Below, piece after piece: positions 1 through 64,000 of a DNA stretch of 64,000 nt (position 1 is the first letter of the stretch; each line of letters starts with the position of its first letter). A model generated the notes under the pieces. That model ran no database searches. It saw only the letters and a program-made list of their open reading frames with translations, and was not told where the DNA came from. The DNA is from Polynucleobacter sp. 71A-WALBACH (GTDB taxonomy: Bacteria; Pseudomonadota; Gammaproteobacteria; Burkholderiales; Burkholderiaceae). Both the position numbers and the translations under genes were made by a program. The stretch covers positions 186,001 to 250,000 of the forward strand of contig NZ_JACVOP010000002.1 of the NCBI RefSeq assembly GCF_018882365.1, read 5' to 3'.

Positions 1-416
1 TCTTGAGGGATGACGGTATCGCAGTCATGAGGCATTAGGGCGCCGGTCATGATCTTGAGACACTCGTCAGGACCAACATCACCAATATATGGCTTACCAG
101 CGTAAGCGGTGCCAACCACTTTCAGGGTGATGACATCTTCGCTATTGCCCAGGCATTCACCATGAAAAGCAAAGCCATCCATGGCAGAGTTATCAGCAGC
201 AGGAACATCAATTGGCGAGAGGAGGTCTTCTGCCAGGATGCGGTTGATCGCTTGATCCAAGGTGACGGACTCAATGTTGCCCGCACTATTGAGCTTATGA
301 GACTCTTCGATTAATTCATTGACGAGATTAGAGATAGCCTTGCGAGCTTCATCAACATGGAGTGAAGCGGTCAATAGAATGGGGCTATTCGGAGAGTGTT
401 GAATTAAATCCGTCAT
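1..416 (-). CDS. moeA: Molybdopterin molybdenumtransferase MoeA, N-terminal part (cut by window edge)
   Basis: MoeA inserts molybdate into adenylylated molybdopterin in the last steps of molybdenum cofactor synthesis. About 138 N-terminal residues are visible and the rest lies beyond the left edge. The family signature DNSAMDGFAF is present, followed by the linker-region residues KIMTGALMP. The ATG at 416 overlaps the TGA of mobA by four bases (ATGA), so translation is probably coupled in a moaA-mobA-moeA operon. A second full-length moeA lies at 54778, and the two proteins differ clearly in the aligned N-terminal part. Family assignment is firm. Which copy acts as the main MoeA is unknown. 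Confidence 0.9.
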   Translation of the reverse strand, partial: MTDLIQHSPNSPILLTASLHVDEARKAISNLVNELIEESHKLNSAGNIESVTLDQAINRILAEDLLSPIDVPAADNSAMDGFAFHGECLGNSEDVITLKVVGTAYAGKPYIGDVGPDECLKIMTGALMPHDCDTVIPQ

Positions 417-1018
417 GACGATACTTTTTCTAGGGCAGTTAGCTCTTCTGGCGTATTCACATTGGCAAATGCTTGAGCGTTTTCAAATATGACGGTGCCA
501 GAGCGCAATTCTTTAAACCAACGATCAATCTTCAGATCCCCTTTACTTAAAAAGGCATCCAAAGAATCTTGCAGACTATTTTTCATTAAACAGAAAACGG
601 GTTGGGACCAAATCTTTCCGTCAGCCTCTTTTGAGGAGGCAAAGACAAGCTCTAAGTTATTGTCTTCAAGTTCGACTGCCATTTTTTCCGCAAGATCCAT
701 TGGTAGCAAAGGAGAGTCGCAAGGTGATGTCAACAAGTAAGGTGTTTTGCAATGCTTGATACCGATAGAGAAACCAGCCAGCGGGCCAGAGAAATCAGGA
801 GTTTGGTCCATGAGAACGGGGTAGCCATAGTGCGCATATTTTGTAATGCTACGGTTAGCATTAATCAGAATGGTGCTGACTTGAGGTTTTAGCCGAGTGA
901 TGGTGGATTCAATCATGGGCTTGCCGTGAAACGGAATCAAGCCTTTATCAATGCCACCCATTCGTTGCGCGCGTCCGCCCGCCAAAATGAGTCCAGTAAT
1001 TTGATTTGCAGTAATCAT
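413..1018 (-). CDS. mobA: Molybdenum cofactor guanylyltransferase MobA
   Basis: MobA joins GMP from GTP to Mo-molybdopterin, giving the guanine dinucleotide cofactor used by DMSO-reductase-family enzymes. The 201-residue protein has the nucleotidyltransferase loop LAGGRAQRMGG (residues 12-22) with Lys25, the SGPLAG motif near 77-82, and Asp101 in CDSPLLP, which matches the metal-binding Asp of the family. The C-terminal FANVNTPEEL is also typical. Its ATG shares one base with the moaA stop (TGATG), and its own stop overlaps the moeA start, so the three genes form one translationally coupled operon. Length is normal for the family. Confidence 0.95.
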   Translation of the reverse strand: MITANQITGLILAGGRAQRMGGIDKGLIPFHGKPMIESTITRLKPQVSTILINANRSITKYAHYGYPVLMDQTPDFSGPLAGFSIGIKHCKTPYLLTSPCDSPLLPMDLAEKMAVELEDNNLELVFASSKEADGKIWSQPVFCLMKNSLQDSLDAFLSKGDLKIDRWFKELRSGTVIFENAQAFANVNTPEELTALEKVSS

Positions 1019-2127
1019 CAGCCGCCGATGTAAGACATCTCTACCTTTCGAATACTAGTAGCCACTGTATTAGATCCCCGAATTTCTGAATAGTGATCAT
1101 TGCGTCCTGACCAGGTCGACATAATAGCGTTAGCGATTTCTAAATCACTTCTGCCTGAGCGCAGTAGAGTCTTAAAGTCAAAACCTTCGTTTGCGAATAA
1201 GCAAAGATAGAGCTGACCGTCGGTGGAGATTCGTGCACGGGTGCATTCATGGCAGAAGGTTTGTGTAACGCTGGAAATAAAGCCAATTTCACCGGAACCA
1301 TCAACATAGCGCCAGCGCTGAGCTACTTCACCAGGATAGTTGGCCTCAATAGGTTCTATTGGAAAGATAGCGTTAATGCGATTGGCAACTTCTTGGGAGG
1401 GAAGTACTTGAGACATGTCCCAGCCATTGGAGCTGCCCACATCCATAAATTCAATAAAGCGAAGTGTGACACCGCTACCTTTAAAGTGCTTGGCCATGCC
1501 AATAATTTCTTGATCGTTTGTGCCCTTCTTAACGACCATATTGACTTTGAGGTTGGTGAAGCCCGCTTCTTGAGCTGCAGCAATTCCATCGAGCACATCG
1601 GTTACAGGAAAGTCGACATCATTCATTTTTTTGAAGATCTCATCATTGAGACCATCAAGACTAATAGTCAGGCGCTGAAGACCGGCTGCTTTTAATGCGA
1701 CTGCCTTCTTACGCAAAATACTGCCATTGGTAGTTAGCGTGAGATCAAGAGCTTGATCTGTCGTGGTGCGAATCTTGGCAAGCATCTCAATGAGTACTTC
1801 CAGATTTTTGCGGAGCAAGGGCTCACCACCAGTAAGGCGAATTTTTTCTACGCCTAGACTTGCAAAGATTGTTGTTAAGCGAGTGATTTCTTCGAAGCTG
1901 AGTAATTCATTGTGAGAGAGGTAGGGATAGTTCTTGTCGAAGATTTCCTTAGGCATGCAGTAGGTGCAGCGGAAATTACAACGATCGGTTACTGAAATTC
2001 GTAAATCGCGAAGTGGGCGTCCACGAGTATCTTTAGTTAAGGCATTCGGAGTAACAAGCTGTCCTGGAATGGACGGCGTGAGGCCCCTGCCTTCATCTAA
2101 ACGTATTGGGATTACTTTTTCAACCAT
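1018..2127 (-). CDS. moaA: GTP 3',8-cyclase MoaA (radical SAM)
   Basis: MoaA catalyses the first step of molybdenum cofactor synthesis, the radical-SAM rearrangement of GTP to 3',8-cyclo-dihydro-GTP, which MoaC converts to cPMP. The N-terminal cluster motif is Cys50-Cys54-Cys57 in [13 protein letters not shown]. The C-terminal [4Fe-4S] ligands are Cys292, Cys295 and Cys309. The chain ends in the conserved Gly-Gly tail. At 369 residues it has a slightly longer N-terminus than most MoaA proteins, and no strong ribosome site is visible before this ATG. It is first in the moaA-mobA-moeA operon, 82 bp downstream of rne with no clear terminator between, so read-through from rne is possible. No moaC is in the window. 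Confidence 0.96.
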
Positions 2128-2209
2128 ATCTAATTATGGCTGTGAAACGGTGTTTCTGCCAAACTGCCAAATATCCTTGTGGGATAAATAGCAGTCTGGA
2201 GAAATTGGT

Positions 2210-4864
2210 TTAAACCGTTTTTTCTTGGCCGCCGGTTTCAACTAAAACCATGGGGCCATTTTGCAAGCTAACAGGAGCCTTAGGCGTTCTGCCCATAGTT
2301 AGGATCTCTGGCTCAGCTTTGATTTGTGATTGCGCTTCTTGATGCTTGCTAGCATCCGTCGCTACCCAGACCATACCTGCAGACTGAACTACGCTATGCA
2401 AAGGAGTCTCTTCAAGCGCCTGGAAGGCAACTTTAGGAAGCTCAGGCATCGGTTTAGCGATCACTTCAATCGTAGCTACTGCTGCTTGCGCAGCCTGCGG
2501 AGCAGGAGCTGCGGCAGTGTTGCTAGAGCGATTACTTTGACGCGGTGCGCGTTGTTCTCTTGGTTCTCTCGGTTCACGTGGTGCACGCTCTTTCACCTCG
2601 CTAGAAGCTACAGGCGCAATGGTGTTTCCAAAGCTTTGAGCAATATTCTGAATTGGCATAGAGGAAGATGCTCCTCCCATACCTACTGGCGGGCCTGAGA
2701 ATGAAGTTGCTACAGCGACAACGGAAGCAATCGCTGCATCACCATTCGACTCGGTACGCTCGCCACGTTGACCACGACCACGACCGCGACGATTGCGACC
2801 ACGACCGCGACGCTCTTCACCTTCTGCGCTAGGAGCCACATCAGTTCCAGGCGCAGCTTCAGTTGCTGGAGTTACTGCAGCTTGATTTTCTGGTTTTGGA
2901 TTTTGAGTGTTCTGGTTGCGATTGCTGTTATTGCGGTTGCGACCATCTTGACGACCTCTACCAGCACCTGCCTCGCGTGGAGCACTCGCACCTTCGGCAC
3001 TAGCAGCTGCACCTTCTGTTGCTGGGCGTTCACCACGATCGTTACGTTCACCGCGACGACCACGATTACGATTGTTGCTGTTGCGGCTATTTTGATTGCG
3101 ACCACGTGGTGCGCTAGGAGCAGTCTTCACCTCTGGTGCAGGCTCCGAAGAGAAGAGGCTCTTGATAAATCCAAAGAATCCACCACCGCTAGTAGTTTCA
3201 GCTTTCGCTTTTTCAGCACGTGCAGGACGTGGTTGACTTACTGGCGCTGGTGCGTTTGGTGTAATACCTTTGACTGCTGCTTCAGGACGCACTTTAACCT
3301 CAGCATCTTTACGGCTTACAGCGGTATCAGTTTCCAATTCAGCAGCAGCTTCTTCGGCCATCACATAACTAGCCTTTTGATCGTCAAGACGTGGATCATC
3401 ATGACGTAACCGCTCAAGCTTGTAATGTGGCGTTTCTAAATGCTTGTTCGGAATCATCAAGACATTGACTTTGAAGCGTGTCTCAATCTTGATTACTTCG
3501 GCACGCTTCTCATTGAGCAAGAATGCAGCCACTTCGACTGGAACTTGTGAATGAATAGCAGCAGTATTTTCTTTCATTGCCTCTTCTTGGATGATGCGCA
3601 AGACTTGCAATGCGGATGATTCGGTGTCGCGGATATGGCCAGTGCCGTTACAACGTGGGCAGGTGACGTGGCTACCTTCGGAGAGGGCAGGGCGTAAACG
3701 CTGGCGTGACATTTCCATCAAACCAAACTTGGAGATCTTGCCCATTTGAACGCGTGCACGGTCATGACGCAAAGCATCGCGAAGACGATTCTCAACATCT
3801 TTTTGCGCCTTACTCGATTCCATATCAATGAAGTCGATCACGATCAAGCCACCCAAGTCACGTAAACGTGCTTGACGAGCGATTTCATCGGCAGCTTCTA
3901 AGTTGGTGCGAGTGGCAGTCTCTTCAATGTCAGAGCCACGAGTAGCGCGTGCAGAGTTGACGTCTACTGAAACCAAAGCTTCAGTATGGTCAATCACGAT
4001 TGCGCCGCCAGAAGGTAGTGGCACGGTACGTGAATATGCGGTTTCAATCTGATGCTCAATCTGGAAGCGGGAGAACAATGGAACATCGTCCTGGTAGCGC
4101 TTCACTCTTGGCAAGTTATCGGGCATAACTACGGACATAAATGCCGCAGCTTGCTCATAAATATCATCGGTATCAATGAGGATCTCGCCGATATCAGGCT
4201 GGAAGTAATCGCGAATCGCGCGGATCACTAAGCTAGATTCGAGGTAGATCAATAAAGGCGCTGAATTGCCTTTAGCGGCTTCATCAATCGCTGTCCAGAG
4301 CTGCATGAGGTAACTTAAGTCCCACTGCAATTCTGTGGCGTCACGGCCAATACCGGCTGTACGAGCAATGATGCTCATGCCATCGGGTACTTGTAGTTGA
4401 GACATCGCTTCACGGAGTTCTTGACGGTCTTCGCCTTCAATGCGACGAGAAACACCGCCTCCACGTGGATTATTTGGCATCAATACCAAATAGCGACCTG
4501 CTAGGGAGACAAAAGAAGTGAGGGCGGCGCCTTTTTGGCCACGCTCTTCTTTTTCTACCTGAACAATAATTTCTTGGCCTTCACGCAACGCTTCTTTGAT
4601 TGAGGCATTACGGACATCAATGCCTTCTTTAAAGTAGGTGCGGGCAACTTCTTTAAATGGCAGGAAGCCATGGCGTTCTTCGCCGTAATTTACAAAGCAA
4701 GCTTCGAGCGAGGGCTCAATGCGGGTAATAACACCTTTGTAAATATTGCCTTTACGTTGTTCACGACCGGCAGCTTCGATATCGATATCGATGAGTTTTT
4801 GACCATCGACGATGGCAACTCGCAACTCTTCTTGTTGAGTTGCATTAAATAACATGCGTTTCAT
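2210..4864 (-). CDS. rne: Ribonuclease E
   Basis: RNase E is the endoribonuclease that starts most mRNA decay and processes rRNA and tRNA precursors, usually as the scaffold of a membrane-bound degradosome. The 884-residue protein has the S1 RNA-binding region (about 36-120), catalytic Asp301 ([10 protein letters not shown]) and Asp344 (VIDFIDM), and the zinc-link Cys402/Cys405 (CPRCNGTG). All match E. coli numbering within two residues. From about residue 500 the chain becomes a low-complexity region rich in Arg, Asn, Pro and Ala, as expected for the disordered scaffold half, and it ends in the GPMVLVET motif. Start: ATG at 4864 with an AGGAG ribosome site that is part of a hairpin (4867-4885). 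Divergent from rluC, as in other Proteobacteria. Confidence 0.97.
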
Positions 4865-5230
4865 AACACTCTCCTATTGGGAGTGCGTCGTTGCGCGCTG
4901 CGTTAGGGGACAAGTTAAATACCGCTTGGGGCCATAGCCCATTGGCGGATTGGAGTGTGGATCAAGCAAATCCAGGCATTTATTGCCTAGTACACCAAGT
5001 TCAATGTTGTTAAACCGGTGCCACACTTGACGATCGCCGCAGAGACCTCCTTTAGGTCATCAATGCAGGCGCGCGCCTGAAAACTGTCTTCTAATCGCGG
5101 GTCGCGGCATACGGCACACCAACCCTGCGCCTCATTACAACGGGGGAGGGGCAACCCCGGGAGTCTATTAAGGGCGACTCCAAGCTCCAAACCTGAATCA
5201 GGTTAGTCTCGGGCCAATAAATTGGCTAGA
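4865..5230 (-). promoter_or_regulatory. Long structured 5' leader of rne
   Basis: About 365 bases separate the likely rne start site from its ATG, with no credible gene. Several perfect or near-perfect inverted repeats are visible: 4867-4885 (enclosing the rne ribosome site), 5044-5058 (GACCT/AGGTC), 5066-5079 (CAGGCGCGCGCCTG) and 5190-5204 (AACCTGA/TCAGGTT), plus GAGTC/GACTC arms at 5161-5180. Long autoregulatory leaders are known for rne in enterobacteria and pseudomonads, where RNase E cleaves its own message. The same role here is inference from position and structure. Confidence 0.6.
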
Positions 5231-5236
5231 GCGTTG

Positions 5237-5242
5237 ATTATA
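5237..5242 (-). promoter_or_regulatory. Candidate -10 box of the rne promoter
   Basis: A perfect TATAAT reads on the minus strand about 375 bases upstream of the rne start codon. No good -35 hexamer is seen at the usual 16-18 base spacing (the closest, TTGTCG, is 14 away). The call therefore rests on the -10 match and on the position between rne and the divergent rluC. Confidence 0.45.
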
Positions 5243-5318
5243 CGGCACAAGTTGAACGACAATGGGGTATTGTTAAGTCCCTTGTCGACCCCTGTCGAGG
5301 CGACAAGAGAGATAAATC

Positions 5319-6338
5319 ATGAAATCCGAACCCATTTCCAAGCCTTCACAGGTAAAACCCACCGTTCCGGCTGCTGTGCATCTTCAGACCATTGGTCCAG
5401 AAGAGGCCGGCCAGCGACTAGATAACTACTTATTACGCTGGGCTAAAGGGGTCCCCAAAAGCCACGTTTATCGGATTATTCGCTCTGGCGAAGTCCGGGT
5501 AAATAAGAAAAGAGCTGAGCCGACTACGCGTTTGATCGAAGGTGATGTAGTCAGGGTGCCGCCGGTTCGACTTGCGGAGCCTGCTCAAATGGCAGCAGTC
5601 AATACCGCCCAAACCAAGTCTCGGGCAAAGGGTTATTCCGACAAAATGCCTATTTTGTTCGAGGATGAAGCTCTATTAATAGTGAACAAGCCGACAGGTT
5701 TGGCGGTTCATGGGGGTTCCGGAATTGCCCTGGGCGTCATTGAGACTCTGCGGATTACCCGCCCAGAACTCCAATTCTTAGAATTGGTCCATCGCTTGGA
5801 TCGAGATACCTCGGGCGTATTACTGCTGGCTAAAAAACGCAGCGCCTTAGTGGAGTTGCACCGACAGATCCGTGAAGGCCAGACCGATAAGCGTTATTAC
5901 TTGCTGGCCCATGGAGAAATTGCGCAAGGTGCGGGAACTGCGCAACTTAAGTTCCCGCTACATAAGTACTTATTGCCCAATGGTGAACGTCGCGTCCGCG
6001 TTGACCCTGATGGCCTCCCAAGTCACACGGCTTTGCGTGTTACCAAAATAATGAAACGCGCAGATGCGACGATTACCTTGGCCGAGGCTCAATTGAAAAC
6101 TGGGCGTACCCACCAAATCCGTGTGCACCTCCAAAAACTCGGCCATGCCATTTTGGGTGATGATAAGTACGGTTTTGAAGATCAAGACAAAATTGTGAAG
6201 TCCAAGCGCTTGTATTTGCACGCCCATTTAGCTGGCTTTACTCATCCGCGTACGGGTGAGAAGATGCGTATCGAATCCCCATTGCCCGCTGAATTTACAG
6301 CGATGATGAAAAACTTTGAAGTGACTAGCGATGCCTGA
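5319..6338 (+). CDS. rluC: 23S rRNA pseudouridine synthase RluC
   Basis: RluC converts uridines 955, 2504 and 2580 of 23S rRNA (E. coli numbering) to pseudouridine. The 339-residue protein has an N-terminal S4 RNA-binding domain (about residues 25-85, GQRLDNYL...) followed by the RluA-type catalytic domain with the signature HRLDRDTSG, whose second Asp is the catalytic residue, and the downstream GRTHQIRVH motif. The RluC rather than RluA or RluD assignment rests on the conserved divergent placement next to rne. The stop overlaps the next gene by eight bases. An in-frame upstream extension is not needed for the fold. Confidence 0.93.
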   Translation: MKSEPISKPSQVKPTVPAAVHLQTIGPEEAGQRLDNYLLRWAKGVPKSHVYRIIRSGEVRVNKKRAEPTTRLIEGDVVRVPPVRLAEPAQMAAVNTAQTKSRAKGYSDKMPILFEDEALLIVNKPTGLAVHGGSGIALGVIETLRITRPELQFLELVHRLDRDTSGVLLLAKKRSALVELHRQIREGQTDKRYYLLAHGEIAQGAGTAQLKFPLHKYLLPNGERRVRVDPDGLPSHTALRVTKIMKRADATITLAEAQLKTGRTHQIRVHLQKLGHAILGDDKYGFEDQDKIVKSKRLYLHAHLAGFTHPRTGEKMRIESPLPAEFTAMMKNFEVTSDA

Positions 6339-7017
6339 AGAGCAAAAGCCCGATAGACGGTATGACCTGATTGTGTGGGATTGGGATGGCACCATCATGG
6401 ATTCCACACCGACGATCGTGAATTGCATTCAGCAGGCTTGCCGTGATTTAGGCTTTAAAGAGCCAGATGACGCTTTAGCTAGCTCGGTCATTGGTTTGGG
6501 TATTCAGGATTCGCTCAGAAGAGCGGTGCCTTGGATTGAGCCAGCCTATTTCCCAAAATTGACAGAACGCTTTCGATATCACTACCTAGCCAAAGATCAT
6601 GAGCTGGATTTATTTTCAGGTATTCGTGAGTTGCTACAAAGCTTACGTGAGGATGGTTATCTATTAGGCGTTGCAACAGGTAAGTCCCGTGTGGGATTGG
6701 ATCGCTCTTTAAAACATCACCAACTAGAGCAGATGTTCCATGAGACTCGTACTGCCGATGAATCCTTCTCGAAACCCCATCCTGGAATGCTCCTAGAGCT
6801 TTCAGATGCAATGCAAGTGCCCATGCGTCGCATGCTGATGATTGGGGACACCACCCATGATTTGGATATGGCAGCTAATGCAGGTATTGATGCGGTAGCC
6901 GTCACTTATGGCGCGCATCCTCCCAGCACTCTAAAAGAAGCGCCATCCCTGATTCATGTGGATGATGTCTCGCAATTGACGAGTTGGTTAAGTCAGAATC
7001 TCACCGTTAAAAACTAG
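6331..7017 (+). CDS. HAD-superfamily hydrolase (phosphoglycolate phosphatase-like)
   Basis: A 228-residue HAD subfamily IA hydrolase. Motif I is WDWDGTIMDS (nucleophile and acid Asp near 17-19), motif II is the VATGKSR region, and motif IV is IGDTTHDLDMA. The cap lies between motifs I and II. Proteins of this type dephosphorylate phosphoglycolate, sugar phosphates or nucleotides; the sequence alone does not give the substrate. It starts inside the end of rluC (eight-base overlap) and is followed after 22 bp by sppA, so the three genes probably form one transcript. The rluC-HAD-sppA order is common in Burkholderiales. Confidence 0.85.
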   Translation: MPEEQKPDRRYDLIVWDWDGTIMDSTPTIVNCIQQACRDLGFKEPDDALASSVIGLGIQDSLRRAVPWIEPAYFPKLTERFRYHYLAKDHELDLFSGIRELLQSLREDGYLLGVATGKSRVGLDRSLKHHQLEQMFHETRTADESFSKPHPGMLLELSDAMQVPMRRMLMIGDTTHDLDMAANAGIDAVAVTYGAHPPSTLKEAPSLIHVDDVSQLTSWLSQNLTVKN

Positions 7018-7039
7018 TTAGTAATTAAGGATTAAAAAG

Positions 7040-7999
7040 ATGGATCAAAATCAATCCGAGAATGCAAATCAAAACTGGGAGCGTCAAGCCCTTGAGCATT
7101 TGTTATTGGAGAATTTAAAAGAGACTCGCAAAGCGCGTCGCTGGAAAGCGGTATTTCGTATTCTCACTCTGATTATTTTTATCGGCGTAGTGCTGGCAGT
7201 GTTTGATTTTCATGTCCCAGGGCGTGGCATTGGACTTGAGAAACATACCGCCTTAGTCACGCTAGAGGGGGAGATTTCTTCGAGTTCGATGGCCAATGCG
7301 TTAGATATCAACTCATCATTAACTGCAGCATTTGAAAATGAACACAGTGCAGGGGTAGTCTTACGCATCAATAGCCCTGGAGGCTCTCCAGTTCAGGCCG
7401 GCATGATGAATGATGAGATTCATCGTTTACGTAAGCTCTATCCCAACAAACCGTTTTATGTCGTAGTAGAAGATATTTGCGCTTCCGGTGGTTACTACGT
7501 GGCCGTTGCGGGAGATCAAATTTTGGTAGATAAGGCCAGCTTAGTGGGATCGATCGGCGTGATCATGGAAGGCTTTGGTTTTACTGGCTTGATGGATAAG
7601 TTGGGTGTGACTCGTCGCATGATTACTGCTGGCTCGAACAAGGGAATGATGGATCCGTTCTCTAAAGAAAATCCGCAGCAAGTAGAAATGATTAAAACCA
7701 TGATCGATGAGATTCATCAGCAATTTATTGCCGTTGTGAAAGCAGGGCGTGGCGATCGCCTTAAAGAAACTCCGGAGATGTTCTCAGGACGAGTTTGGAA
7801 CGGCGAGCAAGCAATCAAAATTGGCCTCGTGGACGGCTATGGAACAGTAGATTCTGTAGCGCGGGATGTCTTTAAGGCACCAGATATTCTCGACTACACC
7901 ATGAAAGAGAATTTTGCGGAACGTGTTGCTAAACGTTTTGGCGCTGAGGTTGGTGCGGCAGCGGGTAAGGCATTAATTAAGACGCCTGACCTGAAATAA
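7040..7999 (+). CDS. sppA: Signal peptide peptidase SppA (S49 family)
   Basis: SppA is a membrane-anchored serine protease that degrades signal peptides left after secretion. The 319-residue protein is the short single-domain type. It has a basic cytoplasmic N-terminus, one transmembrane helix at about 38-56, then the S49 domain with INSPGGSP, the nucleophile Ser in CASGGYYVA and the SLVGSIGV motif. The general-base Lys is probably the one in TAGSNKGMMDPF, as in Bacillus SppA. An AAGGA ribosome site precedes the ATG. It is the last gene of the rluC transcript and faces the convergent methylase gene across 34 AT-rich bases. Confidence 0.93.
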   Translation: MDQNQSENANQNWERQALEHLLLENLKETRKARRWKAVFRILTLIIFIGVVLAVFDFHVPGRGIGLEKHTALVTLEGEISSSSMANALDINSSLTAAFENEHSAGVVLRINSPGGSPVQAGMMNDEIHRLRKLYPNKPFYVVVEDICASGGYYVAVAGDQILVDKASLVGSIGVIMEGFGFTGLMDKLGVTRRMITAGSNKGMMDPFSKENPQQVEMIKTMIDEIHQQFIAVVKAGRGDRLKETPEMFSGRVWNGEQAIKIGLVDGYGTVDSVARDVFKAPDILDYTMKENFAERVAKRFGAEVGAAAGKALIKTPDLK

Positions 8000-8033
8000 A
8001 AAACCTCAAGACAAAAAATAATTTAATCAAAAT

Positions 8034-8807
8034 CTAGGCCAGCAATAGAAATATCGCTGGCCTATTTTGTAATGCGCTACATGCCGCTTCATTTGGGTAG
8101 CGTTTGCGCCAGTCCGCAATCGATAGCGTTGTAATCATTTCCGTTTTGAGGCTGAGATCCATACCCATGCAGAGCATGGATTGCGGTGCCAATGTATTGA
8201 GGCAAGACATCAGCATGGCGATATTGCGATACGGTGTCTCAATCCAGATTTGCGTCTGCTGTAATTTTCTAGATTCCACTTCCAACTGCTTTAATCGAGC
8301 AATACGATCTTGCGCGTCATGGGGAATGTATCCTTGAAATGCAAAGCGTTGACCATTTAAACCGCTAGCCATCAATCCCAGCAGAATCGAGCTTGGGCCA
8401 ACCAATGGCTTTACTTTGGCGCCCAGTTTATGCGCTGCTAGTACGAGTTCTGCACCAGGATCCGCTACCCCTGGAACGCCCGCTTCTGACATGAGTCCCA
8501 TATCTTTACCGGCGATGAGTGGTTTGAGTAAATCGATCGGTTTGACTGCATCGCCGTACTTGGCATTGCGAGCCACCCCTCGCCACTCGCTCATGTGCAT
8601 TTCTTGAATACTGCAAGCTAAAGGCGAAACACTATCGACTGCCTTTAAAAAAGCGCGGGCCGTTTTTGCATCCTCAACAATCCAGTCGGTGAGCTTGGCA
8701 GTTTGTGCAATGGTTTCACTCGGCAAAACCCAAGGCAATTGCTCAACACGTGAATCATCACCCAAAGTATTGGGAATTAAAAAGAGGGTGCCTAGGGTTG
8801 AGCTCAT
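8034..8807 (-). CDS. RsmI-like SAM-dependent methyltransferase (tetrapyrrole methylase fold)
   Basis: A 257-residue member of the tetrapyrrole-methylase superfamily, in the group that contains the 16S rRNA C1402 ribose methylase RsmI. The motif GLMSEAGVPGVADPGAELV corresponds to the SAM-binding VSDAGTPGISDPG of RsmI, and GPSSILLGLMASG follows as in RsmI. The N-terminus GTLFLIPNTLGD differs from the usual TPIGNLGD. It therefore looks like the shorter RsmI paralogue found beside maf in many betaproteobacteria rather than RsmI itself. The substrate is not known to me. It lies 25 bp downstream of maf on the same strand. Confidence 0.8.
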   Translation of the reverse strand: MSSTLGTLFLIPNTLGDDSRVEQLPWVLPSETIAQTAKLTDWIVEDAKTARAFLKAVDSVSPLACSIQEMHMSEWRGVARNAKYGDAVKPIDLLKPLIAGKDMGLMSEAGVPGVADPGAELVLAAHKLGAKVKPLVGPSSILLGLMASGLNGQRFAFQGYIPHDAQDRIARLKQLEVESRKLQQTQIWIETPYRNIAMLMSCLNTLAPQSMLCMGMDLSLKTEMITTLSIADWRKRYPNEAACSALQNRPAIFLLLA

Positions 8808-8832
8808 TGATTTAGTTTTATTTTCTATTTTT

Positions 8833-9426
8833 TTATTTCTTCATTGGAATGACAAAGCCAGCCTCGCGTAAGAGACCGCTCAGGGCAATTAATGGCAAGC
8901 CAATCAATGCAGTGGGATCATCACTCTTGATGGATTCCAAGAGTGAGATTCCTAAGCCTTCCGACTTGGCGCTACCAGCACAGTCGTAGGGTTCTTCGGC
9001 ATGGAGGTATGCCTCTAGAACATCATCAGCGAGTTTGCGAAAGGTCACTTCTGTAGGAATATTAATTGTTGTTTCAACATCGCCACGCATCAGACATAGG
9101 GCTGTTTGAAAAGTCACAGTTGCACCACGCATGAGTTGTAGCTGGGCCATGGCCCGCTCAAAGTTTCCTGGTTTACCAATAGCAGCGCCACACAGGTCAG
9201 CCACCTGATCAGAGCCAATGACCCAGGCCTCCGGGTGATCTTTAGCTACTGCCGCAGCCTTTGCCTTTGCAAGGCGCAAGGCTAAATCGAGCGTGCTTTC
9301 ACCGGGTAAGGGTGTTTCATCTACCTTGGGTGAGATGACGTCAAAGGGAATGCGCAGGCGCTCCAAGAGCTCCCGACGATAGACCGAGGTGGATGCCAGA
9401 ATTAGTTTTTTTACAGAATTACTCAT
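8833..9426 (-). CDS. Maf-family nucleotide pyrophosphatase, YceF type
   Basis: Maf proteins hydrolyse non-canonical or modified nucleoside triphosphates. The YceF subgroup of E. coli prefers 7-methyl-GTP. The protein matches YceF along its length: LILASTS at the N-terminus, the VDETP motif, IGSDQV, and CAGSAKSEGLGISLLE with DPTALIGLPL near the end. I use the internal ATG at 9426 (197 residues) because it gives the family's usual start. An upstream ATG at 9456 would add ten residues and leave only 13 bp to the divergent yceD. Neither start has a strong ribosome site. Order maf-yceD-rpmF-plsX is the same as in E. coli. Confidence 0.9.
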   Translation of the reverse strand: MSNSVKKLILASTSVYRRELLERLRIPFDVISPKVDETPLPGESTLDLALRLAKAKAAAVAKDHPEAWVIGSDQVADLCGAAIGKPGNFERAMAQLQLMRGATVTFQTALCLMRGDVETTINIPTEVTFRKLADDVLEAYLHAEEPYDCAGSAKSEGLGISLLESIKSDDPTALIGLPLIALSGLLREAGFVIPMKK

Positions 9427-9469
9427 CACTACTTGTACTTTCGCTGAAGCCTTCATTTAGACTGATGTC

Positions 9470-10048
9470 ATGAATCGTAATCAAGTTTTACCTCAAGTTG
9501 AGTTATCCGCTGATCCCAAAGCTTTGAGCCGGATTGATTTTTGCGCCCCTCAGTCCTATCGTGGAGCTGGTTTTTTGGAGATTTCAGCCTTGCCAAGGCT
9601 GGCAGAAGAGGCTTCTAGCATTGAGCCTGGGGATGGCTTTCATTGGCAGATAAAGACCCATTTTGTGGATTCTCCGGGTTCTGAGCCCCAGCAAATCCTG
9701 GAATTAGCCGTCAAAGGCCGTATTCATCTGGTTTGTCAGAGCTGTTTGCAGGATTGTGGCCTGGACTTGGCGCAAGAGAGTCGCTTTGTCATGGTAGCTA
9801 CGGAAGCGGAGGCTGATGCCTTCCCGATGGAAGATGACCAACAAGAGCCTTTGGTGGCCAGTCAGCACTATGACCTTTTGAGCCTGATTGAGGATGAAAT
9901 CCTGCTGTCATTGCCCTTAATTCCAAAACATTCAGAAGGTGCGTGCCAGCCACACGCCTCCTCATTTGGCGCGGGCGGGGAAGCCGCTGATGCCTTGGAA
10001 AAGCCTCAAAATCCCTTTAACATATTGAAAAATATGAAGAAAAACTGA
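9470..10048 (+). CDS. yceD: YceD family protein (DUF177), large ribosomal subunit accumulation
   Basis: YceD/DUF177 proteins are linked to 23S rRNA and 50S subunit accumulation and are nearly always encoded just before rpmF. The 192-residue protein has the conserved CQSCLQDCG cysteine cluster in the middle, an acidic stretch, and the C-terminal half with DLLSLIEDEILLSLPL and KHSEGAC, which form the usual DUF177 signature. The C-terminus ends in PFNILKNMKKN, typical for the family. It is separated from rpmF by 105 bp that may hold a promoter of rpmF. The molecular function is still poorly defined. Confidence 0.88.
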   Translation: MNRNQVLPQVELSADPKALSRIDFCAPQSYRGAGFLEISALPRLAEEASSIEPGDGFHWQIKTHFVDSPGSEPQQILELAVKGRIHLVCQSCLQDCGLDLAQESRFVMVATEAEADAFPMEDDQQEPLVASQHYDLLSLIEDEILLSLPLIPKHSEGACQPHASSFGAGGEAADALEKPQNPFNILKNMKKN

Positions 10049-10153
10049 TTGGATCCCGTTTGTTCAGTATGACATTTCATATCCTTTTTATCAATTAATC
10101 AAGCATTTAGCTGAATTTACATGCTAGAATATTGCCTTGCTTAGGAGTTCAAT

Positions 10154-10333
10154 ATGGCCGTCCAACAGAATAAAAAATCCCCATCCAAACGTGGCATGCA
10201 TCGTGCGCACGACTTTTTGACCGCACCTGCTACGGCTGTTGAAGCCACAACTGGTGAGGCTCATTTGCGCCACCACATTTCACCTAACGGCTACTATCGT
10301 GGTCGTAAAGTTGTTAAAACCAAAAACGACTAA
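10154..10333 (+). CDS. rpmF: 50S ribosomal protein L32
   Basis: A 59-residue basic protein starting [20 protein letters not shown], the standard L32 N-terminus, with [15 protein letters not shown] near the end. The ribosome site TTAGGAG lies about seven bases before the ATG. L32 binds 23S rRNA near the tunnel exit region. The gene sits in the conserved yceD-rpmF-plsX order and is followed by an intrinsic terminator, so part of its transcription ends before plsX. Confidence 0.97.
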
Positions 10334-10354
10334 TTTTTTAGTCTAAAAAGATAG

Positions 10355-10382
10355 AAGCGGCTCCAATAAAAGCCGCTTTTTT
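10355..10382 (+). terminator. Intrinsic terminator after rpmF
   Basis: An eight-base-pair stem (AAGCGGCT at 10355-10362 with AGCCGCTT at 10371-10378) closes an eight-base loop and runs into six Ts. It lies 22 bases after the rpmF stop and 35 bases before plsX. It probably sets the ratio of ribosomal-protein to lipid-gene transcription. Confidence 0.9.
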
Positions 10383-10417
10383 CTTGGATAAAACCACTTG
10401 CAGCATTACCTGATTTT

Positions 10418-11428
10418 ATGAGCGTCACTCTTGCTATCGATGCCATGGGTGGAGATCACGGATTAGTTGTTACCGTCCCCGCTTGTTGCGATTTTCTCGA
10501 AAAACATGCTGATGTGAAGATTGCCTTAGTTGGTAATCCGGAAGCGCTCAAGCAAGCCTTGAGTAAATTTCCGAAAGCGCCCATGGAGCGCATTCAAATC
10601 ATTCCCGCTACTGAAGTTGTCTTGATGGATGACCCCATCGAGGTAGCATTGCGTCGTAAAAAAGACTCTTCAATGCGGGTTGCTATTCAGCAAGTCAAAG
10701 AAGGCTTGGCTGATGCAATCATTTCATCTGGCAACACGGGTGCCTTAATGGCGATCTCCCGCTACATTCTCAAAACCCTGGATGGTGTTGATCGTCCCGC
10801 AATCGCTACCGCCATTCCCAATGAAAAAGGGCTCGGCACCACCATGTTAGATCTGGGTGCCAATGCGGACTGCGAGCCAATGCATTTGGTTCAGTTTGCG
10901 CAGATGGCTAATGTGATGGTTCAAGTGGTAGATGGCACACAAAACCCGTCAATCGGCCTGCTCAATATTGGCGAGGAAGTGATTAAAGGCAATGAGGTGG
11001 TGAAGCAGACAAGTGAGTTGCTGCGCCAAACGAACTTAAACTTTTATGGCAACGTAGAAGGTAATGATATTTTCAAAGGCACTACGGATATCGTGGTGTG
11101 TGATGGCTTTGTTGGTAATGTGGTTCTCAAGGCAAGCGAAGGCTTGGCTAAGATGATGAGTGGTTTAATTAAGCAAGAGTTCAATCGATCTTGGCTTACT
11201 AAATTAATGGCGATCTGCGCCATGGTGCCATTGTTGCGTGTACGCAAGCGGGTTGATCATCGTCGTTATAACGGTGCAGTACTCTTAGGTTTGCGTGGTT
11301 GCGTAATTAAGAGTCATGGCTCAGCAGATCGGTTTGCATTTGGTTTTGCGCTCGATCGCGCATATGAAGCAGCAAAAAATCGCATGGTAGAGCGTATCGC
11401 CCAAGCTTTTGTAGCGGAGACAAAATAA
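10418..11428 (+). CDS. plsX: Phosphate acyltransferase PlsX
   Basis: PlsX makes acyl-phosphate from acyl-ACP, which PlsY uses to acylate glycerol-3-phosphate at the start of phospholipid synthesis. The 336-residue length is normal. The N-terminal [11 protein letters not shown] motif, [18 protein letters not shown] and the C-terminal [14 protein letters not shown] are characteristic. It is the first gene after the rpmF terminator and is followed two bases later by fabH, so the gene pair feeds acyl-ACP metabolism from one message. Confidence 0.96.
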
Positions 11429-11430
11429 TC

Positions 11431-12417
11431 ATGAGTACGTATTCACGAATAGCGGGAACTGGAAGCTATCTTCCAGAGCTGCGTTTAAGTAATCAAGATC
11501 TCGTTGAGCGTTTAGCGAAGATCGGACTTGAAACTAGTGATGAATGGATTGTGACTCGAAGCGGAATTTCAGCTCGTCACTTTGCCGCAGATAATCAATT
11601 GACCAGTGACTTGGCTGTCAAAGCTGCTCAGGCAGCATTAGAGGCGGCTGCTTGCACTTCAGAAGATCTCGACTTAATTATTCTGGCAACGTCTACGCCA
11701 GATCATTTGGGTGGTTTTCCAAGTACAGCCTGCGTAGTACAAGACAAGTTGGGTGCTCATACTAATTGCGCCGCATTTGATGTGCAGGCGGTATGCGCTG
11801 GCTTTACTTATGCCCTCGCCATTGCGGATGCATTTATTCGTACAGGTACATACAAAAAAGTATTGGTTCTTGGCGCAGAAACTTTCTCCCGCATTTTGGA
11901 TTTTCAAGATCGCACTACATCAGTTCTGTTTGGTGATGGCGCTGGAGCGGTGGTGCTAGAAGCTTCGACCGAGCCAGGTATTCTGGCAACTGCCTTGCAT
12001 GCTGATGGAAGTCAACGCGACATCCTCTGCGTTCCAGGACATGCTAAGCAAGGTGGTGTAGATGGATCAGCGTACCTGACAATGGATGGTCCGGCAGTAT
12101 TTAAGTTGGCTGTCAAAGTGCTTGAGCAAGTCGCGCATGAGGCTCTAGAAAAGGCTAATCTCAAGCCAGAACAGATTGATTGGTTGGTCCCGCATCAAGC
12201 CAATATTCGCATCATGGAGAGTACGGCTCGCAAGATGGGGATGTCGATGGATAAAGTGATTGTGACGGTACATGAGCACGGCAATACTTCTGCTGCATCC
12301 ATTCCCCTTGCCTTGGATGTTGGTGTTCGCTCCGGTCAAATTCAGCGCGGTCAGCATCTCTTGTTAGAAGGCGTTGGCGGTGGCTTTGCTTGGGGTGCGG
12401 CAGCAATCAAGTACTAA
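11431..12417 (+). CDS. fabH: 3-oxoacyl-ACP synthase III (FabH)
   Basis: FabH condenses acetyl-CoA with malonyl-ACP to start each fatty acid chain. The 328-residue protein shows the full Cys-His-Asn triad: Cys122 (QAVCAGF), His255 (VPHQANIRI) and Asn285 (HGNTSAAS), and the C-terminal [10 protein letters not shown] loop. It starts two bases after plsX and is followed by fabD after 44 bp, within a single plus-strand fatty acid cluster. Confidence 0.97.
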
Positions 12418-12461
12418 AGTAAAAGCAATCAATTCATAACTATCATTCAGCGAATATTCCT

Positions 12462-13397
12462 ATGACATTTGCATTTGTATTTCCTGGCCAAGGCTCTCAA
12501 TCTGTTGGGATGCTCAACTCGATCGCTGATCGTCCTGAAGTCCGCGCGACCTTGCAAGAAGCCTCCGAAGCATTAGGTGAAGATGTTGCAAAACTCATTG
12601 CCGAAGGTCCTGCAGAAGCATTGTCATTAACTACCAATACACAGCCTGTGATGTTGACTGCAGCGATTGCGTTTTATCGCGCTTGGTTGGCTTCTGGTGG
12701 CGCTGTTCCACAGATGATGGCTGGCCATAGCTTGGGTGAATACTCTGCCTTAGTTGCCGCTGGTGTGATCTCCTTTAAAGATGCTGTACCTTTGGTGCGT
12801 TTTCGTGCTGAAGCGATGCAAACAGCAGTACCAGTTGGTACTGGCGGCATGGCTGCAATCTTGGGTTTGGATGATGCAATTGTGAAGACCGTGTGTGCCG
12901 AAGCTGCTGCAGCCTCTGGCGGCGTAGTCGAGGCCGTGAACTTTAATGCACCAGGGCAAGTAGTGATTGCTGGTGGTAGCGATGCGGTATCTAAAGCTTG
13001 TGAACTGCTTAAGGCAGCAGGGGCTAAGCGTGCTCTACCGTTGCCAGTGTCGGCACCATTTCATTCATCATTGCTACAGCCCGCCTCTGAAAAACTCAAA
13101 GCTTACTTAGCTGGTATTGAATTTAAGGTCCCCACTATTTCTGTAGTCAACAACGTTGATGTGAATGTCCTCAATGATCCTGCAGCCATTAAAGATGCCT
13201 TAGTGCGTCAAGCTGCTAAGCCTGTACGTTGGCAAGAGACGATCAACGCCATGGCGCAGCAGGGCATCACTCAGGTGGTGGAATGCGGTCCTGGCAAGGT
13301 ATTAGCTGGATTAACTAAACGCATCAATGAGAATGTCGCTGGCATCCCTATTTTTGATGAAGCCAGCCTCAATGAAGCCTTAGCTGTAGTGAAATAA
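12462..13397 (+). CDS. fabD: Malonyl-CoA:ACP transacylase FabD
   Basis: FabD loads malonyl groups onto acyl carrier protein. The 311-residue protein begins FAFVFPGQGSQ, has the nucleophile Ser90 in GHSLGEYSA and the catalytic His201 in SAPFHSSLL, and keeps the VVECGPGKVL motif near the end. Length and motif spacing match the E. coli enzyme. It lies between fabH and fabG in the usual order. Confidence 0.97.
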   Translation: MTFAFVFPGQGSQSVGMLNSIADRPEVRATLQEASEALGEDVAKLIAEGPAEALSLTTNTQPVMLTAAIAFYRAWLASGGAVPQMMAGHSLGEYSALVAAGVISFKDAVPLVRFRAEAMQTAVPVGTGGMAAILGLDDAIVKTVCAEAAAASGGVVEAVNFNAPGQVVIAGGSDAVSKACELLKAAGAKRALPLPVSAPFHSSLLQPASEKLKAYLAGIEFKVPTISVVNNVDVNVLNDPAAIKDALVRQAAKPVRWQETINAMAQQGITQVVECGPGKVLAGLTKRINENVAGIPIFDEASLNEALAVVK

Positions 13398-13453
13398 AAA
13401 TCAACATTTAGCAATTAGTAAGAATTAATTAGAAGAAACAAGGGAAGACAGAT

Positions 13454-14197
13454 ATGAACCTCGACTTAAGCGGACAAATTGCATTAGTAACCGGCGCATC
13501 GCGCGGTATTGGCCAAGCCATTGCCGATGAGTTGGTGAAATGTGGTGCTAAGGTAATCGGTACCGCCACTTCTGAGGATGGTGCTAAAGCGATCAATGCG
13601 CGTTTACAGGCGAGCGGTGGTCGTGGCGAGGTATTGAATGTGACCGATCCGAAGGCATGCGAGGACATCATTGATTTGATCGTTAAGGATTTTGGCGGCA
13701 TCAGTATTTTGGTTAATAACGCAGGTATCACCCGCGATAACCTAGCAATGCGCATGAAAACTGATGAGTGGACTGATGTTATTGACACCAATTTAAGTGC
13801 AGTTTTTCGTTTGTCGCAGGCGGTAATGCGCCCAATGATGAAAGCGCGCGCTGGCCGCATTATTAATATCACTTCTATTGTTGGCCATATGGGCAACCCT
13901 GGACAGGCGAACTACGCCGCTGCTAAAGCAGGGGTTTCAGGTATGACCCGCGCTTTGGCACGCGAAATCGGTAGCCGAAACATCACCGTAAACTGTGTGG
14001 CACCTGGATTTATTGACACCGATATGACCCGCGCTTTGAGTGAAGAGCAGCAAAATGCCCTAAAAGCGAACATTCCTTTGGCGCGCCTAGGTAGTCCAGA
14101 GGATGTAGCTCAGGCGGTGGCATTTTTGGCATCCCCAGCAGCGGGATACATTACGGGTAATACCTTACATGTCAATGGCGGCCTCTATTTAGCCTAA
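13454..14197 (+). CDS. fabG: 3-oxoacyl-ACP reductase FabG
   Basis: FabG is the NADPH-dependent ketoreductase of fatty acid elongation. The 247-residue short-chain dehydrogenase has the cofactor loop TGASRGIG (13-20), the NNAG motif, and the catalytic Ser141, Tyr154 and Lys158 (YAAAK). The C-terminal ITGNTLHVNGG is typical of FabG. The fab cluster continues with acpP 103 bases downstream. A large open frame on the opposite strand over its first half is a shadow and is not annotated. Confidence 0.96.
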   Translation: MNLDLSGQIALVTGASRGIGQAIADELVKCGAKVIGTATSEDGAKAINARLQASGGRGEVLNVTDPKACEDIIDLIVKDFGGISILVNNAGITRDNLAMRMKTDEWTDVIDTNLSAVFRLSQAVMRPMMKARAGRIINITSIVGHMGNPGQANYAAAKAGVSGMTRALAREIGSRNITVNCVAPGFIDTDMTRALSEEQQNALKANIPLARLGSPEDVAQAVAFLASPAAGYITGNTLHVNGGLYLA

Positions 14198-14300
14198 AAA
14201 TAAAGCAGAAATTTAATCATTTTTTGGCGGATTTGCTAATTCGGCCCGCCAAGCTGATAAAATTCTTTTCATCGTTTTTTTACAACCCTTGGGGGAATTA

Positions 14301-14540
14301 ATGGATAACATCGAACAACGCGTTAAGAAGATCGTCGCTGAGCAATTGGGCGTCGCAGAAGCAGATATCAAGAATGAATCTTCTTTTGTGAATGACTTGG
14401 GCGCAGACTCTCTTGACACTGTTGAGCTCGTAATGGCTTTGGAAGATGAATTCGGGATTGAAATTCCGGATGAAGAAGCTGAAAAAATTACTACTGTTCA
14501 GCTCGCTATCGATTTTGCTCAGTCCAAAGCTCAGGGTTAA
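14301..14540 (+). CDS. acpP: Acyl carrier protein
   Basis: A 79-residue acidic protein that carries the growing acyl chain on a phosphopantetheine arm attached at Ser37 in [11 protein letters not shown]. AcpS, encoded at 23342, adds the arm. I choose the ATG at 14301 because it has a GGGGGAA ribosome site. An in-frame TTG four codons upstream lies inside that site. The 103-bp gap after fabG may hold a separate acpP promoter, as seen in other bacteria that need high AcpP levels. Confidence 0.97.
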
Positions 14541-14568
14541 TTCCCTAGCTTAGTTAATAGCTATCACT

Positions 14569-15816
14569 GTGTCAGCATCAAATGGCCGTCGCCGGGTTGT
14601 CGTTACCGGCCTAGGCCTTATTTCACCTGTCGGTAACTCGGTTGATGTAGCTTGGTCTAATTTGCTCGCGGGCAAATCAGGCATCGCTACTATCACTAAG
14701 TTTGACCACACTCCGCTGAGCGTGCATTTTGCTGGTGAGGTGAAAGACTTCAATGTCGAAGAATATGTTTCTGCCAAAGAGGCGCGCCATATGGATACTT
14801 TTATCCATTACGGCATTGCTGCTGGTACGCAAGCAATTCGCGATAGTGGTCTACAGATAACCGAAGAGAATGCTGAGCGAGTGGGCGTCATGGTGGGTTC
14901 GGGTATCGGCGGCTTGCCGATGATCGAAGAGACTGGCGCTGAATTACTGGCTCGCGGCCCTCGTCGCATCTCCCCATTCTTCGTACCAGGCTCAATCATT
15001 AATATGATTTCTGGTCACCTCAGTATTTTGTTTGGTCTCAAGGGTCCAAACGTTGCCGCGGTTACTGCTTGTACAACGGGTTTGCATAGCATTGGATTGG
15101 CGGCACGCTTGATTCAGTATGGCGATGCCGATGTGATGGTTGCTGGTGGTGCAGAGTCCACAATCTCCGCCTTAGGCGTTGGTGGCTTTGCTTCTGCAAG
15201 GGCACTATCAACACGTAATGATGATCCTGCAACAGCTTCACGCCCATGGGATAGGGACCGCGATGGTTTCGTTTTGGGTGAAGGTGCAGGCGTTGTAGTA
15301 ATTGAAGAATATGAGCACGCAAAAGCCCGTGGTGCAAAAATCTACTGTGAGCTCTTAGGCTTCGGTATGAGCGGTGATGCGTATCACATGACAGCGCCAA
15401 ATATGGATGGTCCACGCCGTTGCATGGTGAATGCCATGCGCGATGCGGGTTTGAATGCCGATCAGATTCAATACATTAATGCACACGGCACTTCGACACC
15501 TTTGGGTGACAAGAATGAAACTGGTGCTATTAAAGCCGCTCTTGGCGACCATGCCAAGAAGGCATTAATTAACTCCACTAAGTCGATGACGGGTCACCTT
15601 TTGGGTGGTGCTGGCGGCTTGGAGTCTGTCTTTACTATTCTGGCGCTACATAACCAGAAGTCTCCACCAACAATCAATATCTTCAATCAAGATCCAGAAT
15701 GTGATTTGGACTACTGTGCCAACACTGCACGCGATGTGAAGATTGACCATGCCGTTAAAAACAACTTTGGCTTTGGGGGTACTAACGGTACCTTGATTTT
15801 TGGCAAACTGACCTAA
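14569..15816 (+). CDS. fabF: 3-oxoacyl-ACP synthase II (FabF)
   Basis: FabF is the elongating condensing enzyme and is important for cis-vaccenate formation. The 415-residue protein uses a GTG start. It has the nucleophile Cys168 in TACTTGLHS and the two active-site His residues in NAHGTSTP and [11 protein letters not shown]. It closes the fatty acid cluster, 28 bp after acpP. The next gene is degP, only 71 bp away; see the finding on the absent sigma-E module. Confidence 0.96.
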
Positions 15817-15887
15817 TATCCTTAGTAGGCATTTCCCTTCTCTTTTTTCTTTAATTATTGGTTTTTACCAAGCAGGTCTATAGCATT

Positions 15888-17336
15888 ATGAAAAAGTATC
15901 TTATTACGCTCTTGGCTATCTTTAGCTTGGGGCAAGTCGTGTCTATTTCTCCTGCTTTAGCTCAAAATCCGCGCGTATCCATTCCTGATTTTGCCGATTT
16001 GGTTGAGCGAGCAAGTCCTGCCGTAGTGAACATCCGCACTACTGAAAAAGTGATGGTGCAACAGGCTCAAGGCGGTATTCCAGGCATGCCTGAGGATCAG
16101 GCGGAGTTCTTTCGACGCTTCTTTGGGGTGCCGATTCCAGGATTGCCTAACGGACCAAAGCAGGCTCAACCTAGTCCAGGTAAGCCGCAGGAGGCTGATC
16201 GTGGCGTAGGCTCAGGTTTCATTATTGATTCCAGTGGCATGATTTTGACCAATGCTCATGTGGTCGAGGGCGCGAATACTATTTACGTCACGTTAACGGA
16301 CAAGCGTGAGTACAAGGCGAAGTTGTTGGGTATGGATAAGCGTACCGATGTCGCGGTTGTCAAAATCGATGCACGTGATTTGCCAAAGCTACCGCTAGGC
16401 GACTCCTCACGAGTGAGGGTGGGTGAGTGGGTGCTAGCAATTGGATCCCCATTTGGCCTAGAAAATACTGTCACTGCTGGCATCGTATCCGCCAAGAGTC
16501 GTGACACTGGGGACTACTTGCCTTTCATTCAAACTGATGTAGCGGTGAATCCTGGTAATTCTGGCGGCCCCTTATTGAATACCGCCGGACAAGTAATTGG
16601 CATTAACTCGCAAATTTTTAGCCGCTCTGGCGGATATATGGGTATCTCATTCGCTATTCCGATTGATGAAGCCATGCGGGTGGCAGATCAACTGCGCACC
16701 AATGGAAAAATGACACGGGGTCGAATTGGTGTCGCCTTAGGTGAGATGACTAAAGAGATTGCTGAGAGTTTGGGCTTGGGTAAACCGCGTGGAGCCTATG
16801 TTCGTAACGTGGAGCCAGGCGGGCCAGCAGCAGTAGGCGGTATTGAGTCTGGCGATGTTATTTTGAGCTTTAATGGCCGTGATATTAGTAAATCGACGGA
16901 TCTTCCGAGGGCGGTTGGCGAAACTAAACCTGGAACCAGTGCATCGGTACAGGTCTGGCGCAAGGGAAATGCTAAAGACCTGATGGTGACCGTTGCGGAT
17001 ACTGAGGCTGGTCAGGCGGCCGTGAAGAAGTCGGATAACTCAGCCTCCCCTAATGGGGGCGCCAATTCTCTTGGGGTAGCGGTTTCTGAGCTCTCAGATA
17101 GCAAGAAGAAGGAGCTCAATATCCGTGGAGGTGTTGAGGTTACTGGCTTAGGGGATGGTCCCTTAGCGCGCGCAGGAGTGCGTCCTGGGGACGTCATTAT
17201 TCGCGTTGCGGATGCTGATATTACCGGGGTAAAGCAGTTTGAAGGCCTGGTTAAGGGTTTAGATGCCAATAAGGCAGTCCCAGTTTTTATCCGTCGAGCC
17301 GATAGCACCCTAATTATCCCTGTCAGGCCGAAATAA
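15888..17336 (+). CDS. degP: Periplasmic serine protease/chaperone of the Do family (DegP/MucD)
   Basis: DegP-type proteases degrade or refold damaged envelope proteins. From the ATG at 15888 the protein has 482 residues: a signal peptide (about 1-26, ending SPALA), a trypsin-like domain with His124 (TNAHVV), Asp154 (RTDVAVV) and Ser225 (GNSGGPL), and two C-terminal PDZ domains (about 255-345 and 380-475). An in-frame TTG ten codons earlier is less likely because it would spoil the signal peptide. In many betaproteobacteria this gene (mucD) ends an rpoE-rseA-rseB-mucD operon. Here it follows fabF directly and leads into lepA. Confidence 0.94.
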   Translation: MKKYLITLLAIFSLGQVVSISPALAQNPRVSIPDFADLVERASPAVVNIRTTEKVMVQQAQGGIPGMPEDQAEFFRRFFGVPIPGLPNGPKQAQPSPGKPQEADRGVGSGFIIDSSGMILTNAHVVEGANTIYVTLTDKREYKAKLLGMDKRTDVAVVKIDARDLPKLPLGDSSRVRVGEWVLAIGSPFGLENTVTAGIVSAKSRDTGDYLPFIQTDVAVNPGNSGGPLLNTAGQVIGINSQIFSRSGGYMGISFAIPIDEAMRVADQLRTNGKMTRGRIGVALGEMTKEIAESLGLGKPRGAYVRNVEPGGPAAVGGIESGDVILSFNGRDISKSTDLPRAVGETKPGTSASVQVWRKGNAKDLMVTVADTEAGQAAVKKSDNSASPNGGANSLGVAVSELSDSKKKELNIRGGVEVTGLGDGPLARAGVRPGDVIIRVADADITGVKQFEGLVKGLDANKAVPVFIRRADSTLIIPVRPK

Positions 17337-17480
17337 GCCAAAACCGGGGTTTTTGGATGGAATAAACGGGTTTGGCGCTAATTTAGCGCCACCCATTACA
17401 ATCACTTTAAGACGACTTTTTGCAGCGCATCATCGTGGTGCGTTCTGACAAGGCGTTTTTTGAAGACCACTTAAGACGCT
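17337..17480 (+). promoter_or_regulatory. lepA leader with two hairpins
   Basis: The 144-bp gap between degP and lepA has no gene. It contains a perfect seven-base-pair hairpin (GGCGCTA/TAGCGCC, 17374-17390) without a T-run and a second hairpin of seven pairs (CGCATCA/TGGTGCG, 17426-17442). The gap probably carries the lepA-lepB-rnc promoter. No convincing -10/-35 pair was seen. Confidence 0.35.
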
Positions 17481-19286
17481 ATGGATTTAATCCGCAATTT
17501 TTCTATCATCGCCCACATTGATCACGGCAAATCAACGCTTGCTGATCGCATTATTCAACTCTGTGGCGGTCTCTCAGATCGTGAAATGGAAGCCCAGGTT
17601 CTGGATTCGATGGATATCGAGCGTGAGCGTGGCATCACCATTAAGGCGCAAACAGCAGCGCTGGCTTATAAAGCTAAAGACGGAAAAACATACAACATCA
17701 ATTTGATTGATACGCCGGGACACGTTGACTTCTCATATGAAGTAAGTCGTTCTTTGTCTGCATGCGAAGGTGCGTTGTTAGTAGTCGATGCTAGTCAAGG
17801 CGTTGAGGCTCAAACGGTTGCCAACTGCTACATGGCGCTCGAGTTAGGCGTTGAGGTTGTGCCTGTTCTCAATAAGATTGATTTGCCACAAGCGGATCCT
17901 GAGCGCGCTAAACAAGAAATTGAAGACGTTATTGGGATTGATGCCTCAGAGGCAGTGACCTGCTCAGCTAAAACAGGTTTAGGTGTGCAGGATGTCATTG
18001 AGGAAATGATTGCTCGTGTGCCTCCGCCAAAAGGAAATGCTGCAGATCCTTTGCAAGCCTTAATTATCGATTCTTGGTTTGATAACTACGTCGGTGTTGT
18101 CATGCTAGTACGCGTCGTCAATGGCACGCTGAAACCAAAAGAAAAAATCACCTTGATGTCGAATGGTTCCAGCCATTTAGTCGAGCACGTTGGGGTATTT
18201 AGTCCAAAGTCTGTAGATCGTCCGGAGCTATCTGCTGGTCAGGTGGGCTTTGTGATTGCCGGTATTAAAGAATTAAAAGCTGCCAAGGTTGGTGACACGG
18301 TCACGCATACCCCTGGGCAGCAAGGTCGAGTGCCTGCTACAGAACCACTTCCTGGATTTAAAGAGGTTAAGCCCCAAGTCTTTGCGGGTCTTTACCCAGT
18401 GGAGTCTAGTGAATACGATCAACTGCGCGAATCTTTAGAGAAGCTGCAGTTGAATGACGCCTCACTCTTGTATGAGCCTGAGGTTTCACAAGCGCTTGGT
18501 TTTGGATTCCGTTGCGGTTTCTTGGGTCTACTCCACATGGAGATCGTACAAGAGCGCTTAGAGCGCCAGTACGGTATGAATCTCATCACGACCGCACCAA
18601 CGGTGGTGTATCAGGTAGAGCAATCTGACGGAACCATCTTGTCAGTAGATAACCCATCGAAGATGCCAGAGGCTAGCAAGATCAATACGATTCTTGAGCC
18701 GATCGTGACGGTGAATTTGTATATGCCCCAAGAGTATGTGGGTGCAATTATTACGCTATGCGTTGGTAAGCGCGGCATTCAGATGGATATGAATTACCTA
18801 GGTCGTCAGGTGAAGCTCACTTATGAGTTGCCAATGGCTGAGATTGTTTTGGATTTCTTCGACAAGATGAAATCCATCTCACGCGGTTATGCGTCCATGG
18901 ATTACGAGTTCAAAGAATATCGTCCGGCTGATGTTGTGAAAGTCGACATCTTGATTAACGGTGAGCGTGTCGATGCCCTGTCTGTCATTGTGCATAGAAG
19001 CAATAGTCAGCATCGTGGGCGCGAAGTGGTTGCTAAAATGCGCGGCATTATTCCTCGTCAAATGTTTGATGTGGCTATTCAGGCGGCGATCGGTAGCAAT
19101 ATTGTGGCTCGTGAAAACGTCAAAGCCTTGCGTAAAAACGTATTGGCTAAATGCTATGGTGGTGATATCTCCCGGAAGCGCAAGTTATTAGAGAAGCAAA
19201 AAGAAGGTAAGAAGCGCATGAAGCAAGTGGGTAACGTGGAGATTCCACAAGAGGCTTTCTTGGCCATTTTGCAGGTGGATGATTAA
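17481..19286 (+). CDS. lepA: Elongation factor 4 (LepA)
   Basis: LepA/EF4 is a ribosome-dependent GTPase that binds stalled or immature ribosomes. The 601-residue protein has the G1 loop AHIDHGKST, the DTPGH and NKID GTPase motifs, EF-G-like domains, and the LepA-specific C-terminus with the basic end [16 protein letters not shown]. Its stop codon shares a base with the lepB start (TAATG), so lepA-lepB are translationally coupled, as in E. coli. Confidence 0.97.
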
Positions 19287-20092
19287 TGAACTTCGCTCTA
19301 ATCTTATTTATCTTGGTAGTAGTTTCAGGCATTGCTTGGGTTGCTGACCGGTATTACTTTGCTCCGCAAAGACGTAAGGCCGGTATCGATCGTATGCCAT
19401 TGTGGTTGGAATATACGGCCGGTTTCTTTCCAGTCATTTGTGCGGTGTTTGTGTTGCGCTCTTTTATTGTGGAACCATTCAAAATTCCTTCGGGGTCGAT
19501 GATTCCGACATTGCAGATCGGCGACTTTATTCTGGTGAACAAATTCACCTACGGCATTCGTTTGCCAGTGATTAACCAAAAGGTAGTTGAGTTAGGATCT
19601 CCAAAACGTGGCGATGTCGTAGTGTTCCGCTACCCCCGTGATGAATCTATTGATTACATCAAGCGCGTGGTGGCTTTGCCGGGCGACACTATCACTTACC
19701 AAGATAAGCGTTTAACAGTAAATGGGCAGCCATTGCAATATAGTGGTGGCGAGTCCTATCTTGACCCAGAAAATATGCGTTACGCCAAACGCTTTACAGA
19801 GTCTTTTCCTGTAGATCTTGGCGGCAACAAGCATGAGATTTTGAATGATCCTGATCGTCCTGCTGGAATGTTTCCTGCAGAACGTTTTCCGGGGTTTGAA
19901 AATTGCCAATATCAAAATGCCGGACTCACTTGCACCGTGCCAGCAGGACATTACTTTGCGATGGGTGATAACCGCGACAACAGTGCCGATTCTCGTTACT
20001 GGGGATTTGTGCCAGATAAAAATATTGTCGGCAAAGCATTTTTTGTTTGGTTGAACCTCGGAAATCTTGGTCGTATTGGCGGCTTCGAATAA
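19286..20092 (+). CDS. lepB: Signal peptidase I (LepB)
   Basis: LepB removes signal peptides from exported proteins on the outer face of the inner membrane. The 268-residue protein has two N-terminal transmembrane helices (about 2-20 and 43-60), the catalytic Ser71 in [10 protein letters not shown], the general-base Lys127 in [13 protein letters not shown], and the [14 protein letters not shown] box near the end. It overlaps lepA by one base and is followed after four bases by rnc. Confidence 0.96.
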
Positions 20093-20096
20093 AGTC

Positions 20097-20888
20097 ATGA
20101 ACGCCCGCGCCGTCATCGAAACTGCACCGCTACAAGCGCAACTGGGCTACACCTTTAAAAAAATAGAGCTGCTGAATCAAGCTCTCACACATCGTAGCCA
20201 CAGCAAGAAAAATAATGAGCGCCTCGAGTTTTTAGGTGACTCGATTCTCAATTGCGTCGTCGCTGAAATGCTTTATGAGCGTTACTCAGATTTAGATGAG
20301 GGTGACCTTTCTCGTGTTCGGGCTAACTTGGTAAAGCAACAAGCCCTTTATGAAATTGCTCAAACACTCTCGCTATCAGACTATTTACGTCTAGGTGAGG
20401 GTGAATTAAAGAGTGGTGGCTTCCGTCGCCCATCCATTCTGGCTGATACCCTTGAGGCGGTTACTGGCGCCATATTTTTAGATGGCGGCTTTGATGCAGC
20501 AAAGACTTGTTTGCGCAAACTCTATTCTATTATTTTGGCTAATGTTGATCCTAAAACTTTGGGTAAAGACGATAAGACTTTGTTACAGGAGTGTTTGCAG
20601 AGTTATCAATTGCCGCTACCCACCTATAACGTCACGGGTACGACTGGTGCGGCTCATAATCAGCAATTCGAAGTAGAGTGTTTAATACCCAACCTCAAGG
20701 TTGCCGTTAAGGGTGAGGGCGCATCGCGACGTGCTGCTGAGCAGGCTGCAGCAAAGCTAGCTTTAATCTCAGCACTCAAAGCCTTGCCACAAGAGCTGGG
20801 TAAACCCAAAAAGACTCGGTCAGCCAAAAAGAAAGCAGCAAAAAAAGTGGCAACCGAAGAGCAGTTAAATCTTAAGCTGAAGGGCTAA
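20097..20888 (+). CDS. rnc: Ribonuclease III
   Basis: RNase III cuts double-stranded RNA, including the pre-rRNA stems. From the ATG at 20097 the protein has 263 residues: the catalytic domain with [10 protein letters not shown] (Glu41, Asp48) and [15 protein letters not shown] (Asp117, Glu120), a double-stranded RNA-binding domain (about 165-235, ending [15 protein letters not shown]), and a Lys-rich tail. A TTG start 30 bases upstream inside lepB would also be open but is less likely. The order lepB-rnc-era-recO is the standard one. Confidence 0.96.
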
Positions 20889-20890
20889 TC

Positions 20891-21829
20891 GTGTTTAGAT
20901 GCGGCACTATCGCCATTGTTGGCCGTCCCAATATGGGCAAATCGACTCTATTGAACGCTTTGGTTGGTCAGAAGATCAGTATTACTTCTCGCAAAGCCCA
21001 AACGACACGCCACCGCATTTTGGGCATCCAAAATCGCGAAGAGGCGCAGTTCATTTTCATTGATACGCCAGGCTTTCAGACGCGCTTAATGAATACCCTC
21101 AACAAGGCATTGAACCGCACAGTCACTACTGCTTTGCAGGATGTCAATGTAGCTTGCTTTGTAGTTGAGGCTGGTTACTTTGGCGAAGATGACAAGAAAG
21201 TACTGCGTTTATTGCCAAATGATTTGCCGGTAGTTCTGGTGCTGAATAAATTAGATCTTTTTAATAGCCGCTTTCAGACGCCTTCAGAGCGTGACCAGGC
21301 CTTGCTTAATTTCATGAAAGAAATGAGTCAGCCTTGGAGTGATTTAGGTGGCCACGAAGATCAAAGTAAATGTGAATTTACTGAGATCGTCCCCATGAGT
21401 GCTAAAAGTCCTGGTGATGTGCAAAGACTATTAGATGTTCTAGAGGGCTATTTGCCTGAAGCGCCGCCGGTATATGACGGCGACACTCTGACGGATCGTA
21501 GTGAGCGATTTTTGGCTGCTGAGATCCTTCGTGAGAAGGTATTCCGCTTTACGGGGGAAGAGTTGCCTTACACCAGCACAGTAGTTATTGATCAGTTCAA
21601 GATGGATGGCAAGATGCGCCGTATTGCTGCGACGATTTTGGTGGACCGCGACAGCCACAAGGCGATGATTATTGGCGCCAAAGGTGAGCGACTCAAGAAG
21701 ATCTCAACCGATGCTCGCATCGATATGGAAAAGCTCTTTGACGGCAAAGTATTCCTTGAGACTTGGGTCAAGGTCAAACGCGGTTGGGCAGATGATCGTG
21801 CTGAATTACGGGCGCAAGGATTAGAGTAA
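20891..21829 (+). CDS. era: GTPase Era
   Basis: Era is an essential GTPase that binds the 3' end of 16S rRNA and assists 30S assembly. The 312-residue protein uses a GTG start two bases after rnc. The G1 loop is GRPNMGKST (most Era proteins have GRPNVGKS), followed by DTPGF, NKLD and SAKSPGD. The C-terminal KH domain shows the [10 protein letters not shown] signature. The tight rnc-era pair is conserved across bacteria. Confidence 0.96.
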
Positions 21830-21835
21830 CTATTC

Positions 21836-22570
21836 ATGGCTTCCATTCGTGTTGCTGACGAACCTGCTTTTGTATTACACAGTATTCCTTATAAGGAAAC
21901 TAGCTTAATTTTGGACGTCTTTACTCGGCAGCATGGTCGCATGGCCCTGATAGCTAAGGGCGCTAAGCGTCCACATTCGGTGTTACGCCCTGTATTACAG
22001 CGCTTCCAGCCCTTGTTGGTTTCTTGGAGTGGAAAGTCCGAGTTGCGGACTTTAACGAAGTCAGAGTGGGTGGGTGGTACACCCTCTTTAGTGGGTGATG
22101 CATTACTCTGCGGCTTCTATCTCAATGAGTTGCTAGTCAAGTTCCTCGCTCGTGAAGATGATTATGAAAAACTCTATGATCATTACACCGATACGATTTC
22201 TGCCCTGTCTAATCTCGAATTTGAGTCTAAGGGCTTAGAAGAAATTCTGCGACCTTTTGAGCTCACGCTCTTACAAGAGACTGGCTATGCAGCGGCGTTA
22301 GATCGCTGTGTTGAAACTAATAGCGCTCCAATCTCAGATGAGCAGTATGTTTATCAGCCAGAGCGTGGTGTTAGGCCAGCACAAGGCGATGATCCAGGCC
22401 ACTGGCCAGTCTTGAGTGGCAAATCCCTTTTGGCAATCGCAGCGGGAGACTTTTCTGATCAAGAGACGCTTTCTGAAAGTAAGCAGTTAATGCGCTTCTT
22501 GCTGGGCCTGCACCTCCAGGATCAAGTACTCACTACCCGTCAGATTTTGATTGATCTGAAGAAAATCTAG
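21836..22570 (+). CDS. recO: DNA repair protein RecO
   Basis: RecO works with RecR (and RecF) to load RecA onto SSB-coated DNA. The 244-residue protein has the N-terminal OB-fold with the usual LHSIPYKETSLILDVFTR and GRMALIAKGAKRPHS segments, followed by a helical region. The zinc-finger cysteines of some RecO proteins are absent, as in many Proteobacteria. It lies six bases after era and is followed by pdxJ after 12 bases. Confidence 0.93.
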   Translation: MASIRVADEPAFVLHSIPYKETSLILDVFTRQHGRMALIAKGAKRPHSVLRPVLQRFQPLLVSWSGKSELRTLTKSEWVGGTPSLVGDALLCGFYLNELLVKFLAREDDYEKLYDHYTDTISALSNLEFESKGLEEILRPFELTLLQETGYAAALDRCVETNSAPISDEQYVYQPERGVRPAQGDDPGHWPVLSGKSLLAIAAGDFSDQETLSESKQLMRFLLGLHLQDQVLTTRQILIDLKKI

Positions 22571-22582
22571 TAATCTACCTTC

Positions 22583-23326
22583 ATGAATACCCAACCGAAG
22601 CTTGAGCTTGGCATCAATATCGATCACGTAGCGACCTTGCGTAATGCGCGTGGCACCGTCTACCCTGATCCATTAAAGGCTGCACGCTTGGCTGAAGAGT
22701 CTGGTGCCGATTTAATTACCTTACATTTGCGTGAGGATCGTCGCCATATTAAAGATGCAGATTTGATGGCCCTGCGCCCCTTAATTCAGACGCGCATGAA
22801 CTTAGAGTGCGCTGTCACCCCGGAGATGATTAATATCGCCTGTCGGGTTCAGCCACACGATGTTTGCCTAGTTCCTGAAAAGCGTGAAGAAGTGACTACT
22901 GAAGGTGGATTAGATGTCGTGGGTCACTTTGACGCAGTCAAGGTTGCTACCACTCAATTAAAAGCCGCAGGCATACGGGTCTCGCTATTTATCGACCCCG
23001 AAGAAAAACAAATTCAAGCGGCAAAAGATGTTGGCGCTACAGTCATTGAATTACATACTGGTCGCTACGCGGATCTAGTTGGCGATCAACAGAACCAAGA
23101 GCTCGAGCGCATCAGAAAAGCAGCTCAGTTCGGAAAAAGTATTGGTTTGCGAGTGAATGCAGGTCATGGTTTGCATGAGGGAAATGTCATGCTAGTAGCC
23201 GGAATCGCTGAGCTCTCTGAACTCAATATTGGGCATGCAATTGTTGCTGAAGCGCTCTTTAAGGGTTGGCAAAAAGCGATTACCGATATGAAAGCCCTGA
23301 TGGATCAGGGCAGAGCTAACGCTTAA
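22583..23326 (+). CDS. pdxJ: Pyridoxine 5'-phosphate synthase PdxJ
   Basis: PdxJ closes the pyridine ring of vitamin B6 from 1-deoxyxylulose 5-phosphate and the PdxA product. The 247-residue TIM barrel starts [17 protein letters not shown], a signature of the family, and has [17 protein letters not shown] and NAGHGL motifs carrying the phosphate and substrate-binding residues. It is followed by acpS after 15 bp, as in E. coli. Confidence 0.97.
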
Positions 23327-23341
23327 TAGATTGCAGACCAG

Positions 23342-23734
23342 ATGATCATCGGAATTGGCACAGACATTTTGCAGATTGAGCGGCTTCAAGCTGCTTATGA
23401 TCGTACCAACGGCCGCTTAGCTGAAAAAATCCTGGGACCAGATGAGATGATGGTCTTCAAGCAACGTTTAGCCAGAAATCACAAGCGAGGCATTGCTTTC
23501 TTGGCAACGCGCTTTGCTGCCAAAGAAGCATTCTCCAAAGCCATTGGCTTGGGGATGAGAATGCCGATGACTTGGCGTTCCCTGCAAACATTGAATGAGC
23601 CTAGTGGCAAGCCGGTTACCTCGTATTTGGGCGCACTCGCTCAGTTTATGCAAGAGCGAAATTGGGATGCCCAAGTCACCGTAAGTGATGAGCAGGATAT
23701 GGCTATTGCCCACGTCATTGTGGTTCAGAAGTAA
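23342..23734 (+). CDS. acpS: Holo-acyl carrier protein synthase AcpS
   Basis: AcpS attaches 4'-phosphopantetheine to the acyl carrier protein made at 14301. The 130-residue protein begins [14 protein letters not shown], with the metal-binding Asp, and has [12 protein letters not shown], the family's second motif. Length is typical. It completes a pdxJ-acpS pair and is followed by nagZ after 28 bp. Confidence 0.96.
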
Positions 23735-23762
23735 TCAACATCATTAACTGTGTGAGGAATAC

Positions 23763-24845
23763 ATGAGTAAGTCGACTATGAAGCCAGGCCCAATTACTTT
23801 AGATGTCGTTGGTCTAGAGTTAAACGCTGAAGATCGTCGTCGTATCTTGCATCCCCTCACTGGTGGTGTGATTTTATTTGGTAGAAATTTTGCCAATCGC
23901 AAGCAGCTCACCAAACTGACTGCGGAAATTAAAAAACTTCGCTCTGATGTCCTGATCTCGATTGACCATGAAGGCGGACGAGTGCAGCGCTGCAGAACTG
24001 ATGGTTTTATCCATCTACCTGCTATGCGCAAGCTAGGTGAACTCTGGGGATCTAAAAATAAATCGACTCATGCCGCTGAGTCCGCTGCTATTGCTATTGC
24101 TATGGCAGCAGCTACTGCCTGTGGATATGTCCTAGCTGCCGAATTGCGAGCTTGTGGTGTGGACTTTAGTTTTACTCCGGTATTAGATTTAGATTTTGGT
24201 CGCAGCGGTGTGATTGGTGATCGTGCATTTAGTCGCGATCCACAAATTACCTTTGCATTAGCTAAGAGCTTAAATGAAGGCCTACGCCTTGCAGGTATGG
24301 CCAACTGTGGCAAGCACTTTCCAGGTCATGGTTGGGCGGAGGCGGATTCTCATGTGGCAATTCCAGTGGATGAGCGTTCCCTCAAGCAAATTTTAAATGA
24401 TGATGCCAAGCCGTATGAGTGGTTAGATTTGAGCTTAACTGCAGTCATGCCAGCGCACGTCATTTATCCTAAAGTAGATCAGAATCCAGCAGGCTTTTCT
24501 AAGGTTTGGTTGCATTCTATTTTGCGTCAAGAATTAGGCTTTGAAGGCGTCATCTTTAGCGACGATCTCTCGATGGAGGGTGCTAGTGTTGCGGGCTCCG
24601 TTGTCAAGGGTGCCAATATGGCACTGGAGGCGGGATGTGATGCGGTATTGATTTGTAATCGTCCGGATTTAGCGGATCAATTACTTAATGGGCTCAAAGT
24701 TTCCAAGGCAAAACAAGCGGAGTCGGCTGTTCGATTGAACCGTTTGATGCCTACTGCTTTAGCTCCAACATGGGAAGAGTTGCAGTCTGAGGCGCAATAC
24801 CAACATGCTAAAGGTTTGCTTCAGCAGTTAAAGCTCATTCTCTAA
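23763..24845 (+). CDS. nagZ: Beta-N-acetylhexosaminidase NagZ
   Basis: NagZ removes N-acetylglucosamine from muropeptides in the cytoplasm during cell-wall recycling. The 360-residue glycoside hydrolase family 3 protein shows KHFPGHG with the following SHVAIP catalytic His-Asp loop region, and the nucleophile Asp in FSDDLSMEGA. A TGAGGA ribosome site precedes the ATG at 23763. It ends one base before the stop codon of the convergent GNAT gene, so the two messages must overlap at their 3' ends. Confidence 0.95.
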   Translation: MSKSTMKPGPITLDVVGLELNAEDRRRILHPLTGGVILFGRNFANRKQLTKLTAEIKKLRSDVLISIDHEGGRVQRCRTDGFIHLPAMRKLGELWGSKNKSTHAAESAAIAIAMAAATACGYVLAAELRACGVDFSFTPVLDLDFGRSGVIGDRAFSRDPQITFALAKSLNEGLRLAGMANCGKHFPGHGWAEADSHVAIPVDERSLKQILNDDAKPYEWLDLSLTAVMPAHVIYPKVDQNPAGFSKVWLHSILRQELGFEGVIFSDDLSMEGASVAGSVVKGANMALEAGCDAVLICNRPDLADQLLNGLKVSKAKQAESAVRLNRLMPTALAPTWEELQSEAQYQHAKGLLQQLKLIL

Positions 24846-24846
24846 A

Positions 24847-25866
24847 TTACCTCTTTGCTTTTTGGGAGGCCTTTTGCCATTCTGAGACAACATACGCTTT
24901 GATGCTCTCGCCTTCAGGGCGGGCGCAAACAATTTCACTTGGGTTGATGGTTTGATTAATTTTTTGCAAACGCAAGATATCGCCATTAACCGAATAGCTT
25001 GGAATCCAAGAGCCCCAAACAAACCCCATTTTTTCTAACTCTATATGGGCCTGGGCTGCAGACTCTTGATTGATGGGGAGATCCAAGTAAATTGAAGCCA
25101 GATTTTGGTGGCTTAAATTTTCAAGCTCTTGATTTAGAGATGGCATGAAGTCTGCTCCAATATGTTGGACCTTCAAGTGCGCAGTTTGAATTGACTGATT
25201 GATTTCAGTCAGAGATTGCGTTTTACCAATGCCATCTACGACGGGATGCAAGATAGTGCGCTCAAGGTTGACCTTGCTGGCTATGTTACGCACTAGTTTG
25301 GCATGGTGAGGTGGAATGTAAATATGCTGCGATGTTTCCCTGAGGGGAAGGTAAAGCGTGAGGAGCGACATCCGAGTATCGGAGAAATTTTCAAGTCCCT
25401 GCATGTGAATTGTAGAGGGGCTGGCACCAAGTAATACTCCCGTTTCCTTGGCCCCAAAGGTAATCATTTCATGTTGGCTGTATGGGTGATTGGTAACGCA
25501 TTCCGTCCAGAAGCCAACCAAATTGAGTTCATTCGCTAGCTCGATTCGTTTTTTTGCCATTAACTCTGCAATATGATGACCTCGATAATCTGGGTCAACA
25601 ATCATTTTTCCCGCTTCTGGAGAGGTGTTGTCAGCGCCGTCAAAAGTTAAGGCGCAATGTCCAATGATGTGCCCATCCTGATGTCGGGCAATGATCGAGT
25701 GCATTAATCCGCTTTCTATGGTCTCCCTTAATTGCTCTGGATCGTACATGAGTGAATTTGGATAGCTGTCACCATAGCAGCAACGAACACAGTCAATCAG
25801 ATGGGGTATGTCATCCGCCTTCAGAATTTGAATGTCTGGTGGGTTATCCATATTCATCATATCCAT
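24847..25866 (-). CDS. GNAT-family acetyltransferase domain protein, function unknown
   Basis: A 339-residue protein whose first half (about 12-165) is a GNAT N-acetyltransferase domain: IGHCAL strand, then the acetyl-CoA loop region DPDYRGHHIAELM. The second half (about 170-320) has no recognised motif; it could be a degenerate second GNAT domain, since it ends in LEKMGFVWGSWIP, similar in pattern to GNAT beta strands. Substrate unknown. Three ATG codons at the start (residues 1, 3, 4 and again 6) leave the exact start open. It follows efp on the minus strand, but a terminator lies between them. Confidence 0.7.
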   Translation of the reverse strand: MDMMNMDNPPDIQILKADDIPHLIDCVRCCYGDSYPNSLMYDPEQLRETIESGLMHSIIARHQDGHIIGHCALTFDGADNTSPEAGKMIVDPDYRGHHIAELMAKKRIELANELNLVGFWTECVTNHPYSQHEMITFGAKETGVLLGASPSTIHMQGLENFSDTRMSLLTLYLPLRETSQHIYIPPHHAKLVRNIASKVNLERTILHPVVDGIGKTQSLTEINQSIQTAHLKVQHIGADFMPSLNQELENLSHQNLASIYLDLPINQESAAQAHIELEKMGFVWGSWIPSYSVNGDILRLQKINQTINPSEIVCARPEGESIKAYVVSEWQKASQKAKR

Positions 25867-25900
25867 TTGATTTATTCGCCTGTGTTCATTGGGAAATAAA

Positions 25901-25924
25901 AAAAGCCCGGCAGGCCGGGCTTTT
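25901..25924. terminator. Strong hairpin terminator between efp and the GNAT gene
   Basis: GCCCGG/CCGGGC arms with flanking A and T runs make a hairpin that can terminate in both directions. On the minus strand it ends efp transcription 20 bases after the efp stop. It also sits just upstream of the GNAT gene, which must therefore have its own promoter or depend on read-through. Confidence 0.9.
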
Positions 25925-25943
25925 ACTTATCGAGCGAACTAAT

Positions 25944-26504
25944 TTAGTTAGCTCGGCTACGATATTCACCGGTACGAGTATCGATTTCGATCTTATCACC
26001 AGTATTGCAGAAAAGTGGAACTTGCAATTCAAAGCCAGTAGCCAATTTTGCAGTCTTCAATACTTTGCCTGAGCTGGTATCCCCTTTAACTGCTGGCTCT
26101 GTGTAAATGATTTCACGAACTAATGAGTTTGGCATGGCTACTGAAAGCGCTTTACCTTCGTAGAACACTACTTCACAAGGCATGCTTTCTTCGAGGTAGT
26201 GCAATGCATCACCCATGAACTCAGCTTCAACTTCGTACTGGTTATAGTCGCCATCCATAAATACATACATAGGATCTGCGAAGTAAGAGTAGGTGCAATC
26301 TTTCTTGTCTAATATCACCACATCAAACTTGTCATCCGCCTTGAATACGCCTTCGTTAGGCGCACCAGTTAACAAGTTTTTGAATTTCATTTTCACAACA
26401 GAGGAGTTACGGCCAGAGCGGCTGTATTCTGCTTTTAAAACGACCATGGCATCAGTGCCGATCATTACTACGTTACCAACGCGGAGTTCTTGTGCTGTTT
26501 TCAT
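25944..26504 (-). CDS. efp: Elongation factor P (arginine-32 type)
   Basis: EF-P helps ribosomes through polyproline stretches. The 186-residue protein has the three-domain EF-P pattern. The tip residue is Arg32 (SRSGRNSS), not Lys, which marks the subfamily activated by arginine rhamnosylation. The matching enzyme EarP is encoded just upstream on the same strand, 87 bp away, as in other bacteria with this system. An intrinsic terminator follows the gene. Confidence 0.97.
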
Positions 26505-26591
26505 CTTGCTATTCCTGGGTGCAGAGCTGATTTTCTGCGGTTTTTATCAAAAACAAGATTGTAACCGCCCGCAGGCTAATTTTGCTGAGGA

Positions 26592-27671
26592 TCAGGCTAC
26601 AAAGCCCATTAGACGGGCAGCTAGTCCACCATCCGCTTGTTTTTCAAGTAAATCAGCTCGCCAAGCCTTGGAATGGGTCTTCCAGCTGTCAATGGATTGA
26701 TACCACTCGCTAGGCATCGCCCAAGTCATGGCGGCAATGACAGCGTGTTTAAGCTCTTGTGAGGCCTCTTCAAGATAGAGGTCTAAAAACGCGGCTAACT
26801 TGGTTTCGTGAGCGCGATCTTCTTGAGGGTAAATGTGCCAAATAAAGGGCCTGCCTGCTATCTGTGCCCGGACAAAAGAGTCTTCACCTCGAACAATATT
26901 GAAGTCACATTGCGAAAGAACCCAATCGTATTCATCCTGAGAAATAAAGGGTATCGAGAACAGCTGAATTGAATCGGGCATAGGGAGCGTCTTAGTAGGA
27001 TGGCCAGAACTCAACTGCAATTGCTCAAGTTGACCATGGGTCAGCACGATGTCGAAGTTTTCATCTAGGGTTGCCAGATCCTCGAGCCATTTCAGCAGTG
27101 GTGCGCCTGGGTAGCAAAAGACACTAATTCGTTTTGTGTTAGGGCGCAGTTTTGACCAAGTCGCCTTTAGGCTTTCTGGAACCAATCGTTCGGTCTGGAG
27201 CGCATCTTTCGGAATTGGATCAATCAGGATGCCACCTGCATTCTTCTGGAATCCTGGAAAGAAAAAGTATTTTGGAATGCCATGCGCCTGAGGCGATGCT
27301 TTCTGGTGAAAGTCCAAAATCCAAGGTTCTGCGCTTAGGTACTCTAAATTGATGATGAGCGGTTTTTTGGGGGCAATCAGCAGTCCGGTAAGGTAGCGCT
27401 CTGGAAGCTCGCATCCAAAGGCCTCGATCACCACATCGGGCGCCACTACTGGATGGCGACTATTGTTATGACTCGCCTCCCAGGGCTGGATGTCGATACG
27501 GCGCTTGATTTCGGGGTCTACCCCAGAAGCGAGTAAATTAAGGGTTGGCAGATCGTCACAGAAAATGCGTACGTCCTGGCCATGAAGACTTGTTAAGCTT
27601 CTTGCTAGGCGCCAGCAAACACCGGCATCACCATAGTTGTCTACGATTTGACAGAAAATATCCCAACGCAT
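26592..27671 (-). CDS. earP: EF-P arginine rhamnosyltransferase EarP
   Basis: EarP transfers rhamnose from dTDP-rhamnose to Arg32 of EF-P. The protein starts with [21 protein letters not shown], where the two Asp residues of VDNYGD are the known catalytic and substrate-binding pair, and it has the C-terminal [10 protein letters not shown] motif with the nucleotide-sugar-contacting Glu. I use the ATG at 27671 (359 residues). A TTG two codons upstream would give the residue numbering of pseudomonad EarP. The ATG lies in the same CATG as the start codon of uvrC on the other strand. dTDP-rhamnose synthesis genes are not in the window. Confidence 0.94.
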
Positions 27672-29610
27672 GAGCAATTCGCTTTTTGAAACCCTTCAGC
27701 AGGATGTTAAACGGCTACCCGGATTGCCGGGGGTATATCGCTTCTTTGATGAGGCAGGACATATTCTGTATGTCGGTAAAGCGCGCAACCTCAAAAAGCG
27801 TGTATCAAGTTACTTTCAGCGAACTCAGCTTTCTCCGCGAATAGAGCTGATGGTGGGAAAAATCGCCCGCTATGAAACAACAGTAACACGCTCAGAAACC
27901 GAAGCCTTAATTTTAGAGAACAATCTCATTAAGGAGTTAGCTCCCCCATTCAATATTCTCTTTAGGGATGATAAGTCTTATCCCTATGTCATGTTGACGG
28001 GGCACCAGTTCCCGCGCTTAGCCTCCTATCGTGGAAAGGTCGATAAGCGCAATCACTACTTTGGGCCATTTCCTAATTCATGGGCGGTTCGTAATAGCGT
28101 GCAGATTTTGCAAAAGGTCTTTCGTTTGAGAACTTGCGAAGACTCTGTTTTTAAAAACCGTAGCCGTCCTTGTTTACTCCATCAAATTCATCGTTGTAGC
28201 GCGCCGTGCGTTGGCCGTCTCAGCATAGAGCAGTATGGACAAGACGTCGCTCAGGCAACACGTTTTTTAGAAGGTGATCATAGTCGCGTGCTTTCTGAGC
28301 TTGAAAAGAAAATGCATGCCTACAGCGATGCCATGGAATTTGAAATGGCCGCAGTCTTAAGAGACCGAATTGCTGATCTCTCTAGCGTCTTGCAACAACA
28401 GTCAATGGATACCGTTGCGGATGGCGAGGGTGATGTGGATGTCATTGCCGTCGCTCAAATGGAGGGTGTGGTTTGTGTCAATTTAGCGATGATTCGGGGC
28501 GGCCGCCATTTGGGTGATCGCGCTTATTTCCCCAAAGGGTTGCGCTCAAGCTCAGGAGAGCTGCCACCGCCTGCAGAAATCTTGGAAGCATTTATTGCTC
28601 AGCATTATTTGGAGGAGAAGTCAGGTGACGGGGAAGCGACTACCAATTTGATTCCACCGGTACTCATCCTCAATCACCCCTTGAGAAAACTGGTTGATGA
28701 TATTGCGGCGCCAGAAGAAATCATTGAGGATATTTCTGAGCAATTGGCTCCAGAGGGTTTGCATGATTTACTAAATGCGCAGGCTGGTAAGCGTGTTACG
28801 TTCCTTCATCAACCACAGGGCCAGAGACGGCATTGGTTGGCCATGGCTGAAGGTAATGCCAAGATTGCCATAGCGAAGCGTTTGGTTGAGACGGGCGGGC
28901 AACTAGCAAGAGCGCGAGCATTGGCTGATGTCCTCGCTTTGGAGTTAGAAAGTCTTGAGCAACTTCGCATTGAATGTTTTGACATTAGCCATACTTCTGG
29001 TGAGGCCACACAAGCTTCTTGTGTGGTGTATTCCAAAAATACGATGCAGCCTAGTGAATATCGCCGTTTTAATATCAATGACATTACGCCCGGCGATGAC
29101 TACGCTGCAATGCGTCAGGTCTTACAACGCCGTTATGCAAACTTTCAAGAGCTGCCTATTGAAAAGATGCCTCAAGTTATTTTGATCGATGGCGGTAAAG
29201 GTCAAGTTGAGATGGCAAGGCAAGTTCTCTCTGAATTCGGTATGGACATTGGACTCATTGTTGGCGTTGCCAAAGGGGAGGGCCGCAAGGTAGGTCTTGA
29301 AACGCTCATCTTTGCAGATGGGCGAAAGTCGCTTGAACTAGGCATTGATAGCGCGGCTTTGTTGTTGGTTGCGCAGATACGTGATGAAGCACATCGCTTT
29401 GCAATCACCGGTATGCGGGCTAAGCGGGCAAAAGCCCGAACAGTTTCCCAGTTAGAAGAGATTGAGGGAATAGGGGCTAAACGGCGTCAAAAATTACTCG
29501 CTCGGTTTGGGGGTTTGCGCGGCGTATCCAATGCCACTATCGAAGAGCTCTCTACCGTGGAGGGAATATCTACCGCATTGGCTGAGCAAATCTACAGGCA
29601 GCTCCATTGA
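27670..29610 (+). CDS. uvrC: Excinuclease ABC subunit C (UvrC)
   Basis: UvrC makes both incisions in nucleotide excision repair. The 646-residue protein has the N-terminal GIY-YIG nuclease (about 15-100, LPGVYRFFD and ILYVGKA), a Cys-rich segment, the UVR domain for UvrB contact (about 205-240), the RNase H-like endonuclease (about 400-540, [11 protein letters not shown] and [10 protein letters not shown]) and C-terminal helix-hairpin-helix repeats ([14 protein letters not shown]). Its ATG overlaps the divergent earP start. No LexA-type box is evident directly upstream. Confidence 0.96.
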
Positions 29611-29646
29611 TTTCCCAGTGCGTCTGCATTAGTTTATGCTTGAGCC

Positions 29647-30222
29647 ATGCCTTTTAATCTGCCTATCGCCCTGACCTGGTTGCGCGTTGCCGCAATTCCG
29701 CTGGTCGTCGCAGTATTTTATTTACCCAATGGTTGGCTAACTCCCTTCGACAAGAACCTCATAGCTACCGTGATTTTTGTTTTTGCAGCCATCACCGATT
29801 GGCTAGATGGATTTTTGGCCAGACGCATGAAGCAAGAATCGGCATTTGGCCAATTCTTAGATCCTGTTGCAGATAAATTAATTGTTGCCGCTTCATTGCT
29901 CGTGCTGCTCAATATGGATCGAGTCCAAGTTTGGGTAGCCCTCATCATTATTGGGCGTGAAATTACCATCTCAGCACTAAGAGAGTGGATGGCACTCTTG
30001 GGCGCTGGAAAAAGTGTTGCTGTGCACATGGTTGGAAAGTTAAAAACCACCGCCCAACTCGTAGCCATTCCATTTTTATTGTTAAACGACACTTTATTTG
30101 GATGGTTGAATTGCGCGCAAGTGGGTACCTGGCTCATCTGGATTGCATCCTTTTTGACTCTTTGGTCGATGTTTTATTACATGAAAAAAGCTTTACCCCA
30201 GCTGGTTGATAAAGCGCAGTAA
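29647..30222 (+). CDS. pgsA: CDP-diacylglycerol--glycerol-3-phosphate 3-phosphatidyltransferase PgsA
   Basis: PgsA makes phosphatidylglycerol phosphate, the precursor of phosphatidylglycerol and cardiolipin. The 191-residue membrane protein has the CDP-alcohol phosphotransferase signature as DWLDGFLARR followed by GQFLDPVADK, giving the D-G-A-R-G-D-D pattern, and several transmembrane helices. It follows uvrC after 36 bp, the same pairing as in E. coli and most Proteobacteria. Confidence 0.95.
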   Translation: MPFNLPIALTWLRVAAIPLVVAVFYLPNGWLTPFDKNLIATVIFVFAAITDWLDGFLARRMKQESAFGQFLDPVADKLIVAASLLVLLNMDRVQVWVALIIIGREITISALREWMALLGAGKSVAVHMVGKLKTTAQLVAIPFLLLNDTLFGWLNCAQVGTWLIWIASFLTLWSMFYYMKKALPQLVDKAQ

Positions 30223-30338
30223 GGCCTCCAAACCCAGGGCTGATAAGGGTTGGGCGTAAACATGAACCCTGCCATTTCCAATCTTCACTACAAATAATGC
30301 GTCCTCTCAAATTGTTTGTTAAACTACTGCCCTGTTAT

Positions 30339-30414
30339 GCGGGAATAGCTCAGCTGGTAGAGCGATACCTTGCCAAGGTATAGGTCGGGAGTTCGAACCT
30401 CCTTTCCCGCTCCA
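30339..30414 (+). tRNA. tRNA-Gly (GCC)
   Basis: A 76-base cloverleaf. The acceptor arms are GCGGGAA and TTCCCGC, the anticodon loop is TTGCCAA closed by ATACC/GGTAT, and the T loop is TTCGAAC. The 3' CCA is encoded. The anticodon GCC reads GGC and GGU glycine codons. It is followed directly by a terminator-like hairpin and then tRNA-Cys. Confidence 0.97.
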
Positions 30415-30420
30415 AGTTCG

Positions 30421-30450
30421 ATGGGAAGCCCTCAAAAGCTTCCCATTTTT
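30421..30450 (+). terminator. Terminator-like hairpin between tRNA-Gly and tRNA-Cys
   Basis: ATGGGAAGC (30421-30429) pairs with GCTTCCCAT (30438-30446) across an eight-base loop and runs into five Ts. It begins seven bases after the tRNA-Gly CCA. Either tRNA-Gly is terminated here, or the hairpin is a processing spacer in a two-tRNA transcript. Confidence 0.8.
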
Positions 30451-30463
30451 GATTCAAGCATAT

Positions 30464-30537
30464 GGCGCGTTGGCCGAGTGGTTAGGCAGGAGCCTGCAAA
30501 GCTTCGTACGGGGGTTCGATTCCCTCACGCGCCTCCA
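30464..30537 (+). tRNA. tRNA-Cys (GCA)
   Basis: A 74-base cloverleaf. Acceptor arms are GGCGCGT and ACGCGCC, the anticodon loop is CTGCAAA closed by GGAGC/GCTTC, and the T loop is TTCGATT. The 3' CCA is encoded. Anticodon GCA reads both cysteine codons. It lies 49 bases after tRNA-Gly, beyond a terminator-like hairpin. Confidence 0.97.
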
Positions 30538-30561
30538 GTAATTTAGATTGATTACCAGGGC

Positions 30562-31029
30562 ATGAACATGATTCAACTTAATCGCTTCAAAACAATTTCA
30601 TCGGCTGTAGCGCTGTCAACTATGTTGGTGGCCTGCGCTTCTTCTGGCGACTCTCCAACTGGCACGCCTAGTGAAGTCCAAGAAATTCAGTCACAACTCT
30701 TAGGTGATATGCCATTGCCTGCAGCCTCCAAAATTATCGGTTCAGATTCATTAATCATTGGCCGTGGTGATAACTGGGTGGGGCGCGTTGTTTTATCTGG
30801 CGTGCAAACCCCAACTGATATTTATGCATTCTTCCAGGCTGAATATCCAAAAGCAGGGTGGACCACAATTAGTGCAGTGAAATCAAAAACCAGCATTTTG
30901 GTTTTCACTAAGGGTGATCGTACTTCGACTGTGGAGGTCAGTGATGGTTCATTTGGTGGCCCCAAATCCATGATTACTATTACCGCTTCACCGAAGAATG
31001 CAAATATAGTTGCACCAAGCAAAAAATAA
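30562..31029 (+). CDS. Putative lipoprotein of unknown function
   Basis: A 155-residue exported lipoprotein. The N-terminus has basic residues (RFK, 8-10), a hydrophobic stretch and the lipobox LVAC with the modified Cys at 25 (counted from the ATG at 30562; a second ATG two codons later is possible). The mature part has two segments that look like beta-rich repeats: DSLIIGRGDNWVGRVVLSG, and the last third with VEVSDGSFGG. I recognise no family with confidence. It starts 25 bp after tRNA-Cys, so it may be read through from the tRNA promoter. A bidirectional terminator follows. Confidence 0.75.
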   Translation: MNMIQLNRFKTISSAVALSTMLVACASSGDSPTGTPSEVQEIQSQLLGDMPLPAASKIIGSDSLIIGRGDNWVGRVVLSGVQTPTDIYAFFQAEYPKAGWTTISAVKSKTSILVFTKGDRTSTVEVSDGSFGGPKSMITITASPKNANIVAPSKK

Positions 31030-31093
31030 AGAATATAAAAAGAACAAAAAAGAATAGAGTGAAAAGAATAGGGCAAGTCGTCTCTACAATTGA

Positions 31094-31118
31094 AAAAGGC
31101 CTCGTACAGAGGCCTTTT
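31094..31118. terminator. Bidirectional terminator between the lipoprotein gene and lexA
   Basis: AAAAGGCCTC and GAGGCCTTTT pair around the five-base loop GTACA. With A and T runs on the two sides it can end the convergent lipoprotein and lexA transcripts. Confidence 0.9.
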
Positions 31119-31135
31119 GCTTTAAGGGGTTGGGG

Positions 31136-31855
31136 TTAGAGCCCGCCAGCCCTAATAAGGCCAACAGCCTGACCCTCTATCGCAAAGTTTGGTTGACGAC
31201 CATCCACCAAAATGTTTTTAAAGTCTGGATTCTCTGCTTGCAACTCAATCACCATGCCGTCCGCAGTTTTCTTTTGATTCCAACGTTTCACTGTGACTTC
31301 ATCATCTAAGCGTGCAACCACAATATCGCCGTTGCGTACTTCAGAAGTCTTTTTCACTGCTAAGTAGTCGCCATCAAGAATGCCGGCATCGCGCATGCTC
31401 ATGCCAACTACTTTAAGTAAGTAATCTGCACCCTTGCTAAATAAATTTGGGTCAATCGGTACCTGTTTTTCAATGTGTTCAATTGCCATGATTGGAGAGC
31501 CTGCAGCAACGCGACCAATCAGTGGCAAGGTCAGCTGCTGAAGTGCACCCGAAGGTAAAGACATCTGACGATATTTATTTGGATTGTGTGTCTGGTTAAA
31601 GCGTTGCGGAATACGAATGCCACGAGAGGTTCCTGGTGTCAGCTCGATGTATCCTTTTTTTGCTAAAGCACGCAAGTGCTCCTCAGCTGCGTTTGCAGAA
31701 GCAAATCCCAGCTGCGTTGCAATTTCTGCGCGAGTAGGGGGTGAACCACTTTCCTCGATGGCTTTGGTGATTAATTCCAAAATCTCACTTTGACGTGCGG
31801 TGAGTTTGGGGAGGGCAGTCAGCTCCTCTTGAAAATCGACTGTATTTATGTCCAT
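31136..31855 (-). CDS. lexA: SOS repressor LexA
   Basis: LexA represses DNA-damage genes and cleaves itself when RecA is activated. From the ATG at 31855 the protein has 239 residues: a winged-helix DNA-binding domain (1-70, [12 protein letters not shown] and [12 protein letters not shown]), the Ala118-Gly119 cleavage site in GRVAAGSP, and the Ser153 (GMSM)/Lys190 (VTVKRW) dyad. The frame is open for 42 more codons upstream but those codons run through the SOS box and into the asparaginase gene, so I reject them. The ATG is one base from the LexA box and has no ribosome site; see the promoter entry. Confidence 0.96.
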
Positions 31856-31856
31856 G

Positions 31857-31890
31857 CTGTAATTGTATACAGCACTATTTGAATATTCAA
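31857..31890 (-). promoter_or_regulatory. lexA promoter with SOS box
   Basis: CTGT-N8-ACAG, a perfect LexA box, occupies 31857-31872. On the minus strand TTGAAT (31885-31890) and TACAAT (31862-31867) are spaced by exactly 17 bases, a good sigma-70 promoter. The -10 lies inside the LexA box, so LexA binding would block it. The expected start of transcription falls at or next to the A of the lexA ATG. The same box may also affect the divergent asparaginase gene. Confidence 0.85.
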
Positions 31891-31916
31891 GCAATTTGGA
31901 GGCGGATAATGGAGGG

Positions 31917-32993
31917 ATGACCTCAAACCCCAGTATTTTTGAAAAGACCCCCCATCTCCTAGTTTTGGGTATGGGCGGCACTATTGCAGGCCTTGCTCCA
32001 AACCCTGAAGAAAACCCCCTTCAATACCAGGCTGGCCAGGTAGGAGTTGATGCATTAGTGGCGCATATCCAGTCGGTAGTGCCTGAAGGGGTCAAGCTGG
32101 TATCACGCCAGCTGGCAAATATCAATAGCCGCAATTTGACCGACGCGCTTCTCGCCACGATGGGGCTGGCTGTAAGGGAGGCTCTATTAGATCCTTTGGT
32201 AAAGGGGCTGGTGATTACTCATGGCACCGATACCATCGAAGAGACCGGTATATTTTTGCAAGCCATTTGTGGAAAGTTGGCGCAGAACCAGGGTAAGCGG
32301 GTCATTTTGACTGGGGCGATGCTGCCAAGTAATGCGCCTGGAGCTGATGGCCCTTCCAATCTATTGGATGCCTTGCGATGGGCTTCTACGTCAATAGATA
32401 ACTGCCCTGGTGGCATTTATGCGGTCATGGATGGACGTGGATGTTTGGCGATTGATTTAGCTAAACGACACGCTACAGCCCTTAATGCGCCGATACAAAA
32501 TGCCCCATCAAGCTCAGTGGGTTTAATTAACCCCTCTTGGTTATCTGGAGTCAAGGCTGTGCAAGCAGCCTGGAATGAGGATTTACCAATTCCCAATGAG
32601 GGTGAGTGGCCTTGGGTAGAGATTCTGACGAGTCATGCAGGCGCGCGTCCTGAAACCATCACGCAGTGGCTTAATAGCGCCGTAAAAGGCTTTGTGGTTG
32701 CTGGTTCAGGGCAAGGTGGGTTTCATGATGCATGGGCTCAGCCTTTGAATCAGGCAATGACTCAAGGCATTGCCGTGGTGAGAACGACTAGAACAGGTGC
32801 TGGTGAGACTTTGCGGAACATTCCTGAGGTAGATGCGCTAGGATGCTGCGCTTCAGGGTCTTTAACTGCCCCAAGGGCTAGAATTGCGCTCCAATTGGCT
32901 CTGAATGCGGCAAAGCTGGCAAATATAGCTAGTAAACCCCTGACTTGGCAGGATTTTTTTGCTAGAATAGCGGACTTACCAGTAATTCGGTAA
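31917..32993 (+). CDS. L-asparaginase (AnsA/AnsB family)
   Basis: L-asparaginases hydrolyse asparagine to aspartate and ammonia. From the ATG at 31917 (358 residues) the protein has the first catalytic Thr in MGGTIAG, the second Thr with its Asp and Lys partners in [11 protein letters not shown], and [16 protein letters not shown]. No signal peptide is visible, so it is probably cytoplasmic. GGAGG at 31898 is the likely ribosome site, although a second GGAGGG touches the ATG. The frame is open upstream to 31863 but would overlap the LexA box. Divergent from lexA. Confidence 0.9.
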
Positions 32994-33052
32994 GGACTTA
33001 AAAGCAGTAAATGTGTTGTACGTTGTACCTACAATTTGTTACTACCTTGTCA

Positions 33053-33102
33053 CACTGGCGCTAACCTCAACAACCATCGGAAGTTAGCAAGACGCCCAGG
33101 TG
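33053..33102 (+). promoter_or_regulatory. Structured rpsF leader, possible S6:S18 autoregulatory site
   Basis: Upstream of rpsF, CACTGGCG (33053-33060) pairs with CGCCCAGGTG (33093-33102) with small bulges. The arms GCTAAC and GTTAGC (33060-33065, 33083-33088) continue the stem above a five-base bulge. The loop contains ACC and CGG trinucleotides. A leader hairpin bound by the S6:S18 complex is known in front of rpsF in many bacteria. Whether this hairpin matches that motif needs a covariance search. Confidence 0.5.
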
Positions 33103-33125
33103 ACTTTATCCTTAAGGAGTGTTAG

Positions 33126-33500
33126 ATGCGTCATTATGAAATCGTTTTTATCGTCCATCCGGACCAAAGCGAGCAAGTGCCTGCGATGATCGATCGCTAC
33201 AAGGCGACATTAGCTGCTGCTGGCGGCAAAATTCACCGCATGGAAGACTGGGGTCGTCGTCAGATGGCTTACATGATCGACAAACTTGCTAAAGCCCATT
33301 ACGTTTGTATGAATATTGAGTGCGACCAGAAAACTCTGGACGAGCTCGAGCACGCATTCAAATTTAACGATGCTGTTTTGCGTCACCTCATCATCAAGAC
33401 TAAGAAAGCTGAAACAGAGCCTTCAATCATGATGAAAGAAGTGCAACGTGAAGAAGCGCGAAAATCAGCTCAATCCGACGCTCCTGTAGCAGCGGCTTAA
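33126..33500 (+). CDS. rpsF: 30S ribosomal protein S6
   Basis: S6 binds S18 and the central domain of 16S rRNA. The 124-residue protein starts [18 protein letters not shown], has the [13 protein letters not shown] segment typical of the family, and ends in an acidic, Ala-rich tail. A TAAGGAG ribosome site lies just before the ATG. It heads the rpsF-priB-rpsR-rplI-dnaB operon and has a structured leader. Confidence 0.97.
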
Positions 33501-33559
33501 GTTAGAAATTTGAAGAGGAATACACAGACTAGAAAACGTATCAGAGTGACGGAGCGGCG

Positions 33560-33853
33560 TTGAATCATTTCACCCTAACTGCATTCTTGGTATCTAAAGA
33601 CGCGATTCGATTTACACCAGCAGGAATACCGGTGATGCATTGCCAGCTAGAACATAGCGGCGAAGTAAGCGAGGTAGGAACAGCAAGGAAAATTCAGATG
33701 AATGTTGAAGCCATAGCGATAGGCCCAATACAAAAGGGCTTGGAGCAAATGGATTTAGGGGCCGAGGCAGTGTTTGAAGGATTCTTGGCACCCAAGACTC
33801 TACGTAATCAAAGACTGGTTTTCCACATTACCCATATTCAATTGAAAAATTAA
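33560..33853 (+). CDS. priB: Primosomal replication protein PriB
   Basis: PriB is a single OB-fold protein related to SSB that takes part in replication restart with PriA. The 97-residue protein fits the family: [20 protein letters not shown] near the start and [20 protein letters not shown] at the end. The start is TTG at 33560; no ATG gives a full-length product, and the GGAGCGG before it can act as ribosome site. Location between rpsF and rpsR is the classic place for priB. Confidence 0.9.
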
Positions 33854-33866
33854 AGAGGAAATCATC

Positions 33867-34139
33867 ATGGCGTTTGGAAAGAAACCCGATTTCAAAAAGA
33901 AACCAGCTCAGAACCCATTGTTCAAGCGTAAGCGTTATTGCCGTTTTACTGTTGCTGGCGTAGAGCAGATTGATTACAAAGATGTAGATACATTGAAGGA
34001 CTTCATTGGCGAAAACGCCAAAATTACTCCTGCACGTTTGACAGGCACAAAAGCAAAATACCAGCGTCAACTTGACACTGCTATTAAGCGTGCTCGTTAC
34101 TTGGCTTTGTTGCCATTCTCCGATCAACACAAGAAATAA
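33867..34139 (+). CDS. rpsR: 30S ribosomal protein S18
   Basis: A 90-residue basic protein. It has a Lys-rich N-terminus, [18 protein letters not shown], and the C-terminal [25 protein letters not shown] that identifies S18. S18 forms a heterodimer with S6 on the platform of the small subunit. AGAGGA precedes the ATG. Confidence 0.97.
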
Positions 34140-34152
34140 TTGGGAGCCCTCA

Positions 34153-34605
34153 ATGCAAATCATTCTTTTAGAAAAAGTAATTAACCTGGGCAACCTCGGT
34201 GACATCGTTCGTGTTAAAGACGGTTACGCTCGTAATTTCCTAATCCCACAACGTAAAGCTCGTCGTGCAACTGAAACAGCGATTGCTGATTTTGCAGTGC
34301 GTCGCGCTGAGTTGGAAAAATTAGCTGCTGAGAAATTAGCTGCTGCTGAAGCGGTTGGCGCAAAGCTCAAAGACTTGGTTCTCGAAATCGGTCAAAAAGC
34401 GGGTGTTGACGGTCGCTTGTTTGGTTCTGTAACTAACCATGACATCGCTGACGCTTTGAAGACTAAAGGCTTTGTAATTGAAAAATCTTCTGTACGTATG
34501 CCTACTGGCCCCTTGAAGATGGTTGGTGATCACCCTGTAGCGGTTGCTGTTCATACCGATGTAGTGGCTGACATCACTATCCGTGTAGTTGGCGAGCAAG
34601 CGTAA
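34153..34605 (+). CDS. rplI: 50S ribosomal protein L9
   Basis: L9 reaches from the base of the L1 stalk. From the ATG at 34153 the protein has 150 residues and begins [19 protein letters not shown], the standard start; [11 protein letters not shown] is the N-domain signature, followed by the long connecting helix and the C-domain with [12 protein letters not shown]. The TGGGAG ribosome site supports this start. The frame is open further upstream inside rpsR but that part is spurious. Confidence 0.97.
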
Positions 34606-34629
34606 GTTTTAGATCTGTAAGCTAGCCTC

Positions 34630-36069
34630 ATGGCTGAATCCCGCTCACGCTCCCTTATGTCAAATTCCGGCATGATGGGTTCTGGGGATGCAGCCTTGCA
34701 GGCTTTAAAAGTACCGCCGCATTCTGTAGAAGCCGAGCAATCTTTGCTCGGCGGTCTACTGATCGATAACACAGCCTGGGATCGCCTAGGTGGCGTGTTA
34801 ACTGATAAAGATTTCTATCGCCCTGAACATGCTTTGATCTATAAGGTCATTCAGCGTTTAGTTGGCGACAATCATCCGGCCGACGTTATTACTGTTCATG
34901 AGGCTGTGAAGTCTGAGCAGGGTGGCGATTTAGTTGGCATTGATTACCTCAATTCATTGGCGCAAAGCACTCCTAGTGCAGCGAACATCAAAGGCTATGC
35001 CGACATTGTTCGTGACCGCAGCATTCTGCGTCGCCTAATTGAAGTGTCTGACAATATTGTGAACTCTGCATTTGTTCCAGAAGGTCGTTCAGTGAGAACG
35101 CTTCTGGATGAAGCAGAATCACGCATTCTACAAATTGGTGAAGAGGGTAGTCGCAAGGCCGACTACCTTGAGATCGAGCCATTGCTCAAAACCGTTGTCG
35201 CGCGTATTGATGAGCTATACAACCGTCAAGGTGGCAGCGACATTACTGGTATAGCAACTGGCTTTATTGATCTGGATAAACAAACTAGCGGTCTGCAAAA
35301 AGGCGACTTAGTGATTATTGCCGGAAGACCGTCAATGGGTAAAACCGCGATGGCTTTAAATATTGCGGAAAACGTTGCTTTAGCAGAGGGGTTGCCTGTC
35401 GTCATATTCTCAATGGAGATGTCTGGTGAACAATTGGCAGCCCGTTTATTGGGTTCTGTAGGGCGCGTTGATCAAAGTCGTATGCGTACTGGTAAGTTAC
35501 AAGATGATGAGTGGCCACGGGTTACGGATGCCATTGCGCGCCTAAGTAATACCCAAATTTTGATTGATGAGACTGGTGCTCTCTCAAGCTTAGAGTTGCG
35601 TGCACGCGCACGTCGTATTGCTCGTAACTTTGGCGGAACGCTTGGTCTCGTTGTGATTGATTACTTGCAGTTGATGAGCGGCTCAGGTTCTGAGAACCGT
35701 GCAACCGAGATTTCTGAGATCTCACGATCACTTAAGTCACTCGCAAAAGAATTACAGTGCCCGGTAGTGGCGCTATCTCAGTTAAACCGTGGCCTTGAGC
35801 AACGTCCTAACAAGCGCCCAATCATGTCTGACTTGCGTGAGTCAGGTGCGATTGAGCAAGATGCCGACTTAATTATGTTTATCTATCGTGATGAGGTATA
35901 TCACCCCGATACAACCCAAGATAAGGGCATAGCTGAGATCATTATTGGTAAACAGCGTAATGGACCAATTGGCACTGTGCGCGTTAGTTGGCAAGGCCCG
36001 TATACCAAGTTTGATAACTTGGCGATGGGATCGGTTGGTTACTCTTCGGGTGGATACGAGCCGTTCTAA
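34630..36069 (+). CDS. dnaB: Replicative DNA helicase DnaB
   Basis: DnaB is the hexameric helicase of the replication fork. The 479-residue protein has the N-terminal helical domain (PPHSVEAEQSLLGGLL), the linker, and the RecA-like domain with Walker A GRPSMGKTA, the LGLVVIDYLQLM Walker B strand and the SQLNRGLEQRP motif. No intein is present. It is the last gene of the rpsF operon and is followed by a bidirectional terminator. Confidence 0.97.
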   Translation: MAESRSRSLMSNSGMMGSGDAALQALKVPPHSVEAEQSLLGGLLIDNTAWDRLGGVLTDKDFYRPEHALIYKVIQRLVGDNHPADVITVHEAVKSEQGGDLVGIDYLNSLAQSTPSAANIKGYADIVRDRSILRRLIEVSDNIVNSAFVPEGRSVRTLLDEAESRILQIGEEGSRKADYLEIEPLLKTVVARIDELYNRQGGSDITGIATGFIDLDKQTSGLQKGDLVIIAGRPSMGKTAMALNIAENVALAEGLPVVIFSMEMSGEQLAARLLGSVGRVDQSRMRTGKLQDDEWPRVTDAIARLSNTQILIDETGALSSLELRARARRIARNFGGTLGLVVIDYLQLMSGSGSENRATEISEISRSLKSLAKELQCPVVALSQLNRGLEQRPNKRPIMSDLRESGAIEQDADLIMFIYRDEVYHPDTTQDKGIAEIIIGKQRNGPIGTVRVSWQGPYTKFDNLAMGSVGYSSGGYEPF

Positions 36070-36113
36070 TTAAAAAGAGAAAAACAAAAAGTAACAGTAA
36101 CAATTAAAGATAA

Positions 36114-36138
36114 AAAAGCCTCGCATTGCGAGGCTTTT
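36114..36138. terminator. Bidirectional terminator between dnaB and the small exported protein
   Basis: AAAAGCCTCGC pairs with GCGAGGCTTTT around a three-base loop, giving a strong hairpin with A and T runs on either side. It serves the convergent dnaB and 36159-36428 genes. Confidence 0.9.
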
Positions 36139-36158
36139 AAGTTTGAAGCGAAAGTAGC

Positions 36159-36428
36159 CTACTTGCCGCCTTCACACTTCTTGATAGACGCAGCCTTAGC
36201 AGCGCCATAGAGAGGCTTGCCATCCTTGCTGACAGCTTTAGCTTCGCAACCAGAGTCCGCAACTGCTCCACCCATACATTTTTTCACAGATGCATCTTTA
36301 GCAGCACCATAGAGTGGCTTACCTTCTTTGCTAACTGCCTTAGCTTCGCAAGCAGCTTGATCTGCAAAAGCAATTGAAGGAACTGCGAAACTGAATGCAA
36401 TACTTAAAGCGATGATGATTTTCTTCAT
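36159..36428 (-). CDS. Small exported protein with two Cys-bounded repeats (PsiF-like)
   Basis: An 89-residue protein from the ATG at 36428, which has a GGGAGAA ribosome site. It has a signal peptide (1-22, ending AFA), then two nearly identical 25-residue units, Cys27-Cys51 and Cys61-Cys85, each of the form C-E-A-K-A-V-S-K...PLYGAAK...KKC. The pattern (Cys, small helix, Gly, basic residues, Cys) resembles the PsiF repeat of periplasmic phosphate-starvation proteins. That likeness is from memory and only moderate. The four cysteines suggest one disulfide per unit in the periplasm. Function unknown. Confidence 0.75.
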   Translation of the reverse strand: MKKIIIALSIAFSFAVPSIAFADQAACEAKAVSKEGKPLYGAAKDASVKKCMGGAVADSGCEAKAVSKDGKPLYGAAKAASIKKCEGGK

Positions 36429-36484
36429 GTGTAATTCTCCCAAGTAAATTGAATGTACTTCGACTACGGTAACACCTTACAAAC

Positions 36485-37306
36485 TTAGTTTTGCTTCATA
36501 ACCATATTTTGTGTTGCAACTGGTGCTGGGAAGCCCGCGGCTGCGAGAGCTTCACTCATCACACGATTACTATCAAAATAGACTTGCCAGTAGTGGTCAT
36601 TGTTGCAGTATGGACGCACGGCCAATACTGGGCCGACTAAATTGAATTCCAAAATATTTACCTCCACAGCTGGATCTTGCAATACGTTTGGAATAGAAGC
36701 AATCTTTTCGCTCAATAACTTCATGGCAGCCCCTTGATCTGCCGCCCCCGAGAGCTGGCATTTCAGATCAACGCGGCGGAAGGGGGTATGGCTAAAGTTC
36801 TGAATGGTGTCACCCAGAATCTTCGTGTTACCAATCATGGTGGCAATGTTATCTGGCGTATTAATGGTGGAAGAAAATAATCCGATTTCTTTAACCGTGC
36901 CAGTAACGCCTGCAGCAGTAATGAAATCGCCAACTTTAAATGGGCGCAAAACAATTACAAATACGCCCGCAGCAAAGTTAGAGAGGAGTCCAGCCCATGC
37001 TGCGCCGATAGCAACACCTGCGGTAGCAATTAAAGCGGCAAAGCTCGTGGTTTGAATACCAAAATAACCCAGGATTCCAACAACCAAAAGAATATTCAGG
37101 GTTACAGAAACGACGGAGCCTACATAACGCAGAATTGTTGGGTCTAGTTTTTGTTGTTCCAATGCTTTGCGAAGGATATTCAAGGCAACGCCAATTAACC
37201 ATCGGCCAACCACCCAAAAGGCGATTGCTGCCAAAATCTTGAGACCAATGTCCGTAGCGGCGGTTACTAGAATCTCTTGGATGCGACCTAAATCAATTTC
37301 TTTCAT
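36485..37306 (-). CDS. mscS: Small-conductance mechanosensitive channel (MscS family)
   Basis: MscS opens under membrane tension and releases solutes on hypo-osmotic shock. The 273-residue protein has three transmembrane helices (about 18-45, 60-80, 88-118). The pore helix TM3 carries the Gly/Ala-rich packing pattern AGVAIGAAWAGLLSNFAAG, and the conserved VLRPFKVGDFI follows at the start of the beta domain. The ATG at 37306 is preceded by AGGAATT; a TTG two codons upstream is less likely. It is divergent from the autotransporter gene. Confidence 0.92.
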   Translation of the reverse strand: MKEIDLGRIQEILVTAATDIGLKILAAIAFWVVGRWLIGVALNILRKALEQQKLDPTILRYVGSVVSVTLNILLVVGILGYFGIQTTSFAALIATAGVAIGAAWAGLLSNFAAGVFVIVLRPFKVGDFITAAGVTGTVKEIGLFSSTINTPDNIATMIGNTKILGDTIQNFSHTPFRRVDLKCQLSGAADQGAAMKLLSEKIASIPNVLQDPAVEVNILEFNLVGPVLAVRPYCNNDHYWQVYFDSNRVMSEALAAAGFPAPVATQNMVMKQN

Positions 37307-37362
37307 TGCCAAATTCCTGTGTTGTTGAAAATAATTACAAATAAATCCGATAAATGATTATT

Positions 37363-37379
37363 TCTGATTATTAATCAGA
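37363..37379. promoter_or_regulatory. Perfect palindrome between mscS and the autotransporter gene
   Basis: TCTGATTA and TAATCAGA flank a single T, giving a perfect 17-base palindrome in the AT-rich 190-bp divergent gap. There is no T-run, so it is more likely a protein-binding site than a terminator. No regulator can be named. Confidence 0.4.
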
Positions 37380-37496
37380 GAGGTATTAGCCCTTGGGTTA
37401 ATAGATATTAAATTTATAGCTAATTATTATTCAGTTATTCCAATCTAAGTGGCTAAATCTGTCAAAAATTAGCGTCGTAACGAAAATCATATTCCC

Positions 37497-40400
37497 ATGA
37501 AATATTTAAATAAATCACAATCGTTTTTTGTCGCAGTATTTTTTACTTTGATATTGGTGGTCTATGCACCCATATCATTGGCTGCGGGTAGTTGTGATAA
37601 CTATACCCCGGATGCGAATGGAACTACAGTCACCTGCAATCCAATAGGAACAACTTCAGCTGGAGTGATTTCTTCGCAAGGTAATACGGCGGCAGGAAAT
37701 AATGTCACCGTCAATATTAACCCTGGCACTTCAATTACAGTTAATGGTTCAACAGTGGGTATTGGAAGTGGTGCAAATGTAATAAATAATGGAGTCTTAA
37801 ATACCAGCTCCTTTTATTACGGATACGGGATCTCTTCGGGTATAAATGGTAGATCTCAGGCTGGTGGCAGCACTATTACTAATAATGGTTCGATTGTGAC
37901 AAATGGTATTAATGCATCAGGTATCACGATTAGCTCTACCAATGCCAGTTCAGCGGCAAACACCATCATAAATGCGGGGACGATATCAACCAGCGGTAGA
38001 GGGGCAAATGGTATTGAAGTGGAAAATGGTGGAGCAATTACGGCGATCAATAACTCTGGCACGATTGCTGCAGCGGGGATGCTGTCAAACGGAATACAAG
38101 TCAAAGGCGCTGCAAACATCATCAATTCTGGAATTATTTGTCCGTCAGGAATCTTGTCTGGCTCCTGTAATCCGCTAACTACTGGTAGTGGTAACGGAAT
38201 TCAGATTGACAATAATGCAAACAGTAATCGAACCACAATTACTAATACAAGCACGGGATTGATTGGCGCTCCAACATCATCTTATTACGCGATCTACAGT
38301 GCTCAACAGCCAGGAGTGGATGTTTATAACTATGGCAGAATTCTTGCTGCTAGCGTCTCTGACACTGCGATCAATTTTGCCGGCTCAACAAGCGGTGGCT
38401 CTAACAACACAGTAACTCTATATGGTGGCTCAACATTATTGGGTGGAATTAGTTTTAATAAAGGTAATACACAAGAGACTCTGACATTCAGCGGGTTCGC
38501 CAATGCTAACTTTAATAATGCATTAACTGGCTTGAATGTAATCAATGCAACAAATTCTTCAAATGTAGTCTTAAATAGCGCTTCAGGATATGAGCTTGTC
38601 GCGGGACGTATCAATATTGATGGAACATCGACACTGCGAATAAGTTCTACAATTCAGGATCAAGCTAGCCCTACTGCAGTCGCTACCTTAATCTCTAAAA
38701 TTGGTGCTGGCACCTTAACTCTCTCTGGTGCTAATACCTATAGCGGTGGCACTAGCTTAAATGCCGGCACGATTGCTGTGGGTAACAACACAGCACTCGG
38801 TACCAGTGGTTTAGCGATGGCTAATGCCACTACCTTACAGGCTGCTTCATCAGTTGCTTTAGCCAATGCCGTAAGTGTTGCTGCTACCTCTATAGTAGAT
38901 ACCAATGGAAATAACCTAGGGTTATCGGGAGTCATCTCTGGAGCAGGCTCCATAAACAAAGTAGGCGCTGGCACCTTAACTCTCTCTGGTGCTAATACCT
39001 ATAGCGGTCCTACAAATATCAATGCAGGCAGTCTAATTTTGACGGGCTCCCTGGGTTCAGCTGCAACGACTACTGTTGCATCAGGTGCGATATTGCAAGG
39101 AGGGGGCATCATAAACGGGAGTGTAAATAATGCGGGAAATATTGAACCTAGTTTTTTAGGGATTCCAACCCAATTAACAATCAATGGAAATTATGTTGGC
39201 AATAATGGCAACTTCACAACTAATGTATGGGGGCCTAATACGAGTCCAATAGCCGATACTTTAAAAATTGGCGGAGGGGCTTCAGGCTCAACTGGCATAA
39301 CAGTAGTTGATAAGGGTGGTCTAGGTAATCGCACCACTGGTGATGGTATTCAGGTGGTACAAGTTAATAGTAGCAATGGCTCCACTTCAAATGCCTTTGC
39401 TCTAAATCAACGTGTTGCCTCTGGTGCATTTGAGTACCAGCTAGTTAAAGGCCCAGCAACTGGATCAGGAAATTCTTGGTATTTAAGAACAGATAATCCA
39501 GCTGAGCCCGCTAGTGTTTTAGTTGCAGCCCCAGCCATTCCCATTACTCCTGCTGTGGGAGAGCGTATAGAGGTATCTGTTTATCCAGCACTACCTTCTT
39601 TAATGCAGCTCTATGCGCAGACTGCTGTTGATACATTGGATCAACGCCGTGGCGACCTCAATCTGGTTGATCCAGGTTCCTTGAGCCAGAATAAATCTAA
39701 TGACTGGGCACGCATTATTGGAAAGACTGGATCTTCAACGCCATCCAATATTAATGATGGGCCTAAATTGAACTTTAATGCATACGCCTTACAGTTCGGT
39801 GTTGATCTGTATAAGAATGAAGAGCTCGCTGGATCACGTTCATACATAGGTCCATATGTCACGATTGGTGGTGCTAACGGAAATACTTCCAACCAAGCAG
39901 GCACGACATCAACTGGTAATCTTAATGGCATGCAGGCGTATTCATTGGGCTTATATGGAACTCATTTTGCGGAAAATGGTTTATATGTTGATGCATTGGC
40001 ACAGGGCTCCAGGTACCTGAACGCGAGCGCAAGCTCGGTTCAAGGTGCTGGATTAAAAACACAGGGTTCTGGTTTTACGGGATCACTTGAGACGGGCGGA
40101 CGCTGGAATTTAACGGAGAAGTTTTTAATCTCTCCTCAAGCTCAAATTGTTTATGATGCTATCGGCATGAATAACGCCAGCGATGCATATGGCCAAATAA
40201 ACTTTAACAAGAGTGAGATTAGTCGCGGACGCGTGGGAATATTAGGTGGTCATAAGGATACCGTTGGAAATACTCCTATCTTTGCTTATCTACGCGCAAA
40301 CTACTGGTCTGTATTTAATGCTGGAACCAGTACCACCTTCCAATCACTTTATGGCGTCAATCCCCTCACCTTCCAATCTCAAACTGGATCTCGTTGGTTG

Positions 40401-40532
40401 GCTTTGGATGCTGAGGTAAATGCAAGGATTACTAAGTCAACGAATCTCTTCTTGAACCTTGGCTGGGAAAATTCTCTAGTGGGAACTTACCAGGCGATAT
40501 CAGGCAGAGTGGGCTTACAAACACGTTTCTAA
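37497..40532 (+). CDS. Autotransporter (type Va secretion) with beta-strand repeat passenger
   Basis: A 1011-residue surface protein. It has a signal peptide (about 1-29, ending ISLA), a long passenger rich in Asn, Ser, Thr and Gly that should form a beta helix, and a C-terminal autotransporter barrel (about 735-1011) ending in Phe, as barrels do. The passenger carries two copies of the autotransporter-associated beta-strand repeat (GAGTLTLSGANTYSG) near residues 404 and 491. Passengers of this type are usually adhesins or are uncharacterised; no protease motif is seen. No clear ribosome site precedes the ATG. It stands alone, divergent from mscS. Confidence 0.88.
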   Translation: MKYLNKSQSFFVAVFFTLILVVYAPISLAAGSCDNYTPDANGTTVTCNPIGTTSAGVISSQGNTAAGNNVTVNINPGTSITVNGSTVGIGSGANVINNGVLNTSSFYYGYGISSGINGRSQAGGSTITNNGSIVTNGINASGITISSTNASSAANTIINAGTISTSGRGANGIEVENGGAITAINNSGTIAAAGMLSNGIQVKGAANIINSGIICPSGILSGSCNPLTTGSGNGIQIDNNANSNRTTITNTSTGLIGAPTSSYYAIYSAQQPGVDVYNYGRILAASVSDTAINFAGSTSGGSNNTVTLYGGSTLLGGISFNKGNTQETLTFSGFANANFNNALTGLNVINATNSSNVVLNSASGYELVAGRINIDGTSTLRISSTIQDQASPTAVATLISKIGAGTLTLSGANTYSGGTSLNAGTIAVGNNTALGTSGLAMANATTLQAASSVALANAVSVAATSIVDTNGNNLGLSGVISGAGSINKVGAGTLTLSGANTYSGPTNINAGSLILTGSLGSAATTTVASGAILQGGGIINGSVNNAGNIEPSFLGIPTQLTINGNYVGNNGNFTTNVWGPNTSPIADTLKIGGGASGSTGITVVDKGGLGNRTTGDGIQVVQVNSSNGSTSNAFALNQRVASGAFEYQLVKGPATGSGNSWYLRTDNPAEPASVLVAAPAIPITPAVGERIEVSVYPALPSLMQLYAQTAVDTLDQRRGDLNLVDPGSLSQNKSNDWARIIGKTGSSTPSNINDGPKLNFNAYALQFGVDLYKNEELAGSRSYIGPYVTIGGANGNTSNQAGTTSTGNLNGMQAYSLGLYGTHFAENGLYVDALAQGSRYLNASASSVQGAGLKTQGSGFTGSLETGGRWNLTEKFLISPQAQIVYDAIGMNNASDAYGQINFNKSEISRGRVGILGGHKDTVGNTPIFAYLRANYWSVFNAGTSTTFQSLYGVNPLTFQSQTGSRWLALDAEVNARITKSTNLFLNLGWENSLVGTYQAISGRVGLQTRF
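38706..38747 (+). repeat. 42-bp direct repeat, copy 1 (inside the autotransporter gene)
   Basis: This 42-base stretch is identical to 38967-39008. It encodes AGTLTLSGANTYSG of the first autotransporter-associated beta-strand repeat. The two copies are 261 bases apart, exactly 87 codons. Confidence 0.95.
38967..39008 (+). repeat. 42-bp direct repeat, copy 2 (inside the autotransporter gene)
   Basis: Identical to 38706-38747, in the same reading frame. Identity at third codon positions points to recent duplication or gene conversion, and recombination between copies would delete 87 codons in frame. Confidence 0.95.
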
Positions 40533-40540
40533 TGTAGTGT

Positions 40541-41098
40541 TTACTGGGCTGCAAGTCTTCTAGCCTCAGTAAACCTAGCTGCCCAGTAGGGCGTAGTAAT
40601 GAACTCCAAGCGCACAGTTCCACCCGCGCTTGGGGCATGCACAAATCTACCTTGCCCAACATAAATCCCTGCATGTGAATACTTTTCACCAGTAGTGTTG
40701 AAGAAAATCAGATCACCTGGAGCTGGTGGTTGATTCTCTACGCTTTGACCTTTGGTACTCATTTCTTGAATGGTGCGCGGCAGCTTAATATTGGCTGACT
40801 TGTTGTAGACATAGGCAATCAATCCACTACAGTCAAATCCACCCTTGGGATTATTACCACCATAGCGATAGGGCACCCCAACTAAGCCTACCGCAGCAAT
40901 CGAAATATCTTCGGTGCCCACGCTAGTATCTTGTTTGAATTGGGCAACTTTGGCTGCATTATTTTTTGCGCTAAAGGTGCTGCACCCCGATAGTGTTAGC
41001 AGGGCGCAAATAAAAATGCCGCACCCCATTAGAGTGCGGCATGACAAGGTTTCCTTAGAGTGCGTCAGCAGCATGATCCGCAAGGCGTGAACGCTCAC
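40541..41098 (-). CDS. NlpC/P60-family lipoprotein (peptidoglycan endopeptidase)
   Basis: A predicted cell-wall peptidase. The NlpC/P60 domain (about 70-180) has the catalytic Cys in GGFDCSGLIAYVY, the His in YSHAGIYVG and a third polar residue in FVHAP. A lipobox LSGC lies near residue 39, so the protein should be anchored in a membrane. The start is uncertain: ATG codons at 41098, 41074 and 41029 are possible, the first inside phoH. The codons for the signal sequence overlap a terminator-like hairpin (41012-41042) that follows phoH. Function fits wall turnover, but the substrate bond is not known. Confidence 0.85.
   Translation of the reverse strand: MSVHALRIMLLTHSKETLSCRTLMGCGIFICALLTLSGCSTFSAKNNAAKVAQFKQDTSVGTEDISIAAVGLVGVPYRYGGNNPKGGFDCSGLIAYVYNKSANIKLPRTIQEMSTKGQSVENQPPAPGDLIFFNTTGEKYSHAGIYVGQGRFVHAPSAGGTVRLEFITTPYWAARFTEARRLAAQ
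41012..41042 (-). terminator. Terminator-like hairpin after phoH, inside the NlpC signal-peptide codons
   Basis: On the minus strand ATGCCGCAC (41042-41034) pairs with GTGCGGCAT (41024-41016) and runs into TTTTTATTT. It begins 13 bases after the phoH stop. It looks like the phoH terminator yet lies within the 5' coding region of the next gene, where it may act as an attenuator. Confidence 0.75.
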
Positions 41099-42731
41099 CG
41101 CGAGCTAGTGTCACGTGTCCGCCATGACGCCAGCCTTTAAAGCGATCCACCACATAAGTAAGGCCCGAAGAGCCTTCAGTTAAGTAAGGTGTGTCGATCT
41201 GGGCAATATTGCCTAAACAAACAATCTTGGTTCCTGGGCCTGCGCGAGTTACCAAAGTCTTCATTTGTTTAGGTGTTAAGTTTTGTGCCTCGTCAATTAT
41301 CACAAACTTACTGACAAAGGTTCTGCCACGCATGAAGTTCATGCTCTTCACTTTGATGCGTGAGCGAATCAGTTCCTGGGTTGCAGCACGCCCCCATTCG
41401 CCGGCGCTTCCATCTTCATTGCGTTGTAGTACCTCAAGATTGTCATCAAATGCACCCATCCAAGGCTGCATCTTTTCTTCTTCTGTACCTGGCAGAAATC
41501 CAATATCTTCACCAACGGGAACAGTAGCTCGAGTAATAATGATTTCGTTATAGCGTTTGCTGTCTAAAACCTGCTCAAGCCCCGCTGCTAAGGCCAGCAA
41601 GGTTTTACCAGTACCTGCTTGACCCAATAAGGTGATGAAATCCACATCTGGGTTCATCAGCAGGTTCATGGCAAAGTTCTGCTCTCGATTGCGAGCGGTC
41701 ACACTCCACACATTATTTTTCTGATGCGAGAAGTCCCTCAAGGTTTGGAGGAGAGCGGTCTTGCCGTTGATTTCTTTTACTTGAGCGTAGAACGGGGTAG
41801 AGCCATCTGGATTTTCTTGGTAGACGAATTCATTTACCAGCATGCTCGGAACTGAGGGGCCGGTTACACGATAAAACATCGTGCCGGATTTGCCATCAGC
41901 CCAACTTTCCATATCTTTGCCATGCTTTGGCCAAAAGTCCGCTGGTAAGGCCATCACTCCGGAATACATGAGGTCACGATCTTCTAAGACTTGATCGTTA
42001 AAATAATCTTCCGCAGGTAGACCTAATGCGCGAGCCTTGATACGCATGTTGATATCTTTAGATACCAAAACTACTTCCTGGCCTTTGCGCGTCTTTTGCA
42101 ATTCACTCACAACAGCAAGGATCAGGTTGTCACCTTTGCCTTCAGGCAATCCCTCTGGTAATGCTTGAGTTGTTAGTTTGGTTTGGAAAAAGAGTCGACC
42201 AGATACATCTTGATTGCCAAGCTTATTCAGTGGGATTCCATCATCAAGTGTGCCGCTAGTACCAGCCACCAATTGATCTAAGGAGCGACTAACCGTACGA
42301 GCATTACGTGCAACCTCAGTCATCCCCTTTTTATGGTTATCTAATTCCTCTAGGGTGGTCATCGGCAGGAAAAGGTCATGTTCAGAGAAGCGGAACAAGG
42401 AACTTGGATCATGCATCAATACATTGGTGTCGAGTACAAATAAGCTGGGTGGGCCAGTGCGAATAATGCGTTTCGGTTTATCTGGAATGCTCGCTATCTT
42501 CTTATCGCTACGTTCATGAGGCACTGCTACTGGTCTACGATCCCCTTTGATTTTTTCCAGGGCTACTTCAGCCGCAGATAAATCCTCTTCTGCGTCTGTC
42601 GCCCAATCTGGCGCATGACTCTCCATCACAACAGTTTTTGCTGGGGCGGGGCGCTTTTTTAGATTGGGCGTGTCTTTACTGCTAATTTTTACTTGGCCAG
42701 CAATTTGAGTTGGGATTGGGGGCAATGGCAT
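41055..42731 (-). CDS. phoH: PhoH-family protein with PIN domain (PhoH2 type)
   Basis: A fusion of a PIN nuclease domain (about 95-230, FVLDTNVLMHDP) and a PhoH ATPase (about 315-555) with Walker A GQAGTGKTLLALA and Walker B FVIIDEAQNL. PhoH2 proteins of this design have RNase and RNA-helicase activity in actinobacteria; a role in RNA metabolism here is inferred from that. The ATG at 42731 has an AGGAG ribosome site and gives 558 residues. An upstream start at 42761 would run through a terminator. The gene is preceded by a structured RNA and terminator that may control it. Confidence 0.93.
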   Translation of the reverse strand: MPLPPIPTQIAGQVKISSKDTPNLKKRPAPAKTVVMESHAPDWATDAEEDLSAAEVALEKIKGDRRPVAVPHERSDKKIASIPDKPKRIIRTGPPSLFVLDTNVLMHDPSSLFRFSEHDLFLPMTTLEELDNHKKGMTEVARNARTVSRSLDQLVAGTSGTLDDGIPLNKLGNQDVSGRLFFQTKLTTQALPEGLPEGKGDNLILAVVSELQKTRKGQEVVLVSKDINMRIKARALGLPAEDYFNDQVLEDRDLMYSGVMALPADFWPKHGKDMESWADGKSGTMFYRVTGPSVPSMLVNEFVYQENPDGSTPFYAQVKEINGKTALLQTLRDFSHQKNNVWSVTARNREQNFAMNLLMNPDVDFITLLGQAGTGKTLLALAAGLEQVLDSKRYNEIIITRATVPVGEDIGFLPGTEEEKMQPWMGAFDDNLEVLQRNEDGSAGEWGRAATQELIRSRIKVKSMNFMRGRTFVSKFVIIDEAQNLTPKQMKTLVTRAGPGTKIVCLGNIAQIDTPYLTEGSSGLTYVVDRFKGWRHGGHVTLARGERSRLADHAADAL

Positions 42732-42745
42732 GCAGACTCTCCTAA

Positions 42746-42781
42746 AAGAAAAAACCGTCAAGCGGATTGCATTGACGGTTT
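42746..42781 (-). terminator. Intrinsic terminator directly upstream of phoH
   Basis: On the minus strand AAACCGTCAA and TTGACGGTTT form a ten-base-pair stem with a ten-base loop, followed by a run of Ts. The run ends only a few bases before the phoH ribosome site. It could end the bcp transcript, end a separate small RNA, or attenuate phoH. Confidence 0.88.
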
Positions 42782-42904
42782 ATAACGAAACTGGGTGTAA
42801 AACGATCTGTAAAACGGCGGGGGTTGTTTACCGAGCCTGTTCTTAAATATTCAGGCTGATGAGTCAAACGGATTGTTAGACTTTCCCGTCGTTTACGGTG
42901 CATA
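42782..42904 (-). ncRNA. Candidate structured RNA or phoH leader (three-way-junction-like)
   Basis: On the minus strand a long stem joins 42885-42896 with 42809-42821 (one bulge, one mismatch). It encloses two hairpins, 42862-42882 (AGTC/GACT) and 42834-42857 (AGCCTG/CAGGCT), so the fold looks like a three-way junction. A promoter lies just upstream and a strong terminator just downstream. The 13-base string at 42863-42875 recurs with one change at 42757-42769 in the terminator, so alternative pairing is possible. I match it to no known RNA family. Confidence 0.5.
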
Positions 42905-42910
42905 GGAACA

Positions 42911-42938
42911 ACTTTACCCCAAATTTTGGGCTTTGCAA
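42911..42938 (-). promoter_or_regulatory. Candidate promoter of the phoH leader RNA
   Basis: On the minus strand TTGCAA (42938-42933) and TAAAGT (42916-42911) are separated by 16 bases. The spacer is almost filled by the inverted repeat CCCAAAATTTGGG, a possible operator. The predicted start, near 42904, is just before the structured RNA. It lies between the bcp stop and phoH. Confidence 0.5.
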
Positions 42939-42965
42939 GTACCCAAGATTAAATTAATTTAAAAA

Positions 42966-43433
42966 TTAGTTGGCGGCTTGGGCGGCTTGTAATACCTCTG
43001 TCACATGTCCCGGAACCTTAAGGCCACGCCATTCTTTAACGAGTTTGCCTGAGGAGTCAAAGAGGAAGGTGCTGCGCTCAACGCCACGCACCTGTTTGCC
43101 ATACATATTTTTTAACTTCATTACGCCAAAGAGTTGGCAAAGAGTTTCTTCGGTATCGGCAACAAGTTCAAATGGCAGCTCAAGTTTGCTGCGGAAATTG
43201 TCATGGGATTTGAGGCTATCTCGGGATACGCCAACGATCAGGGTATTGGCTTTGGTAAAAGCCTCAATGTTGTCCCGAAATTCACCAGACTCGGCTGTGC
43301 AACCAGGAGTCATATCTTTTGGATAAAAGTAAATGACCAGTTTTTTGCCTTTGGCTGAATCTGGCGTAAAGGTTAATCCCGAGGTTGCTGGGATGGCGCA
43401 CTGGGGCATTGATTTACCAATTTCTACTGTCAT
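42966..43433 (-). CDS. bcp: Thioredoxin-dependent peroxiredoxin (Bcp/PrxQ)
   Basis: Bcp reduces hydrogen peroxide and organic peroxides in the cytoplasm. The 155-residue protein has the peroxidatic Cys45 in DMTPGCTAESGEF. The common resolving Cys five residues later is replaced by Gly50. Cys99 (ETLCQLF) or Cys12 might serve instead, or the enzyme may be of the one-Cys kind. It lies 48 bp after arnD on the same strand and could be the tail of the arn transcript. The following 184 bp hold the candidate RNA and promoter. Confidence 0.93.
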   Translation of the reverse strand: MTVEIGKSMPQCAIPATSGLTFTPDSAKGKKLVIYFYPKDMTPGCTAESGEFRDNIEAFTKANTLIVGVSRDSLKSHDNFRSKLELPFELVADTEETLCQLFGVMKLKNMYGKQVRGVERSTFLFDSSGKLVKEWRGLKVPGHVTEVLQAAQAAN

Positions 43434-43481
43434 GATGGTCTCTCTCGTTTAGCTTTATATGCTGAATATATGGGGCGCTAC

Positions 43482-44399
43482 TTAGGTTGCTTGCAAAATC
43501 AATTCGCCGCTACGGTTGGGGATTTCACCCCAGGTAACTGGCTGTATAGCTATTTTATCGAGTTGTTTGGTGGCTTCCCAGGATTGGTGTAGTTGACCCA
43601 TGGTGACTAGATCGTGGCCTTGGTTGAGCCAGCCTGCAAGCAGTTGCTCAAAGGCAGGGAGCAGCTTTTGGCCTTCTAGCTCAGCATGTAGTGTAAATAC
43701 CTGATCATTGGGATTGCTCTGGGTAATCTCGAGTAACTTCTTTACGGCGCCAAATTCATCAGCACCATCTATACCGATCAACTCATCAAAAGTTGGTAAT
43801 GTAGTTGGGTATTGCACATGCTTTGCTTTTCCAGAGTGCAGCTCAAAACGATAAGGCATGAGATTAGGTTCGGCCCTGCCATCGGAAGAGTATTTAATAC
43901 CCCATTGATCGAGTTGCTCAAAAGCAGCTTCATTCATTTGCCAGCCAGCAGCACCATAGGTGGCTGGTGCGTGACCAAATATTTCCACAAAGCGATCCCA
44001 ACTTTTCTGCATCTGCGCTTTAGTCCACTGCGCATCGCGATTGCGAACGGCATCTTGCCAGGCAACGTGATCCCAAGTATGAATACCAGTTTCATGGCCA
44101 GCCAAATCAATTGCACGCATTTCAGCGGCAGCTTGTTTACCAATATCAGGCCCAGGTAGGAGGACGCCGTAGAGTAGAGTTTTAATGCCGTAATGCTCAA
44201 CAACGGAGGTGCGGCTCACCTTCTTCAGGAAGCCTGGCTTAAAAACCCGCTTGAGAGCCCAGCCAGTATGGTCAGGGCCTAAGCTAAATAAGAAGGTGGC
44301 TTTGAGGCCAAAGCGTTCAAGCGTTCGCGCTAAATTGGGAACGCCTTCTTTGGTGCCGCGTAAGGTATCAACGTCTACCTTGAGAGCAATCTTAGCCAT
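43482..44399 (-). CDS. arnD: 4-deoxy-4-formamido-L-arabinose-phosphoundecaprenol deformylase ArnD
   Basis: ArnD removes the formyl group from undecaprenyl-phosphate Ara4FN in the lipid A aminoarabinose pathway. The 305-residue NodB-type polysaccharide deacetylase begins with the metal-binding KVDVDT motif and has GHETGIHTWDHVAWQD with the second and third ligands. It sits downstream of both ArnA parts, which supports ArnD over a generic deacetylase. The stop is 48 bp before bcp. Confidence 0.9.
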   Translation of the reverse strand: MAKIALKVDVDTLRGTKEGVPNLARTLERFGLKATFLFSLGPDHTGWALKRVFKPGFLKKVSRTSVVEHYGIKTLLYGVLLPGPDIGKQAAAEMRAIDLAGHETGIHTWDHVAWQDAVRNRDAQWTKAQMQKSWDRFVEIFGHAPATYGAAGWQMNEAAFEQLDQWGIKYSSDGRAEPNLMPYRFELHSGKAKHVQYPTTLPTFDELIGIDGADEFGAVKKLLEITQSNPNDQVFTLHAELEGQKLLPAFEQLLAGWLNQGHDLVTMGQLHQSWEATKQLDKIAIQPVTWGEIPNRSGELILQAT

Positions 44400-44421
44400 G
44401 AACCCTTAAATTTACTTTCGC

Positions 44422-45468
44422 TTATTCTTTATCAACTAAATGACGTGCGTTATCTACATCAAGGCGATACGCTTCAAAAATATTCTTCAGCGCGTCGCTC
44501 ATATTGGTAGTTGGCTTCCAGCCCAATTCACTCATCGTGTTGTCAATTGCGGGAACGCGGTTTTGAACGTCTTGATACCCTTCACCGTAGTAAGCACCTG
44601 AAGTAGTTTCTACAATCTTCACTTCATTGGCTGTCTTGGCGTACTCCGGAATGCTACGAGCAATCTCCAGCATCTGATTAGCGAGTTCGCGAATAGAGTG
44701 ATTGTTCTTTGGATTGCCGATGTTGTAGATCTTGCCGTTAGCAATACCATCTTTGTTATCGATAATTCGCATTAAAGCATCGATGCCGTCATCCACATAA
44801 GTAAACGCACGTTTCTGCGCGCCGCCATCAACGACATTAATAGGTTCGCCACGAACAATGTGACCCAAGAACTGAGTTACTACGCGGGAAGAGCCTTCTT
44901 TTGGTGTATAGATGCTATCCAGGCCAGGACCAATCCAGTTAAATGGACGAAAGAGAGTAAAGCGCAAACCTTCCATGCCATAACCCCAGATTACGCGATC
45001 CATTAACTGCTTGGAACAAGCGTAGATCCAGCGTGGCTTGTTGATTGGGCCGTACACCATATTGGATTGAGCGGGATCAAATTCACCGTCTTCGCACATG
45101 CCATAGACTTCAGATGTGGATGGAAACACCAAATGCTTTTTGTACTTAACAGCAGAGCGCACGATAGGTAGGTTTGCTTCGAAGTCGAGTTCAAAAACCT
45201 TTAATGGCTGCTGAACATAAGTCGCTGGTGTGGCAATCGCTACTAAAGGCAGGATGACATCGCATTTGCGGATGTGATATTCAACCCATTCTTTATTAAT
45301 GGTGATATCACCCTCAAAGAAGTGCATCCGGGGATGGTTCACCAAATCGCCTAGGCGATCACTTTGTATATCCATGCCATAGACATCCCAATCGGTTGTC
45401 TCAAGGATGCGCTTTGAAAGGTGGTGACCAATAAAACCGTTTACACCAAGAATGAGTACTTTTTTCAT
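44422..45468 (-). CDS. arnA: UDP-glucuronate decarboxylase (stand-alone C-terminal half of ArnA)
   Basis: This enzyme oxidises and decarboxylates UDP-glucuronate to the UDP-4-keto-pentose that ArnB aminates. The 348-residue SDR protein has the NAD loop GVNGFIGHH, the catalytic PSTSEVYGMC (Ser and Glu specific to ArnA) and the YACSKQ Tyr-Lys pair. E. coli carries this as the C-terminal domain of bifunctional ArnA. Here it is a separate gene, 61 bp downstream of the formyltransferase. UDP-apiose/xylose synthase-like proteins are related, but the operon decides for Arn. Confidence 0.93.
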   Translation of the reverse strand: MKKVLILGVNGFIGHHLSKRILETTDWDVYGMDIQSDRLGDLVNHPRMHFFEGDITINKEWVEYHIRKCDVILPLVAIATPATYVQQPLKVFELDFEANLPIVRSAVKYKKHLVFPSTSEVYGMCEDGEFDPAQSNMVYGPINKPRWIYACSKQLMDRVIWGYGMEGLRFTLFRPFNWIGPGLDSIYTPKEGSSRVVTQFLGHIVRGEPINVVDGGAQKRAFTYVDDGIDALMRIIDNKDGIANGKIYNIGNPKNNHSIRELANQMLEIARSIPEYAKTANEVKIVETTSGAYYGEGYQDVQNRVPAIDNTMSELGWKPTTNMSDALKNIFEAYRLDVDNARHLVDKE

Positions 45469-45529
45469 CTTTACTGCCTCGTTATTAATCGAATATATTT
45501 TGCTACGCTAATTTATTGCTTTTCGTTTG

Positions 45530-46399
45530 TTAGCTATTTGCTGGTAACCAGTCCAGTATCGCTACCGCTCTTTGGTCGCCACAAACGCCGAATACCTGAT
45601 TATCAACCACTTGGATGCCTGGAGCTTGAAGATCCAGCTGCTCCGGAAATGGCCCCTCTAAGCTCGTGCGAGCCACGATCATGCGCTGACCTTGCCAGTC
45701 TGTAAAAGCCCCTGGATATGGGGGTGCAACGGCTCTGACGAGGTTATGAACCTGCTGGGCCGTCTGAAGCCAGTGAATTTGCCCATCGGCGGGCTTGCGG
45801 CCCCCAAAATAGCTTCCCTGAGCCAGATTATTGGGTTTTTGAGGAACGTGACCCTGAACAAGCTCGGGTAGCACCTTGTTCATTACGGCTGCAGCTGCTT
45901 GGCTAACCTTGCCAAAGACTTCTGTAGCGGTTTCATTGGGGCCAATAGAGACTGCGGATTGCCCCACGATATCGCCTGCATCTGGCTTGACTTCCATGAT
46001 GTGCAACGTGGCGCCGGTTTCAGTTTCACCCTGGAGAATGGCCCAATTGACTGGCGCACGGCCACGGAATTTTGGTAGAAGTGATCCATGCATATTTAGT
46101 GCGGCAATCTTGGCGCAGGCCAAGAGCTCAGCTGGAATCATATGGCGGTAATAAAAAGAGAAGAGGTAATCAGGTGCCAGCTTTTGAATCTGTGGCACGA
46201 GATCCATCAACTGATTGGCATTTGGGGTGATGTAAGGAATGCGCCTCTCCTCACAGAGCTTAGCGACGCTTCCAAACCAAACATTCTCATTAGGATCATC
46301 TTGATGGGTTACTACTAAGTCAACCTGAATGCCTGCACTCAGCAATGCTTTGAGGCAGTTGACGCCAACATCGTGATAAGCAAAGACGACTGCGTGCAA
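45530..46399 (-). CDS. arnA: UDP-Ara4N formyltransferase (stand-alone N-terminal half of ArnA)
   Basis: The enzyme formylates UDP-L-Ara4N with N10-formyltetrahydrofolate. The 289-residue protein aligns with E. coli ArnA residues 1-300, including Asn102, His104 (LNMHGSLLPKFRGRAP) and Asp140 (PDAGDIVGQ) at the same numbers. The start is TTG at 46399, directly after the arnC stop; it gives HAVVFAYHD, matching the usual MKTVVFAYHD. The weak start may keep its level below ArnC. The decarboxylase half is encoded next. Confidence 0.93.
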   Translation of the reverse strand: MHAVVFAYHDVGVNCLKALLSAGIQVDLVVTHQDDPNENVWFGSVAKLCEERRIPYITPNANQLMDLVPQIQKLAPDYLFSFYYRHMIPAELLACAKIAALNMHGSLLPKFRGRAPVNWAILQGETETGATLHIMEVKPDAGDIVGQSAVSIGPNETATEVFGKVSQAAAAVMNKVLPELVQGHVPQKPNNLAQGSYFGGRKPADGQIHWLQTAQQVHNLVRAVAPPYPGAFTDWQGQRMIVARTSLEGPFPEQLDLQAPGIQVVDNQVFGVCGDQRAVAILDWLPANS

Positions 46400-47371
46400 T
46401 TATTTTTTCTCTAAAACAGTTTGCACAACGTAGCGTGGACGCTCGCGGACCTGTTGGTAGATGCGACCAATATATTCACCGAGCAGGCCAAGGCCAAACA
46501 GCATCACGCCAATCAAGAAGAAGGTGAGGGCAAATAAAGTAAACACACCTTCAACTTCGGCACCCAACACAAAGCGGCGAACCAGAAGGTATATGAACAG
46601 GCTACCTGCAGCCATTGCCAGGAGCATTCCTAGGATCGAGAAAATCTGCAAGGGCATTACAGAGAAGCCAGTTACTAAATCAAAGTTCAGGCGAATGAGT
46701 TGATACAAACTGTACTTGGATTCACCCGCAAAACGCTCTTCGTGTTTGACGTTTATTTCAGTAGGGTTGGATGCGAAGGTATAAGCCAGTGCCGGAATAA
46801 AAGTATTGCTTTCATCGCACTGACGAACAAGATCGACGATACGACGACTATAGCCACGTAGCATGCAGCCTTGGTCTGTCATTGTGATGCGAGTAATTTT
46901 CTGGCGCAAATGATTCATAGCGCGTGAGGCAAATTTTCTAAAGAAGCTGTCGCGACGATTCGCGCGAATAGTGCCAACGTAGTCATGACCCTTGAGTAAC
47001 TCATTAGTCAGGGCATCAATTTCTTCTGGAGGATTCTGCAAGTCAGCATCGAGGGTGATGATGTATTCACCGCGGGAGTATTCAAAACCGGCCATGATAG
47101 CCATGTGCTGACCAAAGTTACTATGAAATAACACGGCACGGGTGACATCAGGGCGTAACTCAACTTGCTTGGCCAAGATGCCGGCTGAGCGATCTTTGCT
47201 GCCATCATTCACAAACACCACTTCATAGCCAATATTGCGCTTACTAGCGATCGCATCCAGTGCTGGGTATAGGCGGTCAAAGAGAGCTTGGAGACCATCT
47301 TCCTCGTTGTAGACGGGGATGACAATGCTGAGCGTGGGATTGCAGGCTTGGGTAGCTAAATTTGCAGTCAT
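46400..47371 (-). CDS. arnC: Undecaprenyl-phosphate Ara4FN transferase ArnC
   Basis: ArnC moves Ara4FN from UDP to undecaprenyl phosphate at the inner membrane. The 323-residue family 2 glycosyltransferase has the N-terminal SIVIPVYNEEDGLQ, the DADLQNPPEE metal motif and the QQVRERPRYVV tail. Two C-terminal transmembrane helices are visible (about 233-258 and 268-292). It lies between arnB and the formyltransferase. Close relatives that carry other sugars exist, but the operon favours ArnC. Confidence 0.92.
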   Translation of the reverse strand: MTANLATQACNPTLSIVIPVYNEEDGLQALFDRLYPALDAIASKRNIGYEVVFVNDGSKDRSAGILAKQVELRPDVTRAVLFHSNFGQHMAIMAGFEYSRGEYIITLDADLQNPPEEIDALTNELLKGHDYVGTIRANRRDSFFRKFASRAMNHLRQKITRITMTDQGCMLRGYSRRIVDLVRQCDESNTFIPALAYTFASNPTEINVKHEERFAGESKYSLYQLIRLNFDLVTGFSVMPLQIFSILGMLLAMAAGSLFIYLLVRRFVLGAEVEGVFTLFALTFFLIGVMLFGLGLLGEYIGRIYQQVRERPRYVVQTVLEKK

Positions 47372-47402
47372 GCTGCAATTTTGCCTGAATCTTCCTACGG
47401 GC

Positions 47403-48575
47403 CTACTTTTTGCTATGTTTCTTCAGAATTCCAACCAAAGCACTCGCTATACGGCCAATATCCTCGTCTGCCATTCCTGGGAAGAGGGGGAGGGTCAAAA
47501 TGGAGCGGCCAATGCGTTGCGCAATTGGAGTGGCTTCAGTTTTGTAGCCTAGTTTTTGGTAGAGCGTAAATCCAGTAATGGTCGGGTAATGAACGCCCGT
47601 ACCAATACCCAAATCTTTTAACTCAGTCATCACTTGCGCACGATCGACATTTAATTGCTCGAGAGGCAGAACGACTTGGAACATGTGCCAGTTGCTATCA
47701 GTAAAGTTCTCTACTGGTAACTCTAGGTTGAGGCTGTCTAAACCAGCAGACTTTATTTCATTCCGAATAGCATCAAAGTACTGTCTCGCTAAAGCGCTTC
47801 TACGTGCCTGAAATGCTGGTAATTGCTTCAGTTGATGCAGGCCAATGACTGCGTTCACATCAGTCAAATTATCTTTGCCGCCTAGAACATCAACGTCCAT
47901 GCCATCGATGCCTTGGCGTGTGAGACCTTGGAGACGAAACTTCTCTGCAAGCTTAGCTTCATCTGCATTATTTAGAACAAGACAGCCACCTTCAACAGTC
48001 GATAAATTTTTATTTGCTTGAAAACTAAAGCTCACGAGATCACCAATGCTGCCAATCTTCTGACCCTGCCACTGTGAGCCAAAAGCCTGAGCTGCATCTT
48101 CAATCACGCGGAGTTTGTGCTGCTTTGCCAATTCATACAGTTGATCCATATTGACGGGCAGACCGGCCAAATAGACCGGCATGATGGCGCGCGTCTTTGG
48201 TGTAATGGCTGCATCCACTTTACTTAAATCGATGTTGCGAGTCGCAGGATCAATATCTACAAAAATGGGTGTTGCGCCTACACCTAGGATGACATTGGAT
48301 GTTGCTACCCAAGAGATTGGTGTGGTGATAACCTCGTCACCCGGCCCAATACCTGCAACTTGTAGGGCGATTTTCATAGTAGCGGTGCCGTTAGCAAAAC
48401 AACGGACAGGGCGGCCGCCAAAATATTCGCTCAAGCTAGCTTCAAATTCAGCTAACTTTGGTCCCGAAGTCACCCAGCCAGAACGCAATACCTCCGCCAC
48501 CGCATCAATCGTTTCTTGATTGAAGTGTGGACGCGTAAAAGGAATAAACGGGAGCGTGTTTTCAGCTGTCGACAT
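47403..48575 (-). CDS. arnB: UDP-4-amino-4-deoxy-L-arabinose aminotransferase ArnB
   Basis: ArnB is a PLP enzyme that transfers the amino group from glutamate to UDP-4-ketopentose. The 390-residue DegT/DnrJ/EryC1 protein begins with PFTRPHFNQETIDAV, and its PLP Lys lies in SFQANKNLSTVEGG, equivalent to the Lys in E. coli ArnB. The C-terminal GVHYPTI segment is typical. It is the second arn gene after arnT, 15 bp downstream. Confidence 0.92.
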   Translation of the reverse strand: MSTAENTLPFIPFTRPHFNQETIDAVAEVLRSGWVTSGPKLAEFEASLSEYFGGRPVRCFANGTATMKIALQVAGIGPGDEVITTPISWVATSNVILGVGATPIFVDIDPATRNIDLSKVDAAITPKTRAIMPVYLAGLPVNMDQLYELAKQHKLRVIEDAAQAFGSQWQGQKIGSIGDLVSFSFQANKNLSTVEGGCLVLNNADEAKLAEKFRLQGLTRQGIDGMDVDVLGGKDNLTDVNAVIGLHQLKQLPAFQARRSALARQYFDAIRNEIKSAGLDSLNLELPVENFTDSNWHMFQVVLPLEQLNVDRAQVMTELKDLGIGTGVHYPTITGFTLYQKLGYKTEATPIAQRIGRSILTLPLFPGMADEDIGRIASALVGILKKHSKK

Positions 48576-48590
48576 AGGGAGTTAGAGACC

Positions 48591-50285
48591 TTATTGTGGT
48601 GTAGTACTTGCAGGGTCTGGATGCTTAACAATCACGCGCCTAGAATCTCTGCCAACTTCTTGCATCGGGATATTGAGTTTCTGTAATTCAATATATTGCT
48701 CTGGAACCATCAATGCATAAGCTGCTTGATCATCTTTCCAACGTTCGATAAAGGCATCTAAGGTCGGAAGCCATAACTGGGGTTCTTGTTTTACGCCAAA
48801 CTCAAGCTCATCCGGAAACTCCACCATTGTCATGGTTCTACCGAGATAGAAAGGCACCGTGTGATCAAGAATTCTGACAGAGTAAAAATTTATCTTTACA
48901 GGGATATCGGCTTTTACTTTTTCGACTAAGTCGATGCCAGAGACTGCGCGACCAAGAGTTTCATGGCCCGTGCCTGCGATGATCGCGCAAAGAAAAAATC
49001 CTCCAGCAAAGCTCGTGATGCTGCTCAAGCCGTTACGTTTGCTTTGTATCAATGCCAATAGGCTAAATGAAATTAATGCAATCAGTGCCGCAATAATCCA
49101 ATACGTGTATTGCGCATAGGATTCAATTTCATCAGGCCTCGCTTGCTTACCAATCTCTCCCAGGAAGAAAAATCCAAAGCCACCAAGGATTGCAAAGCAG
49201 AGAGCTTGTAATTTCCAAGGTAATCCTAGGGAATTGCTAAAACCTAGATTGCGATCTAAGCGATGCCCGACAAGCATTGCTAATGCTGGAAAGACAGGGA
49301 TGATGTAGCCAGGTAATTTAGATTGAGAGAGGCTGAAGAATCCCATAATTACGGCAAACCAACAGGTCAGCAGCCAGCCGCTTGAGAATTCGCGATTACG
49401 CTCTCGCCAAGACTGAATCAGTGCCGCAGGGGTTTGTGCGAGCCACGGCAAAAAGCCCAGTAGCAGTAGTGGGATGAAGTAATACATTGGCCCAGTTCTA
49501 CTGTGGGCTGTTTGTGTGAATCGTTGTAAATGTTCATGAATAAAAAAGAACTCTAGAAATTCTGGATTGCGTTGCGCAACCAAGACAAACCAAGGCGCAG
49601 TAATTGCTAAAAATAAAATCGTGCCACTAATAATGTGTAGCCGCTTCCAAATCTTCCAGTCCCATGTGGTGATGGAGTAAATACTAAATACCATGCCAGG
49701 AATAGCTACCCCAATCACACCTTTGGATAGTGTTGCTAGAGCCATAAAGGCCCAACAGGCCCACATCCACACTTTGGTATTGCCAGGATTTCGAGAGTTT
49801 TGCGCCAACAAAAGACTGCATAGTGCAGCCACTAAAAATGCTGACAGCCCCATATCAAGGGAGTTGATATGCCCACCAATTACCCACATTGGACTTGATG
49901 CCAAAGCGATAGCGGCTAACCAGCCAGCGCGTGCGCTGTATATACGGGCACCAGTAAACCCAACAAATACAATTGTCAGAAATCCAGTCAATGCAGTCCA
50001 TAGGCGCGCCTGCCAATCACCGATCCCAAAAATATTGAACGCAGTAGCAGTGGCCCAAATTTGTAATGGAGGCTTTTCAAAATACTTGTAACCGTTATAT
50101 CGAGGAGTTACCCAATCTCCCGTAACCAACATCTCGCGGGCGATCTCGGCATAACGACCTTCATCAGATGGAATGAGGTGACGGTAGTTAAGGGTGCCAA
50201 ACCACAGTAAGGCGTAGACCAGAACCAGAATCAAAATGGTCGCTGGGTTCAGGGCGCTTGACTGCCGAATTTGGCCAAACTGCAT
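48591..50285 (-). CDS. arnT: Lipid A Ara4N transferase ArnT
   Basis: ArnT transfers Ara4N from undecaprenyl phosphate to lipid A phosphates at the outer face of the inner membrane. The addition lowers negative charge and gives resistance to polymyxin-type peptides. The 564-residue protein of the GT83/PMT fold has the first periplasmic loop motif SDEGRYAEIAREM and about a dozen transmembrane helices, with a soluble C-terminal domain. The ATG at 50285 shares a base with the stop of the upstream Mth938-like gene (TAATG). The frame is open 24 codons upstream inside that gene but those residues are not membrane-like. Confidence 0.93.
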   Translation of the reverse strand: MQFGQIRQSSALNPATILILVLVYALLWFGTLNYRHLIPSDEGRYAEIAREMLVTGDWVTPRYNGYKYFEKPPLQIWATATAFNIFGIGDWQARLWTALTGFLTIVFVGFTGARIYSARAGWLAAIALASSPMWVIGGHINSLDMGLSAFLVAALCSLLLAQNSRNPGNTKVWMWACWAFMALATLSKGVIGVAIPGMVFSIYSITTWDWKIWKRLHIISGTILFLAITAPWFVLVAQRNPEFLEFFFIHEHLQRFTQTAHSRTGPMYYFIPLLLLGFLPWLAQTPAALIQSWRERNREFSSGWLLTCWFAVIMGFFSLSQSKLPGYIIPVFPALAMLVGHRLDRNLGFSNSLGLPWKLQALCFAILGGFGFFFLGEIGKQARPDEIESYAQYTYWIIAALIALISFSLLALIQSKRNGLSSITSFAGGFFLCAIIAGTGHETLGRAVSGIDLVEKVKADIPVKINFYSVRILDHTVPFYLGRTMTMVEFPDELEFGVKQEPQLWLPTLDAFIERWKDDQAAYALMVPEQYIELQKLNIPMQEVGRDSRRVIVKHPDPASTTPQ

Positions 50286-50662
50286 TAGATGGCTTCCACG
50301 ATGAGGGCAAGTAAGACCTGGCGACCCTCGCCAACCAGAATGTTGTAGGTGCGACAAGCCGCCTGAGAATCCATGACTTCAAAGCCAATCTTGGCCTCAA
50401 TGAGGGTTTTCAGTAACTCAGGCTTTGGAAAGCGCTGGCGCTTGCCGGTACCAACAATGATCAATTCAGGCTTAAGAGCCGCCATTTGACTGAAATCTGC
50501 TGGACTAAGCTCATCAAAGGACTTCACGGCCCATTCCAAGATTTCACCGTCAGAGCTCAATAAAACCGCGTGACTGTAGGGGATCTTATTGATCTCAATG
50601 TAGCCATCGCCGTAACCGGTGATCGTATTGGCTCCGGAATGGGGGTCAGATTGAAGCTTCAC
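50285..50662 (-). CDS. Mth938-like domain protein (DUF498)
   Basis: A 125-residue protein of the Mth938/NDUFAF3-like fold: YSHAVLLSS, then the conserved LIIVGTGKRQRFP loop (GTG with an adjacent Phe) and a C-terminal AACRTYNILVGEGRQVLLAL. Biochemical function is unknown; mitochondrial relatives help assemble complex I. It overlaps arnT by one base and heads the arn operon, but the same gene sits near many unrelated operons in betaproteobacteria, so a role in lipid A is not implied. Confidence 0.85.
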   Translation of the reverse strand: MKLQSDPHSGANTITGYGDGYIEINKIPYSHAVLLSSDGEILEWAVKSFDELSPADFSQMAALKPELIIVGTGKRQRFPKPELLKTLIEAKIGFEVMDSQAACRTYNILVGEGRQVLLALIVEAI

Positions 50663-50688
50663 ATGGACTCTCTGTCATAATTATGAGG

Positions 50689-50694
50689 ATTATA
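50689..50694 (-). promoter_or_regulatory. Candidate -10 box for the Mth938-arn operon
   Basis: TATAAT reads on the minus strand 27 bases before the ATG at 50662. The -35 is weak: TTGAAA lies 20 bases upstream, longer than ideal. The 79-bp gap also must hold the promoter of the divergent alaA. No PmrA- or PhoP-type boxes were recognised. Confidence 0.45.
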
Positions 50695-50741
50695 GCCAGC
50701 TGTTTTTTCCTAGATTTCAAGAACTTACCCTTTAATTTATT

Positions 50742-52001
50742 GTGAAACCGATCCTAAAGTCCGAAAAACTCAATCACGTCTGTTACGACATTCGTGGACC
50801 CGTGCTGGAGCTCGCTCAGCGCATGGAGGAAGAGGGTCACAAAATCATCAAATTAAACATCGGTAATGTGGGTGTTTTTGGTTTTGATCCTCCAGAAGAG
50901 ATTCAGTTGGATATGATTCGCAATTTGGGTAATGCCTCAGCGTACTCCGATTCCAAAGGAATCTTCGCGGCTCGTAAAGCAATCATGCAGTATTGCCAAG
51001 AAAAAGGCATCCAGGGCGTTACTTTGGATGACATCTATACCGGCAATGGTGTTTCGGAATTGATCGTATTGGCAATGAATGCATTGCTCAATAATGGCGA
51101 TGAAGTCTTGGTACCAGCCCCAGATTATCCTTTGTGGACAGCTGCAGTGAGTTTGTCTGGTGGTACACCAGTTCATTACTTATGTGATGAGTCTAAAGAG
51201 TGGGCTCCCGATCTGGCGGATTTGCGTAAAAAGATTACGCCACGCACCAAAGCCATTGTGGTGATTAATCCTAATAATCCGACTGGCGCAATTTATTCCA
51301 AAGAAGTGCTAACAGAACTAACGTTAATCGCACGTGAGAATGATTTGATTCTGTTTGCCGATGAGATTTACGACAAGATGCTGTATGACCAAGAGAAGCA
51401 TCTCTCTTTGGCGTCCTTATCTACCGATGTAGTCACGATTACCCTTAATGGTTTGTCCAAGAACTATCGCTCTTGTGGCTACCGTGCTGGCTGGATGGTG
51501 GTTTCCGGAGATAAAGAGATGATTCGGGATTACATCGAAGGCCTCAATATGCTGTCCTCCATGCGCTTGTGCGCTAACGTGCCAGGGCAGTACGCCATTC
51601 AAACGGCCTTGGGCGGTTATCAAAGTATTAATGATTTAGTCAATGAGGGTGGGCGCTTGGCTAAGCAGCGAGACCTTGCCTGGAAACTCATTACCGAAAT
51701 CCCTGGCGTGACTTGCGTTAAACCAAAGTCTGCTTTGTACCTCTTTCCTAAGCTCGATCCAGTGATGTACCCGATCGAAGATGATCAGCAATTTGTAGCT
51801 GATCTTTTGAAGGAAGAAAAAGTGTTACTGGTGCAAGGCTCCGGTTTTAACTGGGGCAAGCCAGATCACTTCCGTGTAGTGTTCTTACCTCATGAAGATG
51901 TGCTCAAGGAGGCGATTGGTCGTCTTGCGCGCTTTCTAGAGCGTTATCGTCAAAAACATAGCCGTAAAGCGGCTAATTCAACAGCAACAAAGGCATCATG
52001 A
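50742..52001 (+). CDS. alaA: Glutamate-pyruvate aminotransferase AlaA
   Basis: AlaA makes alanine from pyruvate and glutamate. The 419-residue class I aminotransferase matches E. coli AlaA along its length: NVCYDIRGPVL-like start, KLNIGN, GNGVSELIV, APDYPLWTAAVSLSGG, NPNNPTGA, and the PLP Lys in NGLSKNYRSCGYRAGW. It uses a GTG start at 50742 and has a basic, low-complexity C-terminal tail not seen in E. coli. Its stop overlaps the hom start by four bases (ATGA). Confidence 0.93.
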   Translation: MKPILKSEKLNHVCYDIRGPVLELAQRMEEEGHKIIKLNIGNVGVFGFDPPEEIQLDMIRNLGNASAYSDSKGIFAARKAIMQYCQEKGIQGVTLDDIYTGNGVSELIVLAMNALLNNGDEVLVPAPDYPLWTAAVSLSGGTPVHYLCDESKEWAPDLADLRKKITPRTKAIVVINPNNPTGAIYSKEVLTELTLIARENDLILFADEIYDKMLYDQEKHLSLASLSTDVVTITLNGLSKNYRSCGYRAGWMVVSGDKEMIRDYIEGLNMLSSMRLCANVPGQYAIQTALGGYQSINDLVNEGGRLAKQRDLAWKLITEIPGVTCVKPKSALYLFPKLDPVMYPIEDDQQFVADLLKEEKVLLVQGSGFNWGKPDHFRVVFLPHEDVLKEAIGRLARFLERYRQKHSRKAANSTATKAS

Positions 52002-53308
52002 AACCGATTCAAGTTGGTCTATTAGGTATTGGCACTGTAGGTGGCGGCGTATTTACTGTTCTCGAGCGTAATCAGGATGAGATTCAGCGTCGCGCTGGAC
52101 GTGGTATTCGAATTAATACGGTTGCTGACCTCAATGTAGAGCGTGCCAAAGAGTTGGTAAAAGATCATGCCCAGGTAGTGAGTGATGCTCGTGCGGTGAT
52201 TAACAATCCTGAGATTGATATTGTTGTTGAATTGATCGGTGGTTATGGCATTGCTAAAGACTTAGTGCTAGAGGCCATCGCTGCTGGTAAGCATGTGGTT
52301 ACAGCCAATAAGGCTCTGATCGCTGTGCATGGTAATGAGATTTTTAAGGCCGCCCATGAAAAGGGTGTGATGGTTGCGTTTGAGGCTGCTGTTGCTGGTG
52401 GCATTCCCATCATTAAAGCGCTTCGCGAAGGCCTCACTGCAAACCGCATTGAGTGGATCGCCGGCATTATTAACGGTACAACTAACTTTATTCTTTCTGA
52501 GATGCGCGACAAGGGTTTGGACTTTGCGACTGTCTTGAAAGAAGCGCAGCGTTTAGGTTACGCAGAAGCGGATCCTACATTTGACATTGAAGGTGTAGAT
52601 GCCGCTCATAAGGCAACCATCATGAGCGCTATTGCATTTGGTATTCCAATGCAATTTGAGAAGGCGCACGTTGAAGGCATTACGAAGCTTGATGCTATTG
52701 ATATTAAATATGCCGAGCAGCTAGGCTATCGAATCAAGTTACTGGGTATTGCTAAGAAGACAACAACTGGTGTTGAATTACGTGTGCACCCAACCCTGAT
52801 TCCTACTAAGCGTCTCATTGCAAACGTTGAAGGCGCTATGAACGCCGTCCAGGTGTTTGGTGACGCTGTTGGTACTACGCTTTACTACGGCAAAGGCGCA
52901 GGCTCTGAGCCAACCGCTTCTGCTGTGATTGCTGACTTAGTCGATATCACTCGTTTATTAGGTGCTAGTCCCGAGAACCGTGTCCCTTACTTAGCGTTCC
53001 AGCCTGAATCAGTACGCGACATCACTGTATTACCAATGGGTGAAATTACTACCAGCTATTACTTGCGTTTGCGCGTAGCGGATCAAGCTGGCGTGTTAGC
53101 AGACATCACTAAGATTTTGGCCGCTCATGGCATCTCGATTGATGCACTCTTACAAAAAGAGGCGGACGAAGGTGAAAGTCAAACTGATTTAGTAGCACTG
53201 ACCCATGAGACCAAAGAAAAGCACATGCTGGCAGCGATTCAGGAAATTCAGAATCTGAAAACTGTCGCTGGCGAAGTGGTGAAGATCCGTTTAGAAAATC
53301 TTTCCTAA
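51998..53308 (+). CDS. hom: Homoserine dehydrogenase
   Basis: The enzyme reduces aspartate semialdehyde to homoserine, on the way to threonine and methionine. The 436-residue protein has the NAD(P) loop GIGTVGGGVF, the ANKALIA motif, the substrate-binding GIINGTTNFIL with the downstream AEADPTFDIEG region, and a C-terminal ACT domain (about 350-425, RVADQAGVLADITKIL) for feedback control by threonine. It is a monofunctional Hom, without an aspartokinase domain. The start overlaps alaA, and thrC follows nine bases later. Confidence 0.96.
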   Translation: MKPIQVGLLGIGTVGGGVFTVLERNQDEIQRRAGRGIRINTVADLNVERAKELVKDHAQVVSDARAVINNPEIDIVVELIGGYGIAKDLVLEAIAAGKHVVTANKALIAVHGNEIFKAAHEKGVMVAFEAAVAGGIPIIKALREGLTANRIEWIAGIINGTTNFILSEMRDKGLDFATVLKEAQRLGYAEADPTFDIEGVDAAHKATIMSAIAFGIPMQFEKAHVEGITKLDAIDIKYAEQLGYRIKLLGIAKKTTTGVELRVHPTLIPTKRLIANVEGAMNAVQVFGDAVGTTLYYGKGAGSEPTASAVIADLVDITRLLGASPENRVPYLAFQPESVRDITVLPMGEITTSYYLRLRVADQAGVLADITKILAAHGISIDALLQKEADEGESQTDLVALTHETKEKHMLAAIQEIQNLKTVAGEVVKIRLENLS

Positions 53309-53317
53309 GATAAATAC

Positions 53318-54760
53318 ATGCGTTACCAATCTACTCGGGGCAATAGCCCACAGCAATCCTTCCTAGAAATTCTGCTCGGCGGGTTGGCGCCAGATGGCGG
53401 CTTATACCTGCCAACTGAGTATCCGCAAGTAACTAAGGAGCAGTTGGATTCCTGGCGCGGCCTGTCTTATGCTGATCTCGCCTATGAAGTCTTGAGTTTG
53501 TATTGCGACGATATCCCTGAGGCGGATTTACGCGCCTTGCTGCGTAAAACATATACAGAGCAGGTCTATTGCAACGGGCGTGCTGAAGATAACGCCAAGG
53601 ACATTACGCCATTACATTGGTTAGGCGAAGAGCAGGGCACACGCATTGGTTTGCTCAGTCTGTCCAATGGACCCACATTGGCATTTAAAGATATGGCTAT
53701 GCAGTTACTCGGCAATCTCTTCGAGTACGCACTAAAGAAAAAAGGTCAAAAGCTCAATATTTTGGGTGCAACATCGGGCGACACTGGTAGCGCTGCCGAA
53801 TATGCCATGCGCGGCAAAGAGGGTGTGAAGGTATTCATGCTTTCGCCACGCGGAAAGATGAGCGCTTTCCAATCTGCTCAAATGTATTCTTTGCAAGATC
53901 CTAATATTTTTAACTTGGCGGTTGATGGTGTATTTGATGACTGTCAGGATATTGTGAAAGCGGTCAGTAACGACCACACCTTTAAAGCCAATCATCAAAT
54001 TGGTACGGTGAACTCCATTAACTGGGGTCGCGTAGTTGCTCAGGTTGTCTACTACTTCCAAGGTTATTTGCTGGCGACAAAATCTAGCTCTGAGAAAGTA
54101 TCTTTCACAGTACCCTCTGGCAACTTTGGCAATATCTGCGCTGGCCACATAGCCCGCATGATGGGCTTGCCAATCGAGCATTTGATTGCCGCTACTAATG
54201 AGAATGATGTTCTCGATGAGTTCTTCCGCACTGGTGTCTACCGTGCACGTAAGTCTGCTGAAACTTTACATACTTCCAGTCCTTCTATGGATATCTCAAA
54301 GGCAAGCAACTTTGAGCGTTTTGTATTTGACCTGATGGGTAAAGATGGCAAAGTCACTGCCAGCATGTTTAAGCAGGTGGATGAAGCGGGTGGCTTTGAT
54401 ATTTCTAAAGACGCCGTCTTTAAAGAAATGGCGCAGTATGGATTCCAGTCTGGTCGGAGCACACATGAGAACCGCCTCGAAACGATTCGTAATATTGATG
54501 CGCAGTATGGCGTGATGATTGATACTCATACGGCTGATGGGGTGAAGGTGGCTCGTGAGCACCTGCAAGCAGGCATCCCGATGATTGTTTTAGAGACTGC
54601 TTTACCAATTAAGTTTGAAGAAACGATTGAAGTGGCATTGGGTCGTCCTGCAGAGTGTCCAGCCGCCTTTAAAGACATCAAGTCAAAGCCGCAGAAAGTT
54701 GAAAACATTGATGCCGATGTCAATCAAGTTAAGAACTTCATTACTGCTCACATCAACTAA
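53318..54760 (+). CDS. thrC: Threonine synthase
   Basis: Threonine synthase converts O-phosphohomoserine to threonine. The 480-residue PLP enzyme belongs to the longer bacterial/fungal type: YQSTRGN, LGGLAPDGGLYLP, and the PLP Lys in GPTLAFKDMAMQLLG, with GATSGDTGSAAEYA and VPSGNFGNICAG binding the cofactor phosphate and ring. It follows hom, so the two genes make homoserine and then threonine. ThrB is not present here. Confidence 0.96.
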   Translation: MRYQSTRGNSPQQSFLEILLGGLAPDGGLYLPTEYPQVTKEQLDSWRGLSYADLAYEVLSLYCDDIPEADLRALLRKTYTEQVYCNGRAEDNAKDITPLHWLGEEQGTRIGLLSLSNGPTLAFKDMAMQLLGNLFEYALKKKGQKLNILGATSGDTGSAAEYAMRGKEGVKVFMLSPRGKMSAFQSAQMYSLQDPNIFNLAVDGVFDDCQDIVKAVSNDHTFKANHQIGTVNSINWGRVVAQVVYYFQGYLLATKSSSEKVSFTVPSGNFGNICAGHIARMMGLPIEHLIAATNENDVLDEFFRTGVYRARKSAETLHTSSPSMDISKASNFERFVFDLMGKDGKVTASMFKQVDEAGGFDISKDAVFKEMAQYGFQSGRSTHENRLETIRNIDAQYGVMIDTHTADGVKVAREHLQAGIPMIVLETALPIKFEETIEVALGRPAECPAAFKDIKSKPQKVENIDADVNQVKNFITAHIN

Positions 54761-54777
54761 CTCAGAAATAAAGCGCT

Positions 54778-56031
54778 ATGACTAAGCCTCCGATGTTGAC
54801 TGCTCAACAGGCTTTAGATCACCTGCTGTCGAATGCAAAATCCGTCAGTGAGAGTGAGACAGTCGCCATGCAGGCTGCCTTAGGGCGTGTACTTGCCGAG
54901 AGCGTGAATAGCTTAGTGGACGTACCGCCACTCGATAACACCTCCATGGATGGTTATGCGGTGCGTACTGCCGATACCCACACCCCAGGAAGTACTCTCA
55001 AGATTGCCCAACGTATTCCAGCTGGTTCTGTTGGAGCTCAGCTTGAGCCAGGCACTGCAGCCAGAATCTTTACTGGAGCCCCGGTACCACCTGGCGCCGA
55101 TGCGGTAGTAATGCAAGAAGACTGCGCTATTCAAGAGGGATCTGCTGATCAGGTCCAGGTGAATATCGTACCAACTTCGGGTCAATGGATCCGGAGACGG
55201 GGAGAGGATTTGACGGCTGGCAAGACTGCATTAACTGCGGGCACTTTTCTACGCCCACAAGAATTGGGTGTTGCTGCCTCTGCAGGCCTCACGCATTTAA
55301 ATGTAAAACGTAGAGTCAAGATTGCCGCTTTTTTCACTGGCGATGAGCTTTCTCTACCTGGTGAGCCACTTAAACCCGGCGGCATTTACAACTCCAATCG
55401 CGACACTTTGCTGGCGTGTATTAAATCTTTAGGTTGTGATGCTACTGACTTTGGAATTGTTCCTGATAGCCTGGATGCCACAAGAGAAACTTTGCGCAAA
55501 GCGAGTAAAGACCATGACTTGATCATTACCTCTGGCGGAGTGTCTGTTGGCGAAGAGGATCACATCAAGCCCGCAGTGACAGCTGAGGGTAGATTGGATC
55601 TCTGGCAGATTGCGATTAAGCCTGGTAAGCCTTTGGCTTTCGGTGCTGTACGCAAATCAGATGCCTCCAAGAATGCTGACGCTGAATCAGAAACTTGGTT
55701 TATCGGCTTACCTGGCAACCCAGTATCCAGCTTCGTTACATTTTTATTATTTGTGCGGCCATTTATTTTGAAGCTCCAAGGGCGAGAGGCGGGCATACCC
55801 CAGTCTTATCCTATGCGCGCTGACTTTGATTGGCTCAAAGGGGATCGTCGCAATGAGTTTCTGCGCGTCAAGATCAATGCGCAGGGTGGTTTAGATTTAT
55901 TCCCCAACCAAAGCTCTGGAGTGCTTACAAGCGCTTCTTGGGGGGATGGTTTGGTGGATTGCCCTCCAGGGCAAACCTTCAAGGCGGGCGAGCTGGTGAA
56001 GTACATTCCTTTTAATGCCTTGCTCAGCTAA
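54778..56031 (+). CDS. moeA: Molybdopterin molybdenumtransferase MoeA, second copy
   Basis: A full-length 417-residue MoeA: DVPPLDNTSMDGYAV near the N-terminus, IFTGAPVPPGADAVVMQEDC, the MPT-binding domain with IITSGGVSVGEEDH and IKPGKPLAFG, GLPGNPVSSFVTF, and the C-terminal beta domain. It lies 17 bp after thrC and is followed by moaD and moaE. The other moeA (left edge) belongs to the moaA-mobA operon. Duplicate MoeA proteins with distinct partners occur in other bacteria; a division of labour here is not shown. Confidence 0.95.
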   Translation: MTKPPMLTAQQALDHLLSNAKSVSESETVAMQAALGRVLAESVNSLVDVPPLDNTSMDGYAVRTADTHTPGSTLKIAQRIPAGSVGAQLEPGTAARIFTGAPVPPGADAVVMQEDCAIQEGSADQVQVNIVPTSGQWIRRRGEDLTAGKTALTAGTFLRPQELGVAASAGLTHLNVKRRVKIAAFFTGDELSLPGEPLKPGGIYNSNRDTLLACIKSLGCDATDFGIVPDSLDATRETLRKASKDHDLIITSGGVSVGEEDHIKPAVTAEGRLDLWQIAIKPGKPLAFGAVRKSDASKNADAESETWFIGLPGNPVSSFVTFLLFVRPFILKLQGREAGIPQSYPMRADFDWLKGDRRNEFLRVKINAQGGLDLFPNQSSGVLTSASWGDGLVDCPPGQTFKAGELVKYIPFNALLS

Positions 56032-56065
56032 AGCAAGCCTGAAGAAATCAGATTACGATCTTTAT

Positions 56066-56323
56066 ATGAAACTCGAATTACGATTCTTTGCCTCCTTAAG
56101 GGAGGGTCTTGGACTCTCTGGTGAGAGCATTACTACGCCATTAGAAGTAAAGACAATTGCAGATTTAAGAAATTATCTTGTTCAACGAGGAAATCCTTGG
56201 GCTGAAGTATTGGCTGGCAGCAAAGTTATTCGTTGCGCCTTAAATCAAGAAATGATGAGCGACTCTACTGCACTAATAGAGGGTGCTGAAGTCGCATTCT
56301 TCCCTCCGGTTACTGGCGGCTAA
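56066..56323 (+). CDS. moaD: Molybdopterin synthase sulfur carrier subunit MoaD
   Basis: MoaD is the ubiquitin-like small subunit that carries sulfur as a C-terminal thiocarboxylate. From the ATG at 56066 the protein has 85 residues, begins MKLELRFFASLREGLG and ends PPVTGG with the required Gly-Gly. The frame is open further upstream but the family start is clear. It ends two bases before moaE. No moeB-like activating enzyme is in the window. Confidence 0.94.
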   Translation: MKLELRFFASLREGLGLSGESITTPLEVKTIADLRNYLVQRGNPWAEVLAGSKVIRCALNQEMMSDSTALIEGAEVAFFPPVTGG

Positions 56324-56324
56324 G

Positions 56325-56789
56325 ATGCAGAATGATTTCATTCGCATTCAAGAGGGCGACTTTGATCTTACGAGTGAGGTTAAATCACTTCGTCAGAATG
56401 ATCCCCGCGTAGGGGCGATAGTGACTTTTGTTGGTACGGTTCGAGATATGAATGACGGTAGTCAAGTCAAAGGCATGACGCTGGAGCACTATCCTGGTAT
56501 GACTGAAAAATCCCTAGAGGAAATCATTAGGCAAGCCAGAGGCCGTTGGGATCTTTACAAGACACTAGTCATTCATCGAGTAGGCCCGCTATTGCCTGAG
56601 GATCAAATTGTGTTAGTGGCAGTCACTAGCGCCCACAGAGGTGAAGCTTTCGCTGCCTGTGAGTTCATCATGGACTACCTAAAAACAGCAGCGCCATTTT
56701 GGAAAAAAGAAGAAACTCCAGAAGGTAGCAAGTGGGTGGATGCCCGCGTGACTGATGATGTTGCGATAGCGCGCTGGAATAAGAACTAA
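56325..56789 (+). CDS. moaE: Molybdopterin synthase catalytic subunit MoaE
   Basis: MoaE with MoaD converts cPMP to molybdopterin. From the ATG at 56325 the protein has 154 residues, with VGAIVTFVGTVRDMN, LEHYPGMTEKSLEEI, IHRVGPLLPEDQIVLV and SAHRGEAFAACEFIMDYLK. The FWKKEE segment near the end carries the catalytic Lys pair. It completes the thrC-moeA-moaD-moaE run. Confidence 0.95.
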   Translation: MQNDFIRIQEGDFDLTSEVKSLRQNDPRVGAIVTFVGTVRDMNDGSQVKGMTLEHYPGMTEKSLEEIIRQARGRWDLYKTLVIHRVGPLLPEDQIVLVAVTSAHRGEAFAACEFIMDYLKTAAPFWKKEETPEGSKWVDARVTDDVAIARWNKN

Positions 56790-56841
56790 CTTTCGTATTG
56801 CCAATTTTTTATTAAGCCAAACCTCCATTAGGAAGAGTTAG

Positions 56842-58497
56842 ATGAAAAAGATATTTGCCGTCCTGCTGAGCGGTATCGCTTTGACCGTCTGTGCTGCCGA
56901 GCGCCCAATCATACAAGTTGAAAATGGGCGCGTTCAAGGCACGATTGAATACAAGATGCAGGCCTTTAAGAACATTCCGTATGCCGCTCCACCAGTAGGC
57001 GAGCTTAGATGGAGACCGCCGCAGCCAGCATTAGCTTGGAGTGGAGTGCGAGACGCTAGCAAATTTGGCGCCTCTTGTCCCCAGATTTTCATTAAGAATT
57101 TAAGTAAGGGCCTGGTGCTTCCTGGTAGTGAAGATTGCCTGAAGCTGAATGTCTACGCACCTGAAAAAACTAGCAAGAGCATGCCAGTGATGGTCTGGTT
57201 TCATGGGGGCGGTTTATTGGTTGATGGAGCAAGTGATCCGCAGTTCACCCCGATTAATTTGGTGAAGAATGGCGTGATTGTTGTGACGGTAGATTACCGC
57301 TTAGGTTCGCTTGGCTTTTTTGCTCCTCAAGAGTTAATTGAGGAAGCTAAAGCTAAAGGCGAGCCAGTTGGCAACTACGGCACCATGGATCAAATTGCTT
57401 CACTCAAATGGGTTAAAAATAATATCGCCGCGTTTGGTGGGGATCCAAATAATGTAACGATCTTTGGACAGTCTGCTGGAGGCCGTAGTGTGACTTGGCT
57501 CATGGTGTCTGATGCAGCTAAAGGATTGTTTCACAAGGCAATTGCGCAGAGTGCCCAACAAAGTCCGTTACGGAGCATGACTGAAAAACGACTGGGGTTG
57601 ACACCTGAGACGGAAATTGATGCGAAATACATGGCTGGGCTTGGCGTTAAATCACTGGCAGAGCTAAGGAAATTGCCTCTAGATAAGGTAGTTCTCAATG
57701 GAGAGGCATATTACGCCGGAGAGTTTGGCGGCCCATTTATTGATGGTCACATCATTAAGGGGGATCCAATCCCTTTATTCGCCGCAGGGAAGCAGGCGAA
57801 GGTGCCATTCATGATCGGCACAAACTCGTTTGACTCTGACTTTATGTTGCCTGGCGAGCCTGCATTAGATGTGTTTCTAAAGAATGTTCACGAAGACCCA
57901 AAAATCATTGAGCGACTCTATTCCAATGTCAAAGACAAATGCATTTTGAATTCATTTGTCATTCAAGACTTGATGTATCGAGCTAGTACTAAATTATTAG
58001 CCGACAGCATGAATGGTGTAGCTCCAGGTTATGCCTATTACTATGACTATCTGACAAAAAATATTCGCCCTGTCTTCCCAGGGTCGCCACATACTTTTGA
58101 AATCACTTATGTATTTGGAAGTTTAGAATTAATGCCTCAGGCTCCAAAGCAAGTTGAATCAGGGAATCAATGCGCCAGAATTGAAAAGGATATTGCTGAC
58201 TTCAAGAAAACCCATGCTTGGCCAAAAGATTGGTATCCAATCGTAGACAAGAATAGCTCTCAAGACCAAGCCATCACCAAGAGAATGTCCGATAGTTGGG
58301 CTGCATTCGCCAAAACCGGTAATCCCAATGTGGGCGGTCAAGCAAATTGGCCAATCTATAACCTGAACGCGGATGTGATGAGAAATTACTCTGACGGCCA
58401 AGAAACGATCACTGGTTTATTCAAAGACCGCGTGGCCTATCAAATGCTGCATTTGAGAGAAATCTATGCGCTAGAGCGACTCAAAAACGCTTTTTAA
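56842..58497 (+). CDS. Secreted type B carboxylesterase
   Basis: A 551-residue alpha/beta hydrolase of the carboxylesterase/cholinesterase family. It has a signal peptide (about 1-18, ending CAA), the family start VENGRVQGT and FKNIPYAAPPVGELRWRPP, the oxyanion GGG in WFHGGGLLVDG, the nucleophile Ser in FGQSAGGRS, and a likely catalytic His in GSPHTFEITYVFG. The acid residue is probably in the SFDSDFM region. It should act in the periplasm or outside the cell on esters; the true substrate is unknown. GGAAGAG precedes the ATG. Confidence 0.88.
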   Translation: MKKIFAVLLSGIALTVCAAERPIIQVENGRVQGTIEYKMQAFKNIPYAAPPVGELRWRPPQPALAWSGVRDASKFGASCPQIFIKNLSKGLVLPGSEDCLKLNVYAPEKTSKSMPVMVWFHGGGLLVDGASDPQFTPINLVKNGVIVVTVDYRLGSLGFFAPQELIEEAKAKGEPVGNYGTMDQIASLKWVKNNIAAFGGDPNNVTIFGQSAGGRSVTWLMVSDAAKGLFHKAIAQSAQQSPLRSMTEKRLGLTPETEIDAKYMAGLGVKSLAELRKLPLDKVVLNGEAYYAGEFGGPFIDGHIIKGDPIPLFAAGKQAKVPFMIGTNSFDSDFMLPGEPALDVFLKNVHEDPKIIERLYSNVKDKCILNSFVIQDLMYRASTKLLADSMNGVAPGYAYYYDYLTKNIRPVFPGSPHTFEITYVFGSLELMPQAPKQVESGNQCARIEKDIADFKKTHAWPKDWYPIVDKNSSQDQAITKRMSDSWAAFAKTGNPNVGGQANWPIYNLNADVMRNYSDGQETITGLFKDRVAYQMLHLREIYALERLKNAF

Positions 58498-58517
58498 TTT
58501 CTGCTAAGAATTCAATA

Positions 58518-58540
58518 AATCACCCCACGGGGTGGTTTAT
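58518..58540. terminator. Weak hairpin between the esterase and renalase-like genes
   Basis: AATCACCCC and GGGGTGGTTT form a compact GC-rich hairpin 20 bases after the esterase stop. The following T-rich tract is broken, so termination strength is doubtful. The two flanking genes converge here. Confidence 0.5.
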
Positions 58541-58546
58541 CTTTAT

Positions 58547-59536
58547 CTATTCACCATGAATAACTGCAGCCAGTCGAAAGCCGCTTAACCAAGCGCCTTC
58601 AACCCTACCGCCATTAAGCCAGTCCCCACAGAGCCCTAAGCCGACATCGGATAGTGAAAGAAAGCCAGTTGCATTTTCTAGGCCTCCGCTTGCATAGCGC
58701 CAGCGGTGCATCGAGATCTCTGGGTTACGACAATCAAATCCAAGATGTGCAAGACATTCCATCATTTGATTTTGAGCATCCTCTTTGCTGAGCTCTACAT
58801 TCTCCTGACTCCAATCTGGACTTCCATGAATGGTCCATCGACTACCTTGACGCATGGGCTTTGATTCATTTTGGCAAATCCAACTAATGATTTCCTGATT
58901 GATAAATGCGGCATCAAAGTCGGTGGTCGGCTGATTAGGAAAATGCGCCATCATTGTCCAGCAGGCTTTCATCTGGGCTGAGTCAGCGATATCAGAGGCT
59001 CGAGAGTCAAGATCCTTGACTAAGATACTTGCCTGAGGAGCGGGTATAGCCAACACCACATAATCATATAGCGCTGAGATTGCGCCACTTTCATTGCATT
59101 GAAGAGCCCATTGACCACCTCTGCGCTCTAGCCTGGAGATGGTTGTTTCATATTGAATCGTTAGATCTTCAGCTAAATATTTTCCTGGCGAATTCATACT
59201 TGGGATGCCAACGTAGCGAGTTTCTCTTGAGTTGCTCTTATGCCATACCCCATCTGTAAATACTTTCAGGGTAGGTGACCAGATGTCGGCGATACCCGCC
59301 TGCACCCATCTTTGTACTTCCTGGTGAAAGCGAGGATCTCGGGCGGTAAAGTACTGCGCTCCATGATCTGCCGCCCACTCTTGTGTGCGTCGTGTGCTCA
59401 TGCGTCCGCTGGCTCCCCGACTTTTTTCAAAGACATCTACGGCTACGCCATGGGACTGCAATTCCTTTGCACAGGAAAGGCCCGCAATCCCTGCGCCAAT
59501 AATTGCCACCTTCTGAATTGAGTTAGGAGGGCTCAT
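58547..59536 (-). CDS. FAD-dependent oxidoreductase, renalase-like
   Basis: A 329-residue flavoprotein. The N-terminal dinucleotide fold is IIGAGIAGLSCAKEL, followed by FEKSRGASGRMSTRR, where the Arg-rich segment contacts the FAD, and DHGAQYFTARD. The C-terminal GLCGDWLNGGRVEGAWLSG closes the FAD site. Bacterial renalase-type enzymes oxidise dihydro-forms of NAD(P)H isomers; whether this one does is inferred from family likeness only. Its start overlaps the upstream alkB stop by four bases (ATGA), so the two are translationally coupled. Confidence 0.82.
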   Translation of the reverse strand: MSPPNSIQKVAIIGAGIAGLSCAKELQSHGVAVDVFEKSRGASGRMSTRRTQEWAADHGAQYFTARDPRFHQEVQRWVQAGIADIWSPTLKVFTDGVWHKSNSRETRYVGIPSMNSPGKYLAEDLTIQYETTISRLERRGGQWALQCNESGAISALYDYVVLAIPAPQASILVKDLDSRASDIADSAQMKACWTMMAHFPNQPTTDFDAAFINQEIISWICQNESKPMRQGSRWTIHGSPDWSQENVELSKEDAQNQMMECLAHLGFDCRNPEISMHRWRYASGGLENATGFLSLSDVGLGLCGDWLNGGRVEGAWLSGFRLAAVIHGE

Positions 59537-60156
59537 ATTCTGGGAACTATTTTCCGAAAGGTGAGGTTGATTCTGGGATTTGTGATGGACTTAGTTTTGA
59601 GAAGGCTGTGATGCCAGAAATCCTGAATAGGTGGATGCATGATAAGTAGGCTGCCATGCTCAAGAAATATCGGCACCGTGGTTTTGTCCTGCTTGTGTCG
59701 AAACGCAAACTTCCGTCGAGCGCCAAGACTAATTGAGGCAATAGGGGTTGCCCTATCTAATTCCTTTTCATTATCACTATGCCAGCCCATCCCTTCATCA
59801 CCGTTGTGATACAGGTTGAGCAAACAGGAGTTGTAGGTGTGGCCAGTTACCTGTTCCAGCTTGCACTTGATTTGTAGCAACTCATGGGTCCAGACCTGAG
59901 GTATTTTTTGCATCCCAGAGTAGGTATACAGACACTCGGGATCACCGACCCAAGCAACTTTTCTTGAGGTAATTATCGACTTACCAAACATAGTGATCTG
60001 ATCGGATGTCCAGGGAAGAGAGTTCAGCAGACCTTCAAACAGATGATCGGATTCATCCGCATCATAAAAATGATTGAAATATTCGGCACGACCATCTTTT
60101 TCCAATAGGAAAGTTGGGTCTGAGAAGTCTTTCTCACTGAATAACTGGTTTTGCAT
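59533..60156 (-). CDS. alkB: AlkB-like 2-oxoglutarate/Fe(II) dioxygenase
   Basis: AlkB-family enzymes remove alkyl groups from DNA or RNA bases by oxidation. The 207-residue protein has the metal triad His-Asp in MGWHSDNE and the distal His in FWHHSLLKT, and the 2-oxoglutarate/substrate Arg pair in PRINLTFRKI. The SLGARRKFAFRHK strand is typical of the ALKBH2/3-like subgroup rather than of E. coli AlkB itself. It is coupled to the renalase-like gene. No Ada or LexA box was seen upstream. Confidence 0.9.
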   Translation of the reverse strand: MQNQLFSEKDFSDPTFLLEKDGRAEYFNHFYDADESDHLFEGLLNSLPWTSDQITMFGKSIITSRKVAWVGDPECLYTYSGMQKIPQVWTHELLQIKCKLEQVTGHTYNSCLLNLYHNGDEGMGWHSDNEKELDRATPIASISLGARRKFAFRHKQDKTTVPIFLEHGSLLIMHPPIQDFWHHSLLKTKSITNPRINLTFRKIVPRI

Positions 60157-60245
60157 ATTTGTTGAATGAGGCGGGGCGTACGCTATTTCAATAAAAACCC
60201 TAGAATAGGCCTCATTATGGATTGTTCAGGATTAATAGGTGAATC

Positions 60246-60425
60246 ATGAAAGCACCCGATAAACGTTGCTGTGGCTCAGGCGTCTGCATTATCAATGAGG
60301 CTGGGGAGTGTTGGTGTGGACAAGTCTGGGATGGTGAGAAGATGAGTGCGCCACCGCTAATGCCGGCAAAAAACCATTCCACTGACCCGGATCTTGGATC
60401 TGACAACGCTAGATCTGAGTCTTAG
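60246..60425 (+). CDS. Small Cys-rich protein (CWC-like)
   Basis: A 59-residue protein too short for most gene finders. It has five cysteines in the first 24 residues: Cys8, Cys9, Cys14, Cys22 and Cys24, as CCGSGVC and ECWC. The pattern resembles the small bacterial Cys-rich CWC proteins, possibly metal-binding, and the second half is polar and Pro-rich. AGGTGA lies six bases before the ATG. The last 17 bases overlap the 3' end of the convergent gene. Coding status is supported by the ribosome site and motif, not by length. Confidence 0.6.
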   Translation: MKAPDKRCCGSGVCIINEAGECWCGQVWDGEKMSAPPLMPAKNHSTDPDLGSDNARSES

Positions 60426-60741
60426 GACCTTCTTTAAGGCAGACTTTGCTAGCAGATTGTTCGGCTGACTTTAGCCAAGCAGGGCTATCACCGCTGTGAT
60501 TCAGCCCCTTCAGTTGGGCTGAGCTGAGATTAGTCATGAGTTGCTGCGAAGTGCAATCGCAATACTCACTAAATGCATCAGCTGACATGTCTTTTAATTT
60601 CGCATGCAGTTGAACTTGCTGTTTTGTACAAGACTCTTTGTAGCTCTGTGCGATCTTGCCTTTATTAATCTCTTGGGCTGTTAAAGATGAGACTGCTGTT
60701 GTTAAGATCCCAGCAAAAATCAGCCTCACGAATGTCTTCAT
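60409..60741 (-). CDS. Small exported protein of unknown function
   Basis: From the ATG at 60741 the protein has 110 residues. It has a signal peptide (about 1-22, ending SSLTA) and a polar mature part with cysteines in ESC, YCDC and KVC. The YCDC with spaced Cys residues suggests disulfides in the periplasm. The ATG overlaps the stop of the DUF4149 gene (ATGA), so the two are coupled. An 11-residue N-terminal extension is open but would break the signal peptide. No family recognised. Confidence 0.7.
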   Translation of the reverse strand: MKTFVRLIFAGILTTAVSSLTAQEINKGKIAQSYKESCTKQQVQLHAKLKDMSADAFSEYCDCTSQQLMTNLSSAQLKGLNHSGDSPAWLKSAEQSASKVCLKEGPKTQI

Positions 60742-61115
60742 AGTGTTTTGGTCAGTAGGTAGATAAAAATACACAGTTGAGTGATATTAATTACAACACT
60801 TAAGCCATGTAGTACATGGAACTTTTTGGTCTTACCCTCATCTTTTGCGGCATTGATTTTTCCTGTGAGAAAAAATAATGTGAAGGCAAACAAAATTGCG
60901 CAAGCGATGAGGTATAGCCTGTTACCAGAATCCTGTTCGGTAAATATGGACAGCAAAGTAACAATCCCTAGACTGGCATAGTATTTTGGAAAAAAGTTTC
61001 TAACATATTTACTGGACCACTCTACGGGGAGGACCTTAAATACGGTGGGGGCCACTACAACAGTAAAGAACAGCATGATTCCTACCATGCCTGAAATCAG
61101 ATAATTTGTAATCAT
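60738..61115 (-). CDS. DUF4149-like membrane protein
   Basis: A 125-residue membrane protein with four predicted helices (about 2-22, 47-64, 67-84, 100-122). The first helix is followed by VVVAPTVFKVLP, and the pattern matches the DUF4149/TMEM205-like group, often in betaproteobacteria. Function unknown. It lies ten bases downstream of the DUF2236 gene and overlaps the following exported-protein gene. Confidence 0.7.
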   Translation of the reverse strand: MITNYLISGMVGIMLFFTVVVAPTVFKVLPVEWSSKYVRNFFPKYYASLGIVTLLSIFTEQDSGNRLYLIACAILFAFTLFFLTGKINAAKDEGKTKKFHVLHGLSVVINITQLCIFIYLLTKTL

Positions 61116-61125
61116 GATGGCCTTT

Positions 61126-61995
61126 TCATTTTGGTGATCCGTAAACCCTACGGAGGGAGTGAGCGGCTACGCCGTCTTTAAGTGCTTCCCTAACTGGAAT
61201 GGCCATTAGCCGAATGGCTGAACTCAAAGCTAGTCGCTCTAGCTGACTTGGCTGCGGTCGATTAATGATGGGGTATACCCAATTGGGCAAGTTGAGAAAG
61301 CCTGCGCGACTAATCATTTTGACAAAGGGCTTAGAGCTGAGTTTGCTCGGGAAATGCTCCAGTAGGCTAATAATGGTCTTTGCCCGGTCACCGTAATGAA
61401 GTTGAGGCAGATATTGTTGGATAGCAAGCTCCGTACCTGCATAGCTATCTGGAAGGTGAGTGACGCCCAATTTCTCCCCAAGCATTTTCATTTCTGCGAA
61501 ATACTGATCTTTCTGCTGTGTACCCAGAGATTCACTTCGGTATGACTCATAAGAGCGCATAAAGCTGCGGGTTTCTGTCAAATGAACCCAGGCGAGTAGA
61601 TTGGGGTCGTCAGCCCTGTAGGGTTGCTTGAATTCATCAAGCCCAGTGACTTTCTGATGAATCTGATTAACGCGGTTAATGGCATTGTTTGCCATTTCAT
61701 TCGAGCCATAGGTAGTTGCTGCTATGAAGAATGCAGTTCTACCTAGCCTACCCATAAGATCATCCCTGAAGCTAGAGTGATCCCAGACACCAGCAAGTGC
61801 TTTAGGGTGAAGGGCTTGCAGTACTAGTGAGCTAATGCCGCCGATCATCATTGAAATAAAATCGGCGTGTACTTTCCATGCTATGGACTCTGGGCCGAAC
61901 AGGCCTCTATCGCCTGCTGGAGATAGAAAGGCGATGGGTGGACCTCCACCACCTACCATTTCTCGGATTGACCGACGAATGAGTTCATCAATCAT
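61126..61995 (-). CDS. DUF2236 family protein (MpaB/latex-clearing-protein-like)
   Basis: A 289-residue helical protein of the DUF2236 group, which includes the haem-binding latex-clearing oxygenases and fungal MpaB. The visible signatures are LQALHPKALAGVWDHS near 60-75, GRTAFFIAATTYGS and AWVHLTETRSFMRSY, where the His residues are candidate haem ligands. The true reaction is unknown. It lies five bases downstream of the Lon-domain gene and leads into DUF4149, probably one transcript. Confidence 0.8.
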   Translation of the reverse strand: MIDELIRRSIREMVGGGGPPIAFLSPAGDRGLFGPESIAWKVHADFISMMIGGISSLVLQALHPKALAGVWDHSSFRDDLMGRLGRTAFFIAATTYGSNEMANNAINRVNQIHQKVTGLDEFKQPYRADDPNLLAWVHLTETRSFMRSYESYRSESLGTQQKDQYFAEMKMLGEKLGVTHLPDSYAGTELAIQQYLPQLHYGDRAKTIISLLEHFPSKLSSKPFVKMISRAGFLNLPNWVYPIINRPQPSQLERLALSSAIRLMAIPVREALKDGVAAHSLRRVYGSPK

Positions 61996-61999
61996 ATTT

Positions 62000-62647
62000 T
62001 TAATGAATCACAATATTGCGTAGACCATCGTCTTCAATGATCTCTGAAATTAAATCAAGTCGGATTCTGGGATTGCTTTGAGCAAGTAAATGATTTTTTT
62101 GAGCGAGTGGTAGCGGCAGAAGTTCAGCTAATCGATTGGCGACCCATCCACAATCATCTAGATTCGCTGGTATTTTGAATGCATCATCCCCCAACAGCTC
62201 TTCGCTTTTAATTACCGCAATAATTTCATTCAGGAGCGCGGCTACCTTTTCATGCTCTTTTGGCAATGGTATTTCAGGATCCCGATCAATTAGCTCAACC
62301 TGACCCATCCATAATCCATCGGATTCTTGCGTGATGGCAAGTAATCGAAAGCGTTGAGTTCCGTAAGACTTGGTCATATAGAGGGCGGGCTGAATCGGAT
62401 CAAATTCTTCCAATTTCGCCAAGGTGCCAATGTTTGAAAAGTTAGCAATCGCACTGGCATCTGAGTCGATGGGTTTGTTATCCAGGATGCTGATAACTCC
62501 AAAAGGAGTGTTTTCACGGAGGCAACGCCTCATCATATCCAGGTAACGGGCTTCAAAGATTTTGAGAGTAATTACACCGCCTGGAAATAGGGTAGTTCCT
62601 AAAGGAAAAAGGGGGATCCAGTTGGCTGGAGAGGAGGATTCTGTCAT
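62000..62647 (-). CDS. Lon N-terminal (LON substrate-binding) domain protein
   Basis: A 215-residue stand-alone LON substrate-binding domain. It begins with IPLFPLGTTLFPGGVITLKI and has FEARYLDMMRRCL, both typical of the family, without any ATPase or protease part. Such proteins occur widely in Proteobacteria; their role is not established. It is first in a minus-strand group with DUF2236 and DUF4149. Confidence 0.85.
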   Translation of the reverse strand: MTESSSPANWIPLFPLGTTLFPGGVITLKIFEARYLDMMRRCLRENTPFGVISILDNKPIDSDASAIANFSNIGTLAKLEEFDPIQPALYMTKSYGTQRFRLLAITQESDGLWMGQVELIDRDPEIPLPKEHEKVAALLNEIIAVIKSEELLGDDAFKIPANLDDCGWVANRLAELLPLPLAQKNHLLAQSNPRIRLDLISEIIEDDGLRNIVIH

Positions 62648-62759
62648 CCGTTTAATTTAAAGGATTTGCATTTAGTTTGCTGAGCGGTTGAAATGACGCC
62701 ATGTTCAGCAGCAATATCGGATTTCAGCTAAATTGCATGATGTTCATAGGAGAATTAAC

Positions 62760-62912
62760 ATGATGCAAAAATTACGGGTTAAGCTTGCGCGCTGGATTTT
62801 GGGCAAACACTGCCCTTGCTATCAAATGGGTTATCACACCATGGTTGATTTTCAGCAGCGCAGTGCCGATCAGCTTGAAAAGGCTAAAAAAGCCAAAGCT
62901 ACCAATAGCTAA
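62760..62912 (+). CDS. Small protein of unknown function
   Basis: A 50-residue open frame with an AGGAG ribosome site eight bases before the ATG. It has a basic amphipathic start (KLRVKLARWIL), a central GKHCPCY with a CPC motif, and a Lys/Ala-rich C-terminal helix. It lies 28 bp upstream of the DUF2244 gene on the same strand and may be co-transcribed. A second ATG is the next codon. I recognise no family. Confidence 0.55.
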   Translation: MMQKLRVKLARWILGKHCPCYQMGYHTMVDFQQRSADQLEKAKKAKATNS

Positions 62913-62939
62913 ACCACGAACTCTGCTCCTCATCCCATA

Positions 62940-63368
62940 ATGAAAACTTGGAAAATGAGGAGAAATTGCGCATTGACTCCCGGTCAATTACTCAAGTTCT
63001 ACCTTGCTCTAGTTTGTCTTTCGGTAACTGTGGCGATTGGTTTTTTATTGGCTGGGGTTAAGATAATCCTCATCTTCACTGCAATAGAACTAACTGCTGT
63101 GACTGTCGGTTTTTTGATTTACTGTCGACATGCCTTGGATTTTGAAGAGATTGAAATCAGTGACACACGCTTGGTGGTAAGGAAATTCATTGCCTATAAA
63201 GAGACTGTGGTGGAATTCAATACTCGCTGGGCTAAGCTATCCAGACCACAAGAGCATGAAAAAGTATTTTCTATTACCCAGACAGGGCAGAGCGTTGAGC
63301 TTGGTCAATTTCTGAGGCGCGAGCAATTGAAGAATCTCATCGCCGAGTTGAGGCCTTACCTAGGTTGA
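62940..63368 (+). CDS. DUF2244 family membrane protein
   Basis: A 142-residue protein of the DUF2244 group: an Arg-rich N-terminus with NCALTPGQLLKFY, two adjacent transmembrane helices (about 19-38 and 42-62), and a cytoplasmic beta-rich domain with the ending LKNLIAELRPYLG. Genes of this group often sit near cytochrome oxidase genes in other Proteobacteria, which is not so here. A second ATG at codon 6 is a possible start. Function unknown. Confidence 0.8.
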   Translation: MKTWKMRRNCALTPGQLLKFYLALVCLSVTVAIGFLLAGVKIILIFTAIELTAVTVGFLIYCRHALDFEEIEISDTRLVVRKFIAYKETVVEFNTRWAKLSRPQEHEKVFSITQTGQSVELGQFLRREQLKNLIAELRPYLG

Positions 63369-63415
63369 TTACAACCATAGCTTAAAAAGGGTTAAAGATC
63401 GAAGCTCTGCAGAAA

Positions 63416-63443
63416 TGGATATTCAAGCTGATACTTGAATCCA
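63416..63443. promoter_or_regulatory. Imperfect palindrome upstream of the Rrf2 gene
   Basis: ATTCAAG and CTTGAAT flank the six bases CTGATA (63421-63440). TGGA and TCCA extend the arms with a two-base bulge. It lies 25 bases before the ATG at 63468, where an autoregulatory operator of an Rrf2 protein would be expected. Confidence 0.45.
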
Positions 63444-63467
63444 TTCAATATATTTGCCAAATTCATT

Positions 63468-64000
63468 ATGAACGTTAGTACAGCAGTTAAAGCCGCCCTC
63501 AATACTTTGGTTGATATTGCCTCTAATTCAACTGGGGTGCACCCAGTAACTGGCTTGGAGCTGGCGCAGCGTCAAAAATTATCAATTAGCCGAATAGAGC
63601 TTTTGCTAAGTGCTTTGCGTGCCGCAGGTATTGTCAAAGGTACAAAGGGTCGTAATGGTGGTTATACGCTTTTACAAGACCCTCGAATGGTCACTATTAA
63701 AGATGTAGTTTTGGCAATGAACTACATCAAAAAGCGCAAAGTTGAAGCTTGCGATATTGCGAGCGAGCTATATCAGTCTCTAGAAACTTACATGCTCGGT
63801 TACATGGCCAACGTGAGCCTATCAGATGCAATTAAGGACTATGTCCCTCGATTTAGCGAGGCTAAAGCCGCCCCAGAGCGTCATACCTTTTCTTATGTGG
63901 CGCCAAAAGTAGATAAGCCCTCTAGGGGTGAAGTTCAGAGGGTAATCAAAACGCCCTTTAAAAAAGTAGAAGATATTCCGCTAGGGCCAAACTCTATCTT
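63468..64000 (+). CDS. Rrf2-family transcriptional regulator, 5' part (cut by window edge)
   Basis: The first 177 residues are visible. The winged-helix domain has GLELAQRQKLSISRIELLL, then the family wing KGTKGRNGGYTL. The three cysteines that hold the iron-sulfur cluster in IscR are absent; only one Cys (KVEACDI) is present in that region. The chain then continues past the usual end of Rrf2 proteins with a Lys/Pro-rich tail. It may therefore sense something other than Fe-S status. The stop codon is beyond the window. Confidence 0.8.
   Translation, partial: MNVSTAVKAALNTLVDIASNSTGVHPVTGLELAQRQKLSISRIELLLSALRAAGIVKGTKGRNGGYTLLQDPRMVTIKDVVLAMNYIKKRKVEACDIASELYQSLETYMLGYMANVSLSDAIKDYVPRFSEAKAAPERHTFSYVAPKVDKPSRGEVQRVIKTPFKKVEDIPLGPNSI

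Follow-up and report, generated by a model that had tools for sequence, protein, structure and literature searches.

A predicted leaderless reading frame spans the terminator ahead of phoH in Polynucleobacter and may act as a translation-coupled attenuator

In the window, the 64-kb stretch of Polynucleobacter DNA analysed here, the gene phoH lies on the minus strand behind a 155-aa reading frame of the same strand, which we take to be bcp, the label that an initial annotation of this DNA had given it from reading the sequence. The gap between the two genes carries a promoter, a short upstream ORF (the leader ORF) and an intrinsic terminator placed within that ORF. From upstream to downstream, the features are as follows.

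42966..43433, minus strand: bcp, the upstream neighbour, a 155-aa ORF
42933..42938, minus strand: TTGCAA, -35-like hexamer of the phoH leader promoter, read in the sequence
42918..42930, minus strand: inverted repeat CCCAAAATTTGGG in the promoter spacer, conserved only in part
42911..42916, minus strand: TAAAGT, -10 hexamer, separated from TTGCAA by a 16-nt spacer, with the leader ATG 7 nt further on
42742..42903, minus strand: upstream ORF of 53 codons, predicted leaderless, which passes through the terminator and ends at the TAG in the TAGGAG of phoH
42809..42896, minus strand: proposed three-way junction enclosing two hairpins, inside the ORF; genus-specific and partially supported
42896-42885 opposite 42821-42809, minus strand: closing stem of the junction, GTAAACGACGGG opposite CCCGCCGTTTTAC in the sequence
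42834..42857, minus strand: second hairpin, AGCCTG/CAGGCT, with paired changes seen within the genus
42744..42781, minus strand: intrinsic terminator inside the ORF, a hairpin (42779-42754) followed by the U-tract TTTTTTCTTTT
42739..42744, minus strand: TAGGAG, where the stop codon of the leader ORF overlaps the Shine-Dalgarno sequence of phoH
41055..42731, minus strand: phoH, encoding a 558-aa protein with PIN and PhoH domains, the gene proposed to be controlled

The leader ORF holds the proposed three-way junction, the terminator hairpin, whose 5' arm begins at nucleotide 123 of the ORF, and the U-tract, which begins at nucleotide 150. A string in the first hairpin, CAATCCGTTTGAC (42875-42863), is repeated as CAATCCGCTTGAC at 42769-42757, as read in the sequence. 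The initial annotation had described a candidate three-way-junction RNA with its own promoter and terminator, and the promoter, the inverted repeat in its spacer, the stem, the hairpins, the terminator and the repeated 13-base string are all present where it had placed them; the observation itself is confirmed as real. What it overlooked is the main feature of the locus, the leader ORF, which is the part kept across genera. A simple promoter and terminator scan of the window called neither the leader promoter nor the terminator; the cut-off for promoters was 9 of 12 consensus matches, and the leader promoter scores 8 of 12. A signature scan of the 64-kb window found the leader layout once, at phoH. 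Elsewhere in the window, positions 37497-40532 of the plus strand hold a 1011-aa ORF with repeated GAGTLTLSGANTYSG-type passages, which presumably resembles an autotransporter.

Of 151 genomes of the genus, 136 matched part or all of the region in a DNA search, and one locus was taken from each of 120 of these 136. The bcp-like and phoH-like matches adjoin in all 120 loci, the phoH match being weak in two of them (L119 and L120, E 0.03-0.04). The leader frame extends to the phoH start in 117 of the 120 loci, and in 112 the ORF stop lies at most 20 nt upstream of the phoH ATG; this count includes L102 and L106 (15 nt), which the automatic classing, giving 110, called premature when its looser rule took an earlier ATG. 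The stop codon falls within TAGGAG in 79 of 84 core genus loci. In five loci (L071, L072, L116, L119 and L120) the ORF continues beyond the phoH ATG, and in three of these, L116, L119 and L120, the ORF is present and the hairpin finder recognised no terminator in the gap. In L071 (genome G106) an extra T in the U-tract brings the leader ORF into frame with phoH, and a fusion is predicted. The ORF is broken in three of the 120 loci (L073, L074 and L078). The genome with L078 (G103) has a phoH pseudogene (L243), with a 126-codon frame from the start and a stop within the match, while the phoH match in the genomes with L073 and L074 has no stop, so that an intact phoH stands there beside a broken leader ORF. 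Six loci, L085-L088, L094 and L095, end the leader ORF not in TAGGAG but with a TGA directly before the phoH ATG. The same six have a GCCCCAATCTGGGGCTTTTTT-type hairpin between bcp and the leader promoter, which is probably the terminator of bcp itself.

The dedicated promoter before phoH that had been proposed, TTGCAA/TAAAGT, is confirmed in the sequence. When 108 genus loci were scored for a -35 element, 96 had one with at least four of six consensus matches. The inverted repeat in its spacer fared less well, being present in the window and equally good in only 46 of 84 loci. Across the 120 genus loci the leader ATG follows the -10 hexamer at a distance of 6-9 nt; of the 68 loci from other genera, 64 keep this distance at exactly 8 nt. 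None of the 120 genus loci has a Shine-Dalgarno match of at least 4 nt before the leader ORF, while phoH has a match of 5 nt in 119 and of 4 nt in one; among the loci of other genera, the leader ORF is without such a match in 67 of 68 and phoH has one in 55 of 68. Since the ATG stands 7 nt past the -10 hexamer in the window and no Shine-Dalgarno sequence precedes it, we predict that the ORF is leaderless. Passages of papers on B. cenocepacia (PMC4603805) and C. metallidurans (PMC7563307) document transcripts of this leaderless kind.

How the leader ORF has changed within the genus was followed on a tree of 84 genus loci, with 827 substitutions inferred in the ORF. Events creating an in-frame stop numbered 4, about five times fewer than the 20.8 +/- 4.6 expected when the same substitutions were relocated with site rates kept (the lowest of 200 runs gave 11); the variant with uniform rates expected 21.2 +/- 4.2. 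Three of the four events are parsimony artefacts that lead to sequences with open ORFs, and the breaks in L074 and L078 are absent from the stop events of this test. The two dead frames had 41 and 41 stop-creating events against 35.6 and 49.0 expected. A separate pair test found a broken ORF in 3 of 39 pairs, compared with 11.2 +/- 2.6 or 10.1 +/- 2.4 expected. Changes were spread evenly over the three codon positions (260, 287 and 280), and the pN/pS of the ORF frame was 0.75 (37 pairs), with 0.90 and 0.63 for the dead frames; purifying selection on the amino-acid sequence of the leader was not detected by either measure. Nor was a conserved run of regulatory codons found in codon-position rates or in the peptides across genera, which appear unrelated when compared by eye, and the leader peptide matched no Pfam family at E 0.001. 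The scarcity of stop-creating changes together with the even codon-position rates points to selection that holds the frame open and not the peptide, whose amino acids drift. The slow-changing parts of the region are the first 45 nt of the ORF and the terminator. This pattern fits a function in initiation and in hairpin formation, and it could also reflect RNA structure.

The RNA structure was assessed in the window and in an alignment of 46 non-redundant genus sequences. The 163-nt strand folds at -40.2 kcal/mol, compared with -28.2 +/- 3.4 for dinucleotide shuffles (z -3.5; better than 200 of 200), and its minimum-free-energy fold includes the stem of the three-way junction; the terminator alone folds at -13.5 kcal/mol (z -5.1). 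The initial annotation had also seen a strong terminator before phoH, and this hairpin is kept, with 96.2% of cells paired in the 46 sequences. The corresponding values are 91.3% for the second hairpin, in which one pair changes from GC to AU in 14 of 46, and 81.7% for the first hairpin. The junction and terminator had a covariation score above 500 of 500 shuffles, with changes on both sides at 9 pairs compared with 3.7 expected, a shuffle control that, by the tool's own warning, relatedness alone can pass without structure. The three-way junction gains from this covariation, but its closing stem is only 83.4% paired, one of the 11 pairs failing to form in 27 of the 46 sequences and another in 32, and a competing local hairpin has 97.8% of cells paired. 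The one antiterminator pairing considered, that of the first hairpin with the terminator arm, was not supported: all 5 pairs can form in 10 of the 46 genus sequences, and 4, 3 and 2 pairs in 22, 9 and 5, respectively. No equivalent of the junction was recognised by eye in other genera. On these alignments we would call the terminator the well-supported structure, and the other structure appears to be genus-specific.

The initial annotation knew of no described RNA at this site, and an Rfam search of the leader region agrees, with no family at the gathering threshold; the best match below it was rnk_leader (RF01771; 18.6 bits against a cut-off of 50, E 1.1), which resembles the phoH leader in ending in a terminator. 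A search of the plasmid collection gave no match. Two known Burkholderia small RNAs were considered and rejected as this RNA. According to passages of the respective papers, ncS35 sits between BCAM2068 and BCAM2069 (PMC5760752) and ncS21 between BCAL2737 and BCAL2738 (PMC4603805). We take the latter pair not to be bcp-phoH, since the title of a paper that names BCAL2737 concerns a glycosylated antigen (PMC7849680).

At wider taxonomic ranks, phoH was recovered from 187 of 200 genomes in the family and 148 of 150 in the order. The bcp-phoH gaps of other genera have the same layout, with a leader sequence that is unalignable. The non-genus set comprised 68 loci, 65 in the family and 3 in family f48; it excludes L158, L174 and L175, which are repeats or have a false phoH start, as well as L169 and L217, whose ATGs are probably wrong. 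The ORF stop lies at most 35 nt from the phoH ATG in 36 of these 68 loci. When one locus was drawn per genus, this was the case in 8-10 of 15 genera, compared with about 0.9 expected from dinucleotide shuffles (500 random draws, worst P 1.5e-6 if the genera are independent). The lowest-numbered locus of each genus gave 9 of 15 (P 1e-8), and a first set of representatives gave 10 of 15, having been chosen after the gaps were viewed (g24 was represented by L149, while its lowest-numbered locus, L146, misses). None of the 30 loci of g8, g10, g12, g20 and g25 has its stop within 35 nt of phoH. The bcp-phoH gaps of g2, g18 and g23, which are outside the 15 genera, showed no clear element.

The position of the ORF stop relative to the terminator was classed in 72 non-genus rows, in which one genome appears twice. 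The ORF stops at most 30 nt before phoH in 18 rows, runs beyond the phoH ATG in 4, and clears the terminator but ends short of phoH in 26, while the stop falls inside the hairpin in 4 rows (g10 loci) and before it in 3. The strict rule found no hairpin in the remaining 17 rows; in 16 of them the stop is no more than 25 nt ahead of phoH. The loci of g12 and g20 and most of those of g25 have the stop about 100-170 nt before phoH and yet beyond the terminator. The ORF is open through the terminator in 19 of 22 listed loci, a result that is weak alone as the chance in shuffles is 0.24-0.89 for each. In other genera the distance from the ATG to the T-tract is mostly between 54 and 185 nt. Four loci of other genera, L158, L162, L168 and L170, have in common a AAGGAGCYGATCGANNNCNAGGCGAACCGGC-form stretch between the terminator and phoH, and their leader ORF stops differ, falling within or after this stretch. 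At the level of the order, 33 loci outside the family were considered (L176-L200 and L233-L240). Nineteen were beyond the automatic rule, having no bcp match or no MPLP-type phoH start, and the layout was found in 3 of the 14 that could be classed, all in family f48.

What might a reading frame of this kind do ahead of phoH? We think it probable, at about 0.62, that the leader attenuates phoH transcription in a translation-coupled manner by means of a leaderless upstream ORF, and our best reading is that its logic resembles that of pyrBI while being leaderless and independent of the peptide sequence. Judging from the spacing of the -10 hexamer, the transcript would begin with the leader AUG or no more than about 2 nt away from it. 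A ribosome would load at this 5'-terminal AUG without a Shine-Dalgarno sequence and trail RNA polymerase. If the ribosome has caught up, it would cover the terminator hairpin and polymerase would continue into phoH; the ribosome would then stop at the UAG within the phoH Shine-Dalgarno sequence, from which it might be handed over to phoH. A failure of leaderless initiation, or a ribosome that falls behind, would let the hairpin form, and the only product would be a short RNA, about 160 nt long and lacking a stop codon. Read-through would be set by how promptly leaderless initiation occurs and by whether the ribosome keeps pace, and the conserved property would be the act of reading the leader, not its peptide. 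We infer the start site, the translation, the direction of control and the signal sensed from the arrangement of the sequence. Of the two options in the initial annotation, one was an attenuating leader, and to that extent the annotation agrees with this reading; the structured RNA that it proposed should give way to a predicted attenuator of phoH that is leaderless, coupled to translation and independent of the peptide.

Precedents for such a mechanism exist. Excerpts of two papers describe the suppression of intrinsic terminators by coupled ribosomes (PMC5021804, PMC4824070), and tight coupling across pyrL is needed to keep its terminator from forming, according to the former. Passages of PMC4824070 indicate that in E. 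coli the first ribosome has reached polymerase by about 100-200 nt, and that terminators located in the initial 100 bp of coding sequence are efficient despite translation. On our analysis the T-tracts of other genera would fall around this catch-up zone. Terminators in the wider genera are often within the first 60-150 nt, which is a point against attenuation, and the earliest count against it because the ribosome may come too late. Other points against it are the broken ORFs in 3 of 120 genus loci, the stops inside the hairpin (g10) or before it, the stops more than 35 nt from phoH in five genera, the ORFs of L116, L119 and L120 with no recognised terminator, and the lack of a clear element in g2, g18 and g23.

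A possible extension of the attenuator reading, which we regard as rather doubtful, is that the terminator is a gate that sorts transcripts by their 5' end and that phoH output reports how well the cell can initiate leaderless translation and couple ribosomes to polymerase, irrespective of the peptide. RNA from the phoH promoter would have a 5'-terminal AUG and be translated, which would open the terminator. In RNA reading through from bcp the AUG would be internal and without a Shine-Dalgarno sequence, and such RNA would presumably be untranslated there and stopped.

The leader ORF might instead serve translational coupling only, delivering ribosomes to phoH, while a leaky terminator that is insensitive to translation ends bcp transcripts. 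The stop within TAGGAG in nearly all core genus loci and close to phoH in about half of the non-genus loci is what such a role would leave behind, and L116, L119 and L120 retain the ORF at phoH without a recognised terminator, which favours coupling as a second function. As the sole function we consider it unlikely, for the most conserved structure is the terminator, which sits between the phoH promoter and phoH, where transcripts must cross it. Moreover, the ORFs of g12, g20 and most g25 loci end well short of phoH yet clear the terminator, and that ORFs falling short of phoH mostly do so favours control at the terminator over simple translational coupling. Less likely again is that the region is a structured attenuator or an independent small RNA in which RNA pairing, not translation, decides termination. 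The stability of the fold, the covariation within the genus and the slow change over the first 45 nt of the ORF are in keeping with this idea; the antiterminator is nevertheless complete in few sequences, two closing-stem pairs are gone in most, and an open frame is kept while the leader sequence is unrelated between genera.

Two further explanations seem to us very improbable. The leader ORF could be the gene of a functional small protein, which would account for a frame that stays open and seldom acquires a stop, but not for even substitution at the three codon positions, for a pN/pS lying between those of the dead frames, or for peptides that match no Pfam family and look unrelated across genera. 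Just as improbable is a switch based on non-stop mRNA, in which terminated transcripts need rescue by tmRNA and rescue capacity sets the output of phoH, as with arfA. A transcript ending in the U-tract would indeed be without a stop codon, and arfA has an intrinsic terminator within its ORF, as a passage of PMC10107115 describes; here, however, the peptide is not conserved, and the frame leads to phoH and is not itself the product.

Among known systems, the attenuator that we propose is most readily compared with that of E. coli pyrBI, in which an ORF (pyrL) and an intrinsic terminator share one leader, as described in excerpts of PMC5021804. As expected of the pyrBI type, the reading frame passes through the terminator in the window, and 117 of 120 genus loci reach phoH; unlike pyrL, the phoH leader ORF is predicted to be leaderless, and neither its peptide nor its codons are conserved. 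Attenuation at pyrBI also involves UTP-dependent pausing of polymerase within the leader. Attenuators of the trp/ilv type, including M. tuberculosis ilvB1 (passages of PMC13236596), likewise place an upstream ORF and an intrinsic terminator before the gene. Regulatory codons and an antiterminator are central to these systems, in which complete translation promotes termination, whereas the phoH leader is without conserved codons and its full translation should favour read-through. Judged by the title of the work alone, the leaderless cysteine-rich upstream ORFs of mycobacteria are also short leaderless ORFs that act as attenuators, but their sensor is a run of cysteines and the phoH leader has no conserved residue. 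The likeness to E. coli arfA lies in the intrinsic terminator inside a reading frame (PMC10107115, in part); arfA encodes its own product, while the phoH leader frame serves another gene. A comparable phoH leader was not described in any paper that our literature search found.

If the attenuator reading is true, the family would possess a regulatory ORF whose sole conserved property is its readability, and such an ORF would be a natural measure of leaderless initiation and of how closely ribosomes couple to polymerase. Its signature, a leaderless ATG, an in-frame terminator and a stop at the Shine-Dalgarno sequence of the next gene, could be used in searches elsewhere, and it is one that gene finders and RNA-family searches are both prone to miss. 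PhoH2 is reportedly treated as a helicase-RNase, and to our knowledge the physiological role of the PIN-PhoH protein encoded by phoH is unsettled. The leader described here would provide phoH with a concrete regulatory input.
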